A stretch of 64,000 nt of DNA from Pseudomonas prosekii. Lineage in GTDB: Bacteria > Pseudomonadota > Gammaproteobacteria > Pseudomonadales > Pseudomonadaceae. Of the stretch, positions 1 through 64,000 are shown in pieces. The notes below the pieces were generated by a model. The model saw nothing but the letters and a program-made list of their open reading frames with translations, was not told where the DNA came from and did no database searches. Location: contig NZ_LT629762.1 in NCBI RefSeq assembly GCF_900105155.1, forward strand, positions 3,325,001 to 3,389,000, read 5' to 3'. Numbering within the stretch: position 1 is the first letter of the stretch; each line of letters opens with the position of its first letter. The translations under genes and the position numbers were made by a program.

Positions 1-294
1 GAGCATGCATGGAGGTACATTACAGATGCCACAGATGGCGCATCCCTCCGTGGGGCGGAAGCTCAAATCATTGCTGAGAAATTCTTCACTGGTGATGTGC
101 ATAACTATAAATCGTTACGTGCGTTGATGAAGGAGCAGTTCGGAACGGATGATGTGCGTCTTGTAGATCAAGAATCCTTTTCGGAGCATCTGGAGCATTT
201 GATGAGTAAAGGCATTGTCAAATTTGAGCCCGCATTTGTTCTTGGCGCTTATGGCAAGGAAATGCAGGTTCTTGTTCACGTAAAGGGGACGTAA
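1..294 (+). CDS. C-terminal part of an unknown protein (5' end outside window)
   Basis: The reading frame is open from the first base of the window to a TAA at 292-294, so this is the last 97 residues of a longer gene. It is a soluble, mixed-charge tail with no signal peptide, membrane segment or motif that I recognise. It is followed after 2 bp by another small gene on the same strand, so the two are probably translated as one operon. The DNA is less GC-rich than the rest of the window, which fits recently acquired DNA. The position, at the edge of an IS and next to a broken chromosomal gene, suggests cargo or integration machinery of a mobile element. That is inference only; no function is assigned. 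Confidence 0.6.
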   Translation, partial: EHAWRYITDATDGASLRGAEAQIIAEKFFTGDVHNYKSLRALMKEQFGTDDVRLVDQESFSEHLEHLMSKGIVKFEPAFVLGAYGKEMQVLVHVKGT

Positions 295-296
295 TC

Positions 297-560
297 ATGG
301 GTAAGCCTAGGTCGGAAATTCAAGTTTACAATCAGTCAATCAAGGCGCGGCAGGTTCTGCTAGAGGGCGTACTTGCCGATGTTAAAAAATACTTCTCAAA
401 TGAGGTTGTTACTTCCGCTCTAAAAAATCAAGGAGCTTTGGCTTCCCTTTCTTACAAGTTCGATTTGGCTGGACAGCATTACGCTATCGACTCAACGAGT
501 CTGAACACCCTCAAAAAAAATCCGATGAATTACTTGGTCATCACGGTTTCGCAGGGTTAG
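297..560 (+). CDS. small hypothetical protein of the accessory region
   Basis: An 87-residue protein beginning with ATG at 297 just behind the stop of the preceding gene. The tight spacing implies translational coupling. It has a basic N-terminus, no signal peptide and no transmembrane segment. I do not recognise the family. The AT-rich codon choice (for example the run of AAA codons near 512-520) differs from the chromosomal genes of the window. It lies between two other unknown genes in what looks like a three-gene operon. Confidence 0.55.
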   Translation: MGKPRSEIQVYNQSIKARQVLLEGVLADVKKYFSNEVVTSALKNQGALASLSYKFDLAGQHYAIDSTSLNTLKKNPMNYLVITVSQG

Positions 561-574
561 AGCGTCTTAGATGC

Positions 575-874
575 GTGGCTAAGGATGCAATTGCCGCGTA
601 TGCCGAAAGGGGCAACAAACCCACCAAGAAGACCAAGCATGGGCTAGAGCAAATTAATAGCGAGTTAGAATGCGCGGTGGTCGCACTGCGCCGCGCTAAT
701 TTCAGGTTGCTTCAAGGGCTTTCCACTGCTATCTCGGGAATCAAAGAAACTAGGGATGGTTCTAGTGAGGCTATTAGAAATAAAAGCGCTAGCGAAGCCG
801 TAAATGCACTGTTGGCAATAGTCTCGCTTAATGAATCTCCTTTTGATGTGATTCCATCTCACGATAATATCTGA
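575..874 (+). CDS. small hypothetical protein whose stop codon lies in the IS end
   Basis: A 99-residue frame if GTG at 575 is the start. The frame stays open upstream of 575, overlapping the previous gene, so the true start may lie earlier (no good ribosome binding site is visible). The protein is mostly helical in character, with basic residues near the N-terminus. The TGA stop at 872-874 is formed by the first three bases of the insertion sequence. If the IS is removed and its flanks joined, a TAG falls in frame at the same point, so the protein may be nearly or exactly full length. No function recognised; third gene of an accessory operon. Confidence 0.45.
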   Translation: MAKDAIAAYAERGNKPTKKTKHGLEQINSELECAVVALRRANFRLLQGLSTAISGIKETRDGSSEAIRNKSASEAVNALLAIVSLNESPFDVIPSHDNI

Positions 875-904
875 ATCGCCCCGGGTTTTCTAGACACTCT
901 CCAG
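872..904 (+). repeat. left terminal inverted repeat of the IS
   Basis: 33 bp starting TGAATCGCCCC. It pairs with 2070-2102 with a few mismatches. It also supplies the TGA stop of the gene ending at 874 and the stop of orfB. Confidence 0.9.
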
Positions 905-1771
905 GCTCGCTGCGTAACGCTTTTCAAACTCTACCGGTGACAGCTGATTGTTGAAACTGTGGCGTCGTTTTGGGTTGTAAAACATCTCGATGTAATCGAA
1001 CACATCATCCCGAGCATCCTGGCGTGTAGTGTAGATTTTACGCTTGATCCGTTCCCGCTTTAGCAGCTGGAAAAAGCTCTCCGCCACAGCGTTGTCGTGG
1101 CAGTTACCTCGACGACTCATGCTGGCCACCAGGTTGTTAGCTTTCAAGAAGCTTCGCCAGTCTGAGCTGCTGTACTGACTGCCTTGATCTGAGTGGATCA
1201 TCACCTCTTGCTTCGGCTTACGTCTCCAAACCGCCATCAGCAGTGCATCAATGGCTACGTCGCTGGTCATCTGCGACTTCATTGACCAACCAATGATCTG
1301 GCGTGAAAACAGATCGAGCACCACGGCCAAATACAGCCAGCCTTCATATGTTCGGATGTAGGTAATGTCTGTGACCCAGACTTTGTTGGGTTCTCTGACA
1401 TCGAATTGGCGCTTCAGTAAGTTCGGTGAGGCAACGGCTGGTTTACCGCCATATTTTCCCGGCCTCCGTCGATACCCAGTCTGAGAACGTAAACCCTCAA
1501 GGCGCATCAACCTAGCCACCCGGTGACGGCCACAGCTCTCACCAACCTCTCGCAGGTCATCATGGATCTTGCGATAGCCATAAACGCCACCGCTTTCCAG
1601 CCAGGAGTGTTTGATCAATCCAAGCAGTCGCTGATCGTCCTTGGCTCGCGCAGATTTTGGTTCTGATAGCCACGCGTAGTAGCCGCTGGGATGAACCTTG
1701 AGCGTCAGGCAAAGCCGTCGAATCGCGTAATGACCCGATTGCTGCTTAATAAAGGCGTACTTCAGCCGCAC
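890..1771 (-). CDS. IS3-family transposase OrfB (DDE integrase core)
   Basis: A 293-residue protein with an HTH_21-like N-terminal region (SGGVYGYRKIH) and an rve integrase core. The three catalytic acids are visible as D in WVTDITYI, D in IHSDQGSQY and E in NAVAESFFQLLK. It is made as part of an OrfAB fusion after a -1 frameshift from orfA, with which it overlaps by 10 bp. It carries out cleavage and strand transfer at the IS ends. Length and motifs are intact, so the element looks potentially active. Confidence 0.93.
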   Translation of the reverse strand: MRLKYAFIKQQSGHYAIRRLCLTLKVHPSGYYAWLSEPKSARAKDDQRLLGLIKHSWLESGGVYGYRKIHDDLREVGESCGRHRVARLMRLEGLRSQTGYRRRPGKYGGKPAVASPNLLKRQFDVREPNKVWVTDITYIRTYEGWLYLAVVLDLFSRQIIGWSMKSQMTSDVAIDALLMAVWRRKPKQEVMIHSDQGSQYSSSDWRSFLKANNLVASMSRRGNCHDNAVAESFFQLLKRERIKRKIYTTRQDARDDVFDYIEMFYNPKRRHSFNNQLSPVEFEKRYAASLESV

Positions 1772-2040
1772 TCCTTGGCAAAGTACGCGGCGGCCTTTTT
1801 TAAGATGTCTCGCTCCTCCGTCACCCGTTTCAGCTCGGCACGTAGACGACGAACCTCAGCGCTTTGATCATCCTCCTCAACGCGCTGTTCTTGGGGCTTG
1901 GTGTAGCGCTTAACCCAGGCATAGAGGCTGTGCACGGACACACCCAATCGTGCAGCCACCTCCGAGACAGGAAGCTGCTTTTCGGTCACTTGCTTGACCG
2001 CCTGGATTTTGAATTCTTCGGGATATCGCTGGTTGCTCAT
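1762..2040 (-). CDS. IS3-family transposase OrfA (HTH_Tnp_1)
   Basis: A 92-residue protein. Residues about 1-50 form a helix-turn-helix (VSEVAARLGVSVHSLYAWVK) that should bind the terminal inverted repeats. Residues about 58-85 form a leucine-zipper-like helix (LRAELKRVTEERDILKKA). The A AAA AAG slippery site lies near the end of the gene in the right phase for -1 frameshifting into orfB. An AGGAGGTGCC sequence just upstream of the ATG at 2040 is a strong ribosome binding site. Confidence 0.93.
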   Translation of the reverse strand: MSNQRYPEEFKIQAVKQVTEKQLPVSEVAARLGVSVHSLYAWVKRYTKPQEQRVEEDDQSAEVRRLRAELKRVTEERDILKKAAAYFAKECG

Positions 2041-2069
2041 GGCACCTCCTAATGGGCCTCATTTTAAGG

Positions 2070-2102
2070 CTTGGAGGTGTCTACGAAACTAGGGGCGATT
2101 CA
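2070..2102 (-). repeat. right terminal inverted repeat of the IS
   Basis: Read on the minus strand it begins TGAATCGCCCC and continues with the shared GTAGACAC-type core found in the left end. It lies just upstream of orfA and probably contains its promoter. Confidence 0.9.
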
Positions 2103-2205
2103 TAGCTCGGCAGGAACAGAGGCGCATCTCAGCTTTCAGTGGCGCTGCGTAGCCCCCTTCAATGTGACAAAGATGCATGCCTTTTTGGCGCCTTTGGGAA
2201 AACCC
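2103..2205. other. short segment between IS and broken antiporter gene, origin unknown
   Basis: About 100 bp that belongs neither to the IS (which ends at 2102) nor, by protein homology, to the antiporter gene. The antiporter frame loses its family-like sequence after codons for YLDGFW at about 2205. The segment has no convincing gene. It probably represents one end of the accessory DNA inserted in or replacing the antiporter 3' region. No clear terminal repeat could be matched by eye. Confidence 0.4.
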
Positions 2206-3064
2206 AAAAACCGTCGAGGTACTTTCGGGTCATGTCGTTCATCGCCAGGTTGCGGCCCAGATTCCCGATGATCAGACCGGCGACGACCATCGCGATCGGC
2301 GCGGAAACGTGTAGCTCCGAGGCCATGGCCGAGCCGCCGATCACCAGCGCCAGGGTCAGCATCACTTCGATCTGATGCTGCTCGATGCTCTTGATCATCA
2401 GGTACACGAGGTAACCGATCAGCCCGCCGAACACCACGCCGCCAATCGCTTCGTGGGCGAACAGCATGGCGGTGGCGCCAACCGTCGGGGTTTCACCCAG
2501 CTGCGCGATGCCGAGCAACACGGTAAACACCACGACCGCCGTGCCGTCATTGAACAGCGACTCGCCGACGATGGTGGTTTTCAGCGGTTTGGAGGCGTTG
2601 GCGGTACGCAGCACGCCGAGCACCGCGATTGGGTCGGTCGGCGAAATCAGCGCGCCGAACAGCAGGCAATAGAGGAAGCTCACGTGCCAGCCGAACAGGG
2701 CAAAAATGTAATACGCGAGGCTGCCGATCACCGCTGTGGCGATCAACACACCGAAGGTCGCGAGCAAACCGATTGGCCAGCGGTAACTGCGCAGGTCGTT
2801 GAGGTTGACGTGCAGGGCGCCGGCGAACAGCAGGAAGGACAGCATCCAGTTCATCAGCAAATCGCCGAAATCGATCTGGCCGATCAACTGCTGCACGCGC
2901 TCTTCGAGACCGGGGTAACCGATGAAACTCAGGCCTTGCAATAACAGGGAAAACATCAGCGCCGTGACCATCACGCCGATGGTCGGCGGCAGGCCGATGA
3001 AGCGGAAATTCACGTAGGTGAGCAGGGACGTAAGGCAAATAAACGCAGCGACAAGTTCAAGCAT
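2159..3064 (-). pseudogene. Na+/H+ antiporter (CPA1/NhaP type), 3' end lost
   Basis: The start ATG at 3064 follows a good AAAGGA site; the longer frame to 3187 lacks one. The remaining product has about 301 residues and about 8-9 hydrophobic segments. It includes the CPA1 hallmarks LISPTDPIAVLG and ESLFNDGTAVVVF, where the acidic residues of the cation path lie. Family members run to 400-550 residues, and the conserved sequence normally following YLDGFW is replaced here by about 16 unrelated residues ending at a chance stop. The protein should be non-functional in sodium/proton exchange. The break lies about 100 bp from an IS and accessory genes, so insertion or deletion by mobile DNA is the likely cause. 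The missing 3' part is not in this window. Confidence 0.85.
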
Positions 3065-3183
3065 CCGGGGTCCTTTGGATGGGAGATGAGTTAGGCACGA
3101 TGCGGGTCGTGCATGGGTTTGATGTGCCGGGCGAGGGTGAGGGCACAGGTTGGGTGGATTGAAATGGGTGATGAGATCAAGAG

Positions 3184-3577
3184 CCACCCCTCACCCCAGC
3201 CCTCTCCCCAAAGGGGAGAGGGGGAAAGGGAGCAGAACTTTGTGCCAGTCAAAACCTGAGTTCGACTCAGAATTTTCAGGTTGATGTAACTCGACGGAAC
3301 ACCTCGGTCAGTCCCTCTCCCAAAGGGTGGAGGGGGAAAGGGAGCAGACCTTTGTGGCGTTCAAAACCTGAGTTCGACTCAGAATTTTCAGGTCGATGTA
3401 ACTCGACAGAACACCTCGGTCAGTCCCTCTCCGCAAAGGGGAGAGGGGAAAGGGAGCGGACCTTTGTGCCATTCAAAAACCTGAGTTCGACTCAGAACTT
3501 TCAGGTCGATGAAACTCGACAGAACACCTCGGTCAGTCCCCTCTACCCTCTGGGGAGAGGGTTAGGGTGAGGGGTGG
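3184..3577. repeat. tandem repeat array, about 112-bp units, with inverted ends
   Basis: Three or more units with a period of 112-113 bp: the landmark ACCTCGGTCAGT begins at 3301, 3413 and 3526. Each unit carries a CTCTCC...GGGGAGAG hairpin and a TGAGTTCGACTCA palindrome. The array begins with CCACCCCTCACC and ends with its inverse GGTGAGGGGTGG, so the whole block is an inverted-ended cassette. A second array of the same design lies at 53522-54132. It fills the gap between two minus-strand genes and starts about 20 bp past the stop of the downstream one (3597). Confidence 0.9.
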
Positions 3578-3596
3578 ATCCCCTGACACCCACCCA

Positions 3597-4766
3597 TCAG
3601 CCGGACACATTGACCGCCGTCGCGCCCCGGCGTTGCAGGTAGATGTAGAAAAGCGCGGTCAGCACCGTCAACCCGCTGACCAGTGCGCCGGTCCACGGCA
3701 AGTCGGCCAGATCCGCGCCGCTGGCAACCACAAGTCCGCCGATCCACGCGCCGGCGGCGTTGCCCAGGTTGAACGCGCTCTGGTTCAGCGTCGAACCGAG
3801 ATTCGGCGCTTCATGCGCCTGATCGATGATCAGCAATTGCAGAATCGGGCACAGCGCGAAAGCGAAAATCCCCCACAGCACCAGCGTGATCGCCGCCGGA
3901 ATCACCGATTGACTGGTCTGGCTGAACGCCGCCAGCACCACCACACACGCCAGCGCCATACCCACCAGCGACGGCAACAGACGACTGTCAGCCAAGCGCC
4001 CGCCGATCATGCTGCCGGCGGTCAAACCGACGCCGAACAACAGCAACATTACCGTCACGCCGTGTGGGCTGACGCCGGTGATGTCCTGCAGGATGGGCGC
4101 GATGTAAGTGAACACGCTGAACAGACTGGTCGACGCCAGCACTCTCATGCCCAGCGCCAGCAGCACATTGGCCTTGCCCAGCACTTTGAATTCGCTGGCC
4201 AGGTTGGCCTTGTCCAGGGTGATGTCTTTGGGCAGCCACAACCACTGAGCAATGGCCGCGATGACGCCGATCACCGACACCGCCCAGAACGTCGAGCGCC
4301 AACCGGCGTATTGGCCGAGCGCCGTGCCCAGTGGCACGCCGAGCACGTTGGCCAGGGTCAGGCCGGTGAACATCAGGGCAATCGCCTGCGCGCGTTTGTT
4401 CGGCGCGACCAGTCCTGCCGCCACCACCGAACCGATGCCGAAGAACGCGCCGTGGCACAACGCGGTGACGACTCGCGCGGCCATCAGCGTCGCGTAATTC
4501 GGCGCCAACGCGCAGAGGATGTTGCCGAGGATGAACATCAGCGTCATCCCCAGCAGTGTGGCTTTGCGCGGCATGTTGGCGGTGGCGATCGCCAGGATCG
4601 GCGCGCCGAACACCACGCCCAGGGCGTAGCCGGTAATCAGCAGGCCGGCGTGAGGAATGCTCACGGCGAGGTCGCGGGCGACATCGGGCAGCAGGCCCAT
4701 GATGACGAATTCAGTGGTGCCGATGCCGAAAGCGGCAACAGCGAGGGCAAACAAGGCGAGTGGCAT
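3597..4766 (-). CDS. MFS transporter, DHA1 family (YdhP/AraJ-like)
   Basis: A 389-residue inner-membrane protein with about 12 hydrophobic segments. The N-terminal sequence FGIGTTEFVIMGLLPDVA and the following GYALGVVFGAP segment are typical of the YdhP/AraJ branch of proton-driven exporters, which pump out sugars, arabinose-related compounds or drugs. The substrate cannot be deduced. The start at 4766 (MPLALFALAV) matches the family; the frame extends to 4820 without support. It stands alone between a repeat array and a REP cluster. Confidence 0.85.
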   Translation of the reverse strand: MPLALFALAVAAFGIGTTEFVIMGLLPDVARDLAVSIPHAGLLITGYALGVVFGAPILAIATANMPRKATLLGMTLMFILGNILCALAPNYATLMAARVVTALCHGAFFGIGSVVAAGLVAPNKRAQAIALMFTGLTLANVLGVPLGTALGQYAGWRSTFWAVSVIGVIAAIAQWLWLPKDITLDKANLASEFKVLGKANVLLALGMRVLASTSLFSVFTYIAPILQDITGVSPHGVTVMLLLFGVGLTAGSMIGGRLADSRLLPSLVGMALACVVVLAAFSQTSQSVIPAAITLVLWGIFAFALCPILQLLIIDQAHEAPNLGSTLNQSAFNLGNAAGAWIGGLVVASGADLADLPWTGALVSGLTVLTALFYIYLQRRGATAVNVSG

Positions 4767-4949
4767 GCGCAAGGTCTCTGTCGGTAGTCTTGACGCTGTG
4801 ATCAGGCATACGCAGGCCAACGACCGATCTCGAAGAGTGCGGGCGGGGGCGTGAATTATTGGAATTAGTCTGTGCGCAACTGAGTGCGGCGTGGTCGCTT
4901 GCAGTATAAACAGCTGCGGACATATCGCGAATCAATTCTCCCGCGCTAT

Positions 4950-5132
4950 CGCGTAGGAGCGAGGCTTGCTGTGGGAGCAAGGCTTGCCCGCGATGGCGGT
5001 CTCAGGGGCGTCATCGCGAGCAAGCTATGCTCCCACTGCAAGCTATGCTCCCACTGCTAGCTATGCACCCACAGCAAGCTTTGCTCCCACAGCAAAATAT
5101 GCTCCCACTCAAGCCTCGCTCCTATAGGAGCG
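4950..5132. repeat. REP cluster with head-to-tail half sites
   Basis: Contains inverted copies of the GTAGGAGCGAGGCTTGC / GTGGGAGC...GCTTGC REP-like motif of fluorescent pseudomonads. Between them are five tandem 18-bp copies of one arm at 5021-5110. Fills most of the gap between the divergent transporter genes at 4766 and 5157. Confidence 0.85.
5021..5110. repeat. five tandem 18-bp copies of a REP arm
   Basis: Units begin at 5021, 5039, 5057, 5075 and 5093. The first two are identical (CAAGCTATGCTCCCACTG) and the others differ at 2-5 positions. A REP element is normally a single hairpin, so amplification of one arm is unusual. Confidence 0.85.
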
Positions 5133-5156
5133 GGTGGACAACAAGAGGAGTCGGCC

Positions 5157-5990
5157 GTGCTTGCAACAGCACTGGTGTTGGTGGCGGCGCTGTTGCACGC
5201 GGCGTGGAATACCCTGATCAAGTTCAGCGCCGAGCGGCTGTTGGTGGTCGCGTGCATGGACTCGGTGGCGATGCTGTTTGTCGCGATCATGCTGCCGTTC
5301 GTGAGCGCGCCGCCGCTGGAAATCTGGCCGTGGATTCTGGCGTCGGCAGCGTTCGAATTGCTTTACCGCTATCTGCTGATTCAGGCGTATCGAGTCGGCG
5401 ACCTCGGGTTGGTCTATCCGTTGATGCGCGGGTTATCGCCACTGGTAGTGCTGGCACTGACGCTAATCTTTGCCGGCGAAGTGCTGACCGATCAGCAGAT
5501 CTTCGGCATTTTGCTGATCCCGCTCGGCATGCTCTGCCTGCTCTGGCAGGGCGGTGGCGGCGCGCGATTGCCGTGGTCGATGTTGCCGGTGGTGGCGCTG
5601 ATCGGCCTGTGCATCGGTTGTTACACCTTCATCGATGGCCAGGCGCTGCGGCGCTGGTCGCATCCGATCGACTATCTGGTGTGGGTCACGCTACTCAGCA
5701 CCTGGCCATTCCCGTTGCTGGCGCTGGTGCGCAAACGGCCGGCGTTCAAGCTGTTCTGGCGCGAGCAGTGGCGGCTCGGGCTGACGGTCGGGTTTTGTGT
5801 GTTGTTCAGCTACGCTCTGGTGTTATGGGCGATGCAATTGGGCTCGATTGCCGAAGCGGCGGCGCTGCGCGAGATCAGTGTGATTCTGGTGGTGCTGTTC
5901 GGCATGCGCTACTTGAAAGAACCTTTCGGCCGGCCGCGGCTCTTAGCCTGTGGGTTGGTATTGGTCAGCATGCTGGTGATGAAGTTTTGA
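5157..5990 (+). CDS. EamA/DMT family permease
   Basis: A 277-residue protein starting with GTG at 5157, behind AGAGGAG at a good distance. It has about 10 hydrophobic segments in two EamA halves, as in the drug/metabolite transporter superfamily (metabolite or amino-acid exporters). The family is common, but the sequence does not show a substrate. It is followed after 40 bp by the MAPEG gene on the same strand, probably cotranscribed. Confidence 0.85.
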   Translation: MLATALVLVAALLHAAWNTLIKFSAERLLVVACMDSVAMLFVAIMLPFVSAPPLEIWPWILASAAFELLYRYLLIQAYRVGDLGLVYPLMRGLSPLVVLALTLIFAGEVLTDQQIFGILLIPLGMLCLLWQGGGGARLPWSMLPVVALIGLCIGCYTFIDGQALRRWSHPIDYLVWVTLLSTWPFPLLALVRKRPAFKLFWREQWRLGLTVGFCVLFSYALVLWAMQLGSIAEAAALREISVILVVLFGMRYLKEPFGRPRLLACGLVLVSMLVMKF

Positions 5991-6030
5991 CCGGCGCTCG
6001 AATTTCAAAAACTGAAGAAAGGATTGCTCT

Positions 6031-6414
6031 ATGACGGTTGCTCTGTGGTGCGTTTTGATCGCGATTTTCCTGCCGTACCTGTGCACGGGGATCGCCAAGT
6101 TCGGCAATGGCTTCAGGCTGCAAGACAACCATGATCCACGAGACTTTCTCGAATCGCTGAACGGCTTCGGACGACGCGCGCATGCGGCGCAGTTGAACAG
6201 TTTTGAAGTGACCCCGGCGTTCGCCGCAGCGGTGCTGGTTGCGCATCTGGTCGGCACGGCGCAGTTGGTCACGGTCAACGTGTTGGCGGTGCTGTTTATC
6301 ACCAGTCGGCTGCTTTACATCATTTGCTACCTGGCGGACTGGGCGATGTTGCGGTCGCTGGTGTGGTTTGTCGGGATGGCGTTGATTGCGAGTTTCTTTT
6401 TTGTGTCGATGTGA
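6031..6414 (+). CDS. MAPEG-family membrane protein
   Basis: A 127-residue protein of four hydrophobic segments starting behind AAGAAAGGA at 6031. It has the MAPEG layout: a first helix, a basic loop with NHDPRDF, then EVTPAFAAAVLVAH and a final SRLLYIICYLADW segment. Eukaryotic MAPEG proteins are glutathione-linked enzymes; bacterial members are mostly uncharacterised. It is probably in an operon with the upstream permease and ends just before a REP pair. Confidence 0.8.
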   Translation: MTVALWCVLIAIFLPYLCTGIAKFGNGFRLQDNHDPRDFLESLNGFGRRAHAAQLNSFEVTPAFAAAVLVAHLVGTAQLVTVNVLAVLFITSRLLYIICYLADWAMLRSLVWFVGMALIASFFFVSM

Positions 6415-6454
6415 GTCGGCATAGACAGGATATTTGTCGGTTGTAAGGGCCTCA

Positions 6455-6516
6455 TCGCGAGCAGGCTCGCTCCTACAGTTGGAATGCATTCCCTGTAGGA
6501 GCTAGCTTGCTCGCGA
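6455..6516. repeat. REP pair (inverted)
   Basis: Two inverted copies of the TCGCGAGCAGGCTCGCTCCTACAG type, separated by a short loop. It lies between the convergent 3' ends of the MAPEG gene and mltA and could act as a transcript end structure. Confidence 0.85.
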
Positions 6517-6542
6517 TAGCTATCTGACTGACGACAGATGAT

Positions 6543-7721
6543 TCAAGGCTTCACCGCATCCGCCACCTGCGGCACTTGCGGCAGCGCTGCACCTTTTGGC
6601 CACAACATCCAGATCTGTCCTTGCTGCTTCATGTCGCCAGCCAGTTGCCCGGCTGCTTCGCCGGTGCCCCAGAACAAATCGGCGCGGACTTCGCCGGCAA
6701 TTGCGCCGCCGGTGTCCTGTGCCGCGACCGGACGCACCAGTGCGCTGCCATCCGGTTTGGTCGTCGATAACCACAACAGGCTGCCCAAAGGAATCACCTT
6801 GCGATCCACCGCCGCGCTGTAACCGGCCGTCAATGGCACGTTGAGCGAGCCGCGTGGCCCTTCGTTGCTGTCCGGGTTTTGCGTGAAGAACACATAGCTG
6901 GGGTTGCTCGCCAGCAGTTGCGGAATCCGCTCGGGATTGGCTTTTGCCCACGCGCTGATGGCGCCCATGGTCACTTCTTCTTTCTTCAGTTCACCCTGTT
7001 CGACCAACCAGCGACCGATCGGCCGATAGGGGTGGCCGTTCTGGTCGGCATAGGCGATGCGCAACTGGCGACCGCTGTCGAGCTGGATGCGTCCCGAGCC
7101 CTGGATTTGCAGGAATTGCAGGTTCATCGGATCCGTCAGCCAGGCAACCACCGGCGCCTTGACGCCGTTGTTCTCGATGGTGGCAGCGTCGTCATAAGGC
7201 TTGAGCACCCGACCTTCGAGGCGTCCGCGCAGGCGTTTGCCCTTGAGTTCCGGATAAATGCTGTCCAGTGAGACAACGATCATGTCTTCGGGCACGCCGT
7301 AGACCGGAATGTTCGCCACTTCGGTCTGGGTCAGGCTGCCGGGGTAGACCGGTTCGTAGTAACCGGTGATCAAGCCATTCGGGTTGTCGTTGGCGGCGCG
7401 CAGGCCATAGACGTCGAGGTTTTGTTTGAGGAAACCACGAATTGCATCGGCGCTGGCCGGCACATTGGCGGACGCGGCGCAGGTCTGGCCCCAGATCGGA
7501 TCAGCCTTGAGGCGTGTGCAGGCGCTGCGCCAGGAACCGAAACCGGCCACCAGGTCAGCGTCGGACACAGCTGGCAATGCTTCCCACGTGGCGCTGGTGT
7601 AAGTCGCCAATGCGTGGGTTTTGGGGGCGTTGTTTTCGCCGCCGGTGCAGCCTGCGAGCACGGCTACCATCGGCAGGGTCCAGGTCAGGCGGGGGCGCCA
7701 GGCCTTGAAACGGCTGTTCAT
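6543..7721 (-). CDS. mltA: membrane-bound lytic murein transglycosylase A
   Basis: A 392-residue lipoprotein that cleaves peptidoglycan between MurNAc and GlcNAc with formation of 1,6-anhydro-MurNAc at the outer membrane. The N-terminus has a basic start, a hydrophobic segment and the lipobox LAGC. The MltA barrel domain follows (GLITGYYEPVYPGS, LQFLQIQGSGRI), then the 3D domain with its conserved aspartates (AAQDTGGAI, DLFWG). The start at 7721 is preceded by AAAGGA; the frame continues to 7769 without a binding site. Stands alone between a REP pair and the divergent cytochrome gene. Confidence 0.94.
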   Translation of the reverse strand: MNSRFKAWRPRLTWTLPMVAVLAGCTGGENNAPKTHALATYTSATWEALPAVSDADLVAGFGSWRSACTRLKADPIWGQTCAASANVPASADAIRGFLKQNLDVYGLRAANDNPNGLITGYYEPVYPGSLTQTEVANIPVYGVPEDMIVVSLDSIYPELKGKRLRGRLEGRVLKPYDDAATIENNGVKAPVVAWLTDPMNLQFLQIQGSGRIQLDSGRQLRIAYADQNGHPYRPIGRWLVEQGELKKEEVTMGAISAWAKANPERIPQLLASNPSYVFFTQNPDSNEGPRGSLNVPLTAGYSAAVDRKVIPLGSLLWLSTTKPDGSALVRPVAAQDTGGAIAGEVRADLFWGTGEAAGQLAGDMKQQGQIWMLWPKGAALPQVPQVADAVKP

Positions 7722-7849
7722 GGAGTAATTCCTTTGACGGTCGCCCGAGTGCTCCATGCGCTCAAACAACCCTTATTGATAATAGGGCTATTGGTGTTTG
7801 CCGATGACGCGAGGATACTGGCCGCCGTTTCCCGTAACCTGAAGCCACC

Positions 7850-8299
7850 ATGACTCTTAAAAGACTTTCCGTTGTATTGCTGGCCTGCCTGACGTTGTCC
7901 GCTTGCGGGGGTGTCGACCCCAATTCTCCGTTGGGTCAGCGCAAGGCGATTTTCAAGCAAATGCTCAAGACCGGCGAAGATCTGGGTGGCATGTTGCGTG
8001 GACGCATTCCGTTCGATGGGCCGAAATTTGCCGAAGGTGCGGTGAAGCTTGATGCGTTGTCTCACGAGCCGTGGAAACATTTCCCACAGGTGCGCGAAGA
8101 AGATCACACCAGCGCCAAGGACGATGTCTGGCAGCAACAGGCACGCTTCCAGGAAATGGCCCGCAACCTTGAAACCGCGACCGGTGAATTGGTGGTGGCC
8201 AGCAAGGTCCAGCCGTACAAGGCCAGCAACCTTGGGCCGGCGGTGCAGAAAGTCGAAGATGCCTGCAGTGCGTGCCATAAACAGTTTCGGGATCATTGA
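7850..8299 (+). CDS. cytochrome c' family lipoprotein (class II cytochrome c)
   Basis: A 149-residue protein with a signal peptide ending in the lipobox LSAC. It has a mostly helical body and a single haem-binding CSACH motif near the C-terminus (residues about 139-143), the position typical of cytochrome c'. It should be exported, lipid-anchored and carry one covalent haem. Members bind NO or CO or pass electrons in the periplasm; the partner is not shown here. Divergent from mltA. Confidence 0.85.
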   Translation: MTLKRLSVVLLACLTLSACGGVDPNSPLGQRKAIFKQMLKTGEDLGGMLRGRIPFDGPKFAEGAVKLDALSHEPWKHFPQVREEDHTSAKDDVWQQQARFQEMARNLETATGELVVASKVQPYKASNLGPAVQKVEDACSACHKQFRDH

Positions 8300-8318
8300 T
8301 CTAGCGGTGTGTATTCCC

Positions 8319-8450
8319 TGTGGCGAGGGGGCTTGCCCCCGTTCGGCTGCGAAGCAGTCGTCAATTCGGCCCGCGCGGTCGATCTGATTATCCGCGTCTG
8401 CTGATTTGGGGTCGCTCCGCGACCCAACGGGGGCAAGCCCCCTCGCCACA
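8319..8450. repeat. long GGCGAGGGGGCTTGCCCCC-type palindromic repeat
   Basis: About 132 bp. Inverted outer arms (TGTGGCGAGGGGGCTTGCCCCCGTT and complement) enclose two GC-rich inner arms around GCTGCGAAGCAGTCGT. The same family recurs at 22836, 35746, 45493, 50576 and 63223. Lies between convergent genes. Confidence 0.88.
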
Positions 8451-8475
8451 AAAGCTCCCTCGCAACGCCTAGGTC

Positions 8476-8871
8476 CTACTTATCCAGTTCATCCAGCGCT
8501 TCCTGCAATTCCTTGCGGGATTCGGCGAGTTTGTCTTTGCGTTTGTTGATCTTCTCGGCGTCGCCCTTGCTCATGGCTTTGTCGAGGTCGGCCTGGCGTT
8601 TGCTGACGTCATGCTTGGCTTCAAGCACCTTGTTTTCGCGTTCCTTTTTCAGCGAAGCGTCGGTGCAGTGTTCGGTGACTTCGCGCAGGGCGGTTTCCAG
8701 GCCTGCTTGCTGATCGGCATTGCCATGGCTCTTGGCCAATTCGATCTGATTGACGATGCCTTGTTTCTTGGCTGCGCAGCCGGACAGGCCGGGGGCGTCT
8801 TCTGCCGCCATCACTGGCGCGGCCATCACGCCGCATAGGGTCAGCAGGGCGAGCGGTGTGAAAAATTTCAT
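8476..8871 (-). CDS. DUF1090 family periplasmic protein (YqjC-like)
   Basis: A 131-residue protein with a cleavable signal peptide (MKFFTPLALL...VMAAEDA), followed by a two-cysteine N-terminal part and a long charged coiled-coil helix rich in Lys and Glu. This matches DUF1090. The role is not established. The start at 8871 is chosen because it begins the signal peptide; the frame runs open to 9009 with no leader character. Downstream of ligB on the same strand. Confidence 0.82.
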   Translation of the reverse strand: MKFFTPLALLTLCGVMAAPVMAAEDAPGLSGCAAKKQGIVNQIELAKSHGNADQQAGLETALREVTEHCTDASLKKERENKVLEAKHDVSKRQADLDKAMSKGDAEKINKRKDKLAESRKELQEALDELDK

Positions 8872-8968
8872 AAAAGCTCCATGCGAAAAAAATGATCGAG
8901 TCGATGTGGCAATGGGCTGTTTGAGCGCAGCGCCAGCATTGGGTTCCCGGGCCGCCGGGCATTGTTGG

Positions 8969-10678
<1,710 letters not shown>

Positions 10679-10744
10679 TCAGTATTGGGAAGTGCGAGGG
10701 CGGGTTGTTTTGCAGGATGTGGCGGGGTGATGCGGATGACGCCA

Positions 10745-10896
10745 TCGCGGGCAAGCCTTGCTCCTACAGGGGGGCTTTGTTGTGCTTGCGATTGGCGCCT
10801 TCGCGTACGGCCCCTTCGCGGGCAAGCCTCGCTCCTACGGGGTCAGCGTTGTTTTGAGTATTCACGAGCCCCTGTAGGAGCGAGGCTTGCCCGCGA
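10745..10896. repeat. REP cluster
   Basis: Three copies of the CGCGGGCAAGCCTCGCTCCTAC REP motif, two direct and one inverted. Lies between ligB (divergent start at 10648) and the metK terminator. Confidence 0.85.
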
Positions 10897-10927
10897 AGGC
10901 AGCAACTCGGTCCCGAGCGCCAGCCAA

Positions 10928-10964
10928 TAAAAAGCCCCGCACGGCGCGAACCGTGCGGGGCTTG
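10928..10964 (-). terminator. rho-independent terminator of metK
   Basis: A GC-rich 13-bp stem (AAGCCCCGCACGG with its complement) with a short loop, followed on the minus strand by a T-rich tract. It lies about 18 bp past the metK stop. Confidence 0.9.
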
Positions 10965-10981
10965 GTGCAGCAGGAAAAGTC

Positions 10982-12172
10982 TTACAAACCAGCCGCCAGA
11001 CGCAGGTCGTCGGCGCGGTCGGTTTTTTCCCAAGTGAACGTGGTGAAGGTGTCGTCGCCCACGGTCTTGGTTTGCGGCGTGCGGCCGAAGTGGCCGTAGG
11101 CTGCGGTTTCCTGGTACATCGGGTGCAGCAGGTCGAGCATGGTGGTGATCGCGTATGGACGCAGGTCAAACACTTCGCGAACCAGTTTGACGATTTTGTC
11201 GTCGCTGATTTTGCCGGTGCCGAAGGTGTTCAACGAGATCGACGTAGGCTGGGCCACACCAATCGCGTAGGAAACCTGAATCTCGCAACGCTCGGCCAGG
11301 CCGGCAGCGACGATGTTCTTCGCCACATAACGACCCGCGTAAGCGGCCGAACGGTCAACCTTCGATGGATCCTTGCCGGAGAACGCGCCGCCGCCGTGAC
11401 GGGCCATGCCGCCGTAGCTGTCGACGATGATCTTGCGACCAGTCAGGCCGCAGTCGCCCACCGGGCCACCGATGATGAACTGGCCAGTCGGGTTGATGTG
11501 GAACTGGGTGTCTTTGCTCAGCAGTTCGGCAGGCAACACGTGCTTGACGATCAGCTCCATCACGCCTTCGCGCAGGTCTTTGTACGACACTTCCGGGTTG
11601 TGCTGGGTCGACAGAACAACGGCGTCGATACCGACAACCTTGCCGCCTTCGTAACGGCAAGTTACTTGCGACTTGGCGTCCGGGCGCAGCCATGGCAGCA
11701 GGCCGGATTTACGCGCTTCGGCCTGACGCTGCACCAGTTGGTGCGAGAAAGTGATCGGTGCAGGCATCAGCACGTCGGTTTCGTTGCTGGCGTAGCCGAA
11801 CATCAGGCCCTGGTCGCCGGCGCCCTGATCTTCAGGTTTGGCACGGTCGACACCCTGGTTGATGTCAGGGGACTGCTTGCCGATGATGTTCATCACGCCG
11901 CAGGTCGCGCCGTCGAAGCCGACGTCGGAGCTGTTGTAGCCGATATCGAGAATCACGTTACGGACGATATCTTCCAGGTCGACCCAGGCCGACGTGGTGA
12001 CTTCACCTGCGATGATGGCTACGCCGGTCTTGACCATGGTTTCGCACGCAACGCGAGCGAACTTGTCTTCAGCAATGATGGCGTCCAGCACCGCATCGGA
12101 AATCTGGTCGGCGATTTTGTCCGGATGCCCTTCGGACACGGACTCGGAGGTGAAGAGGGAGTATTCGCTCAT
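10982..12172 (-). CDS. metK: S-adenosylmethionine synthase
   Basis: A 396-residue cytosolic enzyme making S-adenosylmethionine from methionine and ATP. The N-terminal GHPDKIAD motif (residues about 15-22), the phosphate-binding [19 protein letters not shown] loop and full length all match MetK. It begins 18 bp after the stop of the ArsR-methyltransferase gene on the same strand, so the two form an operon and metK is likely controlled by the palindrome upstream of that gene. It ends at a strong terminator. Confidence 0.97.
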
Positions 12173-12190
12173 CTCGATTTTTTCCTGAAT

Positions 12191-13186
12191 TTACCGATGG
12201 TGAGTGTCGCCAGTCGGCCGCTGAAAATGGCGGACCTGAATCTGGAAACCATTACGTAAGCCTACATAGAGGCTTTCCCCGGGAACGAGTCCCGCAGCGG
12301 TGGCCCAACGGGCCAAATCGTCCTGTTCAAACCCCAACCACAGATCACCGCAGGCCTCCCTGGCCCAACTCTGGTTGTGGCTACATAACTCTGTCACTAA
12401 CAGGCTACCGCCCGGTTTCAGCAGGCCGGCCATGTGTTTGAGTGCCTCGGCCGGCGCGGCGAAATGGTGCAGCACCATGTTCAGTACAACGCAATCGGCG
12501 GTCAGGCTGACACCATTCAAGGCATCGGCCAATTGCAGGCTGACGTTAGTCAGCGCATCGCGCACGCACACCTGGCGCGCCAGTTCGAGCATCGCCGCGC
12601 TGTTGTCCAGCGCCGTCACCTGCGTGAAGCGGCGCGCCAGTTCCGGCAGAAAGCTGCCATCGCCGGGGCCGACTTCGATGGCCGTCGCGCCTTCGCTGAA
12701 ACTCAACTTGTCGAGCAGCGCCACCACGCTTTCGCGGTACTGCGGCAGGCCGGCGATCAAGTCTTGCTGGGCGCGAAATTTCTCCGCCACCCGTGAGAAA
12801 AAGTCCTGGCTGGCCGCCGCCCGTTGCCCGTGAACCTGGGCGATGCGCGATTGCACATCGGCCGGCAGGGTCAGGTTGTCCACTTCTTCGAGCAGGGCGG
12901 CGTGCAGCTTGCCGCCCAGCAGGTCGGTGTGGGGCAGGGCGCGACGGTAGAAAATCGCATTGCCTTCACGGCGAGTCGCCACCAGATCGGCCTGGGCCAA
13001 TACCTTGAGGTGATGACTCATGCCCGACTGACCCATGCCGAAGATCTGCGCCAGTTCCAGCACGCCAAACGAATCGTTGGCCAACGCGCGCAATACATTC
13101 AGGCGCAGAGGATCGCCGCCGGCCTTGCACAGGGCCGCCAGCTCATCGCAATCGTCATGTTGAATGGAAGGCACGCGTAAATTCAT
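12191..13186 (-). CDS. sahR: ArsR-type HTH / SAM-methyltransferase fusion regulator, SahR-like
   Basis: A 331-residue protein. Residues about 15-85 form an ArsR winged helix (VLELAQIFGMGQSGMSHHLKV). Residues about 165-325 form a class I methyltransferase fold with the SAM-binding glycine motif EVGPGDGS at 171-178. This architecture, and its position directly upstream of metK, matches SahR, described as a repressor of methionine-cycle genes that responds to S-adenosylhomocysteine. The methyltransferase-like domain probably serves as a ligand sensor. No metal-binding cysteine set of classical ArsR is evident. A perfect inverted repeat 42 bp upstream is the likely operator. Alternative: a true methyltransferase fused to an HTH. 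Confidence 0.82.
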   Translation of the reverse strand: MNLRVPSIQHDDCDELAALCKAGGDPLRLNVLRALANDSFGVLELAQIFGMGQSGMSHHLKVLAQADLVATRREGNAIFYRRALPHTDLLGGKLHAALLEEVDNLTLPADVQSRIAQVHGQRAAASQDFFSRVAEKFRAQQDLIAGLPQYRESVVALLDKLSFSEGATAIEVGPGDGSFLPELARRFTQVTALDNSAAMLELARQVCVRDALTNVSLQLADALNGVSLTADCVVLNMVLHHFAAPAEALKHMAGLLKPGGSLLVTELCSHNQSWAREACGDLWLGFEQDDLARWATAAGLVPGESLYVGLRNGFQIQVRHFQRPTGDTHHR

Positions 13187-13227
13187 AAGGCCAGCAGTCT
13201 AGTGACGGTCAGAAAACCCCGCAAGGG

Positions 13228-13251
13228 CAATATCAAAAAGTTTTGATATTG
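13228..13251 (-). promoter_or_regulatory. perfect palindrome, probable SahR operator
   Basis: CAATATCAAAA, two bases, then TTTTGATATTG: a perfect 11-bp inverted repeat 42 bp upstream of the sahR-metK start codon. The symmetry and length fit an ArsR-family dimer site. Autoregulation of the sahR-metK operon is inferred. Confidence 0.75.
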
Positions 13252-13447
13252 CTCGATAGATGGCACTTCTCGGCGAGGTGTTCACTCTACAAACCAAGAG
13301 CGGAAAGGTTTCACCTGCAGAAACCGCCGTTATCCATGGGAAAAACGTCTCCAGATGACTATCTGTCATTGCCCCGAGGCGGCCCGGTGAGGGAAAATGC
13401 TCGCCTTTTTTCCGATTCGTTTTATTCAATCCCCCAGGAGATCAGCG

Positions 13448-15445
13448 ATGCCAAGCCGTCGTGAGCGTGCCAACGCCATTCGTGCCCTCAGCATGGATGC
13501 CGTGCAAAAAGCCAACAGCGGCCATCCCGGTGCCCCTATGGGTATGGCGGATATCGCCGAAGTACTTTGGCGTGACTACCTGAAGCACAACCCGAGCAAT
13601 CCATCGTTCGCCGACCGTGACCGCTTCGTGCTGTCCAACGGCCACGGCTCGATGCTGATCTACTCGCTGCTGCACCTGACCGGCTATGACCTGTCGATCG
13701 ATGACCTGAAAAACTTCCGCCAACTGCACAGCCGCACCCCGGGCCACCCGGAATTTGGCTACACGCCTGGCGTTGAAACCACCACCGGTCCACTGGGCCA
13801 GGGCCTGGCGAACGCCGTGGGTTTCGCCCTCGCGGAAAAAGTCATGGCGGCGCAGTTCAACCGTCCTGGCCACAACATCGTTGATCACCACACCTACGTG
13901 TTCCTCGGTGATGGCTGCATGATGGAAGGCATTTCCCACGAAGTCGGCTCGCTGGCCGGTACGTTGGGCCTGGGCAAACTGATCGCCTTCTACGATGACA
14001 ACGGCATCTCTATCGATGGCGAAGTCGAAGGCTGGTTCACCGACGACACGCCGAAGCGTTTCGAAGCCTACAACTGGCAGGTGATCCGCAACGTTGACGG
14101 TCACGACCCGGAAGAAATCAAGACCGCCATCGAAACTGCGCGCAAAAGCGAGCGGCCGACGCTGATCTGCTGCAAGACCACCATCGGTTTCGGTTCGCCG
14201 AACAAGCAGGGCAAAGAAGACTGCCACGGCGCCCCGCTGGGTGACGCGGAAATCACGTTGACCCGCGCTGCGCTGAACTGGAACCACGGCCCGTTCGACA
14301 TCCCGGCTGACATCTACGCCGAGTGGGACGCCAAGGAATCCGGTCGCGCTGCTGAAGCCGAGTGGGACCAGCGTTTCGCTGCTTACTCCGCTGCATTCCC
14401 GACCGAAGCCAACGAACTGATCCGTCGTCTGAGCGGCGAACTGCCGGCCGACTTCGCCGAAAAAGCCTCGGCTTATATCGCTGAAGTCGCGGCCAAGGGC
14501 GAAACCATCGCCAGCCGTAAAGCCAGCCAGAACGCACTGAATGCCTACGGTCCGCTGTTGCCGGAACTGCTGGGCGGCTCCGCTGACCTCGCCGGTTCCA
14601 ACCTGACCTTGTGGAAAGGTTGCAAAGGCGTAACGGCGGAAGACGCCAGCGGCAACTACATGTACTACGGCGTTCGCGAGTTCGGCATGAGCGCGATCAT
14701 GAACGGCGTGTCCCTGCACGGCGGTCTGGTGCCTTACGGCGCTACTTTCCTGATGTTCATGGAATACGCGCGCAACGCCGTCCGCATGGCCTCGTTGATG
14801 AAGAAGCGCGTGGTGTTCGTCTACACCCACGACTCCATCGGTCTGGGCGAAGACGGCCCGACGCACCAGGCGGTCGAGCAATTGACCAGCCTGCGCACCA
14901 CGCCAAACCTCGACACCTGGCGTCCAGCCGATGCCGTTGAATCGGCGGTGTGCTGGAAGTACGCAATCGAACGCAAGGACGGCCCTTCGGCGCTGATCTT
15001 CTCGCGGCAGAACCTGCAGCATCAGGAACGTGATGCCGGCCAGATCGCCGACATCGCCCGTGGCGGTTACGTGTTGAAGGACTGCGCAGGCGAGCCTGAG
15101 CTGATCCTGATCTCCACCGGTTCGGAAGTGGGCCTGGCTGTTCAGGCTTACGACAAACTGACCGCGCAAGGTCGCAACGTGCGTGTGGTTTCGATGCCTT
15201 GCACCAGCGTGTTCGATGCTCAGGACGCCGGTTACAAGCAAGCAGTCCTGCCGTTGCAAGTCAGCGCGCGTATCGCCATCGAAGCCGCGCACGCGGACTA
15301 CTGGTACAAGTACGTGGGCCTGGAAGGTCGCGTGATCGGCATGACCACCTACGGCGAGTCGGCGCCTGCGCCAGCCTTGTTCGAAGAGTTCGGCTTCACC
15401 CTGGAAAACATCCTGGGTCAGGCTGAAGAGCTGCTGGAAGACTAA
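13448..15445 (+). CDS. tkt: transketolase
   Basis: A 665-residue thiamine-diphosphate enzyme that moves two-carbon units between sugar phosphates in the pentose phosphate pathway. Seen: the TPP-binding [12 protein letters not shown]...DDNGISIDG region, catalytic-site histidine motifs such as [11 protein letters not shown], and the C-terminal [14 protein letters not shown] domain. The start at 13448 has CCCAGGAGA in front; the frame opens earlier at 13397 without support. It heads a tkt-epd-pgk-fba cluster found in many pseudomonads, and is divergent from sahR. Confidence 0.97.
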
Positions 15446-15476
15446 GTCTGAAGGATGCGTTGTCCGGGCTGGCCTC

Positions 15477-15560
15477 TTCGCGGGCAAGCCTCGCTCCTAC
15501 AAGGGATCGTGTTGTTTTTCATGACAACCGAAAACCTGTAGGAGCGAGGCTTGCCCGCGA
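15477..15560. repeat. REP pair (inverted)
   Basis: Two inverted copies of the TTCGCGGGCAAGCCTCGCTCCTAC motif, lying between tkt and epd inside a same-strand cluster. It could shape mRNA stability or partial termination. Confidence 0.85.
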
Positions 15561-15617
15561 AGGCGTCGGCCCTGCCACCACTGCAACAACGGATTCACCA
15601 CGGTAATCGAGAACCCC

Positions 15618-16685
15618 ATGCCTCAACCGCGTCCTTACAAAGTTGCACTCAACGGCTACGGCCGCATTGGTCGTTGCGTCTTGCGTGCGTTGTTTGAGCG
15701 AGGCGAGAAAGCCGGGTTTGAAATTGTCGCGATCAACGATCTGGCGGACATGGCCAGCATCGAATACCTGACACGCTTTGACTCCACTCACGGGCGATTC
15801 CCCGGCGAAGTGCGCGTTGAAGACGATTGTCTGCATATTAATGGCGACTGCGTGAAGGTCCTGCGCAGTGCCACCCCCGAAGGCATCGATTGGGCGTCAC
15901 TGGGCGTCGATCTGGTGCTGGAATGCTCCGGCGCATACCACACGCGCGCCGATGGCCAGCGCTTTCTCGACGCCGGCGCGCCGCGTGTGCTGTTTTCCCA
16001 GCCGATGGCCAGCGAGGCGGATGTCGACGCCACCATCGTCTACGGCGTGAACCAGGATTGCCTGACCGGCGACGAACTGCTGGTGTCCAACGCGTCCTGC
16101 ACCACCAACTGCGGCGTGCCGCTGTTGCGCTTGCTGGATCAGGCCATTGGTCTGGAATACGTGTCGATCACCACCATTCACTCGGCGATGAACGATCAAC
16201 CGGTCATCGATGCTTATCACCACGAAGACCTGCGCCGCACCCGTTCGGCGTTCCAGTCGGTGATCCCGGTGTCCACTGGTCTGGCGCGTGGCATCGAACG
16301 GCTGCTGCCGGAACTTGCCGGGCGAATTCAGGCCAAAGCCGTACGCGTGCCGACCGTCAACGTGTCGTGCCTCGACATCACGATGCAAACCGTCAGCGAC
16401 ACCGATGCCACCGAGGTCAACCGGATCCTGCGCGAGGCCGCCACCACTGGCCCGCTCAAAGGCCTGCTGGCCTACACCGAGTTGCCGCACGCCAGTTGTG
16501 ATTTCAATCATGACCCTCATTCGGCCATCGTCGATGCCAGTCAGACCCGTGTTTCCGGCCCACGGCTGGTGAACATCCTGGCTTGGTTCGACAACGAATG
16601 GGGGTTTGCCAATCGAATGCTGGATGTTGCGGAACACTATCTGCAGGCAGCCGGCTCTCCAAAACACTGCACCCCAAAACAGTAG
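15618..16685 (+). CDS. epd: D-erythrose-4-phosphate dehydrogenase (GapDH superfamily)
   Basis: A 355-residue NAD-binding dehydrogenase with the GYGRIGRCVLRALF Rossmann motif and the catalytic cysteine in SNASCTTNC. Its place between tkt and pgk, and the sequence differing from glycolytic Gap, favour Epd. Epd makes 4-phosphoerythronate for pyridoxal phosphate synthesis. The alternative is a second glyceraldehyde-3-phosphate dehydrogenase. Begins 170 bp after tkt, past a REP pair; pgk follows after 12 bp. Confidence 0.9.
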   Translation: MPQPRPYKVALNGYGRIGRCVLRALFERGEKAGFEIVAINDLADMASIEYLTRFDSTHGRFPGEVRVEDDCLHINGDCVKVLRSATPEGIDWASLGVDLVLECSGAYHTRADGQRFLDAGAPRVLFSQPMASEADVDATIVYGVNQDCLTGDELLVSNASCTTNCGVPLLRLLDQAIGLEYVSITTIHSAMNDQPVIDAYHHEDLRRTRSAFQSVIPVSTGLARGIERLLPELAGRIQAKAVRVPTVNVSCLDITMQTVSDTDATEVNRILREAATTGPLKGLLAYTELPHASCDFNHDPHSAIVDASQTRVSGPRLVNILAWFDNEWGFANRMLDVAEHYLQAAGSPKHCTPKQ

Positions 16686-16697
16686 GAAATGCGACCC

Positions 16698-17861
16698 ATG
16701 ACCGTGTTGAAGATGACCGACCTCGATCTGCAAGGTAAGCGCGTATTGATCCGCGAAGACCTCAACGTCCCAGTCAAGGACGGTGTTGTCACCAGCGATG
16801 CGCGAATCCTGGCTTCGCTGCCGACCATCAAGCTGGCCCTGGAAAAAGGCGCGGCGGTGATGGTTTGCTCGCACCTTGGGCGTCCGACCGAAGGCGAATT
16901 CTCGGCCGAGAACAGCCTCAAGCCTGTCGCCGACTACCTGAGCAAGGCGCTGGGCCGCGACGTGCCGCTGGTGGCCGATTACCTGAACGGCGTTGACGTG
17001 AAGGCCGGCGACATCGTTTTGTTCGAGAACGTGCGCTTCAACAAAGGTGAGAAAAAGAACGCTGACGAACTGGCCCAGCAATACGCCGCCCTGTGCGACG
17101 TGTTCGTGATGGACGCCTTCGGCACCGCTCACCGCGCCGAGGGTTCGACCCACGGCGTCGCCAAGTTCGCCAAAGTCGCCGCTGCTGGCCCGTTGCTGGC
17201 CGCTGAACTGGACGCACTGGGCAAAGCCCTCGGCGCCCCGGCGCAACCGATGGCCGCCATCGTTGCCGGCTCCAAGGTCTCGACCAAACTCGACGTGCTC
17301 AACAGCCTGAGCCAGATCTGCAACCAGTTGATCGTCGGCGGCGGCATTGCCAACACCTTCCTCGCGGCGGCCGGTCACCCGGTCGGCAAATCCCTGTACG
17401 AGCCAGACCTGCTGGACACCGCGCGCGAAATCGCCGGCAAAGTCAGCGTGCCGTTGCCGGTCGACGTCGTGGTTGCCAAGGAATTCGCGGAAAGCGCCAC
17501 TGCCACCGTCAAGCTGATCGCCGATGTGGCCGCAGACGACATGATTCTGGACATCGGCCCGCAGACTGCAGCCCATTTCGCCGAGCTGCTGAAATCGTCG
17601 AAAACCATTCTGTGGAACGGCCCGGTCGGCGTGTTCGAATTCGACCAGTTCGGCAACGGCACCAAAGTGCTGGCCCAGGCCATCGCAGAAAGTTCGGCGT
17701 TCTCCATCGCGGGCGGCGGCGACACCTTGGCCGCCATCGACAAATATGGCGTTGCTGACAAGATCTCCTACATTTCCACTGGCGGCGGTGCGTTCCTCGA
17801 GTTCGTCGAAGGCAAGGTTCTGCCAGCGGTTGAAGTTCTGGAAAGCCGGGCCAAGGCCTGA
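16698..17861 (+). CDS. pgk: phosphoglycerate kinase
   Basis: A 387-residue glycolytic kinase transferring phosphate between 1,3-bisphosphoglycerate and ADP. Seen: [11 protein letters not shown] at the N-terminus, [13 protein letters not shown], and the nucleotide-binding C-terminal [17 protein letters not shown] and [13 protein letters not shown] motifs. The start at 16698 (MTVLKMTDL) has AGGAAA upstream; an in-frame ATG at 16689 is less likely. Coupled to epd. Confidence 0.97.
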
Positions 17862-17895
17862 GTCCAATCCTGTGACCAGGCAAAGGAGTGTTGAC

Positions 17896-18120
17896 ATGGT
17901 CAGGCACATAGCGCTGTTGATCATCGCGGTTTCGCTGGCAGCTTGCGGGAGTAATCCCAAAGCCAAGCCTGAACCTGCGCCGACTGCGCCGGATGAAAAA
18001 GGCTGTTATCAGGCCGATTGGCAAGCGGAAACCAATCCGGTGCTCAACAAGCGTTCCGGGCCTGATGGCCTGGACAAATACGAGACCCAGACCCCGGCCA
18101 AGGAACATGGCTGCCCTTGA
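17896..18120 (+). CDS. small lipoprotein, unknown function
   Basis: A 74-residue protein with a strong AAAGGAG site before ATG at 17896. A short signal peptide ends in the lipobox LAAC. It is followed by a Pro/Lys/Glu-rich linker and a small domain with two cysteines. It lies 34 bp after pgk in the same direction and may ride on the glycolytic transcript. Not recognised beyond conserved Pseudomonas lipoprotein. Confidence 0.75.
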   Translation: MVRHIALLIIAVSLAACGSNPKAKPEPAPTAPDEKGCYQADWQAETNPVLNKRSGPDGLDKYETQTPAKEHGCP

Positions 18121-18176
18121 TGGGTCTGACTCATTACTCAAGGCTGGCGGCGCGCGCCGTCGGTCGAGGAACACGG

Positions 18177-18509
18177 ATGAAAGGCTTTATCGCCATCATG
18201 GCGCTGGCACTGCTGGCAGGTTGCTCCACGTTCAACCTGTTCGACGCGTCGGCACCTGCGGACAACTGGACCACCTGGACCTGCGACAGCGAGGCCAAAG
18301 TGCTCTGGCGCTACACCGATGACAGTCGCAAGGAAGTCGACGTGCGCCTCGGCGGGGCCGATCAGGTCTACCGCTTGAAGCTTGAACCGGGCGCCGAAGG
18401 TTCGCTGTACAGCGACGACATGCTGGCGTTTCACGTAAAAGGTGAGGAAGGCCTGGTGTACTGGGTCGCCACCAACGATTTGATTGGCCGCGGTTGTAAA
18501 GCTGAATGA
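18177..18509 (+). CDS. MliC/PliC-like lysozyme inhibitor lipoprotein
   Basis: A 110-residue protein with signal peptide and lipobox LAGC. A WTCDSEAKVLWRY start and SLYSDDMLAFHVKGEEGLVYW segment fit the MliC fold that inhibits C-type lysozyme, with the usual two-cysteine pair (the C of WTC and C-terminal GRGC). Predicted at the periplasmic face, guarding peptidoglycan. Start at 18177 follows GAGGA. Second small lipoprotein between pgk and fba. Confidence 0.75.
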   Translation: MKGFIAIMALALLAGCSTFNLFDASAPADNWTTWTCDSEAKVLWRYTDDSRKEVDVRLGGADQVYRLKLEPGAEGSLYSDDMLAFHVKGEEGLVYWVATNDLIGRGCKAE

Positions 18510-18532
18510 TACGAGGGGCCGACGCTAACCCT

Positions 18533-18624
18533 GTGGGAGCCGAGCTTGCTCGCGATGAGGCCAGCACATTCAACACCTGTGTTGGCAGTTGAAGCGCTAT
18601 CGCGAGCAAGCTCGGCTCCCACAG
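18533..18624. repeat. REP pair (inverted)
   Basis: Inverted copies of CTGTGGGAGC(C)GAGCTTGCTCGCGA, between the lysozyme inhibitor gene and fba. Confidence 0.85.
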
Positions 18625-18762
18625 GAAATCGACGGCTCTCAGGATTTTTGTAATACCGAATGAGCGGACCGGCCTCACCCCCGATCTGCAATAACTTGAA
18701 TAGCCGCCGCCGCTACGGCAGGCTGGCACGATTAACGACCCAAACCGGGAGAGACACACACA

Positions 18763-19827
18763 ATGGCACTTATCAGCATGCGCCAGATGTTGGACCACGC
18801 AGCCGAATTCGGCTACGGCGTTCCAGCCTTCAACGTCAACAACCTTGAGCAGATGCGCGCCATCATGGAAGCCGCTGACAAGACTGACTCCCCGGTGATC
18901 GTCCAGGCCTCGGCCGGTGCGCGCAAATACGCAGGCGCGCCGTTCCTGCGTCACCTGATCCTGGCGGCAATCGAAGAATTCCCGCACATCCCGGTGTGCA
19001 TGCACCAGGACCACGGCACCAGCCCTGACGTCTGCCAGCGCTCGATCCAACTGGGCTTCAGCTCGGTGATGATGGACGGCTCCCTTGGCGAAGACGGCAA
19101 GACTCCGACCGACTACGACTACAACATCCGCGTTACCCAACAAACCGTGGCCATGGCTCACGCCTGCGGCGTTTCGGTAGAAGGCGAGCTGGGCTGCCTG
19201 GGTTCGCTGGAAACCGGCATGGCCGGTGAAGAAGACGGCATCGGCGCAGAAGGCGTTCTGGACCACAGCCAAATGCTCACCGACCCGGAAGAAGCCGCTG
19301 ACTTCGTCAAACGCACCCAGGTCGACGCCCTGGCCATCGCCATCGGCACCAGCCACGGCGCCTACAAATTCACCAAGCCACCTACCGGCGACGTGTTGGC
19401 CATCGACCGCATCAAAGAAATCCACAAACGCATCCCCAACACCCACCTGGTGATGCACGGCTCGTCTTCGGTCCCACAAGACTGGCTGGCGATCATCAAC
19501 CAGTACGGCGGCGACATCAAAGAAACCTACGGCGTACCGGTTGAAGAAATCGTCGAAGGCATCAAGCACGGCGTACGCAAGGTCAACATCGACACCGACC
19601 TGCGCCTGGCGTCCACCGGTGCGATGCGTCGCCTGATGGCCACCAACCCGAGCGAATTCGACCCACGTAAATTCTTCGGCGCCACCGTGACCGCCATGCG
19701 TGATGTGTGTATCGCTCGTTACGAAGCGTTTGGTACTGCCGGTAATGCTTCGAAGATCAAGCCGATCTCGTTGGAAGCGATGTATCAGCGTTATCTGAAG
19801 GGTGAGTTGAACGCTAAGGTTAACTAA
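18763..19827 (+). CDS. fba: fructose-bisphosphate aldolase, class II
   Basis: A 354-residue zinc-dependent aldolase interconverting fructose 1,6-bisphosphate with dihydroxyacetone phosphate and glyceraldehyde 3-phosphate. Seen: MHQDHGTS with metal-ligand histidine, [30 protein letters not shown] and VMHGSSS, all class II marks. Its last 106 codons (from about 19511) and the following terminator occur a second time at 21541-21911, differing only at synonymous positions, on the far side of a hipBA module. The present 3' end may thus be imported DNA that restored the gene. Confidence 0.96.
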
Positions 19828-19880
19828 GCCTTAGTGTTAAACAGCTTTGATAAGAAACCCGCCGTGAGGCGGGTTTTTTT
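19511..19880 (+). repeat. fba 3' end plus terminator, copy 1 of a direct duplication
   Basis: About 370 bp matching 21541-21911. The coding part has about 20 differences in about 320 bp, all at third codon positions with no amino-acid change. The short stretch after the stop codon has diverged more, but the terminator hairpin is kept. Confidence 0.9.
19855..19880 (+). terminator. rho-independent terminator of fba
   Basis: AAACCCGCC, a short loop, GGCGGG and a run of seven T, about 28 bp past the fba stop. Confidence 0.93.
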
Positions 19881-19929
19881 GTTCGCGCAATCTCATGATT
19901 CATCATGACCGACGTAAGGCGCTTGAAAA

Positions 19930-19985
19930 GTCACCTATAGTAAACATAATCAAGTCCAAGGCTATAAAAGTTCTATATAGGTGAC
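19930..19985 (+). promoter_or_regulatory. hipBA promoter region with paired operator half-sites
   Basis: GTCACCTATA at 19930-19939 and its exact inverse TATAGGTGAC at 19976-19985 flank an AT-rich stretch of about 36 bp immediately before hipB. Such spaced inverted sites fit autorepression by a HipB dimer (with or without HipA). Inferred from position and symmetry. Confidence 0.65.
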
Positions 19986-19989
19986 ATTT

Positions 19990-20241
19990 ATGCTGCTCTA
20001 CAACCCCTCCGTCTTCGCTGATCGTCTCCGCCAGTTGCGGCGAGCCAAAGGCTATACCCAGCTGCAGTTGGCGCACAGGGCGAAATGCAGCCGGAAAACC
20101 GTCATTGATCTGGAGGCGGGGGAAAACGTATCGCTGTATACGGTATTCAGGGTTCTTTCTGCGTTGGGCATGGCGCTGGAAATTGTCGATAACCGCATCG
20201 ATCTCAAATCCTTGGCCGAGCTGGTAGAACACGATGAGTAG
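19990..20241 (+). CDS. hipB: HipB-like antitoxin / HTH (Xre) regulator
   Basis: An 83-residue DNA-binding protein with a helix-turn-helix at residues about 10-60 (FADRLRQLRRAKGYTQLQLA ... KTVIDLEAGENVSLYTVFRVL), typical of the Xre/HipB group. The ATG at 19990 is preferred; an in-frame GTG at 19981 lies inside the operator repeat. It overlaps hipA by 8 bp, so the pair is translationally coupled, as in type II toxin-antitoxin modules. It should neutralise HipA and repress the operon. Confidence 0.85.
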   Translation: MLLYNPSVFADRLRQLRRAKGYTQLQLAHRAKCSRKTVIDLEAGENVSLYTVFRVLSALGMALEIVDNRIDLKSLAELVEHDE

Positions 20242-21499
20242 GGTTAAACAGCTCAACATCATCACGCCGCAAGGTTTTTCCGGTGAGCTGTCCAAGGGGT
20301 CGCAGTTTTCGTTCGGGTACGAATCAGCGGATGCACCTAAAGAAGTATCGCTGGTCATGCCCTATGACCCGACACCCTCTGTCAGTAATGTTTTGCACCC
20401 AATATTTGATATGAACGTCCCTGAAGGATTTCTGGCGGATCAGATCAAGCGTCGGATGGCCAAGCACATGCAGGTGGACGAAATGCGCCTGCTGTCGGTG
20501 ATCGGTGGAAACCAGATTGGACGTCTCACCTATCAGAATCCGCTTGAGGCTTCCGTTGCTGTTCGCGCTCAAGTCGGGCTGCAAGAAATCCTGTCTGCCG
20601 ATACCTCTCAAGGTGTCTTCGACTTCCTTGTTGATACTTACTTCGAGTCCGGTATTTCCGGTGTACAACCCAAGGTGTTGGTACCTGACCTGGACAAGCT
20701 GACCGGCAGCCGGAAAACCATGCTCAGTTCCGACCTGATTGTGAAGTCAGGCGCTGAAGAATATGCACACTTGGCCCAGAACGAGTTCCTGTGTCTGGAG
20801 GCAGCTCGCCTTGCCGGATTGGAAACACCGCCCTTCTGGCTTTCTGAAAGGGGTGATCTGTTTGTGATGGAGCGGTTTGACCTGACGGAGTCCGGTCGAC
20901 TCGGATTTGAAGACATGGCCGTTCTTCTGGGGCTCAACAAAGATCCTCATGACAACTATAAGTATTCCCAGAGTTACGAAACGCTCGCAGCGGTGATTGC
21001 ACAGGTTTGCCGGCATGCAAATCCGCTGCGTGAGCTTGAACGGTTTTTTTCGTCGGTCTGTCTTTCAGTCATGGTCCGCAATGGTGATGCTCACCTGAAA
21101 AACTTTGGGGTGATTTACACGCATCCTGGTGCGCGTGAAACGGTGCAACTGGCTCCTGTATTCGATGTCACGACTACGACTGTTTACGAAAATTACAATC
21201 CCAAATCCGGCCGCTCATTGGTGGACCGTACCTTGGCTATCAAGATGAACAAGGTCAAAACTTACCCCGATCGGCAGCAGTTGATCGAGTTTGGTCGCCA
21301 GCACTGCGCGGTGGACAAGCCGTCGTTGATTATTGAGCGAATTGCCGAAGCGATGACTGAGGCGCTGGTTGTTAATCAGGGGCGTGTTGAGGATGAGTTG
21401 TTGTCGGGAATGCAGGGGGAATGGGATGCAGGAAGAATGGTGGCGCTGCATGACTCTGTTAAATCGGGTCTTAAGCGAAAACCTGTTATGAAAAAATAA
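20234..21499 (+). CDS. hipA: HipA-like serine/threonine kinase toxin
   Basis: A 421-residue protein with the HipA N-terminal domain (SVIGGNQIGRLTY, residues 88-100) and kinase core (ISGVQPKVLV at 141-150, the catalytic NGDAHLKNF at 283-291, metal-binding D311 in PVFDVTT). All key residues are present, so it looks active. E. coli HipA phosphorylates glutamyl-tRNA synthetase and induces persistence; the target here is unknown. Overlaps hipB by 8 bp. The AT-richer codon use and the duplicated fba tail behind it point to horizontal arrival. Confidence 0.9.
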   Translation: MSRVKQLNIITPQGFSGELSKGSQFSFGYESADAPKEVSLVMPYDPTPSVSNVLHPIFDMNVPEGFLADQIKRRMAKHMQVDEMRLLSVIGGNQIGRLTYQNPLEASVAVRAQVGLQEILSADTSQGVFDFLVDTYFESGISGVQPKVLVPDLDKLTGSRKTMLSSDLIVKSGAEEYAHLAQNEFLCLEAARLAGLETPPFWLSERGDLFVMERFDLTESGRLGFEDMAVLLGLNKDPHDNYKYSQSYETLAAVIAQVCRHANPLRELERFFSSVCLSVMVRNGDAHLKNFGVIYTHPGARETVQLAPVFDVTTTTVYENYNPKSGRSLVDRTLAIKMNKVKTYPDRQQLIEFGRQHCAVDKPSLIIERIAEAMTEALVVNQGRVEDELLSGMQGEWDAGRMVALHDSVKSGLKRKPVMKK

Positions 21500-21540
21500 G
21501 TGACCTTGTGTGAATCTTCATCACGGCGAGATGGGTGGCG

Positions 21541-21859
21541 CGGCGACATCAAAGAAACCTACGGCGTGCCGGTTGAAGAAATCGTCGAAGGCATCAAGCA
21601 CGGCGTGCGCAAGGTCAACATCGACACCGACCTGCGCCTGGCGTCCACCGGTGCGATGCGTCGCCTGATGGCTACCAACCCGAGCGAGTTCGATCCGCGT
21701 AAGTTCTTTGGCGCGACTGTGACGGCGATGCGTGATGTGTGTATCGCTCGTTATGAAGCGTTTGGTACGGCGGGCAATGCGTCGAAGATCAAGCCGATCT
21801 CGTTGGAGGCGATGTATCAGCGTTATCTGAAAGGTGAGTTGAACGCTAAGGTTAATTAA
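21541..21859 (+). pseudogene. fba 3' fragment (last 106 codons)
   Basis: Encodes the same 106 C-terminal residues as the intact aldolase, then TAA. It lacks the N-terminal two thirds with the metal ligands, has no start signal of its own and cannot form an active aldolase. The chance GTG-initiated frame from 21500 adds only a few residues. It is best read as the old 3' end of the resident gene left behind after insertion, or the copy brought by the element. Confidence 0.9.
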
Positions 21860-21886
21860 GACTGGGCGTTAAGCTGCGTTGATAAG

Positions 21887-21911
21887 AAACCCGCCGAGAG
21901 GCGGGTTTTTT
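21887..21911 (+). terminator. second copy of the fba terminator
   Basis: AAACCCGCC, loop, GGCGGG and T run, like the one at 19855. It now probably ends hipBA transcription. Confidence 0.88.
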
Positions 21912-22053
21912 GTGTGGCGATTTTCACTTTCGGAATGGGCTGACATATGTGCGCCTAGCTGGATTGCTGATGGTGTATTCAGATCGGTGTAGGAAAGTCG
22001 ACGCGTGAATAGAAGACAAGTTGAAGAATACAAATCTGAAGGAGTACACAACG

Positions 22054-22181
22054 ATGAGCACCAAATAACCGAAGCCTGAAGACACAAAACCTCAAAAACC
22101 GAAACCCCTCACGAGTCCGCTTGGAGGGATGGTAAACAGTAAGGTCATGCCAAGGTCCAGGTCGATCCGACAAAGCTCTAG
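22054..22181 (+). pseudogene. decayed mini-gene for a Pro/Lys-rich peptide
   Basis: An excellent GAAGGAG site at 22038-22044 precedes ATG at 22054, but the fifth codon is TAA. Beyond it the same frame continues PKPEDTKPQKPKPLTSP and GGMVNSKVM. A shift near 22156 would give KVQVDPTKL and a TAG at 22179-22181, just before a terminator. Strong initiation and termination signals around a broken frame suggest a recently inactivated gene of about 42 codons. I do not recognise the peptide. The alternative is a noncoding RNA or a sequencing error. Confidence 0.4.
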
Positions 22182-22193
22182 TCACTACCGTCG

Positions 22194-22221
22194 AAAAACC
22201 CGCAGCGATGCGGGTTTTTTT
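22194..22221. terminator. bidirectional terminator hairpin
   Basis: AAAACCCGCA, four-base loop, TGCGGGTTTT with further T. It sits between the mini-gene on the plus strand and the stop of the minus-strand gene at 22237 and can serve both. Confidence 0.88.
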
Positions 22222-22236
22222 GCGACTAACTTTTGA

Positions 22237-22530
22237 TTACTTCACTTCAGGCGTATCAAACCCACGCTGTTCAATCACTCGAAACACGTCATTCACGTCC
22301 TGGAGCAGGATGCGGGCGATGTTGGTGACGGTGTTGATATCGTGTTCGGCGTAGTCGGGCAGGCTGGTGCAGGCCATCAGGTTGAGGTATTTGAGGACGG
22401 CGTTGAGGCGTTCGCTGAGGCAGTTGTGCAATTCGCGGAGCGGGGCGTTGGTGTCGATGACGAGGACGGGGTAGTCGGTGGCGAGTTGGGACATGGGGGT
22501 GAAGCGGCGCGGCGGATTGCTCATGGTCAT
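22237..22530 (-). CDS. small hypothetical protein conserved in Pseudomonas
   Basis: A 97-residue, mostly helical acidic protein with a conserved-looking core (LRELHNCLSERLNAVLKYLN ... ITRI-like C-terminal helix). A good AAGGAAG site precedes ATG at 22530; a second in-frame ATG follows two codons later. It resembles the small helical proteins found in many copies in fluorescent pseudomonads, but I cannot name the family with certainty. No signal peptide. Function unknown. Confidence 0.6.
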   Translation of the reverse strand: MTMSNPPRRFTPMSQLATDYPVLVIDTNAPLRELHNCLSERLNAVLKYLNLMACTSLPDYAEHDINTVTNIARILLQDVNDVFRVIEQRGFDTPEVK

Positions 22531-22835
22531 TAGTAAATCTTCCTTGTGCTTAATAAAGAAGAGCTACTGCCGTTCGCTGCGAATCGAATGGGTGGTAGCT
22601 GCGTGCGGGTTCGCAGACCGAGGCACAAGGAACCCGGCAGACCCGAAGGTCTCCCACACGCAGCCACCATAAAACGAACTGCGGGCGTTAAAACGACCAT
22701 CGTTTGTTATGGAGCTTGGTTGCCATTGCGCTGTAGGGCTGCGAAACCCTATCGCCGACTGCTGTCAGCGACGGGGCGAACTATAAGCGGCGACTTTGAT
22801 GGCTGCAACTGCACCGTAGGACAGCGCATAACCCT

Positions 22836-23233
22836 TGTGGCGAGGGGGCTTGCCCCCGTCCGGCGGCGCAGCCGTCGTAAAACCGGGCACTAAGGTGCGG
22901 CTGTAGGAAACAGGTGGCAGGGTTTGGGGCCGCTTCGCAGCCCGACGGGGGCAAGCCCCCTCGCCACAAAAGGTAATTTCCTACGAGATTTTCGGAGGGT
23001 AATGGAATTGATGGGGGCCGCTGCGCAGCCCGACGGGGGCAAGCCCCCTCGCCACAAAAGGTCATTTCCTACGAGATTTTTGGAGGGGAATGGAATTGAT
23101 TGGGGCCGCTTCGCAGCCCGACGGGGGCAAGCCCCCTCGCCACAAAAGGTAATTTCCTACGAGATTTTCGGAGGGTAATGGAATTGATGGGGGCCGCTTC
23201 GCAGCCCAACGGGGGCAAGCCCCCTCGCCACAG
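22836..23233. repeat. array of palindromic repeats with 88-bp tandem period
   Basis: Begins with a complete TGTGGCGAGGGGGCTTGCCCCCG element. It continues with a tandem 88-bp unit comprising GGTAATTTCCTACGAGATTTT spacer plus the GCCCGACGGGGGCAAGCCCCCTCGCCACAA arm. The spacer landmark CTACGAGATTTT falls at 22981, 23069 and 23157. Lies between a hypothetical gene and the alginate lyase gene. Confidence 0.9.
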
Positions 23234-23243
23234 GGCAGATGGC

Positions 23244-23912
23244 TTACTTGTCGTGATCAATGTCCAGTTTGCTGAAGGTCACTTTGCCGCCCTCGCTGGT
23301 GTAACCGGTGTTGTCCTGCACGTACACGCCAGCCTTGAAATACAGCGGCTTCACGCGCCAAGTGGCGCTGATGTTCGAATCCCACTGATAACCCGCCGCG
23401 CTGATACCCAGTTGCCCGCCGGGGCTCAGATGAATCAGGTAGGAAAACTCCTGATCGAGCTTCACCCCGGTGGCGATGATAATCACCCGGCCTTCGCCGT
23501 CATCCGGGTGCATGCGCACTTTGGCGACGATGTTGCCAGTCTCGGTTTTGGTCTTGTATTGATACTCGACCTTGACCATCGGCTTCTGACTTTCATACGC
23601 GTGGATCTGCCCGATCACAATCTTGCCGGAGCTGGGCACCTGATTGACCGCGAGCGTTGCGCGCAAGGTGTTGTCCGCGTCCGGATAAAGCCAATTACGC
23701 AACGTACCGTTGCTGTAGGTTTCGCGAAGTTCGGTGCGCGGGTACTTGGCGTTTTCGGTTTTGGAGCCCGTGACCGGTGACCAGAAAAACAGCGTGCCGG
23801 TATTGGAATGGAAGTATTGGTCCTTGAAGCCGTTCACCAGTTTGGACGTTTCGACGGTGTACGGCGGATTGCCGACAGGAACACTGAGGTTCCATGTTGC
23901 GAGATCGATCAT
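23244..23912 (-). CDS. alginate lyase, polysaccharide lyase family 7
   Basis: A 222-residue enzyme of the PL7 jelly-roll type that cuts alginate by beta-elimination. The three family motifs are present: RTELRE at residues 59-64, QIH at 102-104 and YFKAGVYVQ near 193-201, giving the Arg, Gln, His and Tyr of the active site. No signal peptide is visible, as in the short PA1167-type lyase of P. aeruginosa, so the cellular site is uncertain. ATG at 23912 has GTGGAAG upstream; a GTG at 23942 is less likely. Stands alone. Confidence 0.9.
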   Translation of the reverse strand: MIDLATWNLSVPVGNPPYTVETSKLVNGFKDQYFHSNTGTLFFWSPVTGSKTENAKYPRTELRETYSNGTLRNWLYPDADNTLRATLAVNQVPSSGKIVIGQIHAYESQKPMVKVEYQYKTKTETGNIVAKVRMHPDDGEGRVIIIATGVKLDQEFSYLIHLSPGGQLGISAAGYQWDSNISATWRVKPLYFKAGVYVQDNTGYTSEGGKVTFSKLDIDHDK

Positions 23913-24234
23913 AGACAAAGCTTCCACAAATTCAGGCTGCACGCCCGTGCCAGAAGCTCTGGCACGGGCCTTGGAGGGCGCTCTTTATAAGCGTAGCGGG
24001 GGTTTTTGTTAATGCCCGCCCGGCAGATGATTGGCGTCAACATCCTGTCGAAATGCCATCTTTCCCGGTTTCAGGGGGCTGTAGCGCCGACCGTTAGTCG
24101 GCTTATAGAAGCTTTGAATCAACGATGGCGAGATGACACCTACTGCTTTTGCCGTTCCGGGTCTAGAGTGAAGGCTCAGTACGTGTCCGGTTTTCACAAG
24201 AAATCGGCCTGAATGTCCAGACAAGAGAAGCAGC
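23913..24234. other. intergenic gap, no gene seen
   Basis: Divergent space between the alginate lyase and the c-di-GMP gene. It contains the inverted repeat CCGTGCCAGAAGCTCTGGCACGG at about 23945-23967, which could be a terminator-like or regulator site. No convincing ORF or REP element. Confidence 0.5.
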
Positions 24235-26358
24235 ATGGAATGCGCTCAACCAACGCCAGGTGATGGTAGCTCTGTCCTTTTAATCGTTGATGATTACCCT
24301 GAAAACCTGATCAGCATGCGCGCATTGTTGCAGCGCCAGGATTGGCAGGTCATGACCGCCGCCTCGGGTTTCGAGGCGCTCAGTTTGCTCCTCGAACACG
24401 ATATCGACCTGGTGCTGCTGGATGTGCAGATGCCCGGCATGGATGGTTTTGAAGTCGCGCGGCTGATGCGCGGCAGTCAACGCACGCGCCTCACGCCGAT
24501 CATTTTCCTCACCGCCAACGAGCAGTCCCAAGACGCCGTGATCAAGGGTTACGCCAGTGGCGCGGTGGATTACCTGTTCAAACCGTTCGACCCGCAAATC
24601 CTCAAACCGAAAGTCCAGGCCTTGCTTGAGCATCAGCGCAATCGCCGCGCGCTGCAGCGCTTGAGCCACGATTTGGAGCTCGCTCGCGCCTTCAATGCCT
24701 CGGTGCTGGACAACGCCGCCGAGGGCATTCTGGTGGTGGGCGAGGACGGCTTGATTCGTTTTGCCAACCCAGCGATGTCGCGGTTGCTCAATGCTACGGT
24801 GACGGAGTTGCAGGGGCGGGAGTTTCTCGATTTCCTGCAAAAACCGCACATTCCGGTGTGGGCCGATTCCGACCTTTATGTCGGATACACGCGCGGCGAA
24901 ACCTTGCGTTTGCACGATGCGCTGCTGCGCACGGCGCCGGGCCAGCAAGTGCCGGTGGCGTTGTCCTGCGCGCCGTTGCCGTCCGAACAACACGCGATGG
25001 TGGTGACGGTGCTGGACATGTCGGTGGTGCGGCATCTGCATCAGCAACTCGAATTTCAAGCGGTGACCGACCCGCTGACCGGGCTGCTCAATCGCCGCGG
25101 TTTTCACCAGACGGTGGATAACTTGCTGCTGCGCGGCGAGCGTTCCGACGGCGCCTGGGTGCTGTTGTACCTCGACCTCGATGGCTTCAAACGGGTCAAC
25201 GATTCCCTCGGCCACGATGCCGGCGACCGCGTGTTGCGTTGGGTGTCCGAACAACTGAAAGCGTGCCTGCGACCGTTCGACATTCTCGCGCGCATGGGCG
25301 GCGACGAGTTCACCGCGTTGCTCGATCTGGAATTCCCCGAGCAAGCGGCGAAGATTGCTGAAAAGCTGATCGAGCGCGTGTCCATTTGTCAGCAGATTGA
25401 AGGCCTGGACATCGCCCTCGGCGCCAGTATCGGCATCGCCACCTACCCGGACTGCGGCTCGAACCTCGACGGCTTGCTGCGTGCGTCCGACATCGCGATG
25501 TATGAAGCCAAGCGCGCCGGGCGGCAGCAATATCGCTTTTACGATCATGAAATGAACGGCCGCGCGCGCTCGCGTCTGATGCTGGAAGAGAGCGTGCGCA
25601 CGGCCATCGAAAACCGCGATTTCAATCTGGTTTATCAGCCGCAAGTGGCGATTGATGGCGGTCAGGTGCGCGGCTTCGAAGCGTTGCTGCGCTGGCAGCA
25701 CCCGAGTGTTGGCGATGTGCCGCCGGGGCTGTTTTTACCGTTGCTCGAAGAGGCTCGGCTGATCAGTCGTCTCGGCAGCTGGATTTATCACCGCAGCGCC
25801 CAGCAACGCAAAGCCTGGGAAACCCTGTTCGCCGAGGATCTGGTGCTCGGTGTGAGTTTGAGCAGCACGCAATTTGGCATGCCGAACCTGGTCACGGAGT
25901 TGCGGCAAACCCTGGAACGGCATGACCTCAAGCCGTGGCAAATCGAAGTCGAAGTGACCGAAGACGCACTGATGCTCAACCCTGACGAAACCCGCAAGCA
26001 GCTGCGCTTGCTGCGCAATCTCGGGGTGCGCGTAGCGTTGGATGACTTCGGCTCGGGGCCGTGTTCGCTGACGCATTTGCGCGATCTGGAACTGGACACG
26101 CTCAAACTTGATCGGCACCTGATCGCGCGGCTGCCGGAGTCGGCGCGCGATGCGTCGCTGGTGCGCACGGTGATCGATTTGTGCAAGCAATACGGTTTGC
26201 TGGTGATCGCCGAAGGCGTGGAAACCGTGGCGCAATACGAGTGGCTGCAAGCCAATGGCTGCGAGTACGTGCAGGGGTTTCTGGTGGCGCGGCCACTGAT
26301 GGCCGAGGATGCCGACGACTTTGTGCGCCCGTTTGACTGGAGCGCGCTGAGCGGCTGA
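24235..26358 (+). CDS. response regulator with PAS, GGDEF and EAL domains
   Basis: A 707-residue cytosolic c-di-GMP protein. The receiver domain spans residues 14-130 with phospho-acceptor D63 (LLDVQMPGMDG) and K116. A PAS-like region follows at about 150-265. A GGDEF domain is intact at 355-359 with an RPFD inhibitory site at 346-349. An EAL domain begins at 482 (FEALLRW) with EVTE, DDFGSG and AEGVET kept. Both synthesis and breakdown of c-di-GMP are therefore possible. No partner histidine kinase lies nearby, so the phosphodonor is unknown. Ends 44 bp before the peptidase gene. Confidence 0.93.
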   Translation: MECAQPTPGDGSSVLLIVDDYPENLISMRALLQRQDWQVMTAASGFEALSLLLEHDIDLVLLDVQMPGMDGFEVARLMRGSQRTRLTPIIFLTANEQSQDAVIKGYASGAVDYLFKPFDPQILKPKVQALLEHQRNRRALQRLSHDLELARAFNASVLDNAAEGILVVGEDGLIRFANPAMSRLLNATVTELQGREFLDFLQKPHIPVWADSDLYVGYTRGETLRLHDALLRTAPGQQVPVALSCAPLPSEQHAMVVTVLDMSVVRHLHQQLEFQAVTDPLTGLLNRRGFHQTVDNLLLRGERSDGAWVLLYLDLDGFKRVNDSLGHDAGDRVLRWVSEQLKACLRPFDILARMGGDEFTALLDLEFPEQAAKIAEKLIERVSICQQIEGLDIALGASIGIATYPDCGSNLDGLLRASDIAMYEAKRAGRQQYRFYDHEMNGRARSRLMLEESVRTAIENRDFNLVYQPQVAIDGGQVRGFEALLRWQHPSVGDVPPGLFLPLLEEARLISRLGSWIYHRSAQQRKAWETLFAEDLVLGVSLSSTQFGMPNLVTELRQTLERHDLKPWQIEVEVTEDALMLNPDETRKQLRLLRNLGVRVALDDFGSGPCSLTHLRDLELDTLKLDRHLIARLPESARDASLVRTVIDLCKQYGLLVIAEGVETVAQYEWLQANGCEYVQGFLVARPLMAEDADDFVRPFDWSALSG

Positions 26359-26402
26359 ATTCGCTACACTGGCGACCTTTTGATGATCGTGTTGCCCGCC
26401 CA

Positions 26403-26900
26403 ATGACCGCGTTGAAATACCTCCAGGCCTATCCCGCCGCGTTGCAGGATCAAGTGCGCCAGCTGATCGCCGACGGTCGGCTGGGTGATTACTTGAGCCA
26501 GCGTTACCCGCAAAAACACGCCGTGCAAAGTGACAAGGCGTTGTACACCTACGCGTTGGAGTTGAAGCAGGAATACCTGCGCAACGCGCCGGGCATCGAC
26601 AAGGTCTTGTTCGACAACCGCCTCGACCTGACCCACCGCGCCTTGGGCCTGCACACCACGATTTCGCGGGTGCAGGGCGGCAAGCTCAAGTCCAAGAAGG
26701 AAATCCGCGTGGCCTCGCTGTTCAAGGAAGCGCCGTCGGACTTTCTGAAAATGATCGTGGTGCACGAGTTGGCGCACTTCAAAGAGTCGGATCACAACAA
26801 GGCGTTCTACAAACTGTGCGAACACATGTTGCCGGGGTATCACCAGGTCGAGTTCGATTTGCGCGTGTACCTGACGTGGCGCGACATGCAATCGGAATAA
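26403..26900 (+). CDS. YgjP-like metal-dependent peptidase (DUF45/WLM)
   Basis: A 165-residue protein with the zinc motif HELAHFKESDHNKAFY (HExxH plus third His) and the C-terminal part characteristic of YgjP-like putative metalloproteases. No signal peptide, so cytosolic. The substrate is unknown. The ATG at 26403 sits 44 bp behind the GGDEF-EAL gene and 13 bp before the next gene, suggesting an operon. Confidence 0.82.
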   Translation: MTALKYLQAYPAALQDQVRQLIADGRLGDYLSQRYPQKHAVQSDKALYTYALELKQEYLRNAPGIDKVLFDNRLDLTHRALGLHTTISRVQGGKLKSKKEIRVASLFKEAPSDFLKMIVVHELAHFKESDHNKAFYKLCEHMLPGYHQVEFDLRVYLTWRDMQSE

Positions 26901-26913
26901 AAGGAAGGCCTGG

Positions 26914-27210
26914 ATGGATGTCAGCAAAACCAAAAGCAGCTTCTACCGCCGGTTGTACGTGGCGTACCTGATCGACAGCGGGCAGGCCAGCAGCGTGCCG
27001 ACGCTCACCGAAGTCACCGGCATGCCCCGGCGCACGGCGCAGGACACCATCGCGGCGCTGGCCGATCTGGACATCGTCTGCGAGTTTGAGCAGGAGGATG
27101 GCGCGCGCAATCACGCCGGGTGCTACCGGATTCGTGATTGGGGGGCGATTGATCGGCGGTGGATTGAGGGTAATTTGCGTCAGATAAAGGAAGTGTTGGG
27201 GTATCCCTGA
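26914..27210 (+). CDS. small winged helix-turn-helix protein
   Basis: A 98-residue protein with a central helix-turn-helix (VPTLTEVTGMPRRTAQDTIAAL, residues about 28-50) and a wing region. It resembles a DNA-binding regulator conserved in Pseudomonas. AAGGAAGG before ATG at 26914 is a strong start. It follows the YgjP-like gene by 13 bp. Target genes are unknown. Confidence 0.75.
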   Translation: MDVSKTKSSFYRRLYVAYLIDSGQASSVPTLTEVTGMPRRTAQDTIAALADLDIVCEFEQEDGARNHAGCYRIRDWGAIDRRWIEGNLRQIKEVLGYP

Positions 27211-27236
27211 GGTAGGTGGCGCCAGTCTTGACGCCA

Positions 27237-27328
27237 TCGCGAGCAAGCTCGCTCCCACAGGGGAAATATGTCGTGCCGTAGATCGCCGGCAAACCATAAA
27301 TCCCCTGTGGGAGCGAGCTTGCTCGCGA
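27237..27328. repeat. REP pair (inverted)
   Basis: Inverted copies of TCGCGAGCAAGCTCGCTCCCACAG between the convergent 3' ends of the HTH gene and elaA. Confidence 0.87.
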
Positions 27329-27336
27329 TGGGTCCC

Positions 27337-27789
27337 TCAGAGACGCCGCATTCCAATATGCGGAATATCATCCTCCAGATATTCCTCACCCACCGCGACA
27401 AACCCGTATCGCCCGTAATACCCCTGCAAATGCGCCTGCGCCGACAGATAAATCGGCACATCCGGCCAGCGTTTCTCAGCCTGCTTCAACGCCTGTTCCA
27501 TCATCTGATGGCCCAGCCCCTGACCCCGACCTTGCGGCGCGGTCAGCACCCGACCGATCACCACGTCGCCGCCCTGCGACTCCGGGTCGAGCAAGCGCAG
27601 GTACGCGACCAGCACATCGCCGTTCCAGCCCATCAAATGGCAGGTGTCACCTTCCAGGTCCTGGCCGTCGACGTCCTGATAAGCACAGCGCTGCTCGACC
27701 ACAAACACTTCGGCGCGCAATTTCAAAATGGCGTACAGCTGCTCTTTACCCAGATCGTTGTGATGTTTGCAGACCCACTCGATAGTCAT
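27337..27789 (-). CDS. elaA: GNAT N-acetyltransferase, ElaA type
   Basis: A 150-residue acetyl-CoA-binding protein. ElaA marks are seen: LRAEVFVVEQRCAYQDVDGQD near the N-terminus, the GRVLTAPQGRGQGLGHQMM pyrophosphate-binding loop and the C-terminal YYGRYGFVAVGEEYLEDDIPHIGM. The acceptor is unknown. The start at 27789 (MTIEWVC) has AAGGAATAAGAAG upstream; the frame extends to 27888 without leader-like sequence. Confidence 0.88.
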   Translation of the reverse strand: MTIEWVCKHHNDLGKEQLYAILKLRAEVFVVEQRCAYQDVDGQDLEGDTCHLMGWNGDVLVAYLRLLDPESQGGDVVIGRVLTAPQGRGQGLGHQMMEQALKQAEKRWPDVPIYLSAQAHLQGYYGRYGFVAVGEEYLEDDIPHIGMRRL

Positions 27790-28046
27790 CTTCTTATTCC
27801 TTGAACAACGTTCAGCCGATACTAGGCGACCTGACGAAAGATGTCTCGGTGGCTGATAAATCTGTGACAAAGGCCAAAATGCCATCATTCATTTCGCGCG
27901 GCCGCTGCTGCTTTGTGTACTCTGCAAGTCAGCACTGTGCGCCGGCTTCAATGAGCTAAAGTTGAGTACCGGTTCACCGGCCTCCGCGTTTTGGAGTCTT
28001 CGCTGAAAAACATCCCGGGCAGCCCGCCCGCCAAGGATTTTCTAGC

Positions 28047-28784
28047 ATGCCGCGATTGCATCGAGCCTTTGCTTTGATTGGATTGCTGTTGCTGACTCAG
28101 AACGCGGCGGCGGAAAAGCTGCGTTTGGTGGCCGATAACTGGCCGCCGTTCACCGATGCCACGTTGATCAACGGCGGCCTGGCTACCGACATCGTCAGCA
28201 CCGCGCTGGCCCGCGCCGGGTATGCCAGCGAGTTCGAGCAAGTGCCGTGGGCGCGGGCGTTGCTGGGTGTGGGCGAGGGCCGCTACGACGTGTTGGTCAA
28301 CGCCTGGTACAACGACGAGCGGACCCAACTTGGGCAGTTTTCCGCCGAATACCTGCTCAACCGCGTGCGCTTCATCAAGCGCAGAGACGCGCCCATCGAA
28401 TACAACAATTTGCAGCAATTGCACACGTACCCGATTGCGGTGGTGCGCGGTTACGCCTATTCGCCGGAATTCGATGACGACGCCGCGTTGCAGAAAATCC
28501 CTGTGCATAACTTCGCCATGGCCGTGCGCATGCTCGCCGCGGACCGGGTGCAACTGACGCTGGAAGATGAGTTCGTCGCGCGCTATTACCTGTCGCGCGA
28601 ATCGGTGAAGGTGCGCAACTCGGTGGAGTTTCTGCCCAAGCCGTTGAGTGAGAACAGCCTGCATATTCTGGTCAGCCTGAAGAACCCCAGGCATCAGCAG
28701 ATCGTTGCCGGGTTTGATCGGGAGATTGCAGCGATGAAGGCGGATGGCAGTTATGAGCGATTGATGAAGCAGCATGGGATGTGA
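28047..28784 (+). CDS. periplasmic substrate-binding protein (SBP_bac_3 family)
   Basis: A 245-residue exported protein with a signal peptide ending at about NAAAEK, followed by the LRLVADNWPPFTD opening and SYERLMKQHG ending typical of polar amino-acid-type binding proteins. No permease or ATPase lies next to it, so it is either an orphan receptor or serves a distant transporter; in pseudomonads many such solo proteins exist. The ligand is not deducible. Confidence 0.8.
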   Translation: MPRLHRAFALIGLLLLTQNAAAEKLRLVADNWPPFTDATLINGGLATDIVSTALARAGYASEFEQVPWARALLGVGEGRYDVLVNAWYNDERTQLGQFSAEYLLNRVRFIKRRDAPIEYNNLQQLHTYPIAVVRGYAYSPEFDDDAALQKIPVHNFAMAVRMLAADRVQLTLEDEFVARYYLSRESVKVRNSVEFLPKPLSENSLHILVSLKNPRHQQIVAGFDREIAAMKADGSYERLMKQHGM

Positions 28785-28846
28785 AGGGCTGCGGCAAGTT
28801 CTGAGCGGCGAGCCGCAAGTTGCTCGGCGGTGTTGCGGATGACGCC

Positions 28847-28914
28847 TTCGCGGGCAAGCCTCGCTCCTACATTGGAAATGCGTTTCCCTTGTAGGAGCGA
28901 GGCTTGCCCGCGAA
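28847..28914. repeat. REP pair (inverted)
   Basis: Inverted TTCGCGGGCAAGCCTCGCTCCTAC motifs between convergent genes. Confidence 0.87.
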
Positions 28915-28939
28915 GAGGCCCGCCCAGCCACTGCAAATC

Positions 28940-31123
28940 TCAATCCTGGCGGGTGTCCTTGATCAAATGCGCCGCCAACGTGCGCAACGGCCCCAACTGC
29001 CGGCAGATCAGCGCCAGTTGCGTCTGCACCAATCGCTGCCCTTCATCAATCTCGTCCGGCATCTGCTCCAGCGCATTGGCCAGCGCTTCTTCTTCATCGC
29101 TCTGAATCGCAATCGGCGTTTTGCTCGCCAGCCCTTGGGCGATTTCGTCGATGCTCGCGGCCAGGCTCACGCCGGCGCCGTCGATCAAATGCTCGCGCAC
29201 GTCCGGCGGCAACTGCGTTTCGCGGTGCGCGCCGAGGCCTGACAAGTAACTCAGCAGCGTGTGCGACAACACCAGAAAACGGAAACCGACGTCCGCTTCC
29301 TTCCGGAAATGCCCCGGCTCCATCAGCATGTTCGCCAGCGTGGTCGACAGCGCCGCGTCGGCGTTGTGCGCGTTGCGGCGGGCGAGGCGATAAGCAAGGT
29401 CATCACTTTTGCCGGCGGCGTATTGCTGCATGATCTGGCGCAGGTAAATGCTGTTGCAGGTCAGGGTGTTGGCCAGCACTTTGTTCAGGCGTCGGCCCTG
29501 CCAGTCGGGCAGGAACAGGAACACCGCGAGCCCGGCGATCAGGCTGCCGAGCAAGGTATCGAACAGGCGTGGCAGGAACAGTCCGTAACCGTCGCCGACC
29601 TGATTGAAGCAGAACAGCACCATGATCGTGATCGCAGCGGTGGCCAAGGTGTAGCGCGTGGTGCGGCTGATAAAGAACACCACCCCGGCGGCGATCGCGA
29701 AACACGATTGCACCAGCGGATTGGGGAACAGATCGAACAATGCCCAGGCGATGGTCAGGCCGATCGCCGTGCCGATGATCCGCTGGCCGAGTTTGCGTCG
29801 CGTGGCGCCGTAGTTCGGTTGGCAGACGAACAGCGTGGTGAGGATGATCCAGTAGCCTTGCGATGGGTGAATCAAATGCACCATCGCGTAGCCGATGCTC
29901 AGCGCCAGCGGCAGGCGCAGGGCGTGGCGGAACAGCAACGAGGTCGGCGTCAGTTGCGTGCGCAAGCGCAGCCAGACGTCTTTGAAGTTGCGCGGCGAGC
30001 GGTCGAGCAGGCTGCTGTCGGTGGCGTCGGCGAGAGCGTCGGGGTTGCTCGCGTCGCTGAGCAAACGGTCGAGCGTGCCGAGGTTGGCCGCCAATGCGCG
30101 CAACGAGCGCAGGAGCCCGCGCCACGCCGGGTTGCTTTGCACGCGCAGGTGTTCGAGGGAGGCGTGCAGGTCGCCCAGCGCTTCGGCGAAACTGGCGTCA
30201 TAGACGAACGGCTGGCGCATCTGGATGGATTCGGCGAGCGCCCGGCAGGCCTTGCCTTGCTGGCGCAGCAGGCGTTGACAGCGGAACATCACGTCGCTGT
30301 GAAAGAACGCCTCGGCCAGCGCGTTGTACGGATAGTGCGAAGAGCTGGCGCGTTCATGAATGTCTTGGGCGAGGAAGTACAGTTTGAGGTAACGGCTGAC
30401 TTTCGACCCCGGCCGACCGTTGCCGACCCGGTGCAGGATGATCTCTTTGGCGACGTTCAGCGCCGCGACCACACGCCCGTTTTGCTGCGCCAGTTCGAGG
30501 CGCCGCGCCTCGGTGTCCATCTGCCGGATCGGTTCGAACAGCGATGATTTGAGCTTCAGGTACAGGCCCAATTCGCGGAACAGCCGCGCCAGGCTTTGCT
30601 GCACCGGCTGATTGGAAAACAACGCCTGCCACAGCACCGAGAGCAAGCCGTACCACGCGGCGCCGGCCACCAGCAGCAGCGGCTCGTGCCAGAAATCGGT
30701 GACCGCGCCGCCGCGCTGGTCGACGCCGATCATGGTGTAGACCGCGAGGATCAACGTCGCCGAGGCAATCGCGCCATAGCGTTCGCCGAGGGCGCCGAGC
30801 ATGGTCAGGCCGAAACTGGCCAGCGCCAGGGCGACGATGAAAATGATCGGGTAGGGGAAGAGTAATTCGACCGCCAGCGCGGCGACGCTGAAACACACCA
30901 GCGTCACGGCCAGCGCGTTGAGGCGGCCCTGCCAACTGTCGTCGGTTTCAGCGAGGGCGCTGGCGATGATGCCCAGGAACAACGGGATCAGCAGCGCCAT
31001 TTCGTCCTGATACCAGCACACGGCCATGCTGCCGGTCAGGGCGATGAACACCCGCACGCTGTAGCTGAATTTATCCAGCGCCCAGAGGCGACGCAGAGAC
31101 TGAGTAAAAGAAGTCGATGACAT
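28940..31123 (-). CDS. yccS: YccS/FUSC-family inner membrane protein
   Basis: A 727-residue membrane protein with two bundles of hydrophobic helices, near residues 20-150 and 395-525, each followed by a cytosolic helical domain. This fits the YccS/YhfK (FUSC, aromatic acid exporter-like) layout. Motifs such as VHLIHPSQGYWIILTTLFVCQPNYGATRRKLGQR (residues 410 onwards) are typical. The transported substrate is unknown. Monocistronic, bounded by REP pairs at both ends. Confidence 0.88.
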   Translation of the reverse strand: MSSTSFTQSLRRLWALDKFSYSVRVFIALTGSMAVCWYQDEMALLIPLFLGIIASALAETDDSWQGRLNALAVTLVCFSVAALAVELLFPYPIIFIVALALASFGLTMLGALGERYGAIASATLILAVYTMIGVDQRGGAVTDFWHEPLLLVAGAAWYGLLSVLWQALFSNQPVQQSLARLFRELGLYLKLKSSLFEPIRQMDTEARRLELAQQNGRVVAALNVAKEIILHRVGNGRPGSKVSRYLKLYFLAQDIHERASSSHYPYNALAEAFFHSDVMFRCQRLLRQQGKACRALAESIQMRQPFVYDASFAEALGDLHASLEHLRVQSNPAWRGLLRSLRALAANLGTLDRLLSDASNPDALADATDSSLLDRSPRNFKDVWLRLRTQLTPTSLLFRHALRLPLALSIGYAMVHLIHPSQGYWIILTTLFVCQPNYGATRRKLGQRIIGTAIGLTIAWALFDLFPNPLVQSCFAIAAGVVFFISRTTRYTLATAAITIMVLFCFNQVGDGYGLFLPRLFDTLLGSLIAGLAVFLFLPDWQGRRLNKVLANTLTCNSIYLRQIMQQYAAGKSDDLAYRLARRNAHNADAALSTTLANMLMEPGHFRKEADVGFRFLVLSHTLLSYLSGLGAHRETQLPPDVREHLIDGAGVSLAASIDEIAQGLASKTPIAIQSDEEEALANALEQMPDEIDEGQRLVQTQLALICRQLGPLRTLAAHLIKDTRQD

Positions 31124-31385
31124 GAAGTGCGAAGGCCTTCCGAGGCAATGCCGCTAAATTGAGCCAGTAATGACGTCGACGCAATGGCGCCGATCACATC
31201 TGACAGCAAAATCTGTTCCCTGATATCACAAGCGACCCGCTGTAGGAGTGAGCCTGCTCGCGATGAGGCGTGTCAGTCAGAAATAATTTGCCTGACCCGG
31301 CGCTATCGCGAGCAGGCTCACTCCTACAGGGGCGGTGTGTTGATTGCCAGAGTTTCGATCCGCCGACAATCTGGTGTGGGTGGTA
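31124..31385. other. intergenic region with REP pair at 31240-31328
   Basis: About 260 bp. The central part is an inverted pair of TGTAGGAGTGAGCCTGCTCGCGA motifs. Nothing else is recognised; it separates the yhiN-like gene's 3' end from the yccS start on the same strand. Confidence 0.8.
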
Positions 31386-32564
31386 TCAGACGTACTGCGC
31401 GGCAGCGTAGCCGGAGGCCCAGGCCCATTGGAAGTTGAAGCCGCCGAGGTGGCCGGTGACGTCCAGCACTTCGCCGATGAAGTACAAACCGGGGCTTTTC
31501 AGCGATTCCATGGTTTTCGACGACACTTCGTGCGTATCGACCCCGCCCAGCGTCACTTCCGCCGTGCGATAACCCTCGGTGCCGGCCGGCACGACTTTCC
31601 AGCTCGCGAGTTTTTCCGCGATGTCGGCGATTTCGGCGTGGGTGTACTGCTTCATCGGTTTGGAAACGAACCAGCTGTCCGCCAGCAGGTTGGCCATCTT
31701 CTTGGTGAAGATTTCCCCCAGCAGGGTTTTCAACTCGCTGTTCGGCCGTTCGGCTTGCTGCTGTTGCAGCCAGCTCGGCGCGTCGTGGTCCGGCATCAGG
31801 TTGATTTCAACCGTGTCGCCGGATTCCCAGAATGACGAAATCTGCAAAATCGCCGGGCCGCTGAGGCCGCGATGGGTGAACAGAATGTTCTCGCGGAAAC
31901 TCTGCTCGTTGCAGCTCACCAGACAATCCACCGAGGTGCCGGACAGCTCGGTGCAAAGCTCTTTGAGCTGATCGGTGATGGTGAACGGCACCAGCCCGGC
32001 GCGGGTTGGCAGCAATTCGTGGCCGAATTGCTTGGCGACCTGGTAGCCGAAACCGGTGGCGCCGAGTGTCGGGATCGACAAACCGCCGGTGGCGATCACC
32101 AGCGATTCGCAGCTCAACTGGCCGAGCGTGGTGTCCAGCAAGTAACCGCTTGCGGTTTTTTCGATGGTCGAGATCGAGGTGTCGAGGTGCAGGTTGACGC
32201 CGACCTGATCGCATTCGTTGAGGAGCATTTCGAGGATGTCGCTGGATTTGTTATCGCAGAACAACTGGCCGAGTTTTTTCTCGTGGTACGGCACGCCATG
32301 CTTGGCGACCATGCCGATGAAATCCCACTGGGTGTAGCGGGCGAGGGCGGATTTGCAGAAGTGTTCGTTCTGCGAGAGGAAATTGCCCGGCTCGGTGTAC
32401 ATGTTGGTGAAATTGCAGCGGCCACCGCCCGACATGAGGATTTTCTTGCCGGCCTTGTTGGCGTGGTCGAGCAACATCACTTTACGCCCGCGCCCTGCGG
32501 CGGTCAGCGCACACATCAACCCGGCGGCGCCAGCGCCAATGATCACGACTTCGGTAGAGCGCAA
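31386..32564 (-). CDS. YhiN/HI0933-type FAD-dependent oxidoreductase
   Basis: A 392-residue flavoprotein with an N-terminal dinucleotide-binding motif VVIIGAGAAGLMCALTAAGRG, the family motif SGGGRCNFTN (residues about 45-54), and the C-terminal GLYFIGEVLDVTGHLGGFNFQWAWASG that closes around FAD. The HI0933 family is conserved but its reaction is not established. Stands alone between REP elements. Confidence 0.87.
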   Translation of the reverse strand: MRSTEVVIIGAGAAGLMCALTAAGRGRKVMLLDHANKAGKKILMSGGGRCNFTNMYTEPGNFLSQNEHFCKSALARYTQWDFIGMVAKHGVPYHEKKLGQLFCDNKSSDILEMLLNECDQVGVNLHLDTSISTIEKTASGYLLDTTLGQLSCESLVIATGGLSIPTLGATGFGYQVAKQFGHELLPTRAGLVPFTITDQLKELCTELSGTSVDCLVSCNEQSFRENILFTHRGLSGPAILQISSFWESGDTVEINLMPDHDAPSWLQQQQAERPNSELKTLLGEIFTKKMANLLADSWFVSKPMKQYTHAEIADIAEKLASWKVVPAGTEGYRTAEVTLGGVDTHEVSSKTMESLKSPGLYFIGEVLDVTGHLGGFNFQWAWASGYAAAQYV

Positions 32565-32603
32565 AACGGTGTCCTCACACAGATCTCAAAGCTAGCCCGG
32601 ACC

Positions 32604-32679
32604 TTGTAGGAGCGAGGCTTGCCCGCGAAGGGGACCGTGAGGCCGCCAAAAGCTTCGCGGGCAAGCCTCGCTCCTACAG
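32604..32679. repeat. REP pair (inverted)
   Basis: Inverted TTGTAGGAGCGAGGCTTGCCCGCGA motifs between the dbpA 3' end and the yhiN-like gene's start. Confidence 0.87.
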
Positions 32680-32697
32680 GGGGGGGCGGTGGTGTTC

Positions 32698-34083
32698 TTA
32701 CAAAATGCGTACGCGCAACGAACGGCCTTTGATTTTGCCATCGTTCAGGCGTTGCAGGGCTTGCTTGGCAATCCCGCGTTCAACCGCCACAAACGCCTGG
32801 AAATCGAAGATCGCAATCTTGCCCACCTGCGCGCCTGGAATCCCGGCATCGCCGGTCAGGGCGCCAAGGATGTCGCCCGGACGCACTTTGTCTTTGCGCC
32901 CGGCACCGATGCACAGCGTGCTCATCACCGGCAGCAGCGGACCGCCGCCCTGGGAGGTGAGGTTGTCGATCTGATCCCAGTTCAACGGCGACTGCTGCAG
33001 TTTCTCGATGGCTTGGGCGCGGATGGCTTCGGACGGCGCAACCAAGCTGATCGCAATGCCTTTTTCGCCGGCGCGGCCAGTACGGCCCACACGGTGAATG
33101 TGGATTTCCGAATCACGCGCCAGCTCGACGTTGATCACCATGTCCAGCGCATCGATGTCCAGACCGCGCGCGGCGACGTCGGTGGCAACCAGCACCGAAG
33201 TACTGCGGTTAGCGAACATCGCCAATACCTGGTCGCGATCACGCTGTTCCAGATCGCCGTGCAGGCCGACGGCGGAAATGCCTTTGGAGGTCAGGTGATC
33301 AACGGTTTCCTGAACCTGCTGCTTGGTGAAGCAGAAAGCCACGGTGGACGCCGGACGGAAATGGCCAAGCACCTTGGTCACGGCGCTCATGCGTTCTTCC
33401 GGGGAAATTTCGTAGAAACGCTGCTCGATCTGCGTGTCGTCGTGGAACGCCTCGGCTTTGACGATCTGCGGGTTGCGCATGAACTTCGCGGCCAATTGCT
33501 TGATGCCGGTCGGGTAAGTCGCGGAGAACAACAGGGTCTGACGGCGCTCCGGGGTCTGCGCGATGATTTCTTCGATGGAATCGTAGAAACCCATGTCGAG
33601 CATGCGATCCGCTTCGTCGAGGATCAGCGTGTTGAGGCCATGCAGGATCAGCGAACCTTTGCGCAAATGTTGCTGAATCCGCCCCGGCGTGCCGACGATG
33701 ATTTGCGCGCCGTGCTCCAGCGAGCCGATCTGCGGGCCGAGGGACACGCCGCCGCACAGGGTCAGAACCTTGATGTTGTCTTCGGCACGGGCCAGACGAC
33801 GGATTTCCTTGGCCACCTGGTCCGCCAGCTCGCGGGTCGGGCAGATGATCAGTGCCTGGCAACCGAAGAAGCGCGGATTGATCGGGTTCAGCAGGCCGAT
33901 GCCGAAAGCAGCCGTCTTGCCGCTGCCGGTCTTGGCTTGGGCGATCAGGTCCATCCCCTTGAGGATCACCGGCAAGCTTTGCGCCTGGATCGGCGTCATC
34001 TGCGCATAACCGAGGGAGTCGAGGTTAGCCAGCATGGCGGCGGACAGCGGCAAAGTATTAAAAGCGGTGGCGATGGTGGTCAC
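32698..34083 (-). CDS. dbpA: ATP-dependent RNA helicase DbpA
   Basis: A 461-residue DEAD-box helicase acting in assembly of the 50S ribosomal subunit. Motifs in order: the Q motif (MTPIQAQSLP), Walker A AKTGSGKT, PTRELA, DEAD, SAT, and HRVGRTGRAG. A C-terminal DbpA RNA-binding domain (LCIGAGRKDKVRPGDILGAL) directs it to hairpin 92 of 23S rRNA. The GTG at 34083 (read M-TTIATAF) is chosen because homologues begin there; a TTG at 34098 is the upstream alternative. Confidence 0.93.
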   Translation of the reverse strand: MTTIATAFNTLPLSAAMLANLDSLGYAQMTPIQAQSLPVILKGMDLIAQAKTGSGKTAAFGIGLLNPINPRFFGCQALIICPTRELADQVAKEIRRLARAEDNIKVLTLCGGVSLGPQIGSLEHGAQIIVGTPGRIQQHLRKGSLILHGLNTLILDEADRMLDMGFYDSIEEIIAQTPERRQTLLFSATYPTGIKQLAAKFMRNPQIVKAEAFHDDTQIEQRFYEISPEERMSAVTKVLGHFRPASTVAFCFTKQQVQETVDHLTSKGISAVGLHGDLEQRDRDQVLAMFANRSTSVLVATDVAARGLDIDALDMVINVELARDSEIHIHRVGRTGRAGEKGIAISLVAPSEAIRAQAIEKLQQSPLNWDQIDNLTSQGGGPLLPVMSTLCIGAGRKDKVRPGDILGALTGDAGIPGAQVGKIAIFDFQAFVAVERGIAKQALQRLNDGKIKGRSLRVRIL

Positions 34084-34165
34084 GGGACGGGCCTGCAAAA
34101 CAAAATGTCGCGCAGTGTATCAGGCCTGCGCGCTGCACCTGCAAATTCTGGACGAGAAGCACGTT

Positions 34166-34266
34166 GTAGCAGCTGCCGAGGCACGAGGCTGCGTCGGGCT
34201 GCGAAGCGGCCCCCGAGGGCGGTCCAGCGGACACGCAACGCAGCCTCGTGCCTCGGCAGCTGCTAC
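34166..34266. repeat. 101-bp palindromic repeat, GTAGCAGCTGCCGAGGCACGAGG type, copy 1
   Basis: The outer arms (GTAGCAGCTGCCGAGGCACG) are exact inverse complements and the middle is GC-rich with smaller inverted repeats. Two further copies lie at 40723 and 60441. This family differs in sequence from the other REP families of the window. Confidence 0.9.
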
Positions 34267-34270
34267 ACGG

Positions 34271-35698
34271 TTAGTGGTCGATGTCGGGTTGGCGGCTGAT
34301 TGCCCGGCGCCCGTCTTCCTTTGACAGCTGCGAGAAGATTGTCGCGGCCAGCATCGCCATGATCCCGACTGTTACAAAAGTCAGCTGGAACGCACCGAGC
34401 ACGGTGTCGACGCCATCGTTGCCGACTTCGGCGGTGAAACCACCGAGCAGCGCCCCGGCGCACGCGACGCCGAGGCTCAGCGACAGTTGCGCGACCACCG
34501 AGAGCAAACTGTTGCCGCTGCTGGCGCTGGCGTCGTCGAGGTCGATCAGGGTCACGGTGTTCATCGCGGTGAATTGCAGCGAGTTGATCGCGCCGAGAAT
34601 CCCTAGCATCGCCAGCAGCAACCAGTACGGCGTCTGCTCGCTGACCAAGCCCATGCTCGCGAGCATCAGGCCCAGCGCCACGGTGTTGCCAGTAAGGATG
34701 ATGCGGTAGCCGAAGCGTTCGATCAGCGGCCGCGCGACCGACTTGGCGACCATCGCCGCAGCGGCCAGCGGCAGCATGCTCATGCCGGCCTGCGACGGCG
34801 AATAACCCAGCGCCACTTGCAGCAGCAAGGGCACCAGAAACGGCAAGGCGCCGCTGCCGAGGCGCGCGAACAGGTTGCCGAGAATGCCCACGGCAAATGT
34901 GCGGGTCCTGAACAGCGACGGCGCGAACAGCGGATTATCGATGTGTCCGGCGCGCAGCCAATATGCCGCCAGACACGCCATGCCGCCGAACAGCAGCAAC
35001 ATCACGCGCAGGTGCGGCAGGTGCAATTCGCCGAGGCCTTCCATGGCAATGGTGATCAGCACCATCGCCGCGCTAAACAGCAAAAAGCCCAGGCTGTCGA
35101 AGCGTGTGCGTTCGCTGCCGCGCAGGTCGGGAATGAACTTCCACACGGCGTAGCAGCCGATGGCGCCGACCGGCAGGTTGATCAGGAAGATCCAGTGCCA
35201 GGTCAGGTATTCGACCATCCAGCCGCCCATGGTCGGGCCGATCAGCGGGCCGAGCAGGCCGGGGATGGTGATGAAACCCATGATCCGCACCAGTTCCGAG
35301 CGCGGGTAGGCTCTGAGCACCACGAGGCGCCCGACCGGCAACATCAGCGCGCCGCCCAGGCCCTGAATGATGCGCGCGCCGATCAACATGCTCAGGGTGC
35401 TCGACAACGCGCAAAGCAATGAGCCGATGCTGAACAGCAGGATCGCGCCGAAGAAGATTTTCTTGGTGCCGAAGCGGTCGGCGATCCAGCCTGAGGCGGG
35501 GATCAGCAACGCGACGGTGAGCATGTAGGCGATGATCACGCCTTGCATGCGCAGCGGGTTTTCCGCCAGGTCCAGCGCCATCGCCGGCAGCGCGGTGTTG
35601 AGAATGGTGCCGTCGAGCGACTGCATGAAGAAAGCAATCGCCACAACCCACGGCAGCCAACGGGCGGTGACAGCGTCAAGAGGCGGGCGGTTGGGCAT
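34271..35698 (-). CDS. MFS multidrug exporter, DHA2 family (MdtD-like)
   Basis: A 475-residue membrane protein with about 14 hydrophobic segments. The N-terminal FMQSLDGTILNTALPAMA motif and the GPTMGGWMVEYLTWHWIFLINLPVG motif C region mark DHA2 drug:H+ antiporters, and the sequence most resembles MdtD. The substrate is unproven. Its stop lies 4 bp from the palindromic repeat that separates it from dbpA. Confidence 0.88.
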   Translation of the reverse strand: MPNRPPLDAVTARWLPWVVAIAFFMQSLDGTILNTALPAMALDLAENPLRMQGVIIAYMLTVALLIPASGWIADRFGTKKIFFGAILLFSIGSLLCALSSTLSMLIGARIIQGLGGALMLPVGRLVVLRAYPRSELVRIMGFITIPGLLGPLIGPTMGGWMVEYLTWHWIFLINLPVGAIGCYAVWKFIPDLRGSERTRFDSLGFLLFSAAMVLITIAMEGLGELHLPHLRVMLLLFGGMACLAAYWLRAGHIDNPLFAPSLFRTRTFAVGILGNLFARLGSGALPFLVPLLLQVALGYSPSQAGMSMLPLAAAAMVAKSVARPLIERFGYRIILTGNTVALGLMLASMGLVSEQTPYWLLLAMLGILGAINSLQFTAMNTVTLIDLDDASASSGNSLLSVVAQLSLSLGVACAGALLGGFTAEVGNDGVDTVLGAFQLTFVTVGIMAMLAATIFSQLSKEDGRRAISRQPDIDH

Positions 35699-35745
35699 GG
35701 GACCTCATTTGATTCGAACAAAAATCCAGCGACTACCGGTGACCC

Positions 35746-35893
35746 CGTGGCGAGGGGGCTTGGCGAAACGTCGCACCGCCCCGTTGGGTTGCGAAGCAGT
35801 CGTAAATCCAGCAAACGCGGTTTGGCCGGTGAACCGCGTTTGCCGATCTGGGGCTGCTTCGCAACCCAACGGGGGCGAGCCCCCTCGCCACAG
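35746..35893. repeat. long GGCGAGGGGGCTTGCCCC-type palindromic repeat
   Basis: Same family as 8319-8450, with outer arms CGTGGCGAGGGGGCTTG and complement and an AAACGCGGTT inner stem. Lies between two minus-strand genes. Confidence 0.87.
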
Positions 35894-35919
35894 GGTTTTC
35901 GGTGTGCCGGGTGGCGGGT

Positions 35920-37257
35920 TTACAGGGTCAAGGTCAATCGCTTGATCAGTGCGCCGGGCAGCAGCGCCGATGCCGTGGCGCGTTGGCTGTAGGTGCTCGC
36001 CGACAGCAGCAGTTCGCGTTCTTCGGTCAGCGCTTCGAGCTGCGAACCAAGCAAGCTGTAGGCGCTGTCATCAAAACGCATGGTGCTGACCGGCGCCTGA
36101 ATCTCGCCGTTCTCGACCCAGAACGTCGCAAACCGGGTCATCCCGGTCATCCGTGCAGCGGGTTGATCCGAGTAGTTCAAGTACCACAGGTTGCTGATGT
36201 ACAGCCCGGTGCCCAACTGCTTGAGGATCTCTGCTTCTGGCAACACGCCGGCCGCCATGTTCAATGCACTTGGCATTTCTCCGCCGCCGGCACCGTTGGC
36301 GGTCAAACCGTATTCGGCGGCACTGCGCGAACCCACCAGTTGCGCGCCAGCCTTGCCGGCGACGATCAACCCCAGATCACTGCGCGGATAACCTTCGCCG
36401 GAAAACGCCGGGCTCAGGGAACCGCTGACCTTTTCGTCCAGCGATACCAGCGGGCTGAACGACTGATCACCGGCATACAACTTCTGCAACGGGCTGCCCT
36501 TGCTGGCAATCGACTGCGCGGAAAAACCGCCCCAGCCGAGCATGCCCATGATCTCTTCCAGCGCCGCCGGGGCGAGGTAAGCGCGGTATTGCCCCGGCGC
36601 CAGAGTGCGCGATGGCCGACCGAGAAACGCTAATTGCTCGCGGGCCTGCTGGAAGCGTTTGGCGAAGCCTTCGCTGCTCCAGTCGTGCCCGGCGTAGCTG
36701 GCTTTCAGCGCCTGGCCGTTTTCATGAAACAGGCTGAAATCGAAGTTGAAGCTGTTGGCCTGATGCCAGCCAAACGCGCCCGAAGAGCTGGCGAAACCAC
36801 GACTGATCGGCCCGGCAGCGTAGAACCCGACCAGGTCCAGACCCTCGGCGGCCTGAGCGATTTCGGCGACCACCTGCTCGGTGTCCGGCAACGGATGGTC
36901 CTGCACATTCTTGCTCTGCCAGCCGTTGTGGTTGAGCAGCAAGTACGGGTCCGCCGGCAGCAACGGCAACGTTTCGCGCAGTTGTTGCAGGCCCTCGGCC
37001 AAGCGCTGCAGGTCAACCTCGGCATCGCCGGACAGGGTGATGTGCAGGTCGGCGTGGCGACCTTCGTTGATCAATTTGAAACCGACACTCGCCTGCTGCA
37101 CTTGCCCGGCCTGACGCACCTTGGCGTGATTGAAACGCACGAAGGACGACGACTCGGCGGCGTAGCTGAGGGTGAATTGTTCCGGCTCGCGAATCGCGTC
37201 GCGCAGCCAGGTGACCAGCGACTTGAACGCATCGGCCTGACTTTTTTCAATGCTCAT
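35920..37257 (-). CDS. TldE/PmbA-family protein (TldD partner)
   Basis: A 445-residue protein of the PmbA/TldE type. TldD/TldE heterodimers are metalloproteases that trim peptides such as microcin precursors and the CcdA antitoxin; the E subunit lacks the metal motif. Indeed no HExxxH is seen here. Its start overlaps the stop of the upstream tldD-like gene by one base, so the pair is co-translated and presumably forms a heterodimer. This is distinct from the canonical single tldD and pmbA loci, which usually lie apart. Confidence 0.85.
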   Translation of the reverse strand: MSIEKSQADAFKSLVTWLRDAIREPEQFTLSYAAESSSFVRFNHAKVRQAGQVQQASVGFKLINEGRHADLHITLSGDAEVDLQRLAEGLQQLRETLPLLPADPYLLLNHNGWQSKNVQDHPLPDTEQVVAEIAQAAEGLDLVGFYAAGPISRGFASSSGAFGWHQANSFNFDFSLFHENGQALKASYAGHDWSSEGFAKRFQQAREQLAFLGRPSRTLAPGQYRAYLAPAALEEIMGMLGWGGFSAQSIASKGSPLQKLYAGDQSFSPLVSLDEKVSGSLSPAFSGEGYPRSDLGLIVAGKAGAQLVGSRSAAEYGLTANGAGGGEMPSALNMAAGVLPEAEILKQLGTGLYISNLWYLNYSDQPAARMTGMTRFATFWVENGEIQAPVSTMRFDDSAYSLLGSQLEALTEERELLLSASTYSQRATASALLPGALIKRLTLTL

Positions 37258-38699
37258 CAGGCATCTCCCCCAAACACATCAATGTTGCTGAACACGCACG
37301 CCGGCGAGGCGTGGCCGACGCGGATCACCTGGTTCGGTTCGCCCTTGCCGCAGTTCGGCGTGCCGAGGACTTTGACGGTGTTGGCGTCGCCGACCGCGCT
37401 GAGGCTTTTCCAGAAGTGCGCGGAAATCGCCCGGTAGTTGGGGTTTTTCACCACGCCTTTGAGTTCGCCGTTCTCGATCAACTGGCCCCACTCGCAGCCG
37501 AACTGGAATTTGTTGCGCGCATCGTCAATCGACCAGGAACGGTTGGTGCTCATCACAATGCCGTTCTCGATGCCGCCGATCAATTGCTCCAGCGGCTGAT
37601 CGCCGGCCTCGATGTTGAGGTTGGCCATGCGATCGATCGGCGGACGGTTCCAGCCGCACGCGCGGCTGTTGGCGACGCCGTCCATGCCGGCGCGAAATTG
37701 CGAAAGTGCGCCGCCCAGTGGCCGTAACAACAGGCCTTCCTTGATCAGGAATTGCTTGCTCGCGGCGCTGCCGTCGTCGTCATGGCCGTAGCTGGCGAGC
37801 TGCTCGGGGATGTCCGGGTCGAACGTCACGTTGAGCAGTTTGGAGCCGTATTGCAGGCTGCCGAAATCCTCAGCCTTGACGAAACTGGTGCCGGCGTAAT
37901 TGCGTTCATCACCGAGGATGCGGTCGAGTTCCAGCGGATGGCCGATCGATTCGTGGATCTGCAGCATCATCTGGTCGGGCATCAACAGCAGGTCGCGCGG
38001 GCCTTGCGGGGTGTTCGGCGCCAACAGCAATTGCAGCGCCTGATCGGCGATTTTCGGCCCGGCGCCGACCAGTCCGCAGCGGCTGATCACATCGAAGCCG
38101 CCCTGTTGGCCGAAGTTCTCGCGGCCGAGGGTGCGGGTCTGGCTGTCGTTGCCGTCGTAGGCGGTCACTTCCAGGCTGGGGAACACGAAGCGCTGGGCCT
38201 GGCGCAGTTCGGCGCCGGCGCTGCTGAGGTAGATCTGCTCGACGTTGGTCACGCCGATGCTGACCTGCCAGTTCACCAGTCGCTCGTCCTTGGGCACGGA
38301 CGCGGATTCGGCGCCGAGCAACTGGTAGCAGTCGTTCAGGGACGGGAAGGGCTGGTCGAAGTTTGGCGAAAAGTAATCGGCGCGCTCACTCGATACGGCT
38401 TGTGCGCTGAGGTCGAGCAGGGCGTGCGGCTTGAGTCGGCGAGCGTGCTGCTCGGCTTTCTCCAGTGCGGCTTGCAGGCCTTGCTGCGAGAGGTCGTTGG
38501 TCGCCGCGTAGGCTTCGACGCCGTTGACCCGAACGGTCAGCATCGCGCCTTCGTCACGGCTCAGGCTCGGCGGTTCGGCGACGTTCTTGCGCACCGACAG
38601 GTATTGGCCGGACTCGCGCACATAACGCAGCGAAAAGAATTCAGCGCCCGTGCGCAACGCAGCAAAACGCTGCTTGAGCTGGGGGTGGAAATCGAACAT
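37257..38699 (-). CDS. TldD-family metallopeptidase
   Basis: A 480-residue protein with the zinc-binding HESIGHPLELDR motif (HExxxH) at about residues 242-247 and the GMDGVANSRACGWNRPPIDRMANLNIEAG segment of TldD. It is the catalytic subunit expected to work with the PmbA-like protein encoded directly downstream. Substrate unknown; no obvious peptide precursor gene lies next to it. Confidence 0.88.
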   Translation of the reverse strand: MFDFHPQLKQRFAALRTGAEFFSLRYVRESGQYLSVRKNVAEPPSLSRDEGAMLTVRVNGVEAYAATNDLSQQGLQAALEKAEQHARRLKPHALLDLSAQAVSSERADYFSPNFDQPFPSLNDCYQLLGAESASVPKDERLVNWQVSIGVTNVEQIYLSSAGAELRQAQRFVFPSLEVTAYDGNDSQTRTLGRENFGQQGGFDVISRCGLVGAGPKIADQALQLLLAPNTPQGPRDLLLMPDQMMLQIHESIGHPLELDRILGDERNYAGTSFVKAEDFGSLQYGSKLLNVTFDPDIPEQLASYGHDDDGSAASKQFLIKEGLLLRPLGGALSQFRAGMDGVANSRACGWNRPPIDRMANLNIEAGDQPLEQLIGGIENGIVMSTNRSWSIDDARNKFQFGCEWGQLIENGELKGVVKNPNYRAISAHFWKSLSAVGDANTVKVLGTPNCGKGEPNQVIRVGHASPACVFSNIDVFGGDA

Positions 38700-38868
38700 T
38701 CGAGAACCTCCTTGGTATGGAGTAGCGGCGTATCGGTACGGCGAGGGGGGTGAAACGTTTGCGTGGCGCTAGATTAGGCCTGCGTGGGGGGTAGGATCAA
38801 GGGCGGCGCGGGTGTAGGAAGGTTTACCGGTTTGTGTCAGGTCTACATGTTTCGTCTGTTGGAACGCT

Positions 38869-38960
38869 TTCGCGGGCAAGCCTCGCTCCTACAGTGGATT
38901 GGGTTGATCACAAATAGGCGAACCAATCCAAAACCTGTAGGAGCGAGGCTTGCCCGCGAA
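38869..38960. repeat. REP pair (inverted)
   Basis: Inverted TTCGCGGGCAAGCCTCGCTCCTAC motifs in the gap between the tldD-like gene start and the betA 3' end. The rest of 38700-38983 shows no gene. Confidence 0.87.
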
Positions 38961-38983
38961 GGCAGCACCGCGGTGTAAGGGTG

Positions 38984-40687
38984 TTACTGCGCAGTCGGGC
39001 TCACATCACGCATCGGCTTGCCACGCACTGGCGCATCGCCGGCGACGAAGTAGTCGGCGGTGCTGCGCGGCAGTGGCTGGCGGCCACGGATCTTGTCGGC
39101 GATTTTCTCGGCGATCATGATCGTTGGCGCGTTGAGGTTGCCGGTGGTGATGATCGGCATGATCGACGCATCGACCACACGCAGGCTCTGCATGCCATGC
39201 ACACGGCCCTCGGCGTCAACCACGGCCATCTCGTCGGTGCCCATTTTGCAGGAGCAGGACGGGTGGAACGCGGTTTCGGCGTGTTCGCGGATGAACTTGT
39301 CGAGCTGCTCATCGGTTTGCACGTCGATACCCGGGCTGATTTCGCGGCCACGGTATTGATCCAGTGCCGGCTGCTGCATGATTTCACGGGTCAGGCGGAT
39401 GCCGTCACGGAATTCCTGCCAGTCCTGCTCGGTGGCCATGTAGTTGAAAAGGATGCTCGGGTATTCGCGCGGATCCTTCGACTTGGCCTGGATGCGACCA
39501 CGGCTCGGCGAACGCATGGAACCCATGTGCGCCTGGAAACCGTGCTCTTTCACGCCGTTGCTGCCGTTGTAGTTAATCGCCACCGGCAGGAAGTGGTACT
39601 GAATGTTCGGCCATTCGAATTCCGGACGCGAACGGATGAAACCGCCGGCTTCGAACTGGTTGCTGGCGCCGATGCCGGTGCCGTTGAACAGCCATTCGGC
39701 ACCGATCGCAGGCTGGTTGTACCAGAGCAGCGACGGGTACAGCGAAACCGGTTGGGTGCAGGCGTATTGCAGGTACAGCTCAAGGTGATCCTGCAGGTTT
39801 TCGCCGACGCCTGGCAGGTCGTGGACCACCGGGATGTCGAGCTTGTTCAGCAGTTCGGCCGGGCCGACGCCGGAGCGTTGCAGAATCTGCGGCGAGGCGA
39901 TGGCGCCGGAGCACAGCAGCACTTCTTTGCGCGCCTTGGCTTCAACACGTTCTTCTGCCGAGCCGATCAGGTAACGCACGCCGACCGCACGTTTGCCTTC
40001 AAACAGAATCTTGTCGGTCAAGGCGTGGGTGACGATGGTCAGCGTCGAGCGCTTCTTGGCGATGTCCAGGTAACCGCGCGCGGTGCTGGCACGACGGCCG
40101 TTCGGCGTGACGGTACGGTCCATCGGGCCGAAGCCTTCTTGCTGGTAACCGTTCAAGTCTTCGGTGCGCGGGTAACCGGCTTGTACGCCGGCTTCAACCA
40201 TCGCGTGGAACAGCGGGTTGTTGCCAGCCTTCGGCGTAGTCACGCTGACCGGACCGTCGCCACCGTGGTAGTCGTTGGCGCCGATGTCGCGGGTTTCCGC
40301 TTTGCGGAAATACGGCAGGCAGTCGAGGTAAGTCCAGTTTTCCAGACCTGGGAGTTTCGACCAGTTGTCGTAGTCCATCGCGTTGCCGCGGATGTAGCAC
40401 ATGCCGTTGATCAGCGAGGAACCGCCGAGGCCTTTGCCGCGACCGCATTCCATCCGGCGACCGTCCATGTACGGTTCCGGATCGGTTTCGTACGCCCAGT
40501 TGTAGCGTCGACCTTGCAGCGGAAACGCCAGAGCGGCAGGCATTTGCGTGCGGAAGTCGAGACGATAATCCGGGCCGCCTGCTTCGAGCAGCAGGACGGT
40601 GACGCCTTCGTCTTCAGTCAGACGGGTCGCCAGGGTGTTACCGGCCGAGCCGGCACCGATGATGATGTAATCGTATTCTTGGGACAT
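38984..40687 (-). CDS. betA: choline dehydrogenase
   Basis: A 567-residue GMC-family flavoprotein that oxidises choline to betaine aldehyde at the inner membrane. Seen: the FAD-binding [18 protein letters not shown] at the N-terminus, [15 protein letters not shown], and the C-terminal active-site [10 protein letters not shown] and [15 protein letters not shown] at 40687 (MSQEYDY) follows GAGGGTG; the frame from 40702 is less likely. Third gene of the minus-strand betI-betB-betA group, separated from betB by a 100-bp palindromic repeat. Confidence 0.96.
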
Positions 40688-40722
40688 AAAATGCACCCTC
40701 ATTGAAAGTGGTCAGGTCGCCC

Positions 40723-40822
40723 GTAGCAGCTGCCGAGGCACGAGGCTGCGTTGGGTGCGCAGCGACCCCCGGGGGCGGTCCTGCGGACGCGCAACGCAAC
40801 CTCGTTCCTCGGCAGCTGCTAC
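40723..40822. repeat. 100-bp palindromic repeat, GTAGCAGCTGCCGAGGCACGAGG type, copy 2
   Basis: Same family as 34166 and 60441. Situated between betB and betA, inside the operon. Confidence 0.9.
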
Positions 40823-40840
40823 AGGTTGTGCGGGCGTTCC

Positions 40841-42313
40841 TTAGAACACCGAGGCGTAATCGCCCAGTTCGACCTGTACCGATTTGATGCGTGTGAAGTT
40901 GTTCAGCGAGCTGATCCCGTTCTCACGGCCAACACCCGACTGCTTGTAGCCGCCGACCGGCATTTTCGCGTCGGACTCGCCCCAGGCGTTGATCCAGCAG
41001 ATACCGGCTTCCAGTTGATGAATCACGCGGTGAGCGCGGTTCAGGTCCTTGGTGATGATGCCGGCAGCGAGGCCGAAGTCGGTGTCGTTGGCACGACGGA
41101 TCACTTCTTCTTCGGTGTCGTAAGTCAGGATCGCCATGACCGGGCCGAAGATTTCTTCGCGAACGATGGTCATTTCGTCGGTGCAATCGGTGAACACCGT
41201 CGGTGCGACGAATGCGCCTTTGGCCAGGTCGCCTTCAGTCAGACGATCGCCGCCGCAGAGCAGGCGGGCGCCTTCTTCCTTGCCCTTGGCGATGTAACCC
41301 AACACGCTTTCCATGTGCGCAAAGCTGACCAGTGGGCCGAAGTTGGTGTTCTCGTCTTCAGGGTTGCCGATGCGGATGCGTGCAACGCGCTCGGCGATCT
41401 TGGCTTCGAACGCAGCCTTGAGCTGAGTCGGAACAAATACGCGAGTGCCGTTGGTGCAGACCTGACCGGAGCTGTAGAAGTTGGCCATCATCGCAGTGTC
41501 GGCGGCGCGATCGAGGTCGGCGTCGTCGAAGATGATCAGCGGGGATTTGCCGCCCAGTTCCATGGTCACTTCTTTGAGCGAAGAGCTCGAAGCGCTGGCC
41601 ATGACCTTCTTGCCGGTGTCGGTGCCGCCGGTGAAGGAGATTTTTTCGATGCGTGGGTGCTCGGTCAACCAGGTGCCGACTTCACGGCCGCTGCCGGTCA
41701 GCACGTTGAACACGCCCGCTGGAACGCCAGCCTCGGTGTAGATCTCGGCCAGTTTCAGCGTGGTCAGGGAGGTGACTTCGCTTGGCTTGAAGATCATCGC
41801 GTTACCGGCCGCCAGGGCAGGTGCGGATTTCCACAGGGCGATCTGGATCGGGTAGTTCCACGCGCCGATACCGGCAACCACGCCCAGCGGCTCGCGGCGG
41901 GTGTAGACGAAAGAAGTGTCGCGCAACGGGATCTGCTCGCCTTCGATCGCTGGCACCAGGCCGGCGTAGTATTCCAGCACGTCGGCGCCGGTGACGATGT
42001 CGACGTATTTGGTTTCGGAGAACGATTTGCCGGTGTCCAGGGTTTCCAGCGCGGCCAGCTCATCGTTGCGCTCGCGCAGGATGTCGACGGCACGACGCAG
42101 GATGCGCGAACGCTCCATGGCGGTCATCGCAGCCCAGATCTTCTGACCTTTTTCAGCGCTGACAACAGCGCGCTCGACGTCGTCGAATGTCGCGCGCTGA
42201 ACGTTTGCGAGGACTTCTCCGTTAGCCGGGTTGATGGCTTCGAAAGTGGCGTCGCTGCTGGCGTCGGAGTAGCCGCCATCGATGTAGAGTTTTTGCAGTT
42301 CGAAACGGGCCAT
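40841..42313 (-). CDS. betB: betaine aldehyde dehydrogenase
   Basis: A 490-residue NAD(P)-dependent aldehyde dehydrogenase making glycine betaine from betaine aldehyde. The catalytic Glu lies in MELGGKSP and the catalytic Cys in [11 protein letters not shown]; the [11 protein letters not shown] and [20 protein letters not shown] segments are typical of BetB. It lies between betI and betA on the same strand and should be repressed by BetI in the absence of choline. Confidence 0.97.
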
Positions 42314-42420
42314 AAAGTCCTCGCAAGAGCATAAGTGGGTTGGCGGTAACCACTGCTCGCACCGTGTAGCTGGAGCGGTGCGGTTCAGCGGCGTTCAGGG
42401 GCTGAGCGGTTATGTGTGCT

Positions 42421-43014
42421 CTAGCTCACCTGCTTGGCCAATTGGAAATCCATGTATTCGTAAGCGATGCGGTGCGCTTGCTCGGTGTCGAAAGCATCTC
42501 CCGACAGGGCGCCGCGCAACCACAAACCGTCGATTAGGGCCGCCAGGCCTCGGGCTGCACTGCGCGCATCATTGAGCGGCAATACACGGCGGAACTGGCA
42601 ACACAGGTTGGAATACAAACGGTGATCGTTGATCCGCTGCAACCTGTGCAAAGACGGGTGGTGCATGCTGGTGGCCCAGAAGGCCAGCCAGGTTTTCATT
42701 GCCGGGCCATTGACTTGGCTGGCGTCGAAGTTGCCTTCGATAATCACCTGAAGGTGCGCCCTCGGGCTGCTGTCTTCCAGCGCTTGACGACGCGCGGTGA
42801 CGTTCTCGCTGAGAACACTCATCAGGTACTGCGCCGTAGCGGCAATCAGGCCGTTCTTGTCCTGAAAGTAGTGACTGATGATGCCATTCGAGACACCGGC
42901 CAAACGGGCGATCAGCGCAATGCTGGCGTCCCCCATTCCAACCTGATCGACGGCCTGCAATGTGGCTTCGATCAATTGCTGACGGCGGATGGGTTGCATA
43001 CCGACCTTGGGCAT
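42421..43014 (-). CDS. betI: choline-responsive TetR repressor BetI
   Basis: A 197-residue TetR-family regulator. The N-terminal HTH ([28 protein letters not shown]) is followed by a ligand domain matching BetI. ATG at 43014 is preceded by AAGGAGATGTGCAAG. It is first in the betIBA operon and divergent from betT; a perfect 20-bp palindrome lies between them. Choline binding is expected to release it. Confidence 0.95.
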
Positions 43015-43084
43015 CTTGCACATCTCCTTAGGCCTTCCGACGGACGAAAAACGTCTGTCGGATTGAGGGCCAGTCTATTTTGTT

Positions 43085-43104
43085 TTGATTGAACGTTCAA
43101 TCAA
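43085..43104. promoter_or_regulatory. perfect 20-bp palindrome, BetI operator
   Basis: TTGATTGAACGTTCAATCAA is fully symmetric and lies 71 bp upstream of betI and about 340 bp upstream of betT. The sequence fits the TetR-type operator described for BetI. It should control betIBA and possibly betT. Confidence 0.9.
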
Positions 43105-43442
43105 CAAAGAATAAGATCTGCGACAATTCGTCGCTGCCTACCGGTTTTTCCCGCGTGTAGTCGGCGGAAAAACGACATCTGAAAAAGCCCGAAACCTGCG
43201 CGGGGCATGGCGCGGATCGACGATGACGGACGTGTTGAAATGGGCAAGACGCCTTTGGCCCAAGCGGCGGACCATTCGTCCGTCGCTTGGTCTGCGACGT
43301 CGGTTCTCAACGCTTTGCCTGCGGTTTGCGGGCTTTTTCGGGGTGTCTTTATATCACCCGCCGGTCGGCTGCCAACTAACCGATTGGTCGGGTCACGCGT
43401 TGCCTTGTGTTCTTCTCTCGCACTGCCTGGAGCATCTGTGCC

Positions 43443-45449
43443 ATGAGTTCTGCCTCTCTTATAAAGACCCCACCCGAGAAGGTGACGGTCAACGGTTGGG
43501 TGTTTTACACCTCTACCGCGTTGATCCTGTTGTTGACCGCCATTCTGATCATCGCCCCGCAAGAGGCCGGCAGATTGCTCGGTATTGCCCAGGCCTGGTT
43601 GTCCCGCAGTTTCGGCTGGTACTACATGGTGGTGATCGCCGCCTACCTGGTATTCGTCGTCGGCCTGGCGTTTTCCTCTTACGGCAAACTCAAACTGGGC
43701 AGCAAGGACGACACCCCGGACTTCAGCTACGGCGCCTGGGCGGGGATGCTGTTCTCGTCGGGCATCGGCATTTCGCTGTTGTACTTCGGCGCTTCCGAGC
43801 CGCTGGACCACTACTTCAATCCGCCTGAAGGCGTGGCCGGCAGCAACATGGCCGCGCGTCAGGCAGTGCAACTGACCTTCCTGCATTGGGGCCTGCACGG
43901 CTGGGCGATCTACGCACTGGTCGGCCTCGCCGTGGCGTACTTTGCGTATCGGCATAACCAACCGCTGGCGTTGCGTTCGGCGCTGTATCCGCTGGTCGGC
44001 GAGCGCTGGGTCAAAGGCGCGGCCGGTCACGCGGTGGACGGCTTCGGCATGTTCGTGACGCTGCTGGGGCTGGTGACGAACCTGGGGATTGGTTCGCTGC
44101 AAGTGTCGTCGGGGCTGGAAAACCTGTTCGGCATGGAACACAGCAACACTAACCTGCTGATCGTGATCATCGTGATGAGCACCGTGGCGACCATCGCTGC
44201 CGTGTCCGGCGTGGAAAACGGCATCCGTCGTCTGTCCAACCTGAACATCGTGCTGTTCAGCGGTTTGCTGATTTTCGTGCTGCTGTTCGGCCCGACCCTG
44301 CACTTGCTCAACGGCTTTGTGCAGAACATCGGCGACTACATGAACGGCATCGTGCTGAAAACCTTCGACCTGTATGTGTACGAGGGCGACGGCGCCAAGA
44401 CTGAACGCTGGATGGGCCTGTGGACCTTGTTCTACTGGGCCTGGTGGATTTCCTGGGCACCGTTCGTAGGCATGTTCATCGCGCGTATTTCCCGTGGTCG
44501 CACGGTGCGTGAACTGGTCGCCGGCGTGTTGCTGATTCCGCTGGGTTTTACCCTGGCGTGGTTGTCGATCTTCGGTAACTCGGCGCTGGATCTGGTGATG
44601 AACCATGGCGCGGTCGAGCTCGGGAAAACCGCGCTGGAACAGCCGTCGATGGCGATCTATCAATTGCTGGAGCATTACCCGGCGTCGAAGATTGTGATCG
44701 GCGTGTCGATCTTTGTCGGTTTTGTGCTGTTCCTGACCCCGGCGGATTCCGGCGCGGTGATGATGGCCAACCTTTCCTGCAGAGGCGGCAACGTTGACGA
44801 GGATGCGCCGCACTGGCTGCGGATCTTCTGGTCGGCGGTGATTACTCTGGTAACGATTGGCCTGCTGTTCGCCGGTAACTTCGAAGCCATGCAAACCATG
44901 GTGGTGCTGGCCGGTCTGCCGTTCTCGGTGGTGCTGGTGTTCTTCATGTTCGGTTTGCACAAGCAGATGCGTCAGGACGTGCAGGTCGAACAGGAGCAAG
45001 CGCAGCTGGCGGCACGCGGTCGTCGTGGTTTCAGCGAGCGTTTGACCCAACTGGACCTGCAACCGAACCAGTCGGTCGTGCAGCGTTTCATGGACAAGCA
45101 AGTCAGCCCGGCGCTGGAAGATGCGGCGGCGCAGTTGCAGGCTCAAGGCCTGGAAGTGCAGACCTTGCTCGGTAAATCCAAGCGTTGCATGGGCCTGCGG
45201 ATCGAGATGGAAGAGGGCAACCCTTTTGTCTACGAAGTGAGCCTGGACGGTTATCTGGCGGCGGCGAGCGAAGGGGTGTCGGCGGAAAGCGCTGAAGAGC
45301 CACGCGCTCGGTACTACCGCGCCGAGGTGTACCTGCACAACGGCAGCCAGGATTACGACTTGATGGGCTTCACTCAGGATCAGATCACCCGTGACGTGCT
45401 CGATCAGTTTGAAAGCCATCGGCAACTCCTTGGCCGGGTGTATAGCTAA
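43443..45449 (+). CDS. betT: BCCT-family choline transporter BetT
   Basis: A 668-residue secondary transporter. It has 12 hydrophobic segments including the family signature around FYWAWWISWAPFVGMFIARISRGR, and a long hydrophilic C-terminal tail (residues about 510-668) of the kind linked to osmotic regulation in BetT1-type carriers. It imports choline with the proton gradient. ATG at 43443 is chosen from the family start (MSSASLIKTPPEK). Divergent from betI. Confidence 0.95.
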   Translation: MSSASLIKTPPEKVTVNGWVFYTSTALILLLTAILIIAPQEAGRLLGIAQAWLSRSFGWYYMVVIAAYLVFVVGLAFSSYGKLKLGSKDDTPDFSYGAWAGMLFSSGIGISLLYFGASEPLDHYFNPPEGVAGSNMAARQAVQLTFLHWGLHGWAIYALVGLAVAYFAYRHNQPLALRSALYPLVGERWVKGAAGHAVDGFGMFVTLLGLVTNLGIGSLQVSSGLENLFGMEHSNTNLLIVIIVMSTVATIAAVSGVENGIRRLSNLNIVLFSGLLIFVLLFGPTLHLLNGFVQNIGDYMNGIVLKTFDLYVYEGDGAKTERWMGLWTLFYWAWWISWAPFVGMFIARISRGRTVRELVAGVLLIPLGFTLAWLSIFGNSALDLVMNHGAVELGKTALEQPSMAIYQLLEHYPASKIVIGVSIFVGFVLFLTPADSGAVMMANLSCRGGNVDEDAPHWLRIFWSAVITLVTIGLLFAGNFEAMQTMVVLAGLPFSVVLVFFMFGLHKQMRQDVQVEQEQAQLAARGRRGFSERLTQLDLQPNQSVVQRFMDKQVSPALEDAAAQLQAQGLEVQTLLGKSKRCMGLRIEMEEGNPFVYEVSLDGYLAAASEGVSAESAEEPRARYYRAEVYLHNGSQDYDLMGFTQDQITRDVLDQFESHRQLLGRVYS

Positions 45450-45492
45450 AACTTGAAGTACTGCGGTGCACGTCGCTGCACCGCAGAACCAT

Positions 45493-45626
45493 TGTGGCGA
45501 GGGGGCTTGCCCCCGTTCGGCTGCGAAGCAGTCGTAAACCCGGCCAGCGCGGTCCATCTGTAAGATCGCACTGTCTGGATTTGGGGCCGCTGCGCGACCC
45601 AACGGGGGCAAGCCCCCTCGCCACAG
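45493..45626. repeat. long GGCGAGGGGGCTTGCCCC-type palindromic repeat
   Basis: Same family as 8319-8450, between the convergent 3' ends of betT and cbcV. Confidence 0.88.
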
Positions 45627-45658
45627 TGGTGGTGTGATAGCTAGATATCTGCGTAAAC

Positions 45659-45690
45659 AAAAACGCCGCGATCCTCTCGCGGCGTTTTTG
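45659..45690. terminator. terminator between betT and cbcV
   Basis: AAAAACGCCGCGA, loop, TCGCGGCGTTTTT: T-rich on both strands, so it can end transcription from either side. Ten bases from the cbcV stop. Confidence 0.92.
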
Positions 45691-45701
45691 TGTCTGTTGC
45701 C

Positions 45702-46880
45702 TTAACCCAGGTTCTTGCCGAGCAGTGCGTGGTACAGCTCGCTGTCGCCGAGGATGCCGACGACTTTGTTGTTGTCGTGCAGCACCAGTTTATTGCCGGT
45801 CTGATAACGAATCTGTAGCGCATCGCGCATGCCGATGTTCGAATCCACCAGCGTCGGCCGACGGCCCAGGCCCTCAACCGCTTGCCCCGGCGCCCAGTTC
45901 TGCAAGTCCATGCTGGCGCCGTTCTGGCGAGCACCCTTGATGGTGTTGCCCTCGGCCAGGTCCAGCCACGAATCGCCGCCCGGATCGAGACACACCGAAC
46001 CATTGATGCGTTTGCAGTTGTCCAGCGTGCGCATCAGGCTGCGGCCGCAAAGCACGTTCAGCGGGTTGGTGTGCGCGACGAAGGTACGCACGTAATCGTC
46101 CGCCGGGTTGAGCACAATTTCTTCCGGCACGCTGTACTGGATGATCCGGCCGTCCTTCATGATCGCGATCCGGCTACCGAGTTTCAGTGCTTCATCGAGG
46201 TCGTGGCTGACAAACACAATGGTCTTGCTCAGCTTGCGTTGCAGCTCCAGCAGTTCGTCCTGCAAACCTTGGCGGATCAGCGGATCGAGTGCCGAGAACG
46301 GTTCATCCATCAGCAGAATATCGGCGTCCATCGCCAGCGCACGGGCCAGGCCGACACGTTGCTGCATACCGCCGGAGAGCTCGTCGGGCTTCTTGTTGCG
46401 CCACTGGGTCAAACCCACCAGCTCGAGTTTTTCATCGACCAACTTGCGCCGTTCTTTCTCTGGGCGACCCTGCATTTCCAGACCGAAACTGATGTTCTCG
46501 CGAACCGTCAGCCACGGCATCAGCGCGAACTTCTGGAACACCATCGCAATGCGCTTGGTGCGCATCATTTTCAGCTCGGCCGGGGTGCACGAAGCGATGT
46601 CGATCTGCTTGCCTTCGTGCTCGACGAACAACTTGCCACGGCTGACGGTGTTGAGGCCGTTGATGCAGCGCAGCAGGCTTGATTTGCCGGAACCGGAAAG
46701 GCCCATCAACACGCAGATTTCGCCGCGCTCGATGTCCAGCGTGGCTTTTTCAACGCCGACAATCTGCCCGGTTTTTTTCAGGATCTGGTCGCGGGTCATG
46801 CCTTGGTCGAGGAGTTTGAGCGCCTCACGCGGATCTCGGGAGAAGATCACGTCGACGTCTTCGAAGCGAATAATGCTCAT
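45702..46880 (-). CDS. cbcV: choline/betaine/carnitine ABC transporter, ATPase
   Basis: A 392-residue ProV-type ATPase. Walker A GLSGSGKSSLL, signature LSGGMQQRVGLARAL and Walker B ILLMDEPF are intact, and a C-terminal CBS-like region follows residue about 280, as in osmoprotectant importers. It overlaps cbcW by 4 bp. With CbcW and binding proteins such as CbcX it drives uptake of choline and related quaternary amines. Confidence 0.95.
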   Translation of the reverse strand: MSIIRFEDVDVIFSRDPREALKLLDQGMTRDQILKKTGQIVGVEKATLDIERGEICVLMGLSGSGKSSLLRCINGLNTVSRGKLFVEHEGKQIDIASCTPAELKMMRTKRIAMVFQKFALMPWLTVRENISFGLEMQGRPEKERRKLVDEKLELVGLTQWRNKKPDELSGGMQQRVGLARALAMDADILLMDEPFSALDPLIRQGLQDELLELQRKLSKTIVFVSHDLDEALKLGSRIAIMKDGRIIQYSVPEEIVLNPADDYVRTFVAHTNPLNVLCGRSLMRTLDNCKRINGSVCLDPGGDSWLDLAEGNTIKGARQNGASMDLQNWAPGQAVEGLGRRPTLVDSNIGMRDALQIRYQTGNKLVLHDNNKVVGILGDSELYHALLGKNLG

Positions 46881-47722
46881 GCGTCACCCCCTACTTTGGC
46901 GTCGGGTTGTTTGCAGATACGGTCGAGCATGATCGCCAGCAGGACGATGGCCAGCCCGGCTTCGAAGCCCAGGGCGATATCGGCGGTGTTCAGTGCGTTG
47001 ACCACGGGTTTGCCCAAGCCATCGGCGCCCACCAGTGCGGCGATCACCACCATCGACAGCGACAGCATGATGCACTGGGTGATACCGGCCGCGATGCTTG
47101 GCATGGCGTGGGGCAGTTCGATACGGGAGAGCAGTTGGCGACGCGAGCAGCCGAAGGCTTTGCCGGCGTCGAGCAGTTCTGCGGGTACATCGCGGATCCC
47201 CAGGTAGGTCAGGCGGATCGGCGCGGCAATCGCGAACACCACCGTCGAAATCAGGCCCGGGACCACACCCAGCCCGAAGAGGGTCAGGGTTGGAATGAGG
47301 TACACGAACGTCGGCACGGTCTGCATCAGATCGAGCACCGGACGCATCAGTGTGTAGAACATCGGTTTGTGCGCGGCGACGATGCCAAGCGGCACGCCGA
47401 TGACCACGCAGACCAGGGTGGCGAACAACACCTGGGCGAGGGTTTCCATGGTTTCCTGCCAGTACCCCAGATTGAGGATCAGCAGAAAGGAAGCGATGAC
47501 GAAAACCGTCAGCCCCCACTTTCGTTGGATCAAATGTGCAATCAGTGCAATGAGGCCGATCAATGCCAGCGGGTTGAACCAGGTCAGCGCGAAAGTCACG
47601 CCGTGGATCATCGTTTCCAGTGACACGGCGATGGCGTCGAAGGTGTTGGCGCCGTGTTGCGTCAACCATTCAACGAAGCCTGCGATGTACTGGCCTAAAG
47701 GGATTTTCTGATCAATCAGCAT
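46877..47722 (-). CDS. cbcW: choline/betaine/carnitine ABC transporter, permease
   Basis: A 281-residue ProW-type permease with about six membrane segments. The EAA-like loop AGKAFGCSRRQLLSRIELPHAMPSI contacts the ATPase. ATG at 47722 (MLIDQKIPLGQY) fits the family; the ATG at 47740 is also possible, and neither has a strong ribosome site. Middle gene of cbcX-cbcW-cbcV. Confidence 0.93.
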   Translation of the reverse strand: MLIDQKIPLGQYIAGFVEWLTQHGANTFDAIAVSLETMIHGVTFALTWFNPLALIGLIALIAHLIQRKWGLTVFVIASFLLILNLGYWQETMETLAQVLFATLVCVVIGVPLGIVAAHKPMFYTLMRPVLDLMQTVPTFVYLIPTLTLFGLGVVPGLISTVVFAIAAPIRLTYLGIRDVPAELLDAGKAFGCSRRQLLSRIELPHAMPSIAAGITQCIMLSLSMVVIAALVGADGLGKPVVNALNTADIALGFEAGLAIVLLAIMLDRICKQPDAKVGGDA

Positions 47723-47799
47723 GGTAATGAACGTCCGCATGCAAGGAAATAAACAGCCCGGACGGCGTGAGCCGCCCGGCGTAAGCGATGCTCCTTAAT

Positions 47800-48750
47800 T
47801 CAAGGCTGGTCGAGCTTGGCTTTCACGGCCTCCAGGCCTGGTTTACCGTCAATGGTGGTCACGCCTGCGAGCCAGGTATCAAGCACCTGTGGATTCTTTT
47901 TCAGCCAGGCCTTGGCAGCGGCGTCAGGTTTCATCTTGTCATCCAGGATGTTGCCCATCAGCGCACTTTCCATGTCCACGGTGAACTCCAGGTTTTTCAG
48001 CAGCGTGCCGACGTTGCTGCATTCCTGGACATAATCCTTGCGGGTGTTGGTGGCGACGGTGGCGGCGCCGAAATCAGGGCCGAAGAAGTCATCGCCGCCG
48101 GTCAGGTACTGGATCTTGAAGCGCTTGTTCATCGGGTGCGGCGCCCAGCCGAGGAAGACCACGGCGGTTTGGCGTTTCTGCGCGCGATCAACCTGCGAGA
48201 GCATCCCCGCTTCACTTGATTCGACGACTTTGAAACCGGCGGTTTTGAGGCCGAAGGCATCCTTGTCGATCATGCTCTGGATCAGCCGGTTACCGTCGTT
48301 GCCCGGCTCGATGCCGTAGATCTTGCCGTCGAGCTCTTTCTTGAATTTGGCGATGTCGGCGAAGTCATGCAGGCCTTTGTCGTAGAGCGCTTGCGGCACC
48401 GCGAGGGTGTATTTGGCGCCGGTCAGGTTGGTGCGCACGGTGTCGACGGTGCCCGCTTCGCGGTAGGCCTTGATGTCGTTTTCCATGGTCGGCATCCAGT
48501 TACCGAGGAACACGTCCATGTTTTTGCCGTCGGCCAGCGACTTGTAGGTCACCGGCACGGAAATCATCGTGGTTTTGGTTTTGTAGCCGAGGGCGTTGAG
48601 GACAACGCTGGTGGTCGCGGTAGTCGCGGTAATGTCGGTCCAGCCGACATCAGAGAAATTTACGGTGCTGCACTGAGCTGGTTCTGCGGCTTGCGCCAAT
48701 AACGGCAGACTCAGCATGGCGGCCAACAACAGCGAGGGGGAACCTTTCAT
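47800..48750 (-). CDS. cbcX: choline-binding periplasmic protein of the Cbc transporter
   Basis: A 316-residue exported protein: signal peptide to about LLAQAAEP, then an OpuAC-type fold. Aromatic and acidic positions typical of choline binders are seen around VNFSDVGWTDITATTATT and FLGNWMPTMENDI. AAGGAGTCC before ATG at 48750. First gene of the cbcXWV operon. Clearly related to the carnitine-binding CaiX encoded at 56222-57166. Confidence 0.94.
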   Translation of the reverse strand: MKGSPSLLLAAMLSLPLLAQAAEPAQCSTVNFSDVGWTDITATTATTSVVLNALGYKTKTTMISVPVTYKSLADGKNMDVFLGNWMPTMENDIKAYREAGTVDTVRTNLTGAKYTLAVPQALYDKGLHDFADIAKFKKELDGKIYGIEPGNDGNRLIQSMIDKDAFGLKTAGFKVVESSEAGMLSQVDRAQKRQTAVVFLGWAPHPMNKRFKIQYLTGGDDFFGPDFGAATVATNTRKDYVQECSNVGTLLKNLEFTVDMESALMGNILDDKMKPDAAAKAWLKKNPQVLDTWLAGVTTIDGKPGLEAVKAKLDQP

Positions 48751-49186
48751 GGATGGACTCCTTGGTTGTTTTTTTCGGCAGTGTTCCGATTGGACCACCG
48801 CACTTATAGGTTGCGGTTGGGTGGCGTTTTTCAGACTGCTCTACCGCGGCGCCTTGCAATCGAGTCGATACGATCATGTACCAGTGAAAATCTGACGCCT
48901 ACAGGGGGCGTCGTAACCAGTACAGGGATGGTCGCATCCAGTGTCGGTGACGTCGTTTACAGCTTTTTTCAGCCCTGTTTGCCGCTCTGCACCGCTAAAA
49001 AACGGCGAAAGCGCAGCGTCAAAGACCCGCGGCGTTGGTGGACATGAGTGCGTCGGTGTGAGACGTCGAACGACACCGCAAAAGCCCGATGATGCAGCCA
49101 TTGCGGCGGATTGCAGCTTGAGCGTAGCAGCTTCGTCACTGGGCGCTTTTGCGCCTGGATCGGGTACATCCAGGAGTTCGGCAGTA
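48751..49186. other. divergent regulatory gap between cbcX and sdaA
   Basis: 436 bp with no gene. It contains the hairpin GACGCCTACAGGGGGCGTC at about 48894-48912, flanked by direct ACCAGT copies. Both neighbours belong to the betaine regulon, so GbdR sites are expected here, but I could not define one with confidence. Confidence 0.5.
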
Positions 49187-50563
49187 ATGGCTATCAGCGT
49201 TTTCGACCTGTTCAAAATCGGCATCGGCCCTTCCAGTTCGCACACCGTCGGCCCGATGCGAGCGGCCGCGCTGTTCGTGCAAGGTTTGCGTGAGCAGGGT
49301 CTTTTGGAACAAACAAGGCGTGTCGAAGTTCAGCTCTACGGCTCGTTATCCGCCACTGGCATCGGTCACGGCAGCGATAACGCGGTGATCATGGGCCTGA
49401 TGGGCGAGTGGCCGGACGCGATCGATCCGTCGCAAATCGGCATCCACATCGCCAGCCTGCGCGAGACCGGCACGCTGTACCTCGACGGTCGTTTGCCGGT
49501 GCCGTTCATCTGGGCCCGCGACATGCGTCTGATCGATGAAAACCTGCCGTTTCACCCGAACGCCATGACGTTGATTGTAGAAGGCGAAAACGGCGAACTG
49601 CATCGCGACACCTACTATTCGATTGGCGGTGGTTTTGTCGTCGATGAGGCGCAAGCCTCCAGCGGCGTGGTGGATCTGGATCGCACCGAACTGCCTTACG
49701 ATTTTTCCAGCGCGGTGGAATTGCTTGCGCTGTGCCAGACGCACGATCTGCGCGTCGCCGAGCTGATGATGGCCAACGAAAAGGTCTGGCGCAGCGAAGA
49801 TGAAATCCGCGCCGGGCTGATGAAACTCTGGCGCGCCATGCAGGATTGCGTCGAGCAAGGGCTCAAGCACGAAGGCATCTTGCCTGGCGGTTTGAACGTG
49901 CGGCGGCGCGCGGCCAAGTTGCATCGCAGTCTTCAGGAATTGGGCAAGCCCAATGTGATCGGCTCGACGTTAAGCGCGATGGAATGGGTCAATCTTTTTG
50001 CACTGGCGGTCAACGAAGAGAACGCGGCCGGCGGGCGCATGGTCACGGCACCGACTAACGGCGCGGCGGGAATCATTCCGGCGGTGCTGCATTACTTCAT
50101 GAAGTTCAGCGAAGTGGTGACGGAGGCGAACGTGGTCGACTATTTCCTCAGCGCCGCGGCGGTGGGGATCCTGTGCAAGAAAAACGCCTCGATCTCTGGC
50201 GCCGAAGTCGGTTGCCAGGGCGAAGTGGGTTCGGCGTGCGCGATGGCGGCGGCGGGGCTGGCGGAGATTCTCGGCGCGACCCCGGAGCAGTTGTGCAACG
50301 CCGCGGAAATTGGCCTGGAACACAACCTCGGCCTGACCTGCGACCCGGTCGGCGGCCTGGTGCAAGTGCCGTGCATCGAGCGCAACGCGATTGCCGCGGT
50401 GAAAGCGATCAACGCCGCACAAATGGCCTTGCGCGGCGACGGCCAGCACTTTATTTCGCTGGACCGGGTGATCCGCACCATGCGCGACACCGGCGCCGAC
50501 ATGCACGACAAATACAAAGAAACCTCGCGCGGCGGCTTGGCGGTCAGCGCGGTGGAGTGTTGA
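49187..50563 (+). CDS. sdaA: L-serine dehydratase (ammonia-lyase), Fe-S type
   Basis: A 458-residue single-chain enzyme turning L-serine into pyruvate and ammonia. The N-terminal [22 protein letters not shown] motif and the C-terminal cysteines for the [4Fe-4S] cluster ([18 protein letters not shown] and the C residues of [14 protein letters not shown]) are present. Start ATG at 49187 follows CAGGAG. Beside gbdR it serves betaine breakdown, removing serine made from the glycine released. In P. aeruginosa this locus is named sdaB. Confidence 0.95.
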
Positions 50564-50575
50564 AACCGAGTTGCC

Positions 50576-50688
50576 CTGTGGCGAGGGGCTTTTGTGGCGA
50601 GGGGATTTATCCCCGTTGGGTCGCGAAGCGGCCCCAGAATCTTTACGACTGCTGCGCAGCCGAACGGGGATAAATCCCCTCGCCACAG
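50576..50688. repeat. palindromic repeat of the GGCGAGGGG...CCCCTCGCC family, variant arms
   Basis: Same design as 8319-8450 but with GGGATTTATCCCC arms instead of GGGCTTGCCCCC. A partial extra copy of the left arm precedes it. Lies after sdaA. Confidence 0.87.
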
Positions 50689-51023
50689 AAAGGTCATTTG
50701 CCAGAGAAGACCAGTCAAAACTGCGCGCTAAGTGCACACCGCAATCAAAACGCGCCACGTTTTGGCGCGTCGCTTACAGATAAGTGACAGATCCCTGATC
50801 AGCGCTCCTGGCTGGCCAATACCGCCTGTCACCTGTGCTTGCGGTGACATTCTGTTGCAAGGCGCCGCAGCCCTGTTCCCACAAGTGCTACCGATTTGCT
50901 CACAGCCTTTTGCGCGGCGCATTTGCCGGCGCTGATGGCACTTATAACCCCCACTTCGCGCAAGGCTTATATAGACGCACCGCGACGTCGTTTTCAGGAG
51001 TTATTGAACGGCCATTCAATTTT

Positions 51024-51039
51024 AGGCATGGCAATTGCT
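51024..51039 (+). promoter_or_regulatory. sigma-54 (-24/-12) promoter of gbdR
   Basis: AGGCATGGCAATTGCT has the required GG at 51025-51026 and GC at 51037-51038 ten bases apart, with the GGCA and TTGCT blocks of the consensus. It lies about 97 bp upstream of the gbdR ATG in an otherwise gene-free gap (50689-51135). In P. aeruginosa gbdR is under NtrC and CbrB, both sigma-54 activators, which agrees. Confidence 0.75.
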
Positions 51040-51135
51040 CTGTCATTACAAAGCCCGTCTCCCACGCGAGAACGATGGCAATAACAAGAGCCTCCGCCTG
51101 AGGCCATCACCCGCTTTGTGTGAGGAGATACCGCG

Positions 51136-52239
51136 ATGACGACGTTCAACTCCGGGGCCCAACCCCAGAACCGTGCGCCTCAATCCATCGGCTTTCTGCT
51201 GCTGGACAATTTCACGCTAATTTCTCTGGCCTCCGCAGTAGAACCTCTGCGTATGGCCAACCAATTGTCCGGCCGCGAGCTGTATCGCTGGACCACACTC
51301 ACCGTTGACGGTGGCCAGGTCTGGGCCAGCGATGGTCTGCAAATCACCCCCGATTGCTCGATGCACAAAGCACCAAGCCTGGACACCATCATCGTCTGCG
51401 GCGGCATCGGCATTCAGCGCACGGTCACTCGCGAACACGTGTCGTGGCTGCAAAGCCAGGCGCGCCAGTCCAAGCGCCTGGGCGCGGTGTGCACTGGTAG
51501 CTGGGCGCTGGCGTGCGCCGGTCTGCTCGATGGTTTTGATTGCAGCGTGCACTGGGAATGCCTGGCCTCGATGCAGGAAGCCTTCCCGCGCGTGGCCATG
51601 AGCACTCGTTTGTTCACCCTCGACCGCAACCGTTTCACCAGCTCCGGCGGCACCGCGCCGCTGGACATGATGCTGCACCTGATCAGCCGCGATCATGGCC
51701 GCGAACTGTCGGCGGCGATTTCCGAGATGTTTGTCTACGAACGCATCCGCAACGAGCAGGATCACCAGCGCGTGCCGCTCAAGCACATGCTCGGCACCAA
51801 TCAGCCGAAGCTGCAGGAAATCGTCGCGCTGATGGAAGCCAATCTGGAAGAGCCGATCGATCTGGATGAGCTGGCGGTGTACGTCGCCGTTTCGCGCCGT
51901 CAGTTGGAGCGGCTGTTCCAGAAATACCTGCACTGTTCGCCGTCGCGTTATTACCTGAAACTGCGCTTGATCCGCGCCCGGCAGTTGCTCAAGCAAACGC
52001 CGATGTCGATCATCGAAGTAGCGTCGGTGTGCGGGTTTGTCTCGACGCCGCACTTCTCCAAGTGCTACCGCGAGTACTTCGGCATTCCGCCGCGCGACGA
52101 ACGCGTCGGTTCCAACACCACGCAGCAAGTGGCGATGATGCCGCTGCCGCAAGCACTGGTGCTGTCGCCGCTGTCCGGGCCGCTGTCGGCGCTGAGTCAG
52201 GCGCGTAATGAATCGACTTTTGCCAGCGTAAGGCTCTAG
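51136..52239 (+). CDS. gbdR: AraC-family activator of glycine betaine catabolism
   Basis: A 367-residue regulator of the GlxA-like type: an N-terminal DJ-1/PfpI-type ligand domain (residues about 15-185) and a C-terminal double HTH (LDELAVYVAVSRRQLERLFQKYL; IIEVASVCGFVSTPHFSKCYREYF). The place after sdaA and the sequence match GbdR, which senses glycine betaine and dimethylglycine and activates gbc, dgc, sox and related genes. Start ATG at 51136 has GAGGAGATACCGCG. A sigma-54 promoter lies upstream. Confidence 0.95.
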   Translation: MTTFNSGAQPQNRAPQSIGFLLLDNFTLISLASAVEPLRMANQLSGRELYRWTTLTVDGGQVWASDGLQITPDCSMHKAPSLDTIIVCGGIGIQRTVTREHVSWLQSQARQSKRLGAVCTGSWALACAGLLDGFDCSVHWECLASMQEAFPRVAMSTRLFTLDRNRFTSSGGTAPLDMMLHLISRDHGRELSAAISEMFVYERIRNEQDHQRVPLKHMLGTNQPKLQEIVALMEANLEEPIDLDELAVYVAVSRRQLERLFQKYLHCSPSRYYLKLRLIRARQLLKQTPMSIIEVASVCGFVSTPHFSKCYREYFGIPPRDERVGSNTTQQVAMMPLPQALVLSPLSGPLSALSQARNESTFASVRL

Positions 52240-52254
52240 GCCGAGGGGCCTTCA

Positions 52255-52316
52255 TCGCGAGCAAGCTCGCTCCCACAGGGATATGCGATCTTCTGTGGGA
52301 GCGAGCTTGCTCGCGA
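52255..52316. repeat. REP pair (inverted)
   Basis: Inverted TCGCGAGCAAGCTCGCTCCCACAG motifs between the convergent ends of gbdR and the small gene at 52333. Confidence 0.87.
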
Positions 52317-52332
52317 TTGGATTTATCAGTCG

Positions 52333-52590
52333 CTACGACTTCTGCTGATACTCCGCCAGCGCCGGCAATAATTGCTTGTCGATCGCCTGGCGTACCATCG
52401 GCTGGATGCTCGCGCCGCTGGTGTACATGTCCTTGACCATCTTGCGCAATTCAAATGCCCGGACATCGTCCAGCCCGCGCACCGCACACTCACAAGCCTG
52501 CTCGGCCGTGGCGCCGCTCGGCACTTGAAAACCCAGCGCTTTCAGTTGGCCCAACAGGTCTTCCTGGTCAATTAAATCGGCGTGCATCAT
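52333..52590 (-). CDS. small hypothetical protein conserved beside gbdR
   Basis: An 85-residue protein with AAGAAGGATTGCGTC before ATG at 52590 (a second ATG follows immediately). No signal peptide or membrane segment; two cysteines in EQACECAV. The family is not recognised. A small hypothetical gene occupies a similar place next to gbdR in P. aeruginosa, so a link with the betaine regulon is possible but unproven. Confidence 0.6.
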   Translation of the reverse strand: MMHADLIDQEDLLGQLKALGFQVPSGATAEQACECAVRGLDDVRAFELRKMVKDMYTSGASIQPMVRQAIDKQLLPALAEYQQKS

Positions 52591-52808
52591 GACGCAATCC
52601 TTCTTCAGGGAACGGTGTCGTGTGGCTCGATTCTCGTAGCGCGATGGGGTCTGGGCAAGGGCGATTTGTCGCCATGGCCGCAATACCTATGAACAGGTCG
52701 TTTTCGGCTAACTTGCGATGGGTGAGGTTAGGCACACTGGACTCAGCTGGCACCACGACGGTTTGGTCACCCTCGCGCAACAGCTCCTCAAAAGTACCCT
52801 CCTCAGCT

Positions 52809-52842
52809 CCGATCAAGTCACGGCTTGATCGGGGTTTTTTTT
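52809..52842 (+). terminator. rho-independent terminator with no obvious gene in front
   Basis: CCGATCAAG, a short loop, CTTGATCGG and a long T run on the plus strand. The nearest convincing plus-strand gene (gbdR) ends 570 bp earlier, with a minus-strand gene between. It may end a small RNA or be a relic of lost DNA. The 52591-52883 gap holds no convincing ORF. Confidence 0.7.
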
Positions 52843-52883
52843 GGCTGTGGATCAGGAAGGGATTGGGTGTCTCGGCTGACGCT

Positions 52884-52942
52884 TTCGCGGGCAAGCCTCG
52901 CTCCTACAGAGGTACGCCCGTAGGAGCGAGGCTTGCCCGCGA
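52884..52942. repeat. REP pair (inverted)
   Basis: Inverted TTCGCGGGCAAGCCTCGCTCCTAC motifs downstream of cdhB. Confidence 0.87.
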
Positions 52943-52997
52943 AGAACGAAAACGCGGTCTAGCGTTGCAGCACGGGAATGCGCGTCAACAACTCATT

Positions 52998-53480
52998 TCA
53001 TCCCGATTTTTTTTGCGGTAAAGCAATCACTCGGCCGACGTAGTCAGGGCTTGGCAGGTCGCTTTGGTCGGCGACGATGGTTTGCAGTTTGCTCAAGGTG
53101 TCGGCACTGAACGGTGCGGAACGCGGCCCGGCGAGGTCGACGTGCAACAGCATTTGCTCGTTGCCGGCCAGTTCCTTGTCACCGCCCACCAGATGCAGGC
53201 TGTGGTAGAGGTGCAGGCGTTTGCTGTCGTGGGCGATGATTTGCGTGTGCACTTCGACGTCGGCGTCGAGCTTCACTTCGTGCAGGTAGTTGAGGTGCAG
53301 TTCGAGGGTGAACAGCGAGTTGCCGCTGGCTTCGCGGTTGCTGCTGTCCATGCCCAGGCGATCCATCAGCGCGTCGGTGGCGTAGCTGAATATCAGCAGG
53401 TAGAAGGCATCGCGCAGGTGGCCGTTGTAATCGACCCAGTCGGGGATGATTCGGGTTTGATAGGTGGTGAGTGCGGGCAT
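52998..53480 (-). CDS. cdhB: betainyl-CoA thioesterase of carnitine catabolism
   Basis: A 160-residue hot-dog-fold acyl-CoA thioesterase (4HBT-like), with DWVDYNGHLRDAFYLLIFSYA carrying the conserved aspartate region. In the carnitine locus of pseudomonads this gene releases glycine betaine from betainyl-CoA. ATG at 53480 (MPALTTYQ) is taken; the frame continues to 53525 into the repeat array. A 611-bp repeat array separates it from cdhA upstream, unlike the compact operon of P. aeruginosa. Confidence 0.87.
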   Translation of the reverse strand: MPALTTYQTRIIPDWVDYNGHLRDAFYLLIFSYATDALMDRLGMDSSNREASGNSLFTLELHLNYLHEVKLDADVEVHTQIIAHDSKRLHLYHSLHLVGGDKELAGNEQMLLHVDLAGPRSAPFSADTLSKLQTIVADQSDLPSPDYVGRVIALPQKKSG

Positions 53481-53521
53481 GATTTTGGTTCCAGTCTTGG
53501 GAGTTTGTTTGTGTTCAAGAT

Positions 53522-54132
53522 CCACCCCTCACCCCAGCCCTCTCCCCACAGGGGAGAGGGGGAAAGGGGGCAGATCTCCATGCCTTTCAAGCCTGAGTCC
53601 GACTCGATATCTCCGGACGATGGAGCTCCAAGAACACCTCGGTCAGTTCCCTCTCCCCACAGGGGAGAGGGGGAAAGGGGGGCAGATCTCCATGCCTTTC
53701 AAGCCTGAGTCCGACTCGATATCTCCGGTCGATGGAGCTCCAAAAACACCTCGGTCAGTCCCCTCTCCCCACAGGGGAGAGGGGGAAAGGGGGCAGATCT
53801 CCATGCCTTTCAAGCCTGAGTCCGACTCGATAACTCCGGTCGATGGAGCTCCAGGAACACCTCGGTCAGTTCCCTCTCCCCACAGGGGAGAGGGGGAAAG
53901 GGGGCAGATCTCCATGCCTTTCAAGCTTGAGTCCGACTCGATATCCCCGGTCGATGGAGCTCCAAGAACACCTCGGTCAGTTCCCTCTCCCCACAGGGGA
54001 GAGGGGGAAAGGGGGCAGATCTCCATGGCTTTCAAGCTTGAGTCCGACTCGATAACTCAGGTCGATGGAGCTCCAAAAACACCTCGGTCAGTCCCCTCTC
54101 CCCTCTGGGGAGAGGGTTAGGGTGAGGGGTGG
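53522..54132. repeat. tandem repeat array, 111-112 bp units x5, with inverted ends
   Basis: The landmark ACCTCGGTCAGT begins at 53636, 53748, 53859, 53970 and 54081. Each unit holds a CCCTCTCCCCACAGGGGAGAGGG hairpin and the text GAGTCCGACTCGATA. The array opens with CCACCCCTCACC and closes with GGTGAGGGGTGG, exactly like the array at 3184-3577. It begins 19 bp from the cdhA stop and lies between cdhA and cdhB. Confidence 0.93.
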
Positions 54133-54150
54133 ATTTCAAGCCGATCGCTA

Positions 54151-55116
54151 TCAGTCGGCGAACGCCATCCCATGCTTTTCTTTGGTGGTTTTCACCGCTT
54201 CGAGCACCGCCAGCAGGCAATCATCACGGTAGCGTTCCAGCGCCGAAATGCTGTGCGAGCCGAGCTGGTCGGCGGTGCCGTCGACCACGTCATCAATCAA
54301 TTTGTCGGTCAGTTCCGGGGCCGGCAGGTAGGTCCACGGCAGCTTCAATGCCGGACCGAACTGGGCCATGAAGTGACGCATCCCGGCATCGCCGCCCGCC
54401 AGTGTGTAAGTCAAAAACGTGCCCATGAACGACCAGCGCAGGCCGGCGCCAAAACGGATCGCATCGTCGATTTCACCGGTGGTCGCGACGCCGTCATTCA
54501 CCAGGTGCAGCGCCTCGCGCCACAATGCTTCGAGCAAGCGGTCGGCGATAAATCCCGGCACTTCCTTGCGCACGTGCAGCGGACGCATGCCCAAGGATTC
54601 ATAGACTTTTATCGCCGCTTGAATGGCCTCCGGCGCAGTATTCTTGCCGCCGACCACTTCCACCAGCGGCAGCAGGTAAACCGGGTTGAACGGGTGCCCG
54701 ACCACGCAGCGATCCGGATGCGTCGAACCTTCGTAGAACTCGCTCGGCAACAGCCCTGAGGTGCTGGAGCCGATCAACGCGTTGGGTTTGGCTGCGGCGC
54801 TGATTTTGCCGTGCAGTTCGAGTTTCAGTTCGAGGCGTTCCGGGGCGCTTTCCTGAATGAAATCGGCGTCGCGCACGCACTCTTCAATGGTCGCGACAAA
54901 ACGCAGGCGATCTTGCGCTGCACCGGGCGCCAGGCCTTGTTTCTCCAGCGCGCCCCAGGCGTTCGCGACGCGTTTGCGCAATGCCGCTTCGGCACCCGGC
55001 GCCGGGTCCCAGGCCACCACGTCGAGGCCGTGGGCGAGGGCGCGAGACACCCAGCCACTGCCGATGACACCGCTGCCGAGTGCGGCGAAGGTTTTGATTT
55101 CGGTGATAAAGCTCAT
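54151..55116 (-). CDS. cdhA: L-carnitine dehydrogenase
   Basis: A 321-residue NAD-dependent dehydrogenase of the 3-hydroxyacyl-CoA dehydrogenase fold, oxidising carnitine to 3-dehydrocarnitine. Seen: nucleotide motif [11 protein letters not shown], then [10 protein letters not shown] and [21 protein letters not shown] at 55116 (MSFITEIK) follows AGGAAG; the frame opens to 55227 through a REP element. Upstream on the same strand is cdhC. Confidence 0.95.
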
Positions 55117-55146
55117 GGCGACTTCCTGAATTGATTCGGTGAACGC

Positions 55147-55242
55147 CTGTGGGAGCAAAGCTTGCTCGCGATGGCGTCGGAACATCCGGCACATCTTCTG
55201 CGATTGGAATACCGCTATCGCGAGCAAGCTGTGCTCCCACAG
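55147..55242. repeat. REP pair (inverted) inside the cdh operon
   Basis: Inverted CTGTGGGAGCAAAGCTTGCTCGCGA motifs between cdhC and cdhA. Confidence 0.87.
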
Positions 55243-55260
55243 GTTATGTGTTTAAGGGGA

Positions 55261-56148
55261 TCAACCGCGCTTGGTCAGGCCCATTTTTGTCCGGCCTTCT
55301 GCCGGCGTGAGGACGCGGGCGCCGAGGCGGCTGAGGATTTCGCTGGCGCGTTCAACCAATTGCCCATTGGTCGCCAACACGCCTTTGTCCAGCCACAAGT
55401 TGTCCTCCAGCCCGACCCGCACGTTGCCGCCGAGCAGCACCGCTTGCGCGGCCATCGGCATTTGCATGCGGCCGATGCCAAACCCGGCCCACACCGCATT
55501 CGCCGGCAGGTTATCGACCATGGCTTTCATGGTGGTGGTGTCGGCCGGCGCGCCCCACGGGATGCCCAGGCACAACTGGAACAGCGGGTCGTCGAGCAAA
55601 CCTTCCTTGATCATCTGCTTGGCGAACCACAGGTGACCGGTGTCGAAAATCTCCAGTTCTGGCTTCACGCCCAGCTCTTGAATCCGCTTGGCGCCGGCCC
55701 GCAACTGCGCCGGCGTCGACACATAAATGGTGTCGCCATCGCCAAAATTCAGCGTGCCGCAATCGAGCGTGCAGATTTCCGGCAGCAACTCTTCGACGTG
55801 GGCCAGACGGGTCAGCGGGCCGACCAGATCGGTGTTCGGGCCGAACTCCATCGGGTTCTCGCCGCCACCGATTTCAAGGTCGCCGCCCATGCCGGCGGTG
55901 AGGTTGACGATGATGTCGATGTCCGCCTCGCGGATGCGCTCCATGACTTCGCGGTACAGCGCTACGTCACGGCTGAACTTGCCGGTTTGCGGGTCGCGAA
56001 CGTGGCAATGCACCACGGTTGCGCCGGCCTTGGCCGCTTCCACCGCAGCGGCAGCGATTTGTTTCGGGGTGACCGGCACGTGTGGGCTTCTGGCGCTCGT
56101 GTCGCCAGCACCGGTGAGTGCGCAGGTGATGATGACGTCGTGGTTCAT
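55261..56148 (-). CDS. cdhC: BKACE-family enzyme, dehydrocarnitine cleavage
   Basis: A 295-residue TIM-barrel protein of the beta-keto acid cleavage (BKACE, DUF849) family. Zinc-ligand motifs are seen ([23 protein letters not shown]). With acetyl-CoA it converts 3-dehydrocarnitine to acetoacetate and betainyl-CoA. AAGGAATCGCTAA before ATG at 56148. Second gene of the caiX-cdhC-cdhA group. Confidence 0.93.
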
Positions 56149-56221
56149 TTAGCGATTCCTTACAGGCGTGATGATTCCGTTCGCAGCCCGTGTAGGCTGC
56201 GATTCGGTGGTTCAATCGGGT

Positions 56222-57166
56222 TTATTTACTGGTCAATGACAGGTTTTCAGCCGCTGGTTTGCCATCGAACGTGGTCACACCTTCGAGCCAGCGCTGCTTG
56301 TCCTGCGGGTGATCCTTGAGCCATTGCTTGGCCGATTCGAAAGCATCTTTGTGATCGAGCAGCGGTTGCATCATCCGGCTCTCGTCTTCGGCGGTGTAAG
56401 TCAGGTTGCTGAGCAAACGGCCGATGTTCGGGCATTGCTGCGCGTAGTTCGGCGAGGTGACGGTCCACACGGTTGCCATGCCTTCGTTCGGCCCGAGCGC
56501 ATCTTCGCTGCCGGTCAGGTACGTCATCTGCACGTTGACGTTCATCGGGTGCGGCGCCCAACCGAAGAACACCACGGCCTCCTTGCGGCGCACGGCGCGA
56601 TCCACCGCCGCGAGCATGCCGGCCTCGCTCGACTCGACCAACTGGAACTTGCCGAGGCCGAACTGGTTCTTCGCGATCATCGCTTTGATCTGGGTGTTGG
56701 CGCCCGAGCCAGGCTCGATGCCGTAGATTTTGCCGCCCAGTTCTTTTTCGAACTTGGCGATGTCGGCGAAGGTTTTCAGGCCCTTGTCGGCGAGATAGGT
56801 CGGCACCGCGAGGGTCGCGCGGGCATCCTTGAGGCTTGGCGCTTCCAGCACTTTCACCTGTTTGGCATCGACGAACGGGGTGATGGTCTGGGTCATCAAC
56901 GGGTTCCAGTAGCCGAGGAACAGGTCGAGGCGCTGGTCACGAATCCCGGCGAAAATGATTTGCTGGGACGCGCTGGTCTGTTTGGTTTTGTAGCCGAGGC
57001 CATCGAGCAGGACCTGGGTCATGGCGCTGGTGGCGATCACGTCGGTCCAGTTGACCACGCCCATGCGCACGTTCTGGCACGACGCAGGTTCGGCCGCCAT
57101 GACGCTGGCGCTGAAGAAAGCGGTACCGCTGAGTGCAAGAACACAGCTGCTGATCAGTCGTTTCAT
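56222..57166 (-). CDS. caiX: carnitine-binding periplasmic protein
   Basis: A 314-residue exported OpuAC-type binding protein with signal peptide to about SVMAAEP and GAGGAAACCGAC before ATG at 57166. It strongly resembles CbcX in layout (GIEPGSGANTQ, VESSEAGMLAAVDRA, FFGWAPHPMN). No permease or ATPase gene accompanies it. CaiX of P. aeruginosa docks on the shared CbcWV core, and the same is inferred here. Expected to be activated by CdhR, encoded divergently. Confidence 0.93.
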   Translation of the reverse strand: MKRLISSCVLALSGTAFFSASVMAAEPASCQNVRMGVVNWTDVIATSAMTQVLLDGLGYKTKQTSASQQIIFAGIRDQRLDLFLGYWNPLMTQTITPFVDAKQVKVLEAPSLKDARATLAVPTYLADKGLKTFADIAKFEKELGGKIYGIEPGSGANTQIKAMIAKNQFGLGKFQLVESSEAGMLAAVDRAVRRKEAVVFFGWAPHPMNVNVQMTYLTGSEDALGPNEGMATVWTVTSPNYAQQCPNIGRLLSNLTYTAEDESRMMQPLLDHKDAFESAKQWLKDHPQDKQRWLEGVTTFDGKPAAENLSLTSK

Positions 57167-57372
57167 GTCGGTTTCCTCGGCATACGTTATTGTGGTTCCC
57201 GGCATCTGCGCACCGGTGATGCCAAGTTACGCAGCAATGCCCCCGTGAAAGCGCACTATGGCGACCAGCTCTTGCACTGCAGCGACCTGCGCCCTTGAAT
57301 GCCATCGACAACTGGCGTATCAACGTCCCCACGCTAGTCGACCTCTCGTTACCTGCCAGTCGAGTGCGCTCC

Positions 57373-58317
57373 ATGTCCCAGGATTTCTATTTCTTGTTGA
57401 TGCCGGGTTTTTCCGCCATCGGTTTCATCTCGGCGATCGAGCCGTTGCGGGTCGCCAATCGCTTTCGCGGCGAGCTGTATCGCTGGCACGTGTTGAGCGC
57501 CGACGGCGGCGCGGTATTGGCCAGCAACGGCATGTCGGTCAACGCCGACGCGGCGCTGGAACCGCTGAAGAAAGGCGCGACTTTATTGGTGGTCGCCGGT
57601 TTTGAACCGCTGAAATTCGCCACGCCGACGCTGCAGCATTGGCTGCGCCGACTGGACAACGACGGCGTGACCCTCGGCGCCATCGACACCGGCAGTTTTG
57701 TCCTCGCCGACGCCGGTTTGCTCGACGGCCATCGCCTGACGCTGCACTGGGAAGCCATCGACGCCTTCAAAGAGTCTTATCCACAGCTCAGCGTCACCCA
57801 GGAACTGTTCGAAATCGACCGCCGCCGCATCACTTGTGCTGGCGGCACCGCGTCCATCGACCTGATGCTCGACCTCATCGCCCAGGCCCACGGCCCGGAG
57901 CTGGCGATCCAGGTCAGCGAACAGTTTGTGCTCGGGCGCATCCGCCCGCGCAAAGACCACCAGCGCATGGAAGTCGCCACGCGCTACGGGATTCGCAACA
58001 AGAAACTGGTTCAGGTGATCGGCGAGATGGAACTGCACAGCGAGCCGCCGCTGAGCACGCTGCAATTGGCGGAGTCGATCAAAGTGACGCGGCGGCAGTT
58101 GGAGCGGTTGTTTCGCCTGCACCTGAACGACACACCGAGCAATTTTTATCTGCGACTACGGCTGGAAAAAGCCCGGCAACTGTTGCGCCAGACCGACCTC
58201 AGCGTGCTGGAAGTGAGCATCGCCTGCGGGTTTGAGTCGCCGTCGTATTTCACCCGCAGCTACCGCGCACGGTTTGAGCGCTGCCCGCGGGAGGATCGCC
58301 GCACCGCCAGGGCATGA
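57373..58317 (+). CDS. cdhR: AraC-family activator of carnitine catabolism
   Basis: A 314-residue regulator of the same class as GbdR: a DJ-1/PfpI-like sensing domain (residues about 1-180) and a C-terminal double HTH (LAESIKVTRRQLERLFRLHL; VLEVSIACGFESPSYFTRSY). It lies divergent from caiX-cdhCA, the position of CdhR in P. aeruginosa, which responds to carnitine. ATG at 57373 (MSQDFYFLL) is preferred over the weak upstream start at 57295. Confidence 0.93.
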   Translation: MSQDFYFLLMPGFSAIGFISAIEPLRVANRFRGELYRWHVLSADGGAVLASNGMSVNADAALEPLKKGATLLVVAGFEPLKFATPTLQHWLRRLDNDGVTLGAIDTGSFVLADAGLLDGHRLTLHWEAIDAFKESYPQLSVTQELFEIDRRRITCAGGTASIDLMLDLIAQAHGPELAIQVSEQFVLGRIRPRKDHQRMEVATRYGIRNKKLVQVIGEMELHSEPPLSTLQLAESIKVTRRQLERLFRLHLNDTPSNFYLRLRLEKARQLLRQTDLSVLEVSIACGFESPSYFTRSYRARFERCPREDRRTARA

Positions 58318-58331
58318 TCAGTGGAAAGTTT

Positions 58332-58748
58332 CTACTTCTTCATCAGCGCCGAGCACGCCGCTTTATAGGCTTCATGCTGATACTTGTTCAGCGTCGCCGG
58401 CAGCTCGAAATTGTGCTTCTTGGCCTGGGCATTGATCGTCTGCGGAGACAAGAGCGTCACCTCGCAACTCTCCAATAGCTGAAAAATCCCTTCGATCTTG
58501 AACGTCGTCGGCCCACCGGCAAACTCGCCTTTCTTGCTGCGCTTCTTGATCGCGATCCGGTCGACCGAATTCTCCCGAACAAACGAGGCAACCTGAGCGG
58601 CGAAGACTTTGACGTTCGCCGCTTCGTCGTCATCGTCCAGAGCGATTTTCTTGGTCGCCAAAGCAACGTGGCTTAAGGCCTGACCGTCGAGGGAGGCCAC
58701 GGCGATGATCGCTTCGCTGCCTTTGATTTCAATGCCGCAGATGTTCAT
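58332..58748 (-). CDS. DUF3010 family protein
   Basis: A 138-residue cytosolic protein with the N-terminal ICGIEIKGSEAIIAVASLDG and KKRSKKGEFAGGPTTFKIEGIFQLL segments typical of DUF3010, which has an RNase H-like look. Function not established. It converges on cdhR (gap 14 bp), and no link to carnitine metabolism is evident. Confidence 0.8.
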   Translation of the reverse strand: MNICGIEIKGSEAIIAVASLDGQALSHVALATKKIALDDDDEAANVKVFAAQVASFVRENSVDRIAIKKRSKKGEFAGGPTTFKIEGIFQLLESCEVTLLSPQTINAQAKKHNFELPATLNKYQHEAYKAACSALMKK

Positions 58749-58799
58749 TGGGAATTCCTGACTACTTAGTGGGGGATCACATTGTTTTCCATTACATCC

Positions 58800-59201
58800 T
58801 CACTCCTGCGAAATCGACTCCAAAAACTCCGACCGTTCATCGCTCATTCTTGCCACGCAATCATTCTGCGCAATGGTGAAGGCCTGGCTGCCGCTGGTCG
58901 CCGGGAACGCTTCCACGGCGCAGTCGGCGTCGCGGGTTTTCAGCCATTGCTGTTGGGCGACTTTGAGTTTTTCGCTGATGTCGTTCAGCTGGGCCTTGTT
59001 TTTGCCGTAGGTCGTTTGCAGGCTATCGTTGAGGCTCTGGACGTTTTCCTTGAGCAGGTCTTCGGCGGTGGTGCGGCCGTAGACTGAGCATTCCAGGGTC
59101 TGTATGTCGTTTTCGACGGCATCGCAGGGGTTGTTGTCGGATTCTTCTGCCGCGTGTACGCCGGTCGCTATCAGTGCCATTGCCAGGAAGATCGATTTCA
59201 T
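58800..59201 (-). CDS. LprI-like exported protein (DUF1311)
   Basis: A 133-residue protein with a signal peptide (to about GVHAAEE), four cysteines (NPC, LEC, DADC, NDC) and a central helical repeat VAQQQWLKTRDADC, which is the LprI/DUF1311 signature. LprI of mycobacteria inhibits lysozyme; whether this one does is unknown. Upstream of the DUF3010 gene on the same strand. Confidence 0.78.
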   Translation of the reverse strand: MKSIFLAMALIATGVHAAEESDNNPCDAVENDIQTLECSVYGRTTAEDLLKENVQSLNDSLQTTYGKNKAQLNDISEKLKVAQQQWLKTRDADCAVEAFPATSGSQAFTIAQNDCVARMSDERSEFLESISQE

Positions 59202-59432
59202 TGAGTCGCCCTAAATCCAGTAAGCATCCAGTGATGCGCCGAATTCTGGCCCATGCGCAGGTCCTTGAACAGGTGGCGCGCCACGTTCAACGACGACCCT
59301 TTGTCGCGGATTGACGCTTTCGGCAAACCCCCTGTCGTTTTTGCACCCGGCTGCCCCGGTGCTCAGGCATATGCTGGCCCCAAAGCGCCGGCACACGATT
59401 CGGCGCACGAATCGCTAATAGGGGACTGCCTG

Positions 59433-60410
59433 ATGAGCCCAGCCGAATTGCACGCCGACAGCATCGTTATCGACGGGCTGATTATCGCCAAGTGGAACCG
59501 CGACCTGTTCGAAGACATGCGCAAGGGCGGTCTGACCGCAGCCAACTGCACAGTGTCGGTGTGGGAAGGCTTCCAGGCCACGATCAATAACATCGCCGCG
59601 AGCCAGAAGCTGATCCGCGAGAACAGCGACCTGGTGATCCCGGTGAAAACCACCGCCGACATCCGCAAAGCCAAGGAGCAGGGCAAGACCGGGATCATTT
59701 TCGGCTTCCAGAATGCTCATGCGTTCGAGGACCAGCTCGGCTATGTCGAGATCTTCAAGCAGCTCGGCGTTGGCGTGGTGCAGATGTGCTACAACACGCA
59801 GAATCTGGTCGGCACCGGTTGCTACGAACGTGATGGCGGGCTGTCGGGTTTCGGTCGCGAAATCGTCGCCGAAATGAACCGCGTCGGCATCATGTGCGAC
59901 CTGTCCCACGTCGGCTCCAAGACTTCCGAAGAAGTCATCCTCGAATCGAAAAAGCCAGTCTGCTATTCCCACTGCCTGCCGTCGGGCCTCAAAGAGCACC
60001 CGCGCAACAAGTCCGATGAAGAACTGAAGTTCATTGCCGACCACGGCGGTTTTGTCGGCGTGACCATGTTCGCGCCGTTTCTCGCCAAGGGCATTGATTC
60101 GACCATCGACGACTACGCCGAAGCGATCGAATACACCATGAACATCGTTGGCGAAGATGCGATCGGCATCGGCACCGACTTCACCCAGGGTCACGGCCAG
60201 GATTTCTTCGAAATGCTGACCCACGACAAGGGCTACGCGCGACGCCTCACCAGCTTCGGAAAGATTATCAACCCGCTGGGCATCCGCACCGTCGGCGAGT
60301 TCCCGAACCTGACCGAAACGCTGCTCAAGCGCGGCCACCCCGAGCGAGTAGTGCGCAAGATCATGGGCGATAACTGGGTCAGCGTTCTCAAAGACGTCTG
60401 GGGCGAGTGA
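59433..60410 (+). CDS. membrane dipeptidase family (M19) protein of the dgc locus
   Basis: A 325-residue zinc peptidase-like protein of the renal dipeptidase family. Possible metal ligands are seen: the N-terminal H-x-D (ELHADSIVIDG), CDLSHVGSKTSEEVI, and the YSHCLPSG segment. A homologue sits before dgcA in P. aeruginosa (PA5396), and the family member here may act on an intermediate or a dipeptide in choline catabolism; its substrate is not known. ATG at 59433 follows AGGGGA; the open frame from 59253 has no support. Confidence 0.87.
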   Translation: MSPAELHADSIVIDGLIIAKWNRDLFEDMRKGGLTAANCTVSVWEGFQATINNIAASQKLIRENSDLVIPVKTTADIRKAKEQGKTGIIFGFQNAHAFEDQLGYVEIFKQLGVGVVQMCYNTQNLVGTGCYERDGGLSGFGREIVAEMNRVGIMCDLSHVGSKTSEEVILESKKPVCYSHCLPSGLKEHPRNKSDEELKFIADHGGFVGVTMFAPFLAKGIDSTIDDYAEAIEYTMNIVGEDAIGIGTDFTQGHGQDFFEMLTHDKGYARRLTSFGKIINPLGIRTVGEFPNLTETLLKRGHPERVVRKIMGDNWVSVLKDVWGE

Positions 60411-60440
60411 ATAACGATCCCTTGTGAATAACGATCTTTT

Positions 60441-60542
60441 GTAGCAGCTGCCGAGGCACGAGGCTGCGTCGCGGTCCGCAGGACCGCCCTTGGGGGGCCG
60501 CTTCGCAGCCCAACGCAGCCTCGCAGGCTCGGCAGCTGCTAC
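60441..60542. repeat. 102-bp palindromic repeat, GTAGCAGCTGCCGAGGCACGAGG type, copy 3
   Basis: Same family as 34166 and 40723, between the dipeptidase gene and the DUF5943 gene. Confidence 0.9.
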
Positions 60543-60583
60543 ATACGCAAAACACACCACGAATTTTCTGGAGTTAAGTTTCC

Positions 60584-61114
60584 ATGGCCAAGATCGCCCC
60601 GCAATTGCCAATCGAAGTCGACAGCGAAACCGGTGTCTGGACCTCCGACGCCCTGCCGATGCTGTACGTGCCGCGTCATTTCTTCGTCAACAACCACATG
60701 GGCATCGAAGAAGTGCTGGGCGCCGACGCCTACGCCGAAATCCTCTACAAGGCCGGCTACAAATCCGCCTGGCATTGGTGCGAGAAAGAAGCTGAATGCC
60801 ACGGCCTGGAAGGCGTTGCGGTGTTCGAGCACTACATGAAGCGCCTGTCGCAACGCGGCTGGGGCCTGTTCAAGATCCAAGACATCGACCTCGATAAAGG
60901 CATCGCCAGCGTCAAGCTCGAACACTCGGCATTCGTCTACGTCTACGGCAAGGTCGGGCGCAAAGTCGACTACATGTTCACCGGTTGGTTTGCCGGTGCC
61001 ATGGACCAGATTCTGCAAGCGCGCGGCAGCAGCATTCGCACGGTTGCCGAGCAAGTCTACGGTGGCTCCGAAGAAGGCCACGACGACGGTTTGTTCACCG
61101 TCAAGCCGTTGTAA
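60584..61114 (+). CDS. DUF5943 / 4-vinyl-reductase-like protein of the dgc locus
   Basis: A 176-residue protein with a C-terminal part resembling the V4R (4VR) small-molecule-binding domain (FVYVYGKVGRKVDYMFTGWFAGAMDQIL). It lies 15 bp before dgcA with a good start behind TGGAGTT, so it is cotranscribed with dgcA. A conserved hypothetical occupies the same place in P. aeruginosa (PA5397). The role in dimethylglycine breakdown is unknown. Confidence 0.82.
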   Translation: MAKIAPQLPIEVDSETGVWTSDALPMLYVPRHFFVNNHMGIEEVLGADAYAEILYKAGYKSAWHWCEKEAECHGLEGVAVFEHYMKRLSQRGWGLFKIQDIDLDKGIASVKLEHSAFVYVYGKVGRKVDYMFTGWFAGAMDQILQARGSSIRTVAEQVYGGSEEGHDDGLFTVKPL

Positions 61115-61129
61115 GTCGAGGAACCCGCC

Positions 61130-63205
61130 ATGGCTTTCGAAGCAATGTTCCAGCCGATCCAGATCGGCAAATTGACCATCCGCAACCGCGTGCTCAGCAC
61201 CGCGCACGCCGAGGTCTACGCGACCGACGGCGGCATGACCACCGACCGGTACGTCAAGTATTACGAAGAGAAAGCCAAGGGCGGGATCGGCCTGGCGATT
61301 TGCGGCGGTTCTTCCAGTGTGGCCATCGACAGCCCGCAAGGCTGGTGGAAATCGGTCAACCTGGCTGACGACCGGATCATCCCGCATTTCCAGAACCTGG
61401 CCGACGCCATGCACAAGCATGGCGCCAAGATCATGATCCAGATTACCCACATGGGCCGCCGCTCGCGCTGGGACGGCGAGCATTGGCCAACCCTGCTGTC
61501 GCCGTCGGGCATCCGTGAACCGGTGCACCGTGCGACCTGCAAAACCATCGAGCCGGAAGAAATCTGGCGGGTCATTGGCAACTACGCCACAGCGGCGGGC
61601 CGCGCCAAGGCCGGTGGTCTGGATGGCATCGAATTGTCCGCGGTGCACCAGCACATGATCGATCAGTTCTGGAGCCCGCGCGTCAACAAGCGCACCGATG
61701 AATGGGGTGGCAGCTTCGAGAACCGCATGCGTTTCGGCCTCGAGGTATTGAAGGCTGTGCGCGCCGAAGTCGGTGCGGATTTCTGTGTCGGCCTGCGCCT
61801 GTGCGGCGATGAATTCCACCCGGACGGCTTGTCCCACGAGGACATGAAACAGATCGCCAAGTACTACGACGACACCGGCATGATCGACTTCATCGGCGTC
61901 GTCGGTTCGGGTTGCGATACGCACAACACTCTGGCCAACGTTATCCCCAACATGAGTTATCCACCGGAGCCATTCCTGCACCTGGCTGCCGGGATCAAGG
62001 AAGTGGTCAAGGCCCCGGTGCTGCACGCGCAGAACATCAAAGACCCGAACCAGGCCACGCGGATTCTCGAGGGCGGCTACGTCGACATGGTCGGCATGAC
62101 CCGCGCGCACATCGCCGATCCGCACCTGATCGCCAAGATCAAAATGGGTCAGGTCGACCAGATCAAACAATGCGTCGGCGCCAACTACTGCATTGACCGT
62201 CAGTACCAGGGCCTGGACGTGCTGTGCATCCAGAACGCCGCGACTTCCCGTGAATACATGGGCGTGCCGCACATCATCGAGAAATCGACCGGAGTCAAAC
62301 GCAAAGTCGTGGTGGTCGGTGCCGGTCCGGCGGGGATGGAGGCGGCGCGTGTCTCGGCCGAACGTGGCCATGACGTGACGCTGTTCGAGAAAAAAGAATT
62401 CATCGGCGGGCAAATCACTACGGCGTCGAAAGCTCCGCAACGCGACCAGATTGCTGGGATCACGCGCTGGTTCCAACTGGAGCTGGCGCGGCTGAAAGTC
62501 GATCTGCGCCTGGGCGTGGCGGCGGATGCGGCGACCATTCTTGATCTGCGCCCGGACGTGGTGGTGCTCGCCGTCGGCGGCCATCCATTCATCGAGCAGA
62601 ACGAGCATTGGGGCGCGGCGGAAGGTTTGGTGGTCAGCAGTTGGGACATCCTCGACGGCAAAGTGGCGCCGGGCAAAAACGTGCTGGTCTACGACACCAT
62701 TTGTGAATTCACCGGGATGTCGACCGCCGACTATCTGGCCGACAAGGGCTGCCAGGTCGAGATAGTCACCGACGACATCAAACCAGGCGTGGCGATTGGC
62801 GGCACCTCGTTCCCTACCTACTACCGCAGCATGTACCCGAAAGAAGTGATCATGACCGGCGACATGATGCTCGAGAAGGTTTACCGCGAAGGCGACAAGT
62901 TGGTGGCGGTGCTGGAGAACGAATACACCGGCGCCAAAGAGGAGCGGGTGGTGGACCAGGTCGTCGTCGAAAACGGCGTGCGTCCGGACGAAGAAATCTA
63001 TTACGCGCTGAAGGAGGCGTCGCGCAACAAAGGCCAGATGGATATCGAAGCCCTGTTCGCGATCCAGCCGCAGCCTTCGCTGAAAACTCTTGATGAAAAG
63101 ACGGCGGGCGACGGCTACTTGCTGTTCCGCATCGGCGACTGCGTGGCGCAGCGCAACACGCACGCAGCGATCTACGACGCACTGCGCCTGTGTAAGGATT
63201 TCTGA
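61130..63205 (+). CDS. dgcA: dimethylglycine demethylase subunit A
   Basis: A 691-residue flavoprotein. Residues 1-340 form an Old Yellow Enzyme-type TIM barrel with HMGRRSRWDG; residues about 380-690 hold FAD/NAD-binding parts (VVVVGAGPAGMEAARVSAERGHDVTLFE). It matches DgcA, which with DgcB demethylates dimethylglycine to sarcosine. The iron-sulfur region reads C348, A351, C354, C366, so one of the four cysteines of the trimethylamine dehydrogenase pattern is replaced by alanine. Start ATG 61130 has GAGGAACCCGCC. Confidence 0.94.
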   Translation: MAFEAMFQPIQIGKLTIRNRVLSTAHAEVYATDGGMTTDRYVKYYEEKAKGGIGLAICGGSSSVAIDSPQGWWKSVNLADDRIIPHFQNLADAMHKHGAKIMIQITHMGRRSRWDGEHWPTLLSPSGIREPVHRATCKTIEPEEIWRVIGNYATAAGRAKAGGLDGIELSAVHQHMIDQFWSPRVNKRTDEWGGSFENRMRFGLEVLKAVRAEVGADFCVGLRLCGDEFHPDGLSHEDMKQIAKYYDDTGMIDFIGVVGSGCDTHNTLANVIPNMSYPPEPFLHLAAGIKEVVKAPVLHAQNIKDPNQATRILEGGYVDMVGMTRAHIADPHLIAKIKMGQVDQIKQCVGANYCIDRQYQGLDVLCIQNAATSREYMGVPHIIEKSTGVKRKVVVVGAGPAGMEAARVSAERGHDVTLFEKKEFIGGQITTASKAPQRDQIAGITRWFQLELARLKVDLRLGVAADAATILDLRPDVVVLAVGGHPFIEQNEHWGAAEGLVVSSWDILDGKVAPGKNVLVYDTICEFTGMSTADYLADKGCQVEIVTDDIKPGVAIGGTSFPTYYRSMYPKEVIMTGDMMLEKVYREGDKLVAVLENEYTGAKEERVVDQVVVENGVRPDEEIYYALKEASRNKGQMDIEALFAIQPQPSLKTLDEKTAGDGYLLFRIGDCVAQRNTHAAIYDALRLCKDF

Positions 63206-63222
63206 CGGATAACCACCATCAC

Positions 63223-63353
63223 CGTGGCGAGGGGGCTTGCCCCCGTTGGGCTGCGCAGCAGCCCCGAAATCAGCTGATGCGGTTTTTCAGTAAAACGCGT
63301 TGGACGGTTTACGACTGCTTCGCAGCCGAACGGGGGCAAGCCCCCTCGCCACA
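63223..63353. repeat. long GGCGAGGGGGCTTGCCCC-type palindromic repeat
   Basis: Same family as 8319-8450. Lies between dgcA and dgcB, within what should be one operon. Confidence 0.88.
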
Positions 63354-63424
63354 GGTAGGTGCCAGGCCTTCATCGGCACGCACATGAACCCGTGCAAGAC
63401 CCTGAGGTCTTTGGGAGCTTCACC

Positions 63425-64000
63425 ATGTTGAACACCCTTCTTCCAATCCTGTTGTTCGCTGCCCTGGGCCTGGCTGTGCTCGGCGCGTTGCGGCGGATGA
63501 ACATGTGGCGCCGGGGCCGGGCTTCGAAGGTCGATTTGATCGGCGGCCTGCTCGCCATGCCCAAGCGCTACATGGTCGACTTGCACCACGTCGTCGCGCG
63601 CGACAAATACATCGCCAACACCCACGTAGCGACAGCCGGCGGCGCGGTGGCGTCGATTGTGCTGGCGCTGCTGGTTTACGGTTTCGGCCTGCAAAACCGC
63701 ATCCTCGGCTTCGCCCTGTTGATCGCTTCGGCGGTAATGTTCGTCGGCGCGATTTTCATGTTCCTGCGGCGGCGCAATCCTCCCGCGCGCCTGTCCAAAG
63801 GACCGTGGATGCGTTTGCCGAAAAGCCTGTTGGCGTTCTCGGCGAGCTTCTTCCTGCTGACCCTGCCGGTCGCCGGGATCCTCCCGGAAAACTTTGGTGG
63901 CTGGGTGGTCGCGGCGATCCTCGGCGTCGGTGTGCTTTGGGGCGTCTGCGAACTGTTCCTCGGCATGACCTGGGGCGGGCCGATGAAGCACGCCTTCGCC
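63425..64000 (+). CDS. dgcB: dimethylglycine demethylase subunit B, N-terminal part (runs off window)
   Basis: The frame is open from ATG at 63425 (GGGAG ahead) to the end of the window, 192 codons without a stop. The visible part has a hydrophobic N-terminal helix and at least three further membrane segments, separated by basic loops (LHHVVARDKYIANTH). This fits the membrane-bound, respiratory electron-transfer half of DgcAB. The Fe-S part would lie beyond the window. Identity rests largely on position after dgcA. Confidence 0.85.
   Translation, partial: MLNTLLPILLFAALGLAVLGALRRMNMWRRGRASKVDLIGGLLAMPKRYMVDLHHVVARDKYIANTHVATAGGAVASIVLALLVYGFGLQNRILGFALLIASAVMFVGAIFMFLRRRNPPARLSKGPWMRLPKSLLAFSASFFLLTLPVAGILPENFGGWVVAAILGVGVLWGVCELFLGMTWGGPMKHAFA

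Follow-up and report, generated by a model that had tools for sequence, protein, structure and literature searches.

Displaced 3ʹ ends of fba suggest repeated gene entry behind an aldolase gene in Pseudomonas

Why does a Pseudomonas chromosome carry the end of an aldolase gene twice, with a toxin-antitoxin pair in between? In the window (the 64-kb stretch of Pseudomonas prosekii DNA analysed here), an intact fba gene for class II fructose-bisphosphate aldolase lies on the plus strand at 18763..19827 (PF01116, E 2e-93). It is followed on the same strand by a hairpin and T run at 19852..19881 (terminator 1), recognized from the sequence and from repeat families D3/I6. Nucleotides 746–1117 of fba, the last 320 coding nucleotides and the terminator, recur at 21540–21911 with 92.5% identity. 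The repeat search places the tail within the intact gene (copy 1, fba nt 746–1065) at 19508–19827 (+), and the repeat and codon comparisons place the displaced tail (copy 2, again fba nt 746–1065, 106 codons in frame) at 21540..21859 (+), so that the two start 2032 bp apart. The repeat search also identifies a copy of the fba terminator at 21884..21911 (+; terminator 2). When a 421-nt fba tail was used as query, its own genome gave two matches, the second (E 2e-155) far beyond chance.

The genes between the tails are predicted to form a HipBA type II toxin-antitoxin pair, in which the gene of an HTH antitoxin overlaps that of a HipA kinase by 8 nt. The hipB-like gene (19990..20241, +) encodes 83 aa (PF01381, E 7e-9) and is preceded by an operator-like inverted repeat, GTCACCTATA at 19930–19939 and TATAGGTGAC at 19976–19985 (+). 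The product of hipA (20234..21499, +) has 421 aa (PF07804, E 5e-44; PF13657, E 3e-13), is related to HipA proteins of solved structure, and contains SGVQPK (142), NGDAHLKN (283) and APVFD (307), which we take to be the kinase motifs of HipA. A spacer at 21500..21539 (+) contains the right joint between hipA and the fba tail.

Further layers may lie beyond copy 2. An fba-type terminator found by the repeat search (terminator 3, 22194..22220, +), arranged as in loci L059 and L050, is possibly the oldest layer by its inferred age. It adjoins a minus-strand ORF of 97 aa (22237..22530) that has no Pfam match; in L126 and L128, its relative immediately follows the fba terminator. Inspection by eye suggested a candidate remnant of a small ORF (ATGAGCACCAA..., 22054..22190, +) that is seen in L094; the window remnant meets a stop after 4 codons, and a tblastn search listed no match in the window. 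The far border of the variable interval is an alginate lyase gene (23244..23942, −; PF08787, E 1e-62).

The divergence of the two window tails limits how they can have arisen. The 106 codons in common align without gaps and show 20 synonymous and no nonsynonymous differences; by codon position, the 20 differences in 320 bases fall 0/0/20. With neutral drift confined to the spare copy, such a silent-only pattern has p = 3e-10; with half of the changes on the selected copy, it has p = 3e-4. Between intact fba tails, 87% of differences are at third positions. Furthermore, the copies differ from another species' intact fba by 3.4% and 4.1%, and from each other by 6.2%. Since all differences are silent and each copy is nearer another species' fba, duplication in place followed by drift is a poor fit, and the silent-only differences likewise disfavour a plain tandem duplication. 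The earlier note had described the repeat around hipBA and its synonymous divergence, and had judged a recent in-place duplication unlikely; our analysis bears out both points.

Which copy is native to the window lineage? Distances of copy 2 track those of pgk more closely (rho 0.45) than do distances of copy 1 (rho 0.33), and 8 of the 12 tails compared show the same preference. Averaged over the five nearest species, the two window copies are equally distant, and in most of the 12 tails copy 1 is nearer the five closest species. A native copy 2 is thus only weakly indicated by these sequence distances. The tails are too short and too recombined to name the native copy. Intact fba tails follow species distance only weakly (rho 0.43), from which we conclude that the fba 3ʹ end is exchanged often. 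The earlier note had envisaged an empty site and a donor strain; neither was found for the window event among the genomes compared. No listed match in 57 or in 398 genomes extends across the window joint of hipA and fba tail, and beyond its terminator the DNA behind copy 2 matches no intact-fba flank.

The arrangement recurs. A displaced fba coding tail lies between fba and the alginate lyase gene in at least 28 of 398 Pseudomonas genomes, and with varied cargo; a search for other cargo between fba tails had been proposed in the earlier note. Older 3ʹ pieces are retained downstream of intact fba at 31 of 100 loci (34 tails); their starts range from fba nt 454 to 1040, the tail criterion leaving out starts at nt 1050 or above. 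Downstream copies of coding tails were found for fba at 30 of 96 loci in a set enriched for two-match genomes and for the alginate lyase gene at 4 of 88, and for none of pgk (0/100), mliC (0/99), GGDEF (0/64) and hipA (0/26). The cargo includes HipA, MFS/carbamoyltransferase/nitroreductase and alanine racemase. Both tails without hipBA, which the earlier note would have taken as refutation, are present in other species, where different cargo mostly separates the two; L050 is likely a plain tandem duplication without cargo.

Units also stack and change order. L138 contains two such units; their cargoes are unrelated, and both join lyase to fba nt 454. The order is fba-c2-tail-hipA(−) in L040 and fba-hipA(−)-tail-c2 in L042. 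In all three loci with two displaced tails, the nearer tail is closer to the intact gene. Several older tails (e.g. L034, L036, L037, L044) lack the excess of third-position differences. Joints vary across loci; that of L092 has a short microhomology.

How does cargo enter? For 15 of the 34 displaced tails, the DNA behind the tail matches DNA behind an intact fba elsewhere, as against 27 of 420 random interval segments under the same colinear criterion (Fisher p 1e-8) and 55 of 420 at any offset; the 15 are not all independent or strong, with matches of 68–80% in L041, L044, L059 and L068, and with the likely tandem duplication of L050 among them. Flanks match at 100% over 219 nt between L049 and L038 (pgk 10% apart), at 93% between L047 and L074, at 90% between L040 and L081, and at 96% over 80 nt between L059 and L043 (pgk 2.5% apart), the last having a short, tail-free fba interval. 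In two pairs of species 6–10% apart at pgk, the cargo tracts are almost the same, and a border of each tract falls within an fba 3ʹ end or immediately after it. L040 and L047 (pgk 5.9% apart) differ by 0–1 mismatch per 50 nt from about fba nt 1000 through the cargo to about 1800 and are unrelated beyond about 1950; the left border is not sharp, nt 700–800 also being without mismatch. L049 and L038 have 0–2 mismatches per 100 nt over about 1.7 kb from the tail end. These two best tracts appear homologous on both sides, and are two cases of variable cargo between fixed core genes with tracts that end in the core gene. Together, the flank matches, compared with the colinear control, and the shared tracts bordered by fba 3ʹ ends suggest that homologous recombination probably both adds and exchanges cargo behind fba, with displacement of older tails.

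We consider it fairly likely that the interval between fba and the alginate lyase gene is a Pseudomonas gene hotspot that cargo enters by recombination at the fba 3ʹ end. Donor DNA from another strain would pair and recombine there, such that the recipient would keep its own fba 5ʹ part, gain the donor's synonymous 3ʹ end and cargo, and have its former 3ʹ end pushed downstream as a displaced tail. The right joint could arise illegitimately, by homology-facilitated illegitimate recombination, or through homology with either a tail copy or the alginate lyase gene. Once between two fba tails, a cassette could move among strains by ordinary double crossover and stack in front of older cassettes; the window hipBA would be one such tail-flanked cassette. 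We infer that the window copy arrived by the same route as in other species, that the tail native to the window is copy 2, that the last window event carried hipBA itself, and that the agent is RecA-type recombination. With slightly more doubt than confidence, we extend this proposal to fba tails as homologous attachment sites of integrase-free cassettes, which host recombination would insert, stack, reorder and remove across species while fba stays intact.

The history of hipBA itself bears on an alternative explanation, in which fba-hipBA-tail is ancestral and hipBA has not moved recently. Across the 29 genomes that carry hipBA at fba, distances in hipA rise with those in pgk (rho 0.77). The window hipBA therefore has the look of a long-standing resident that was inherited mostly vertically, and the same correlation weakens the case for a recent horizontal arrival. 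Long residence accounts better for the tracking of species distance than a fresh import does. The five nearest carriers of the window by hipA include its four nearest by pgk. An operator-related site lies behind fba in 20 of 30 hipBA carriers versus 3 of 70 non-carriers; operator-like scars are present there in L076, L077 and L085, all near the window by pgk. We also found hipBA at a second genomic place, behind a gene that from its sequence we take to be hemE-like; none of seven loci checked showed a displaced tail of that gene, and in L099 a single further short repeat lies upstream of hipBA. Import of the element with an fba tail, as proposed in the earlier note, is thus favoured by the recurrence of the arrangement in related species, but not by the apparent age of hipBA.

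If hipBA were an ancestral resident of this group of Pseudomonas, with refreshed ends, the tail would erode in most lineages, the terminator would be kept for hipBA, and one tail in the window lineage would have been recently overwritten by another strain's allele. In 13 of 26 listed carriers, hipA is followed within 100 nt by an fba tail or terminator; this is consistent with such residence, as are the operator-like scars and the frequent exchange of fba 3ʹ ends. However, hipA is 19% diverged from that of the nearest carrier, and a tail of that age would be expected to have lost its coding sequence, whereas that of the window is intact. Duplication plus later replacement is also required in place of a single import. 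We regard this alternative, taken as a whole, as unlikely.

Could a dedicated enzyme have made the joints? In streptococci, ICESt1 and CIME elements place cargo behind the aldolase gene fda and rebuild its 3ʹ end, using a site-specific integrase and a short fixed core; islands at tRNA genes likewise integrate site-specifically. At fba, too, an aldolase 3ʹ end is rebuilt and cargo is bounded by a direct repeat, and an integrase acting in trans on the tail as attachment site would give this structure. Nonetheless, the wide range of tail starts leaves no fixed core, and we detected no integrase among the window proteins scanned or among 20 cargo proteins scanned, which represent 19 of 85 ORF clusters. 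Capture by a site-specific system, raised in the earlier note, is accordingly set aside as highly improbable. A little less improbable, though still very unlikely, is that a Y1/RAYT-type (HUH) transposase acting at GGGACAGATTTATTT-type ends makes the right joint, by one-ended insertion or adjacent deletion, with homologous recombination doing the rest. The GGGACAGATTTATTT-type motif, which we presume to be linked to RAYT genes, has 65 hits at 25 of 100 loci, all inside the fba-lyase interval by coordinates, and none in shuffled sequence of 40 loci; Y1_Tnp genes are present in L039 and L072. Six loci have, between them, seven joints with the motif within 15 nt left of the tail, so that some joints may be the work of another enzyme. 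The motif is absent, however, at the window joint and most others. A plasmid search found partial matches in 2 of 72,556 records, a defence library search only weak matches, and an Rfam search one match, outside the hipBA and fba-tail region.

The proposed process at fba resembles the sequential displacement of T6SS effectors, here with a housekeeping gene as anchor. In Vibrio cholerae, new effector modules are added beside a fixed part, and the older pieces downstream persist as an array; the authors proposed homologous and perhaps also homology-facilitated illegitimate recombination, and drew a comparison with integron arrays (Kirchberger 2017; PMC5361080). The likeness to that account is that older 3ʹ pieces stay downstream and that a displaced piece is followed by its former flank, although not at the tail of the window. 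In V. cholerae the gene concerned is an effector gene, and what persists downstream are immunity genes (PMC5361080), whereas fba is a metabolic gene whose protein sequence is kept while silent changes enter and unrelated cargo follows. We did not find effector-immunity cargo at a toxin gene; the anchor gene here is fba. In Pseudomonas aeruginosa, T6SS effector swapping has a dominant breakpoint at the vgrG 3ʹ end and looser ones downstream, and homology-facilitated illegitimate recombination was inferred (PMC11751169). The genus and the position of the breakpoint at a conserved gene's 3ʹ end are shared with fba; by contrast, effectors there are replaced rather than stacked, and the available part of that source describes no displaced housekeeping-gene tails. 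Hotspots without mobile elements, with recombination at flanking core genes and often without integrase, were described by Oliveira 2017 (PMC5635113). Cargo turnover between fixed core genes and frequent homologous recombination are common to both, but the route put forward there is a double crossover in both flanks, whereas the fba tails record insertions and their landing points. Titles and abstract beginnings among the open-licence literature matches listed mention neither displaced fba tails nor an fba hotspot.

What is the significance of the displaced tails? They are physical records of single insertions, in which landing point, order and relative age can be read from the sequence, and the route is therefore testable. 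They also suggest a general search for synonymous 3ʹ-end copies behind conserved genes. For Pseudomonas, the species comparison suggests that new genes repeatedly enter behind fba without a dedicated integration enzyme, and that the old ends of the gene are left as fossils.

The earlier note argued against a recent duplication in place as the source of the two fba tails that bracket hipBA in the window, and codon positions also make duplication followed by drift a poor explanation. Downstream of fba (18763-19827, + strand), the window carries first the fba terminator and an operator-like inverted repeat, then the hipB-hipA pair, and finally a repeat of fba nt 746-1065 together with its terminator (21540-21911). 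The tails differ at 20/320 positions (0/0/20 by codon position) with no gaps, giving 20 synonymous and no nonsynonymous changes over 106 codons, such that 20/20 differences are synonymous. Between intact fba tails of different species (12-28 differences), 87% of changes fall at third positions. Together, these observations suggest that the spare tail most likely diverged as part of a working gene, and not at its present place.

A search with the 421-nt fba tail gave matches in 394 of the 398 Pseudomonas genomes; scoring was done at two candidate places in each, and copies can therefore be missed. We followed the 94 other genomes with at least two matches (40 fetched and 54 placed, some of the latter also fetched), fetched 20 single-match genomes for comparison, and added 30 named HipA loci; 109 loci were oriented and 100 retained for counts. 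Displaced coding tails occur in 31 of these 100 loci, 34 tails in total, and in none of the 20 fetched single-match genomes. Since 28 of the 31 loci lie within the 398 genomes, at least 28/398 have one, the window counted. In a control count, with a criterion slightly unlike that behind the 34 tails, we looked for partial coding-tail copies in the 9 kb downstream of each gene. They are present for fba in 30/96 loci, for alginate lyase in 4/88, and for none of pgk (0/100), mliC (0/99), GGDEF (0/64) and hipA (0/26); genomes with two fba matches are over-represented among these loci, and the other genes were not so selected.

The interval between fba and the alginate lyase gene is variable. Its cargo includes plus-strand hipBA, a distantly related hipA (38-39% identical) on the minus strand, a cluster of the MFS/carbamoyltransferase/nitroreductase type, alanine racemase, DUF6124 and transposases, as well as many unknowns; Y1_Tnp genes lie inside the interval of L039 and L072 (L numbers denote fba or hipBA loci from other Pseudomonas genomes). 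The earlier note likened the element to islands at tRNA 3' ends. This integrase-like comparison does not hold up: no integrase was found among 20 cargo proteins scanned with Pfam (19 of 85 ORF clusters), and displaced tails start anywhere from fba nt 454 to nt 1040. Further along the window, a C4 antisense RNA (RF01695; 86 bits, gathering threshold 45) matches at 22588-22674 (-), just past a 97-aa ORF, and a cluster of REP-like palindromes (GGGGGCAAGCCCCC type) at 22835-23235 contains a 142-nt unit in three copies spaced by 88 nt.

Cargo units can be stacked. We compared the 220 nt past each displaced-tail terminator with DNA directly behind intact fba of other loci, and found colinear matches for 15/34 displaced tails versus 27/420 random interval segments (Fisher p 1e-8); 55/420 random segments matched at any offset. 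In the best cases, the L049 flank matches L038 at 100% over 219 nt (pgk, our yardstick for species distance, differs by 10%), L047 matches L074 at 93%, and L040 and L037 match L081 at 88-90%. In addition, L059 matches its close relative L043, whose short interval lacks a tail, at 96% over 80 nt. Weak cases among the 15 are L041, L044, L059 and L068 (68-80%); in L050, the tail probably arose by simple tandem duplication. Order varies: the element labelled c2 precedes the minus-strand hipA in L040 and follows it in L042, and L060 has the MFS-type cluster, a tail and then hipB remnants. L138 (genome G338) has three fba 3' ends within one interval, with two units whose cargo shows no mutual self-match and which share a joint between an alginate lyase fragment and fba nt 454.

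Near-identical tracts are shared by two pairs of loci. In the first, L040 and L047 (pgk differs by 5.9%), there are 2-5 mismatches per 50 nt over fba nt 800-1000 and 0-1 per 50 nt from about nt 1000, through terminator and cargo, as far as about 1800. The displaced tail has 3-5, and beyond about 1950 the two loci are unrelated. With 0 mismatches also at nt 700-800, the left border is blurred. In the second pair, L049 and L038, a stretch of about 1.7 kb that starts at the end of a displaced tail has 0-2 mismatches per 100 nt, against 10-25 per 100 nt on either side. Each tract has the appearance of a homologous exchange, one of whose borders falls within or immediately behind an fba 3' end.

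Differences between copies are strongly concentrated at third positions in the window, L056 (0/2/13), L063 (2/1/13), L068 (5/2/18) and L071 (2/1/10), and such an excess is absent in some loci, such as L034 (3/5/6), L036 (1/6/5) and L044 (4/6/8). This mixture is as would be expected if tails decay after displacement, which is not proof of it. In all three loci with two displaced tails (L042, L049 and L138), the nearer tail is more like intact fba.

How long has hipBA been at fba? Named relatives of the window's hipA are all from Pseudomonas. For the 29 full-length carriers at fba, distances correlate with those of pgk with rho 0.77 for hipA and 0.43 for the intact fba tail, and the window's five nearest hipA carriers include its four nearest by pgk. 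An operator-like site lies 92-98 nt behind fba in 3/70 non-carriers of hipBA (L076, L077 and L085); control sequence totalling 1.13 million nt, counting both strands, contains no instance of the pattern. The hipA correlation and the sites in non-carriers suggest that hipBA is an old resident of this site that is retained or lost, and perhaps gained anew. The right joint after hipA varies (fba nt 746 in the window, 741 in L063, 721 in L093, 803 in L096, 887 in L092, 931 in L108 and 1040 in L053). The L092 tail, fused at the hipA stop, is 99.6% identical to that locus's copy 1, the intact tail; several other carriers have the terminator alone behind hipA. Fba-derived sequence lies within 100 nt behind hipA in 13 of 26 carriers listed, and none of the matches listed (57 and 398 genomes) crosses the window's joint between hipA and the fba tail. 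At a second site, a related hipBA lies immediately downstream of a hemE-like gene in L097-L100, L103, L115 and L116; none of these seven loci has a displaced tail copy there.

The simplest common account of the tails is recombination inside the fba 3' end, which would displace the old end downstream. A process of this kind has been proposed for T6SS effector arrays in Vibrio (PMC5361080) and, in the case of effector swapping, for vgrG in P. aeruginosa (PMC11751169). By this analogy, and given its silent-only divergence, the window's arrangement may have arisen by the same route. Copy 2, the displaced tail, is weakly favoured as the native one: its rho with pgk is 0.45 versus 0.33 for copy 1, and it beats copy 1 in this measure for 8/12 tails compared overall; in most of the 12, the closest species are nearer to copy 1 than to copy 2. 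Another enzyme may make some joints: six loci (L039, L040, L051, L071, L138 and L139) have seven joints, two of them in L138, where the motif GGGACAGATTTATTT, with up to 2 mismatches allowed, is found no more than 15 nt to the left of the tail. The motif is absent from the window's joint. The earlier note's import idea fits a recurrent process at fba, and a joint arrival of hipBA with the tail is at most conjectural. Displaced fba tails are real and recurrent, and they are informative.
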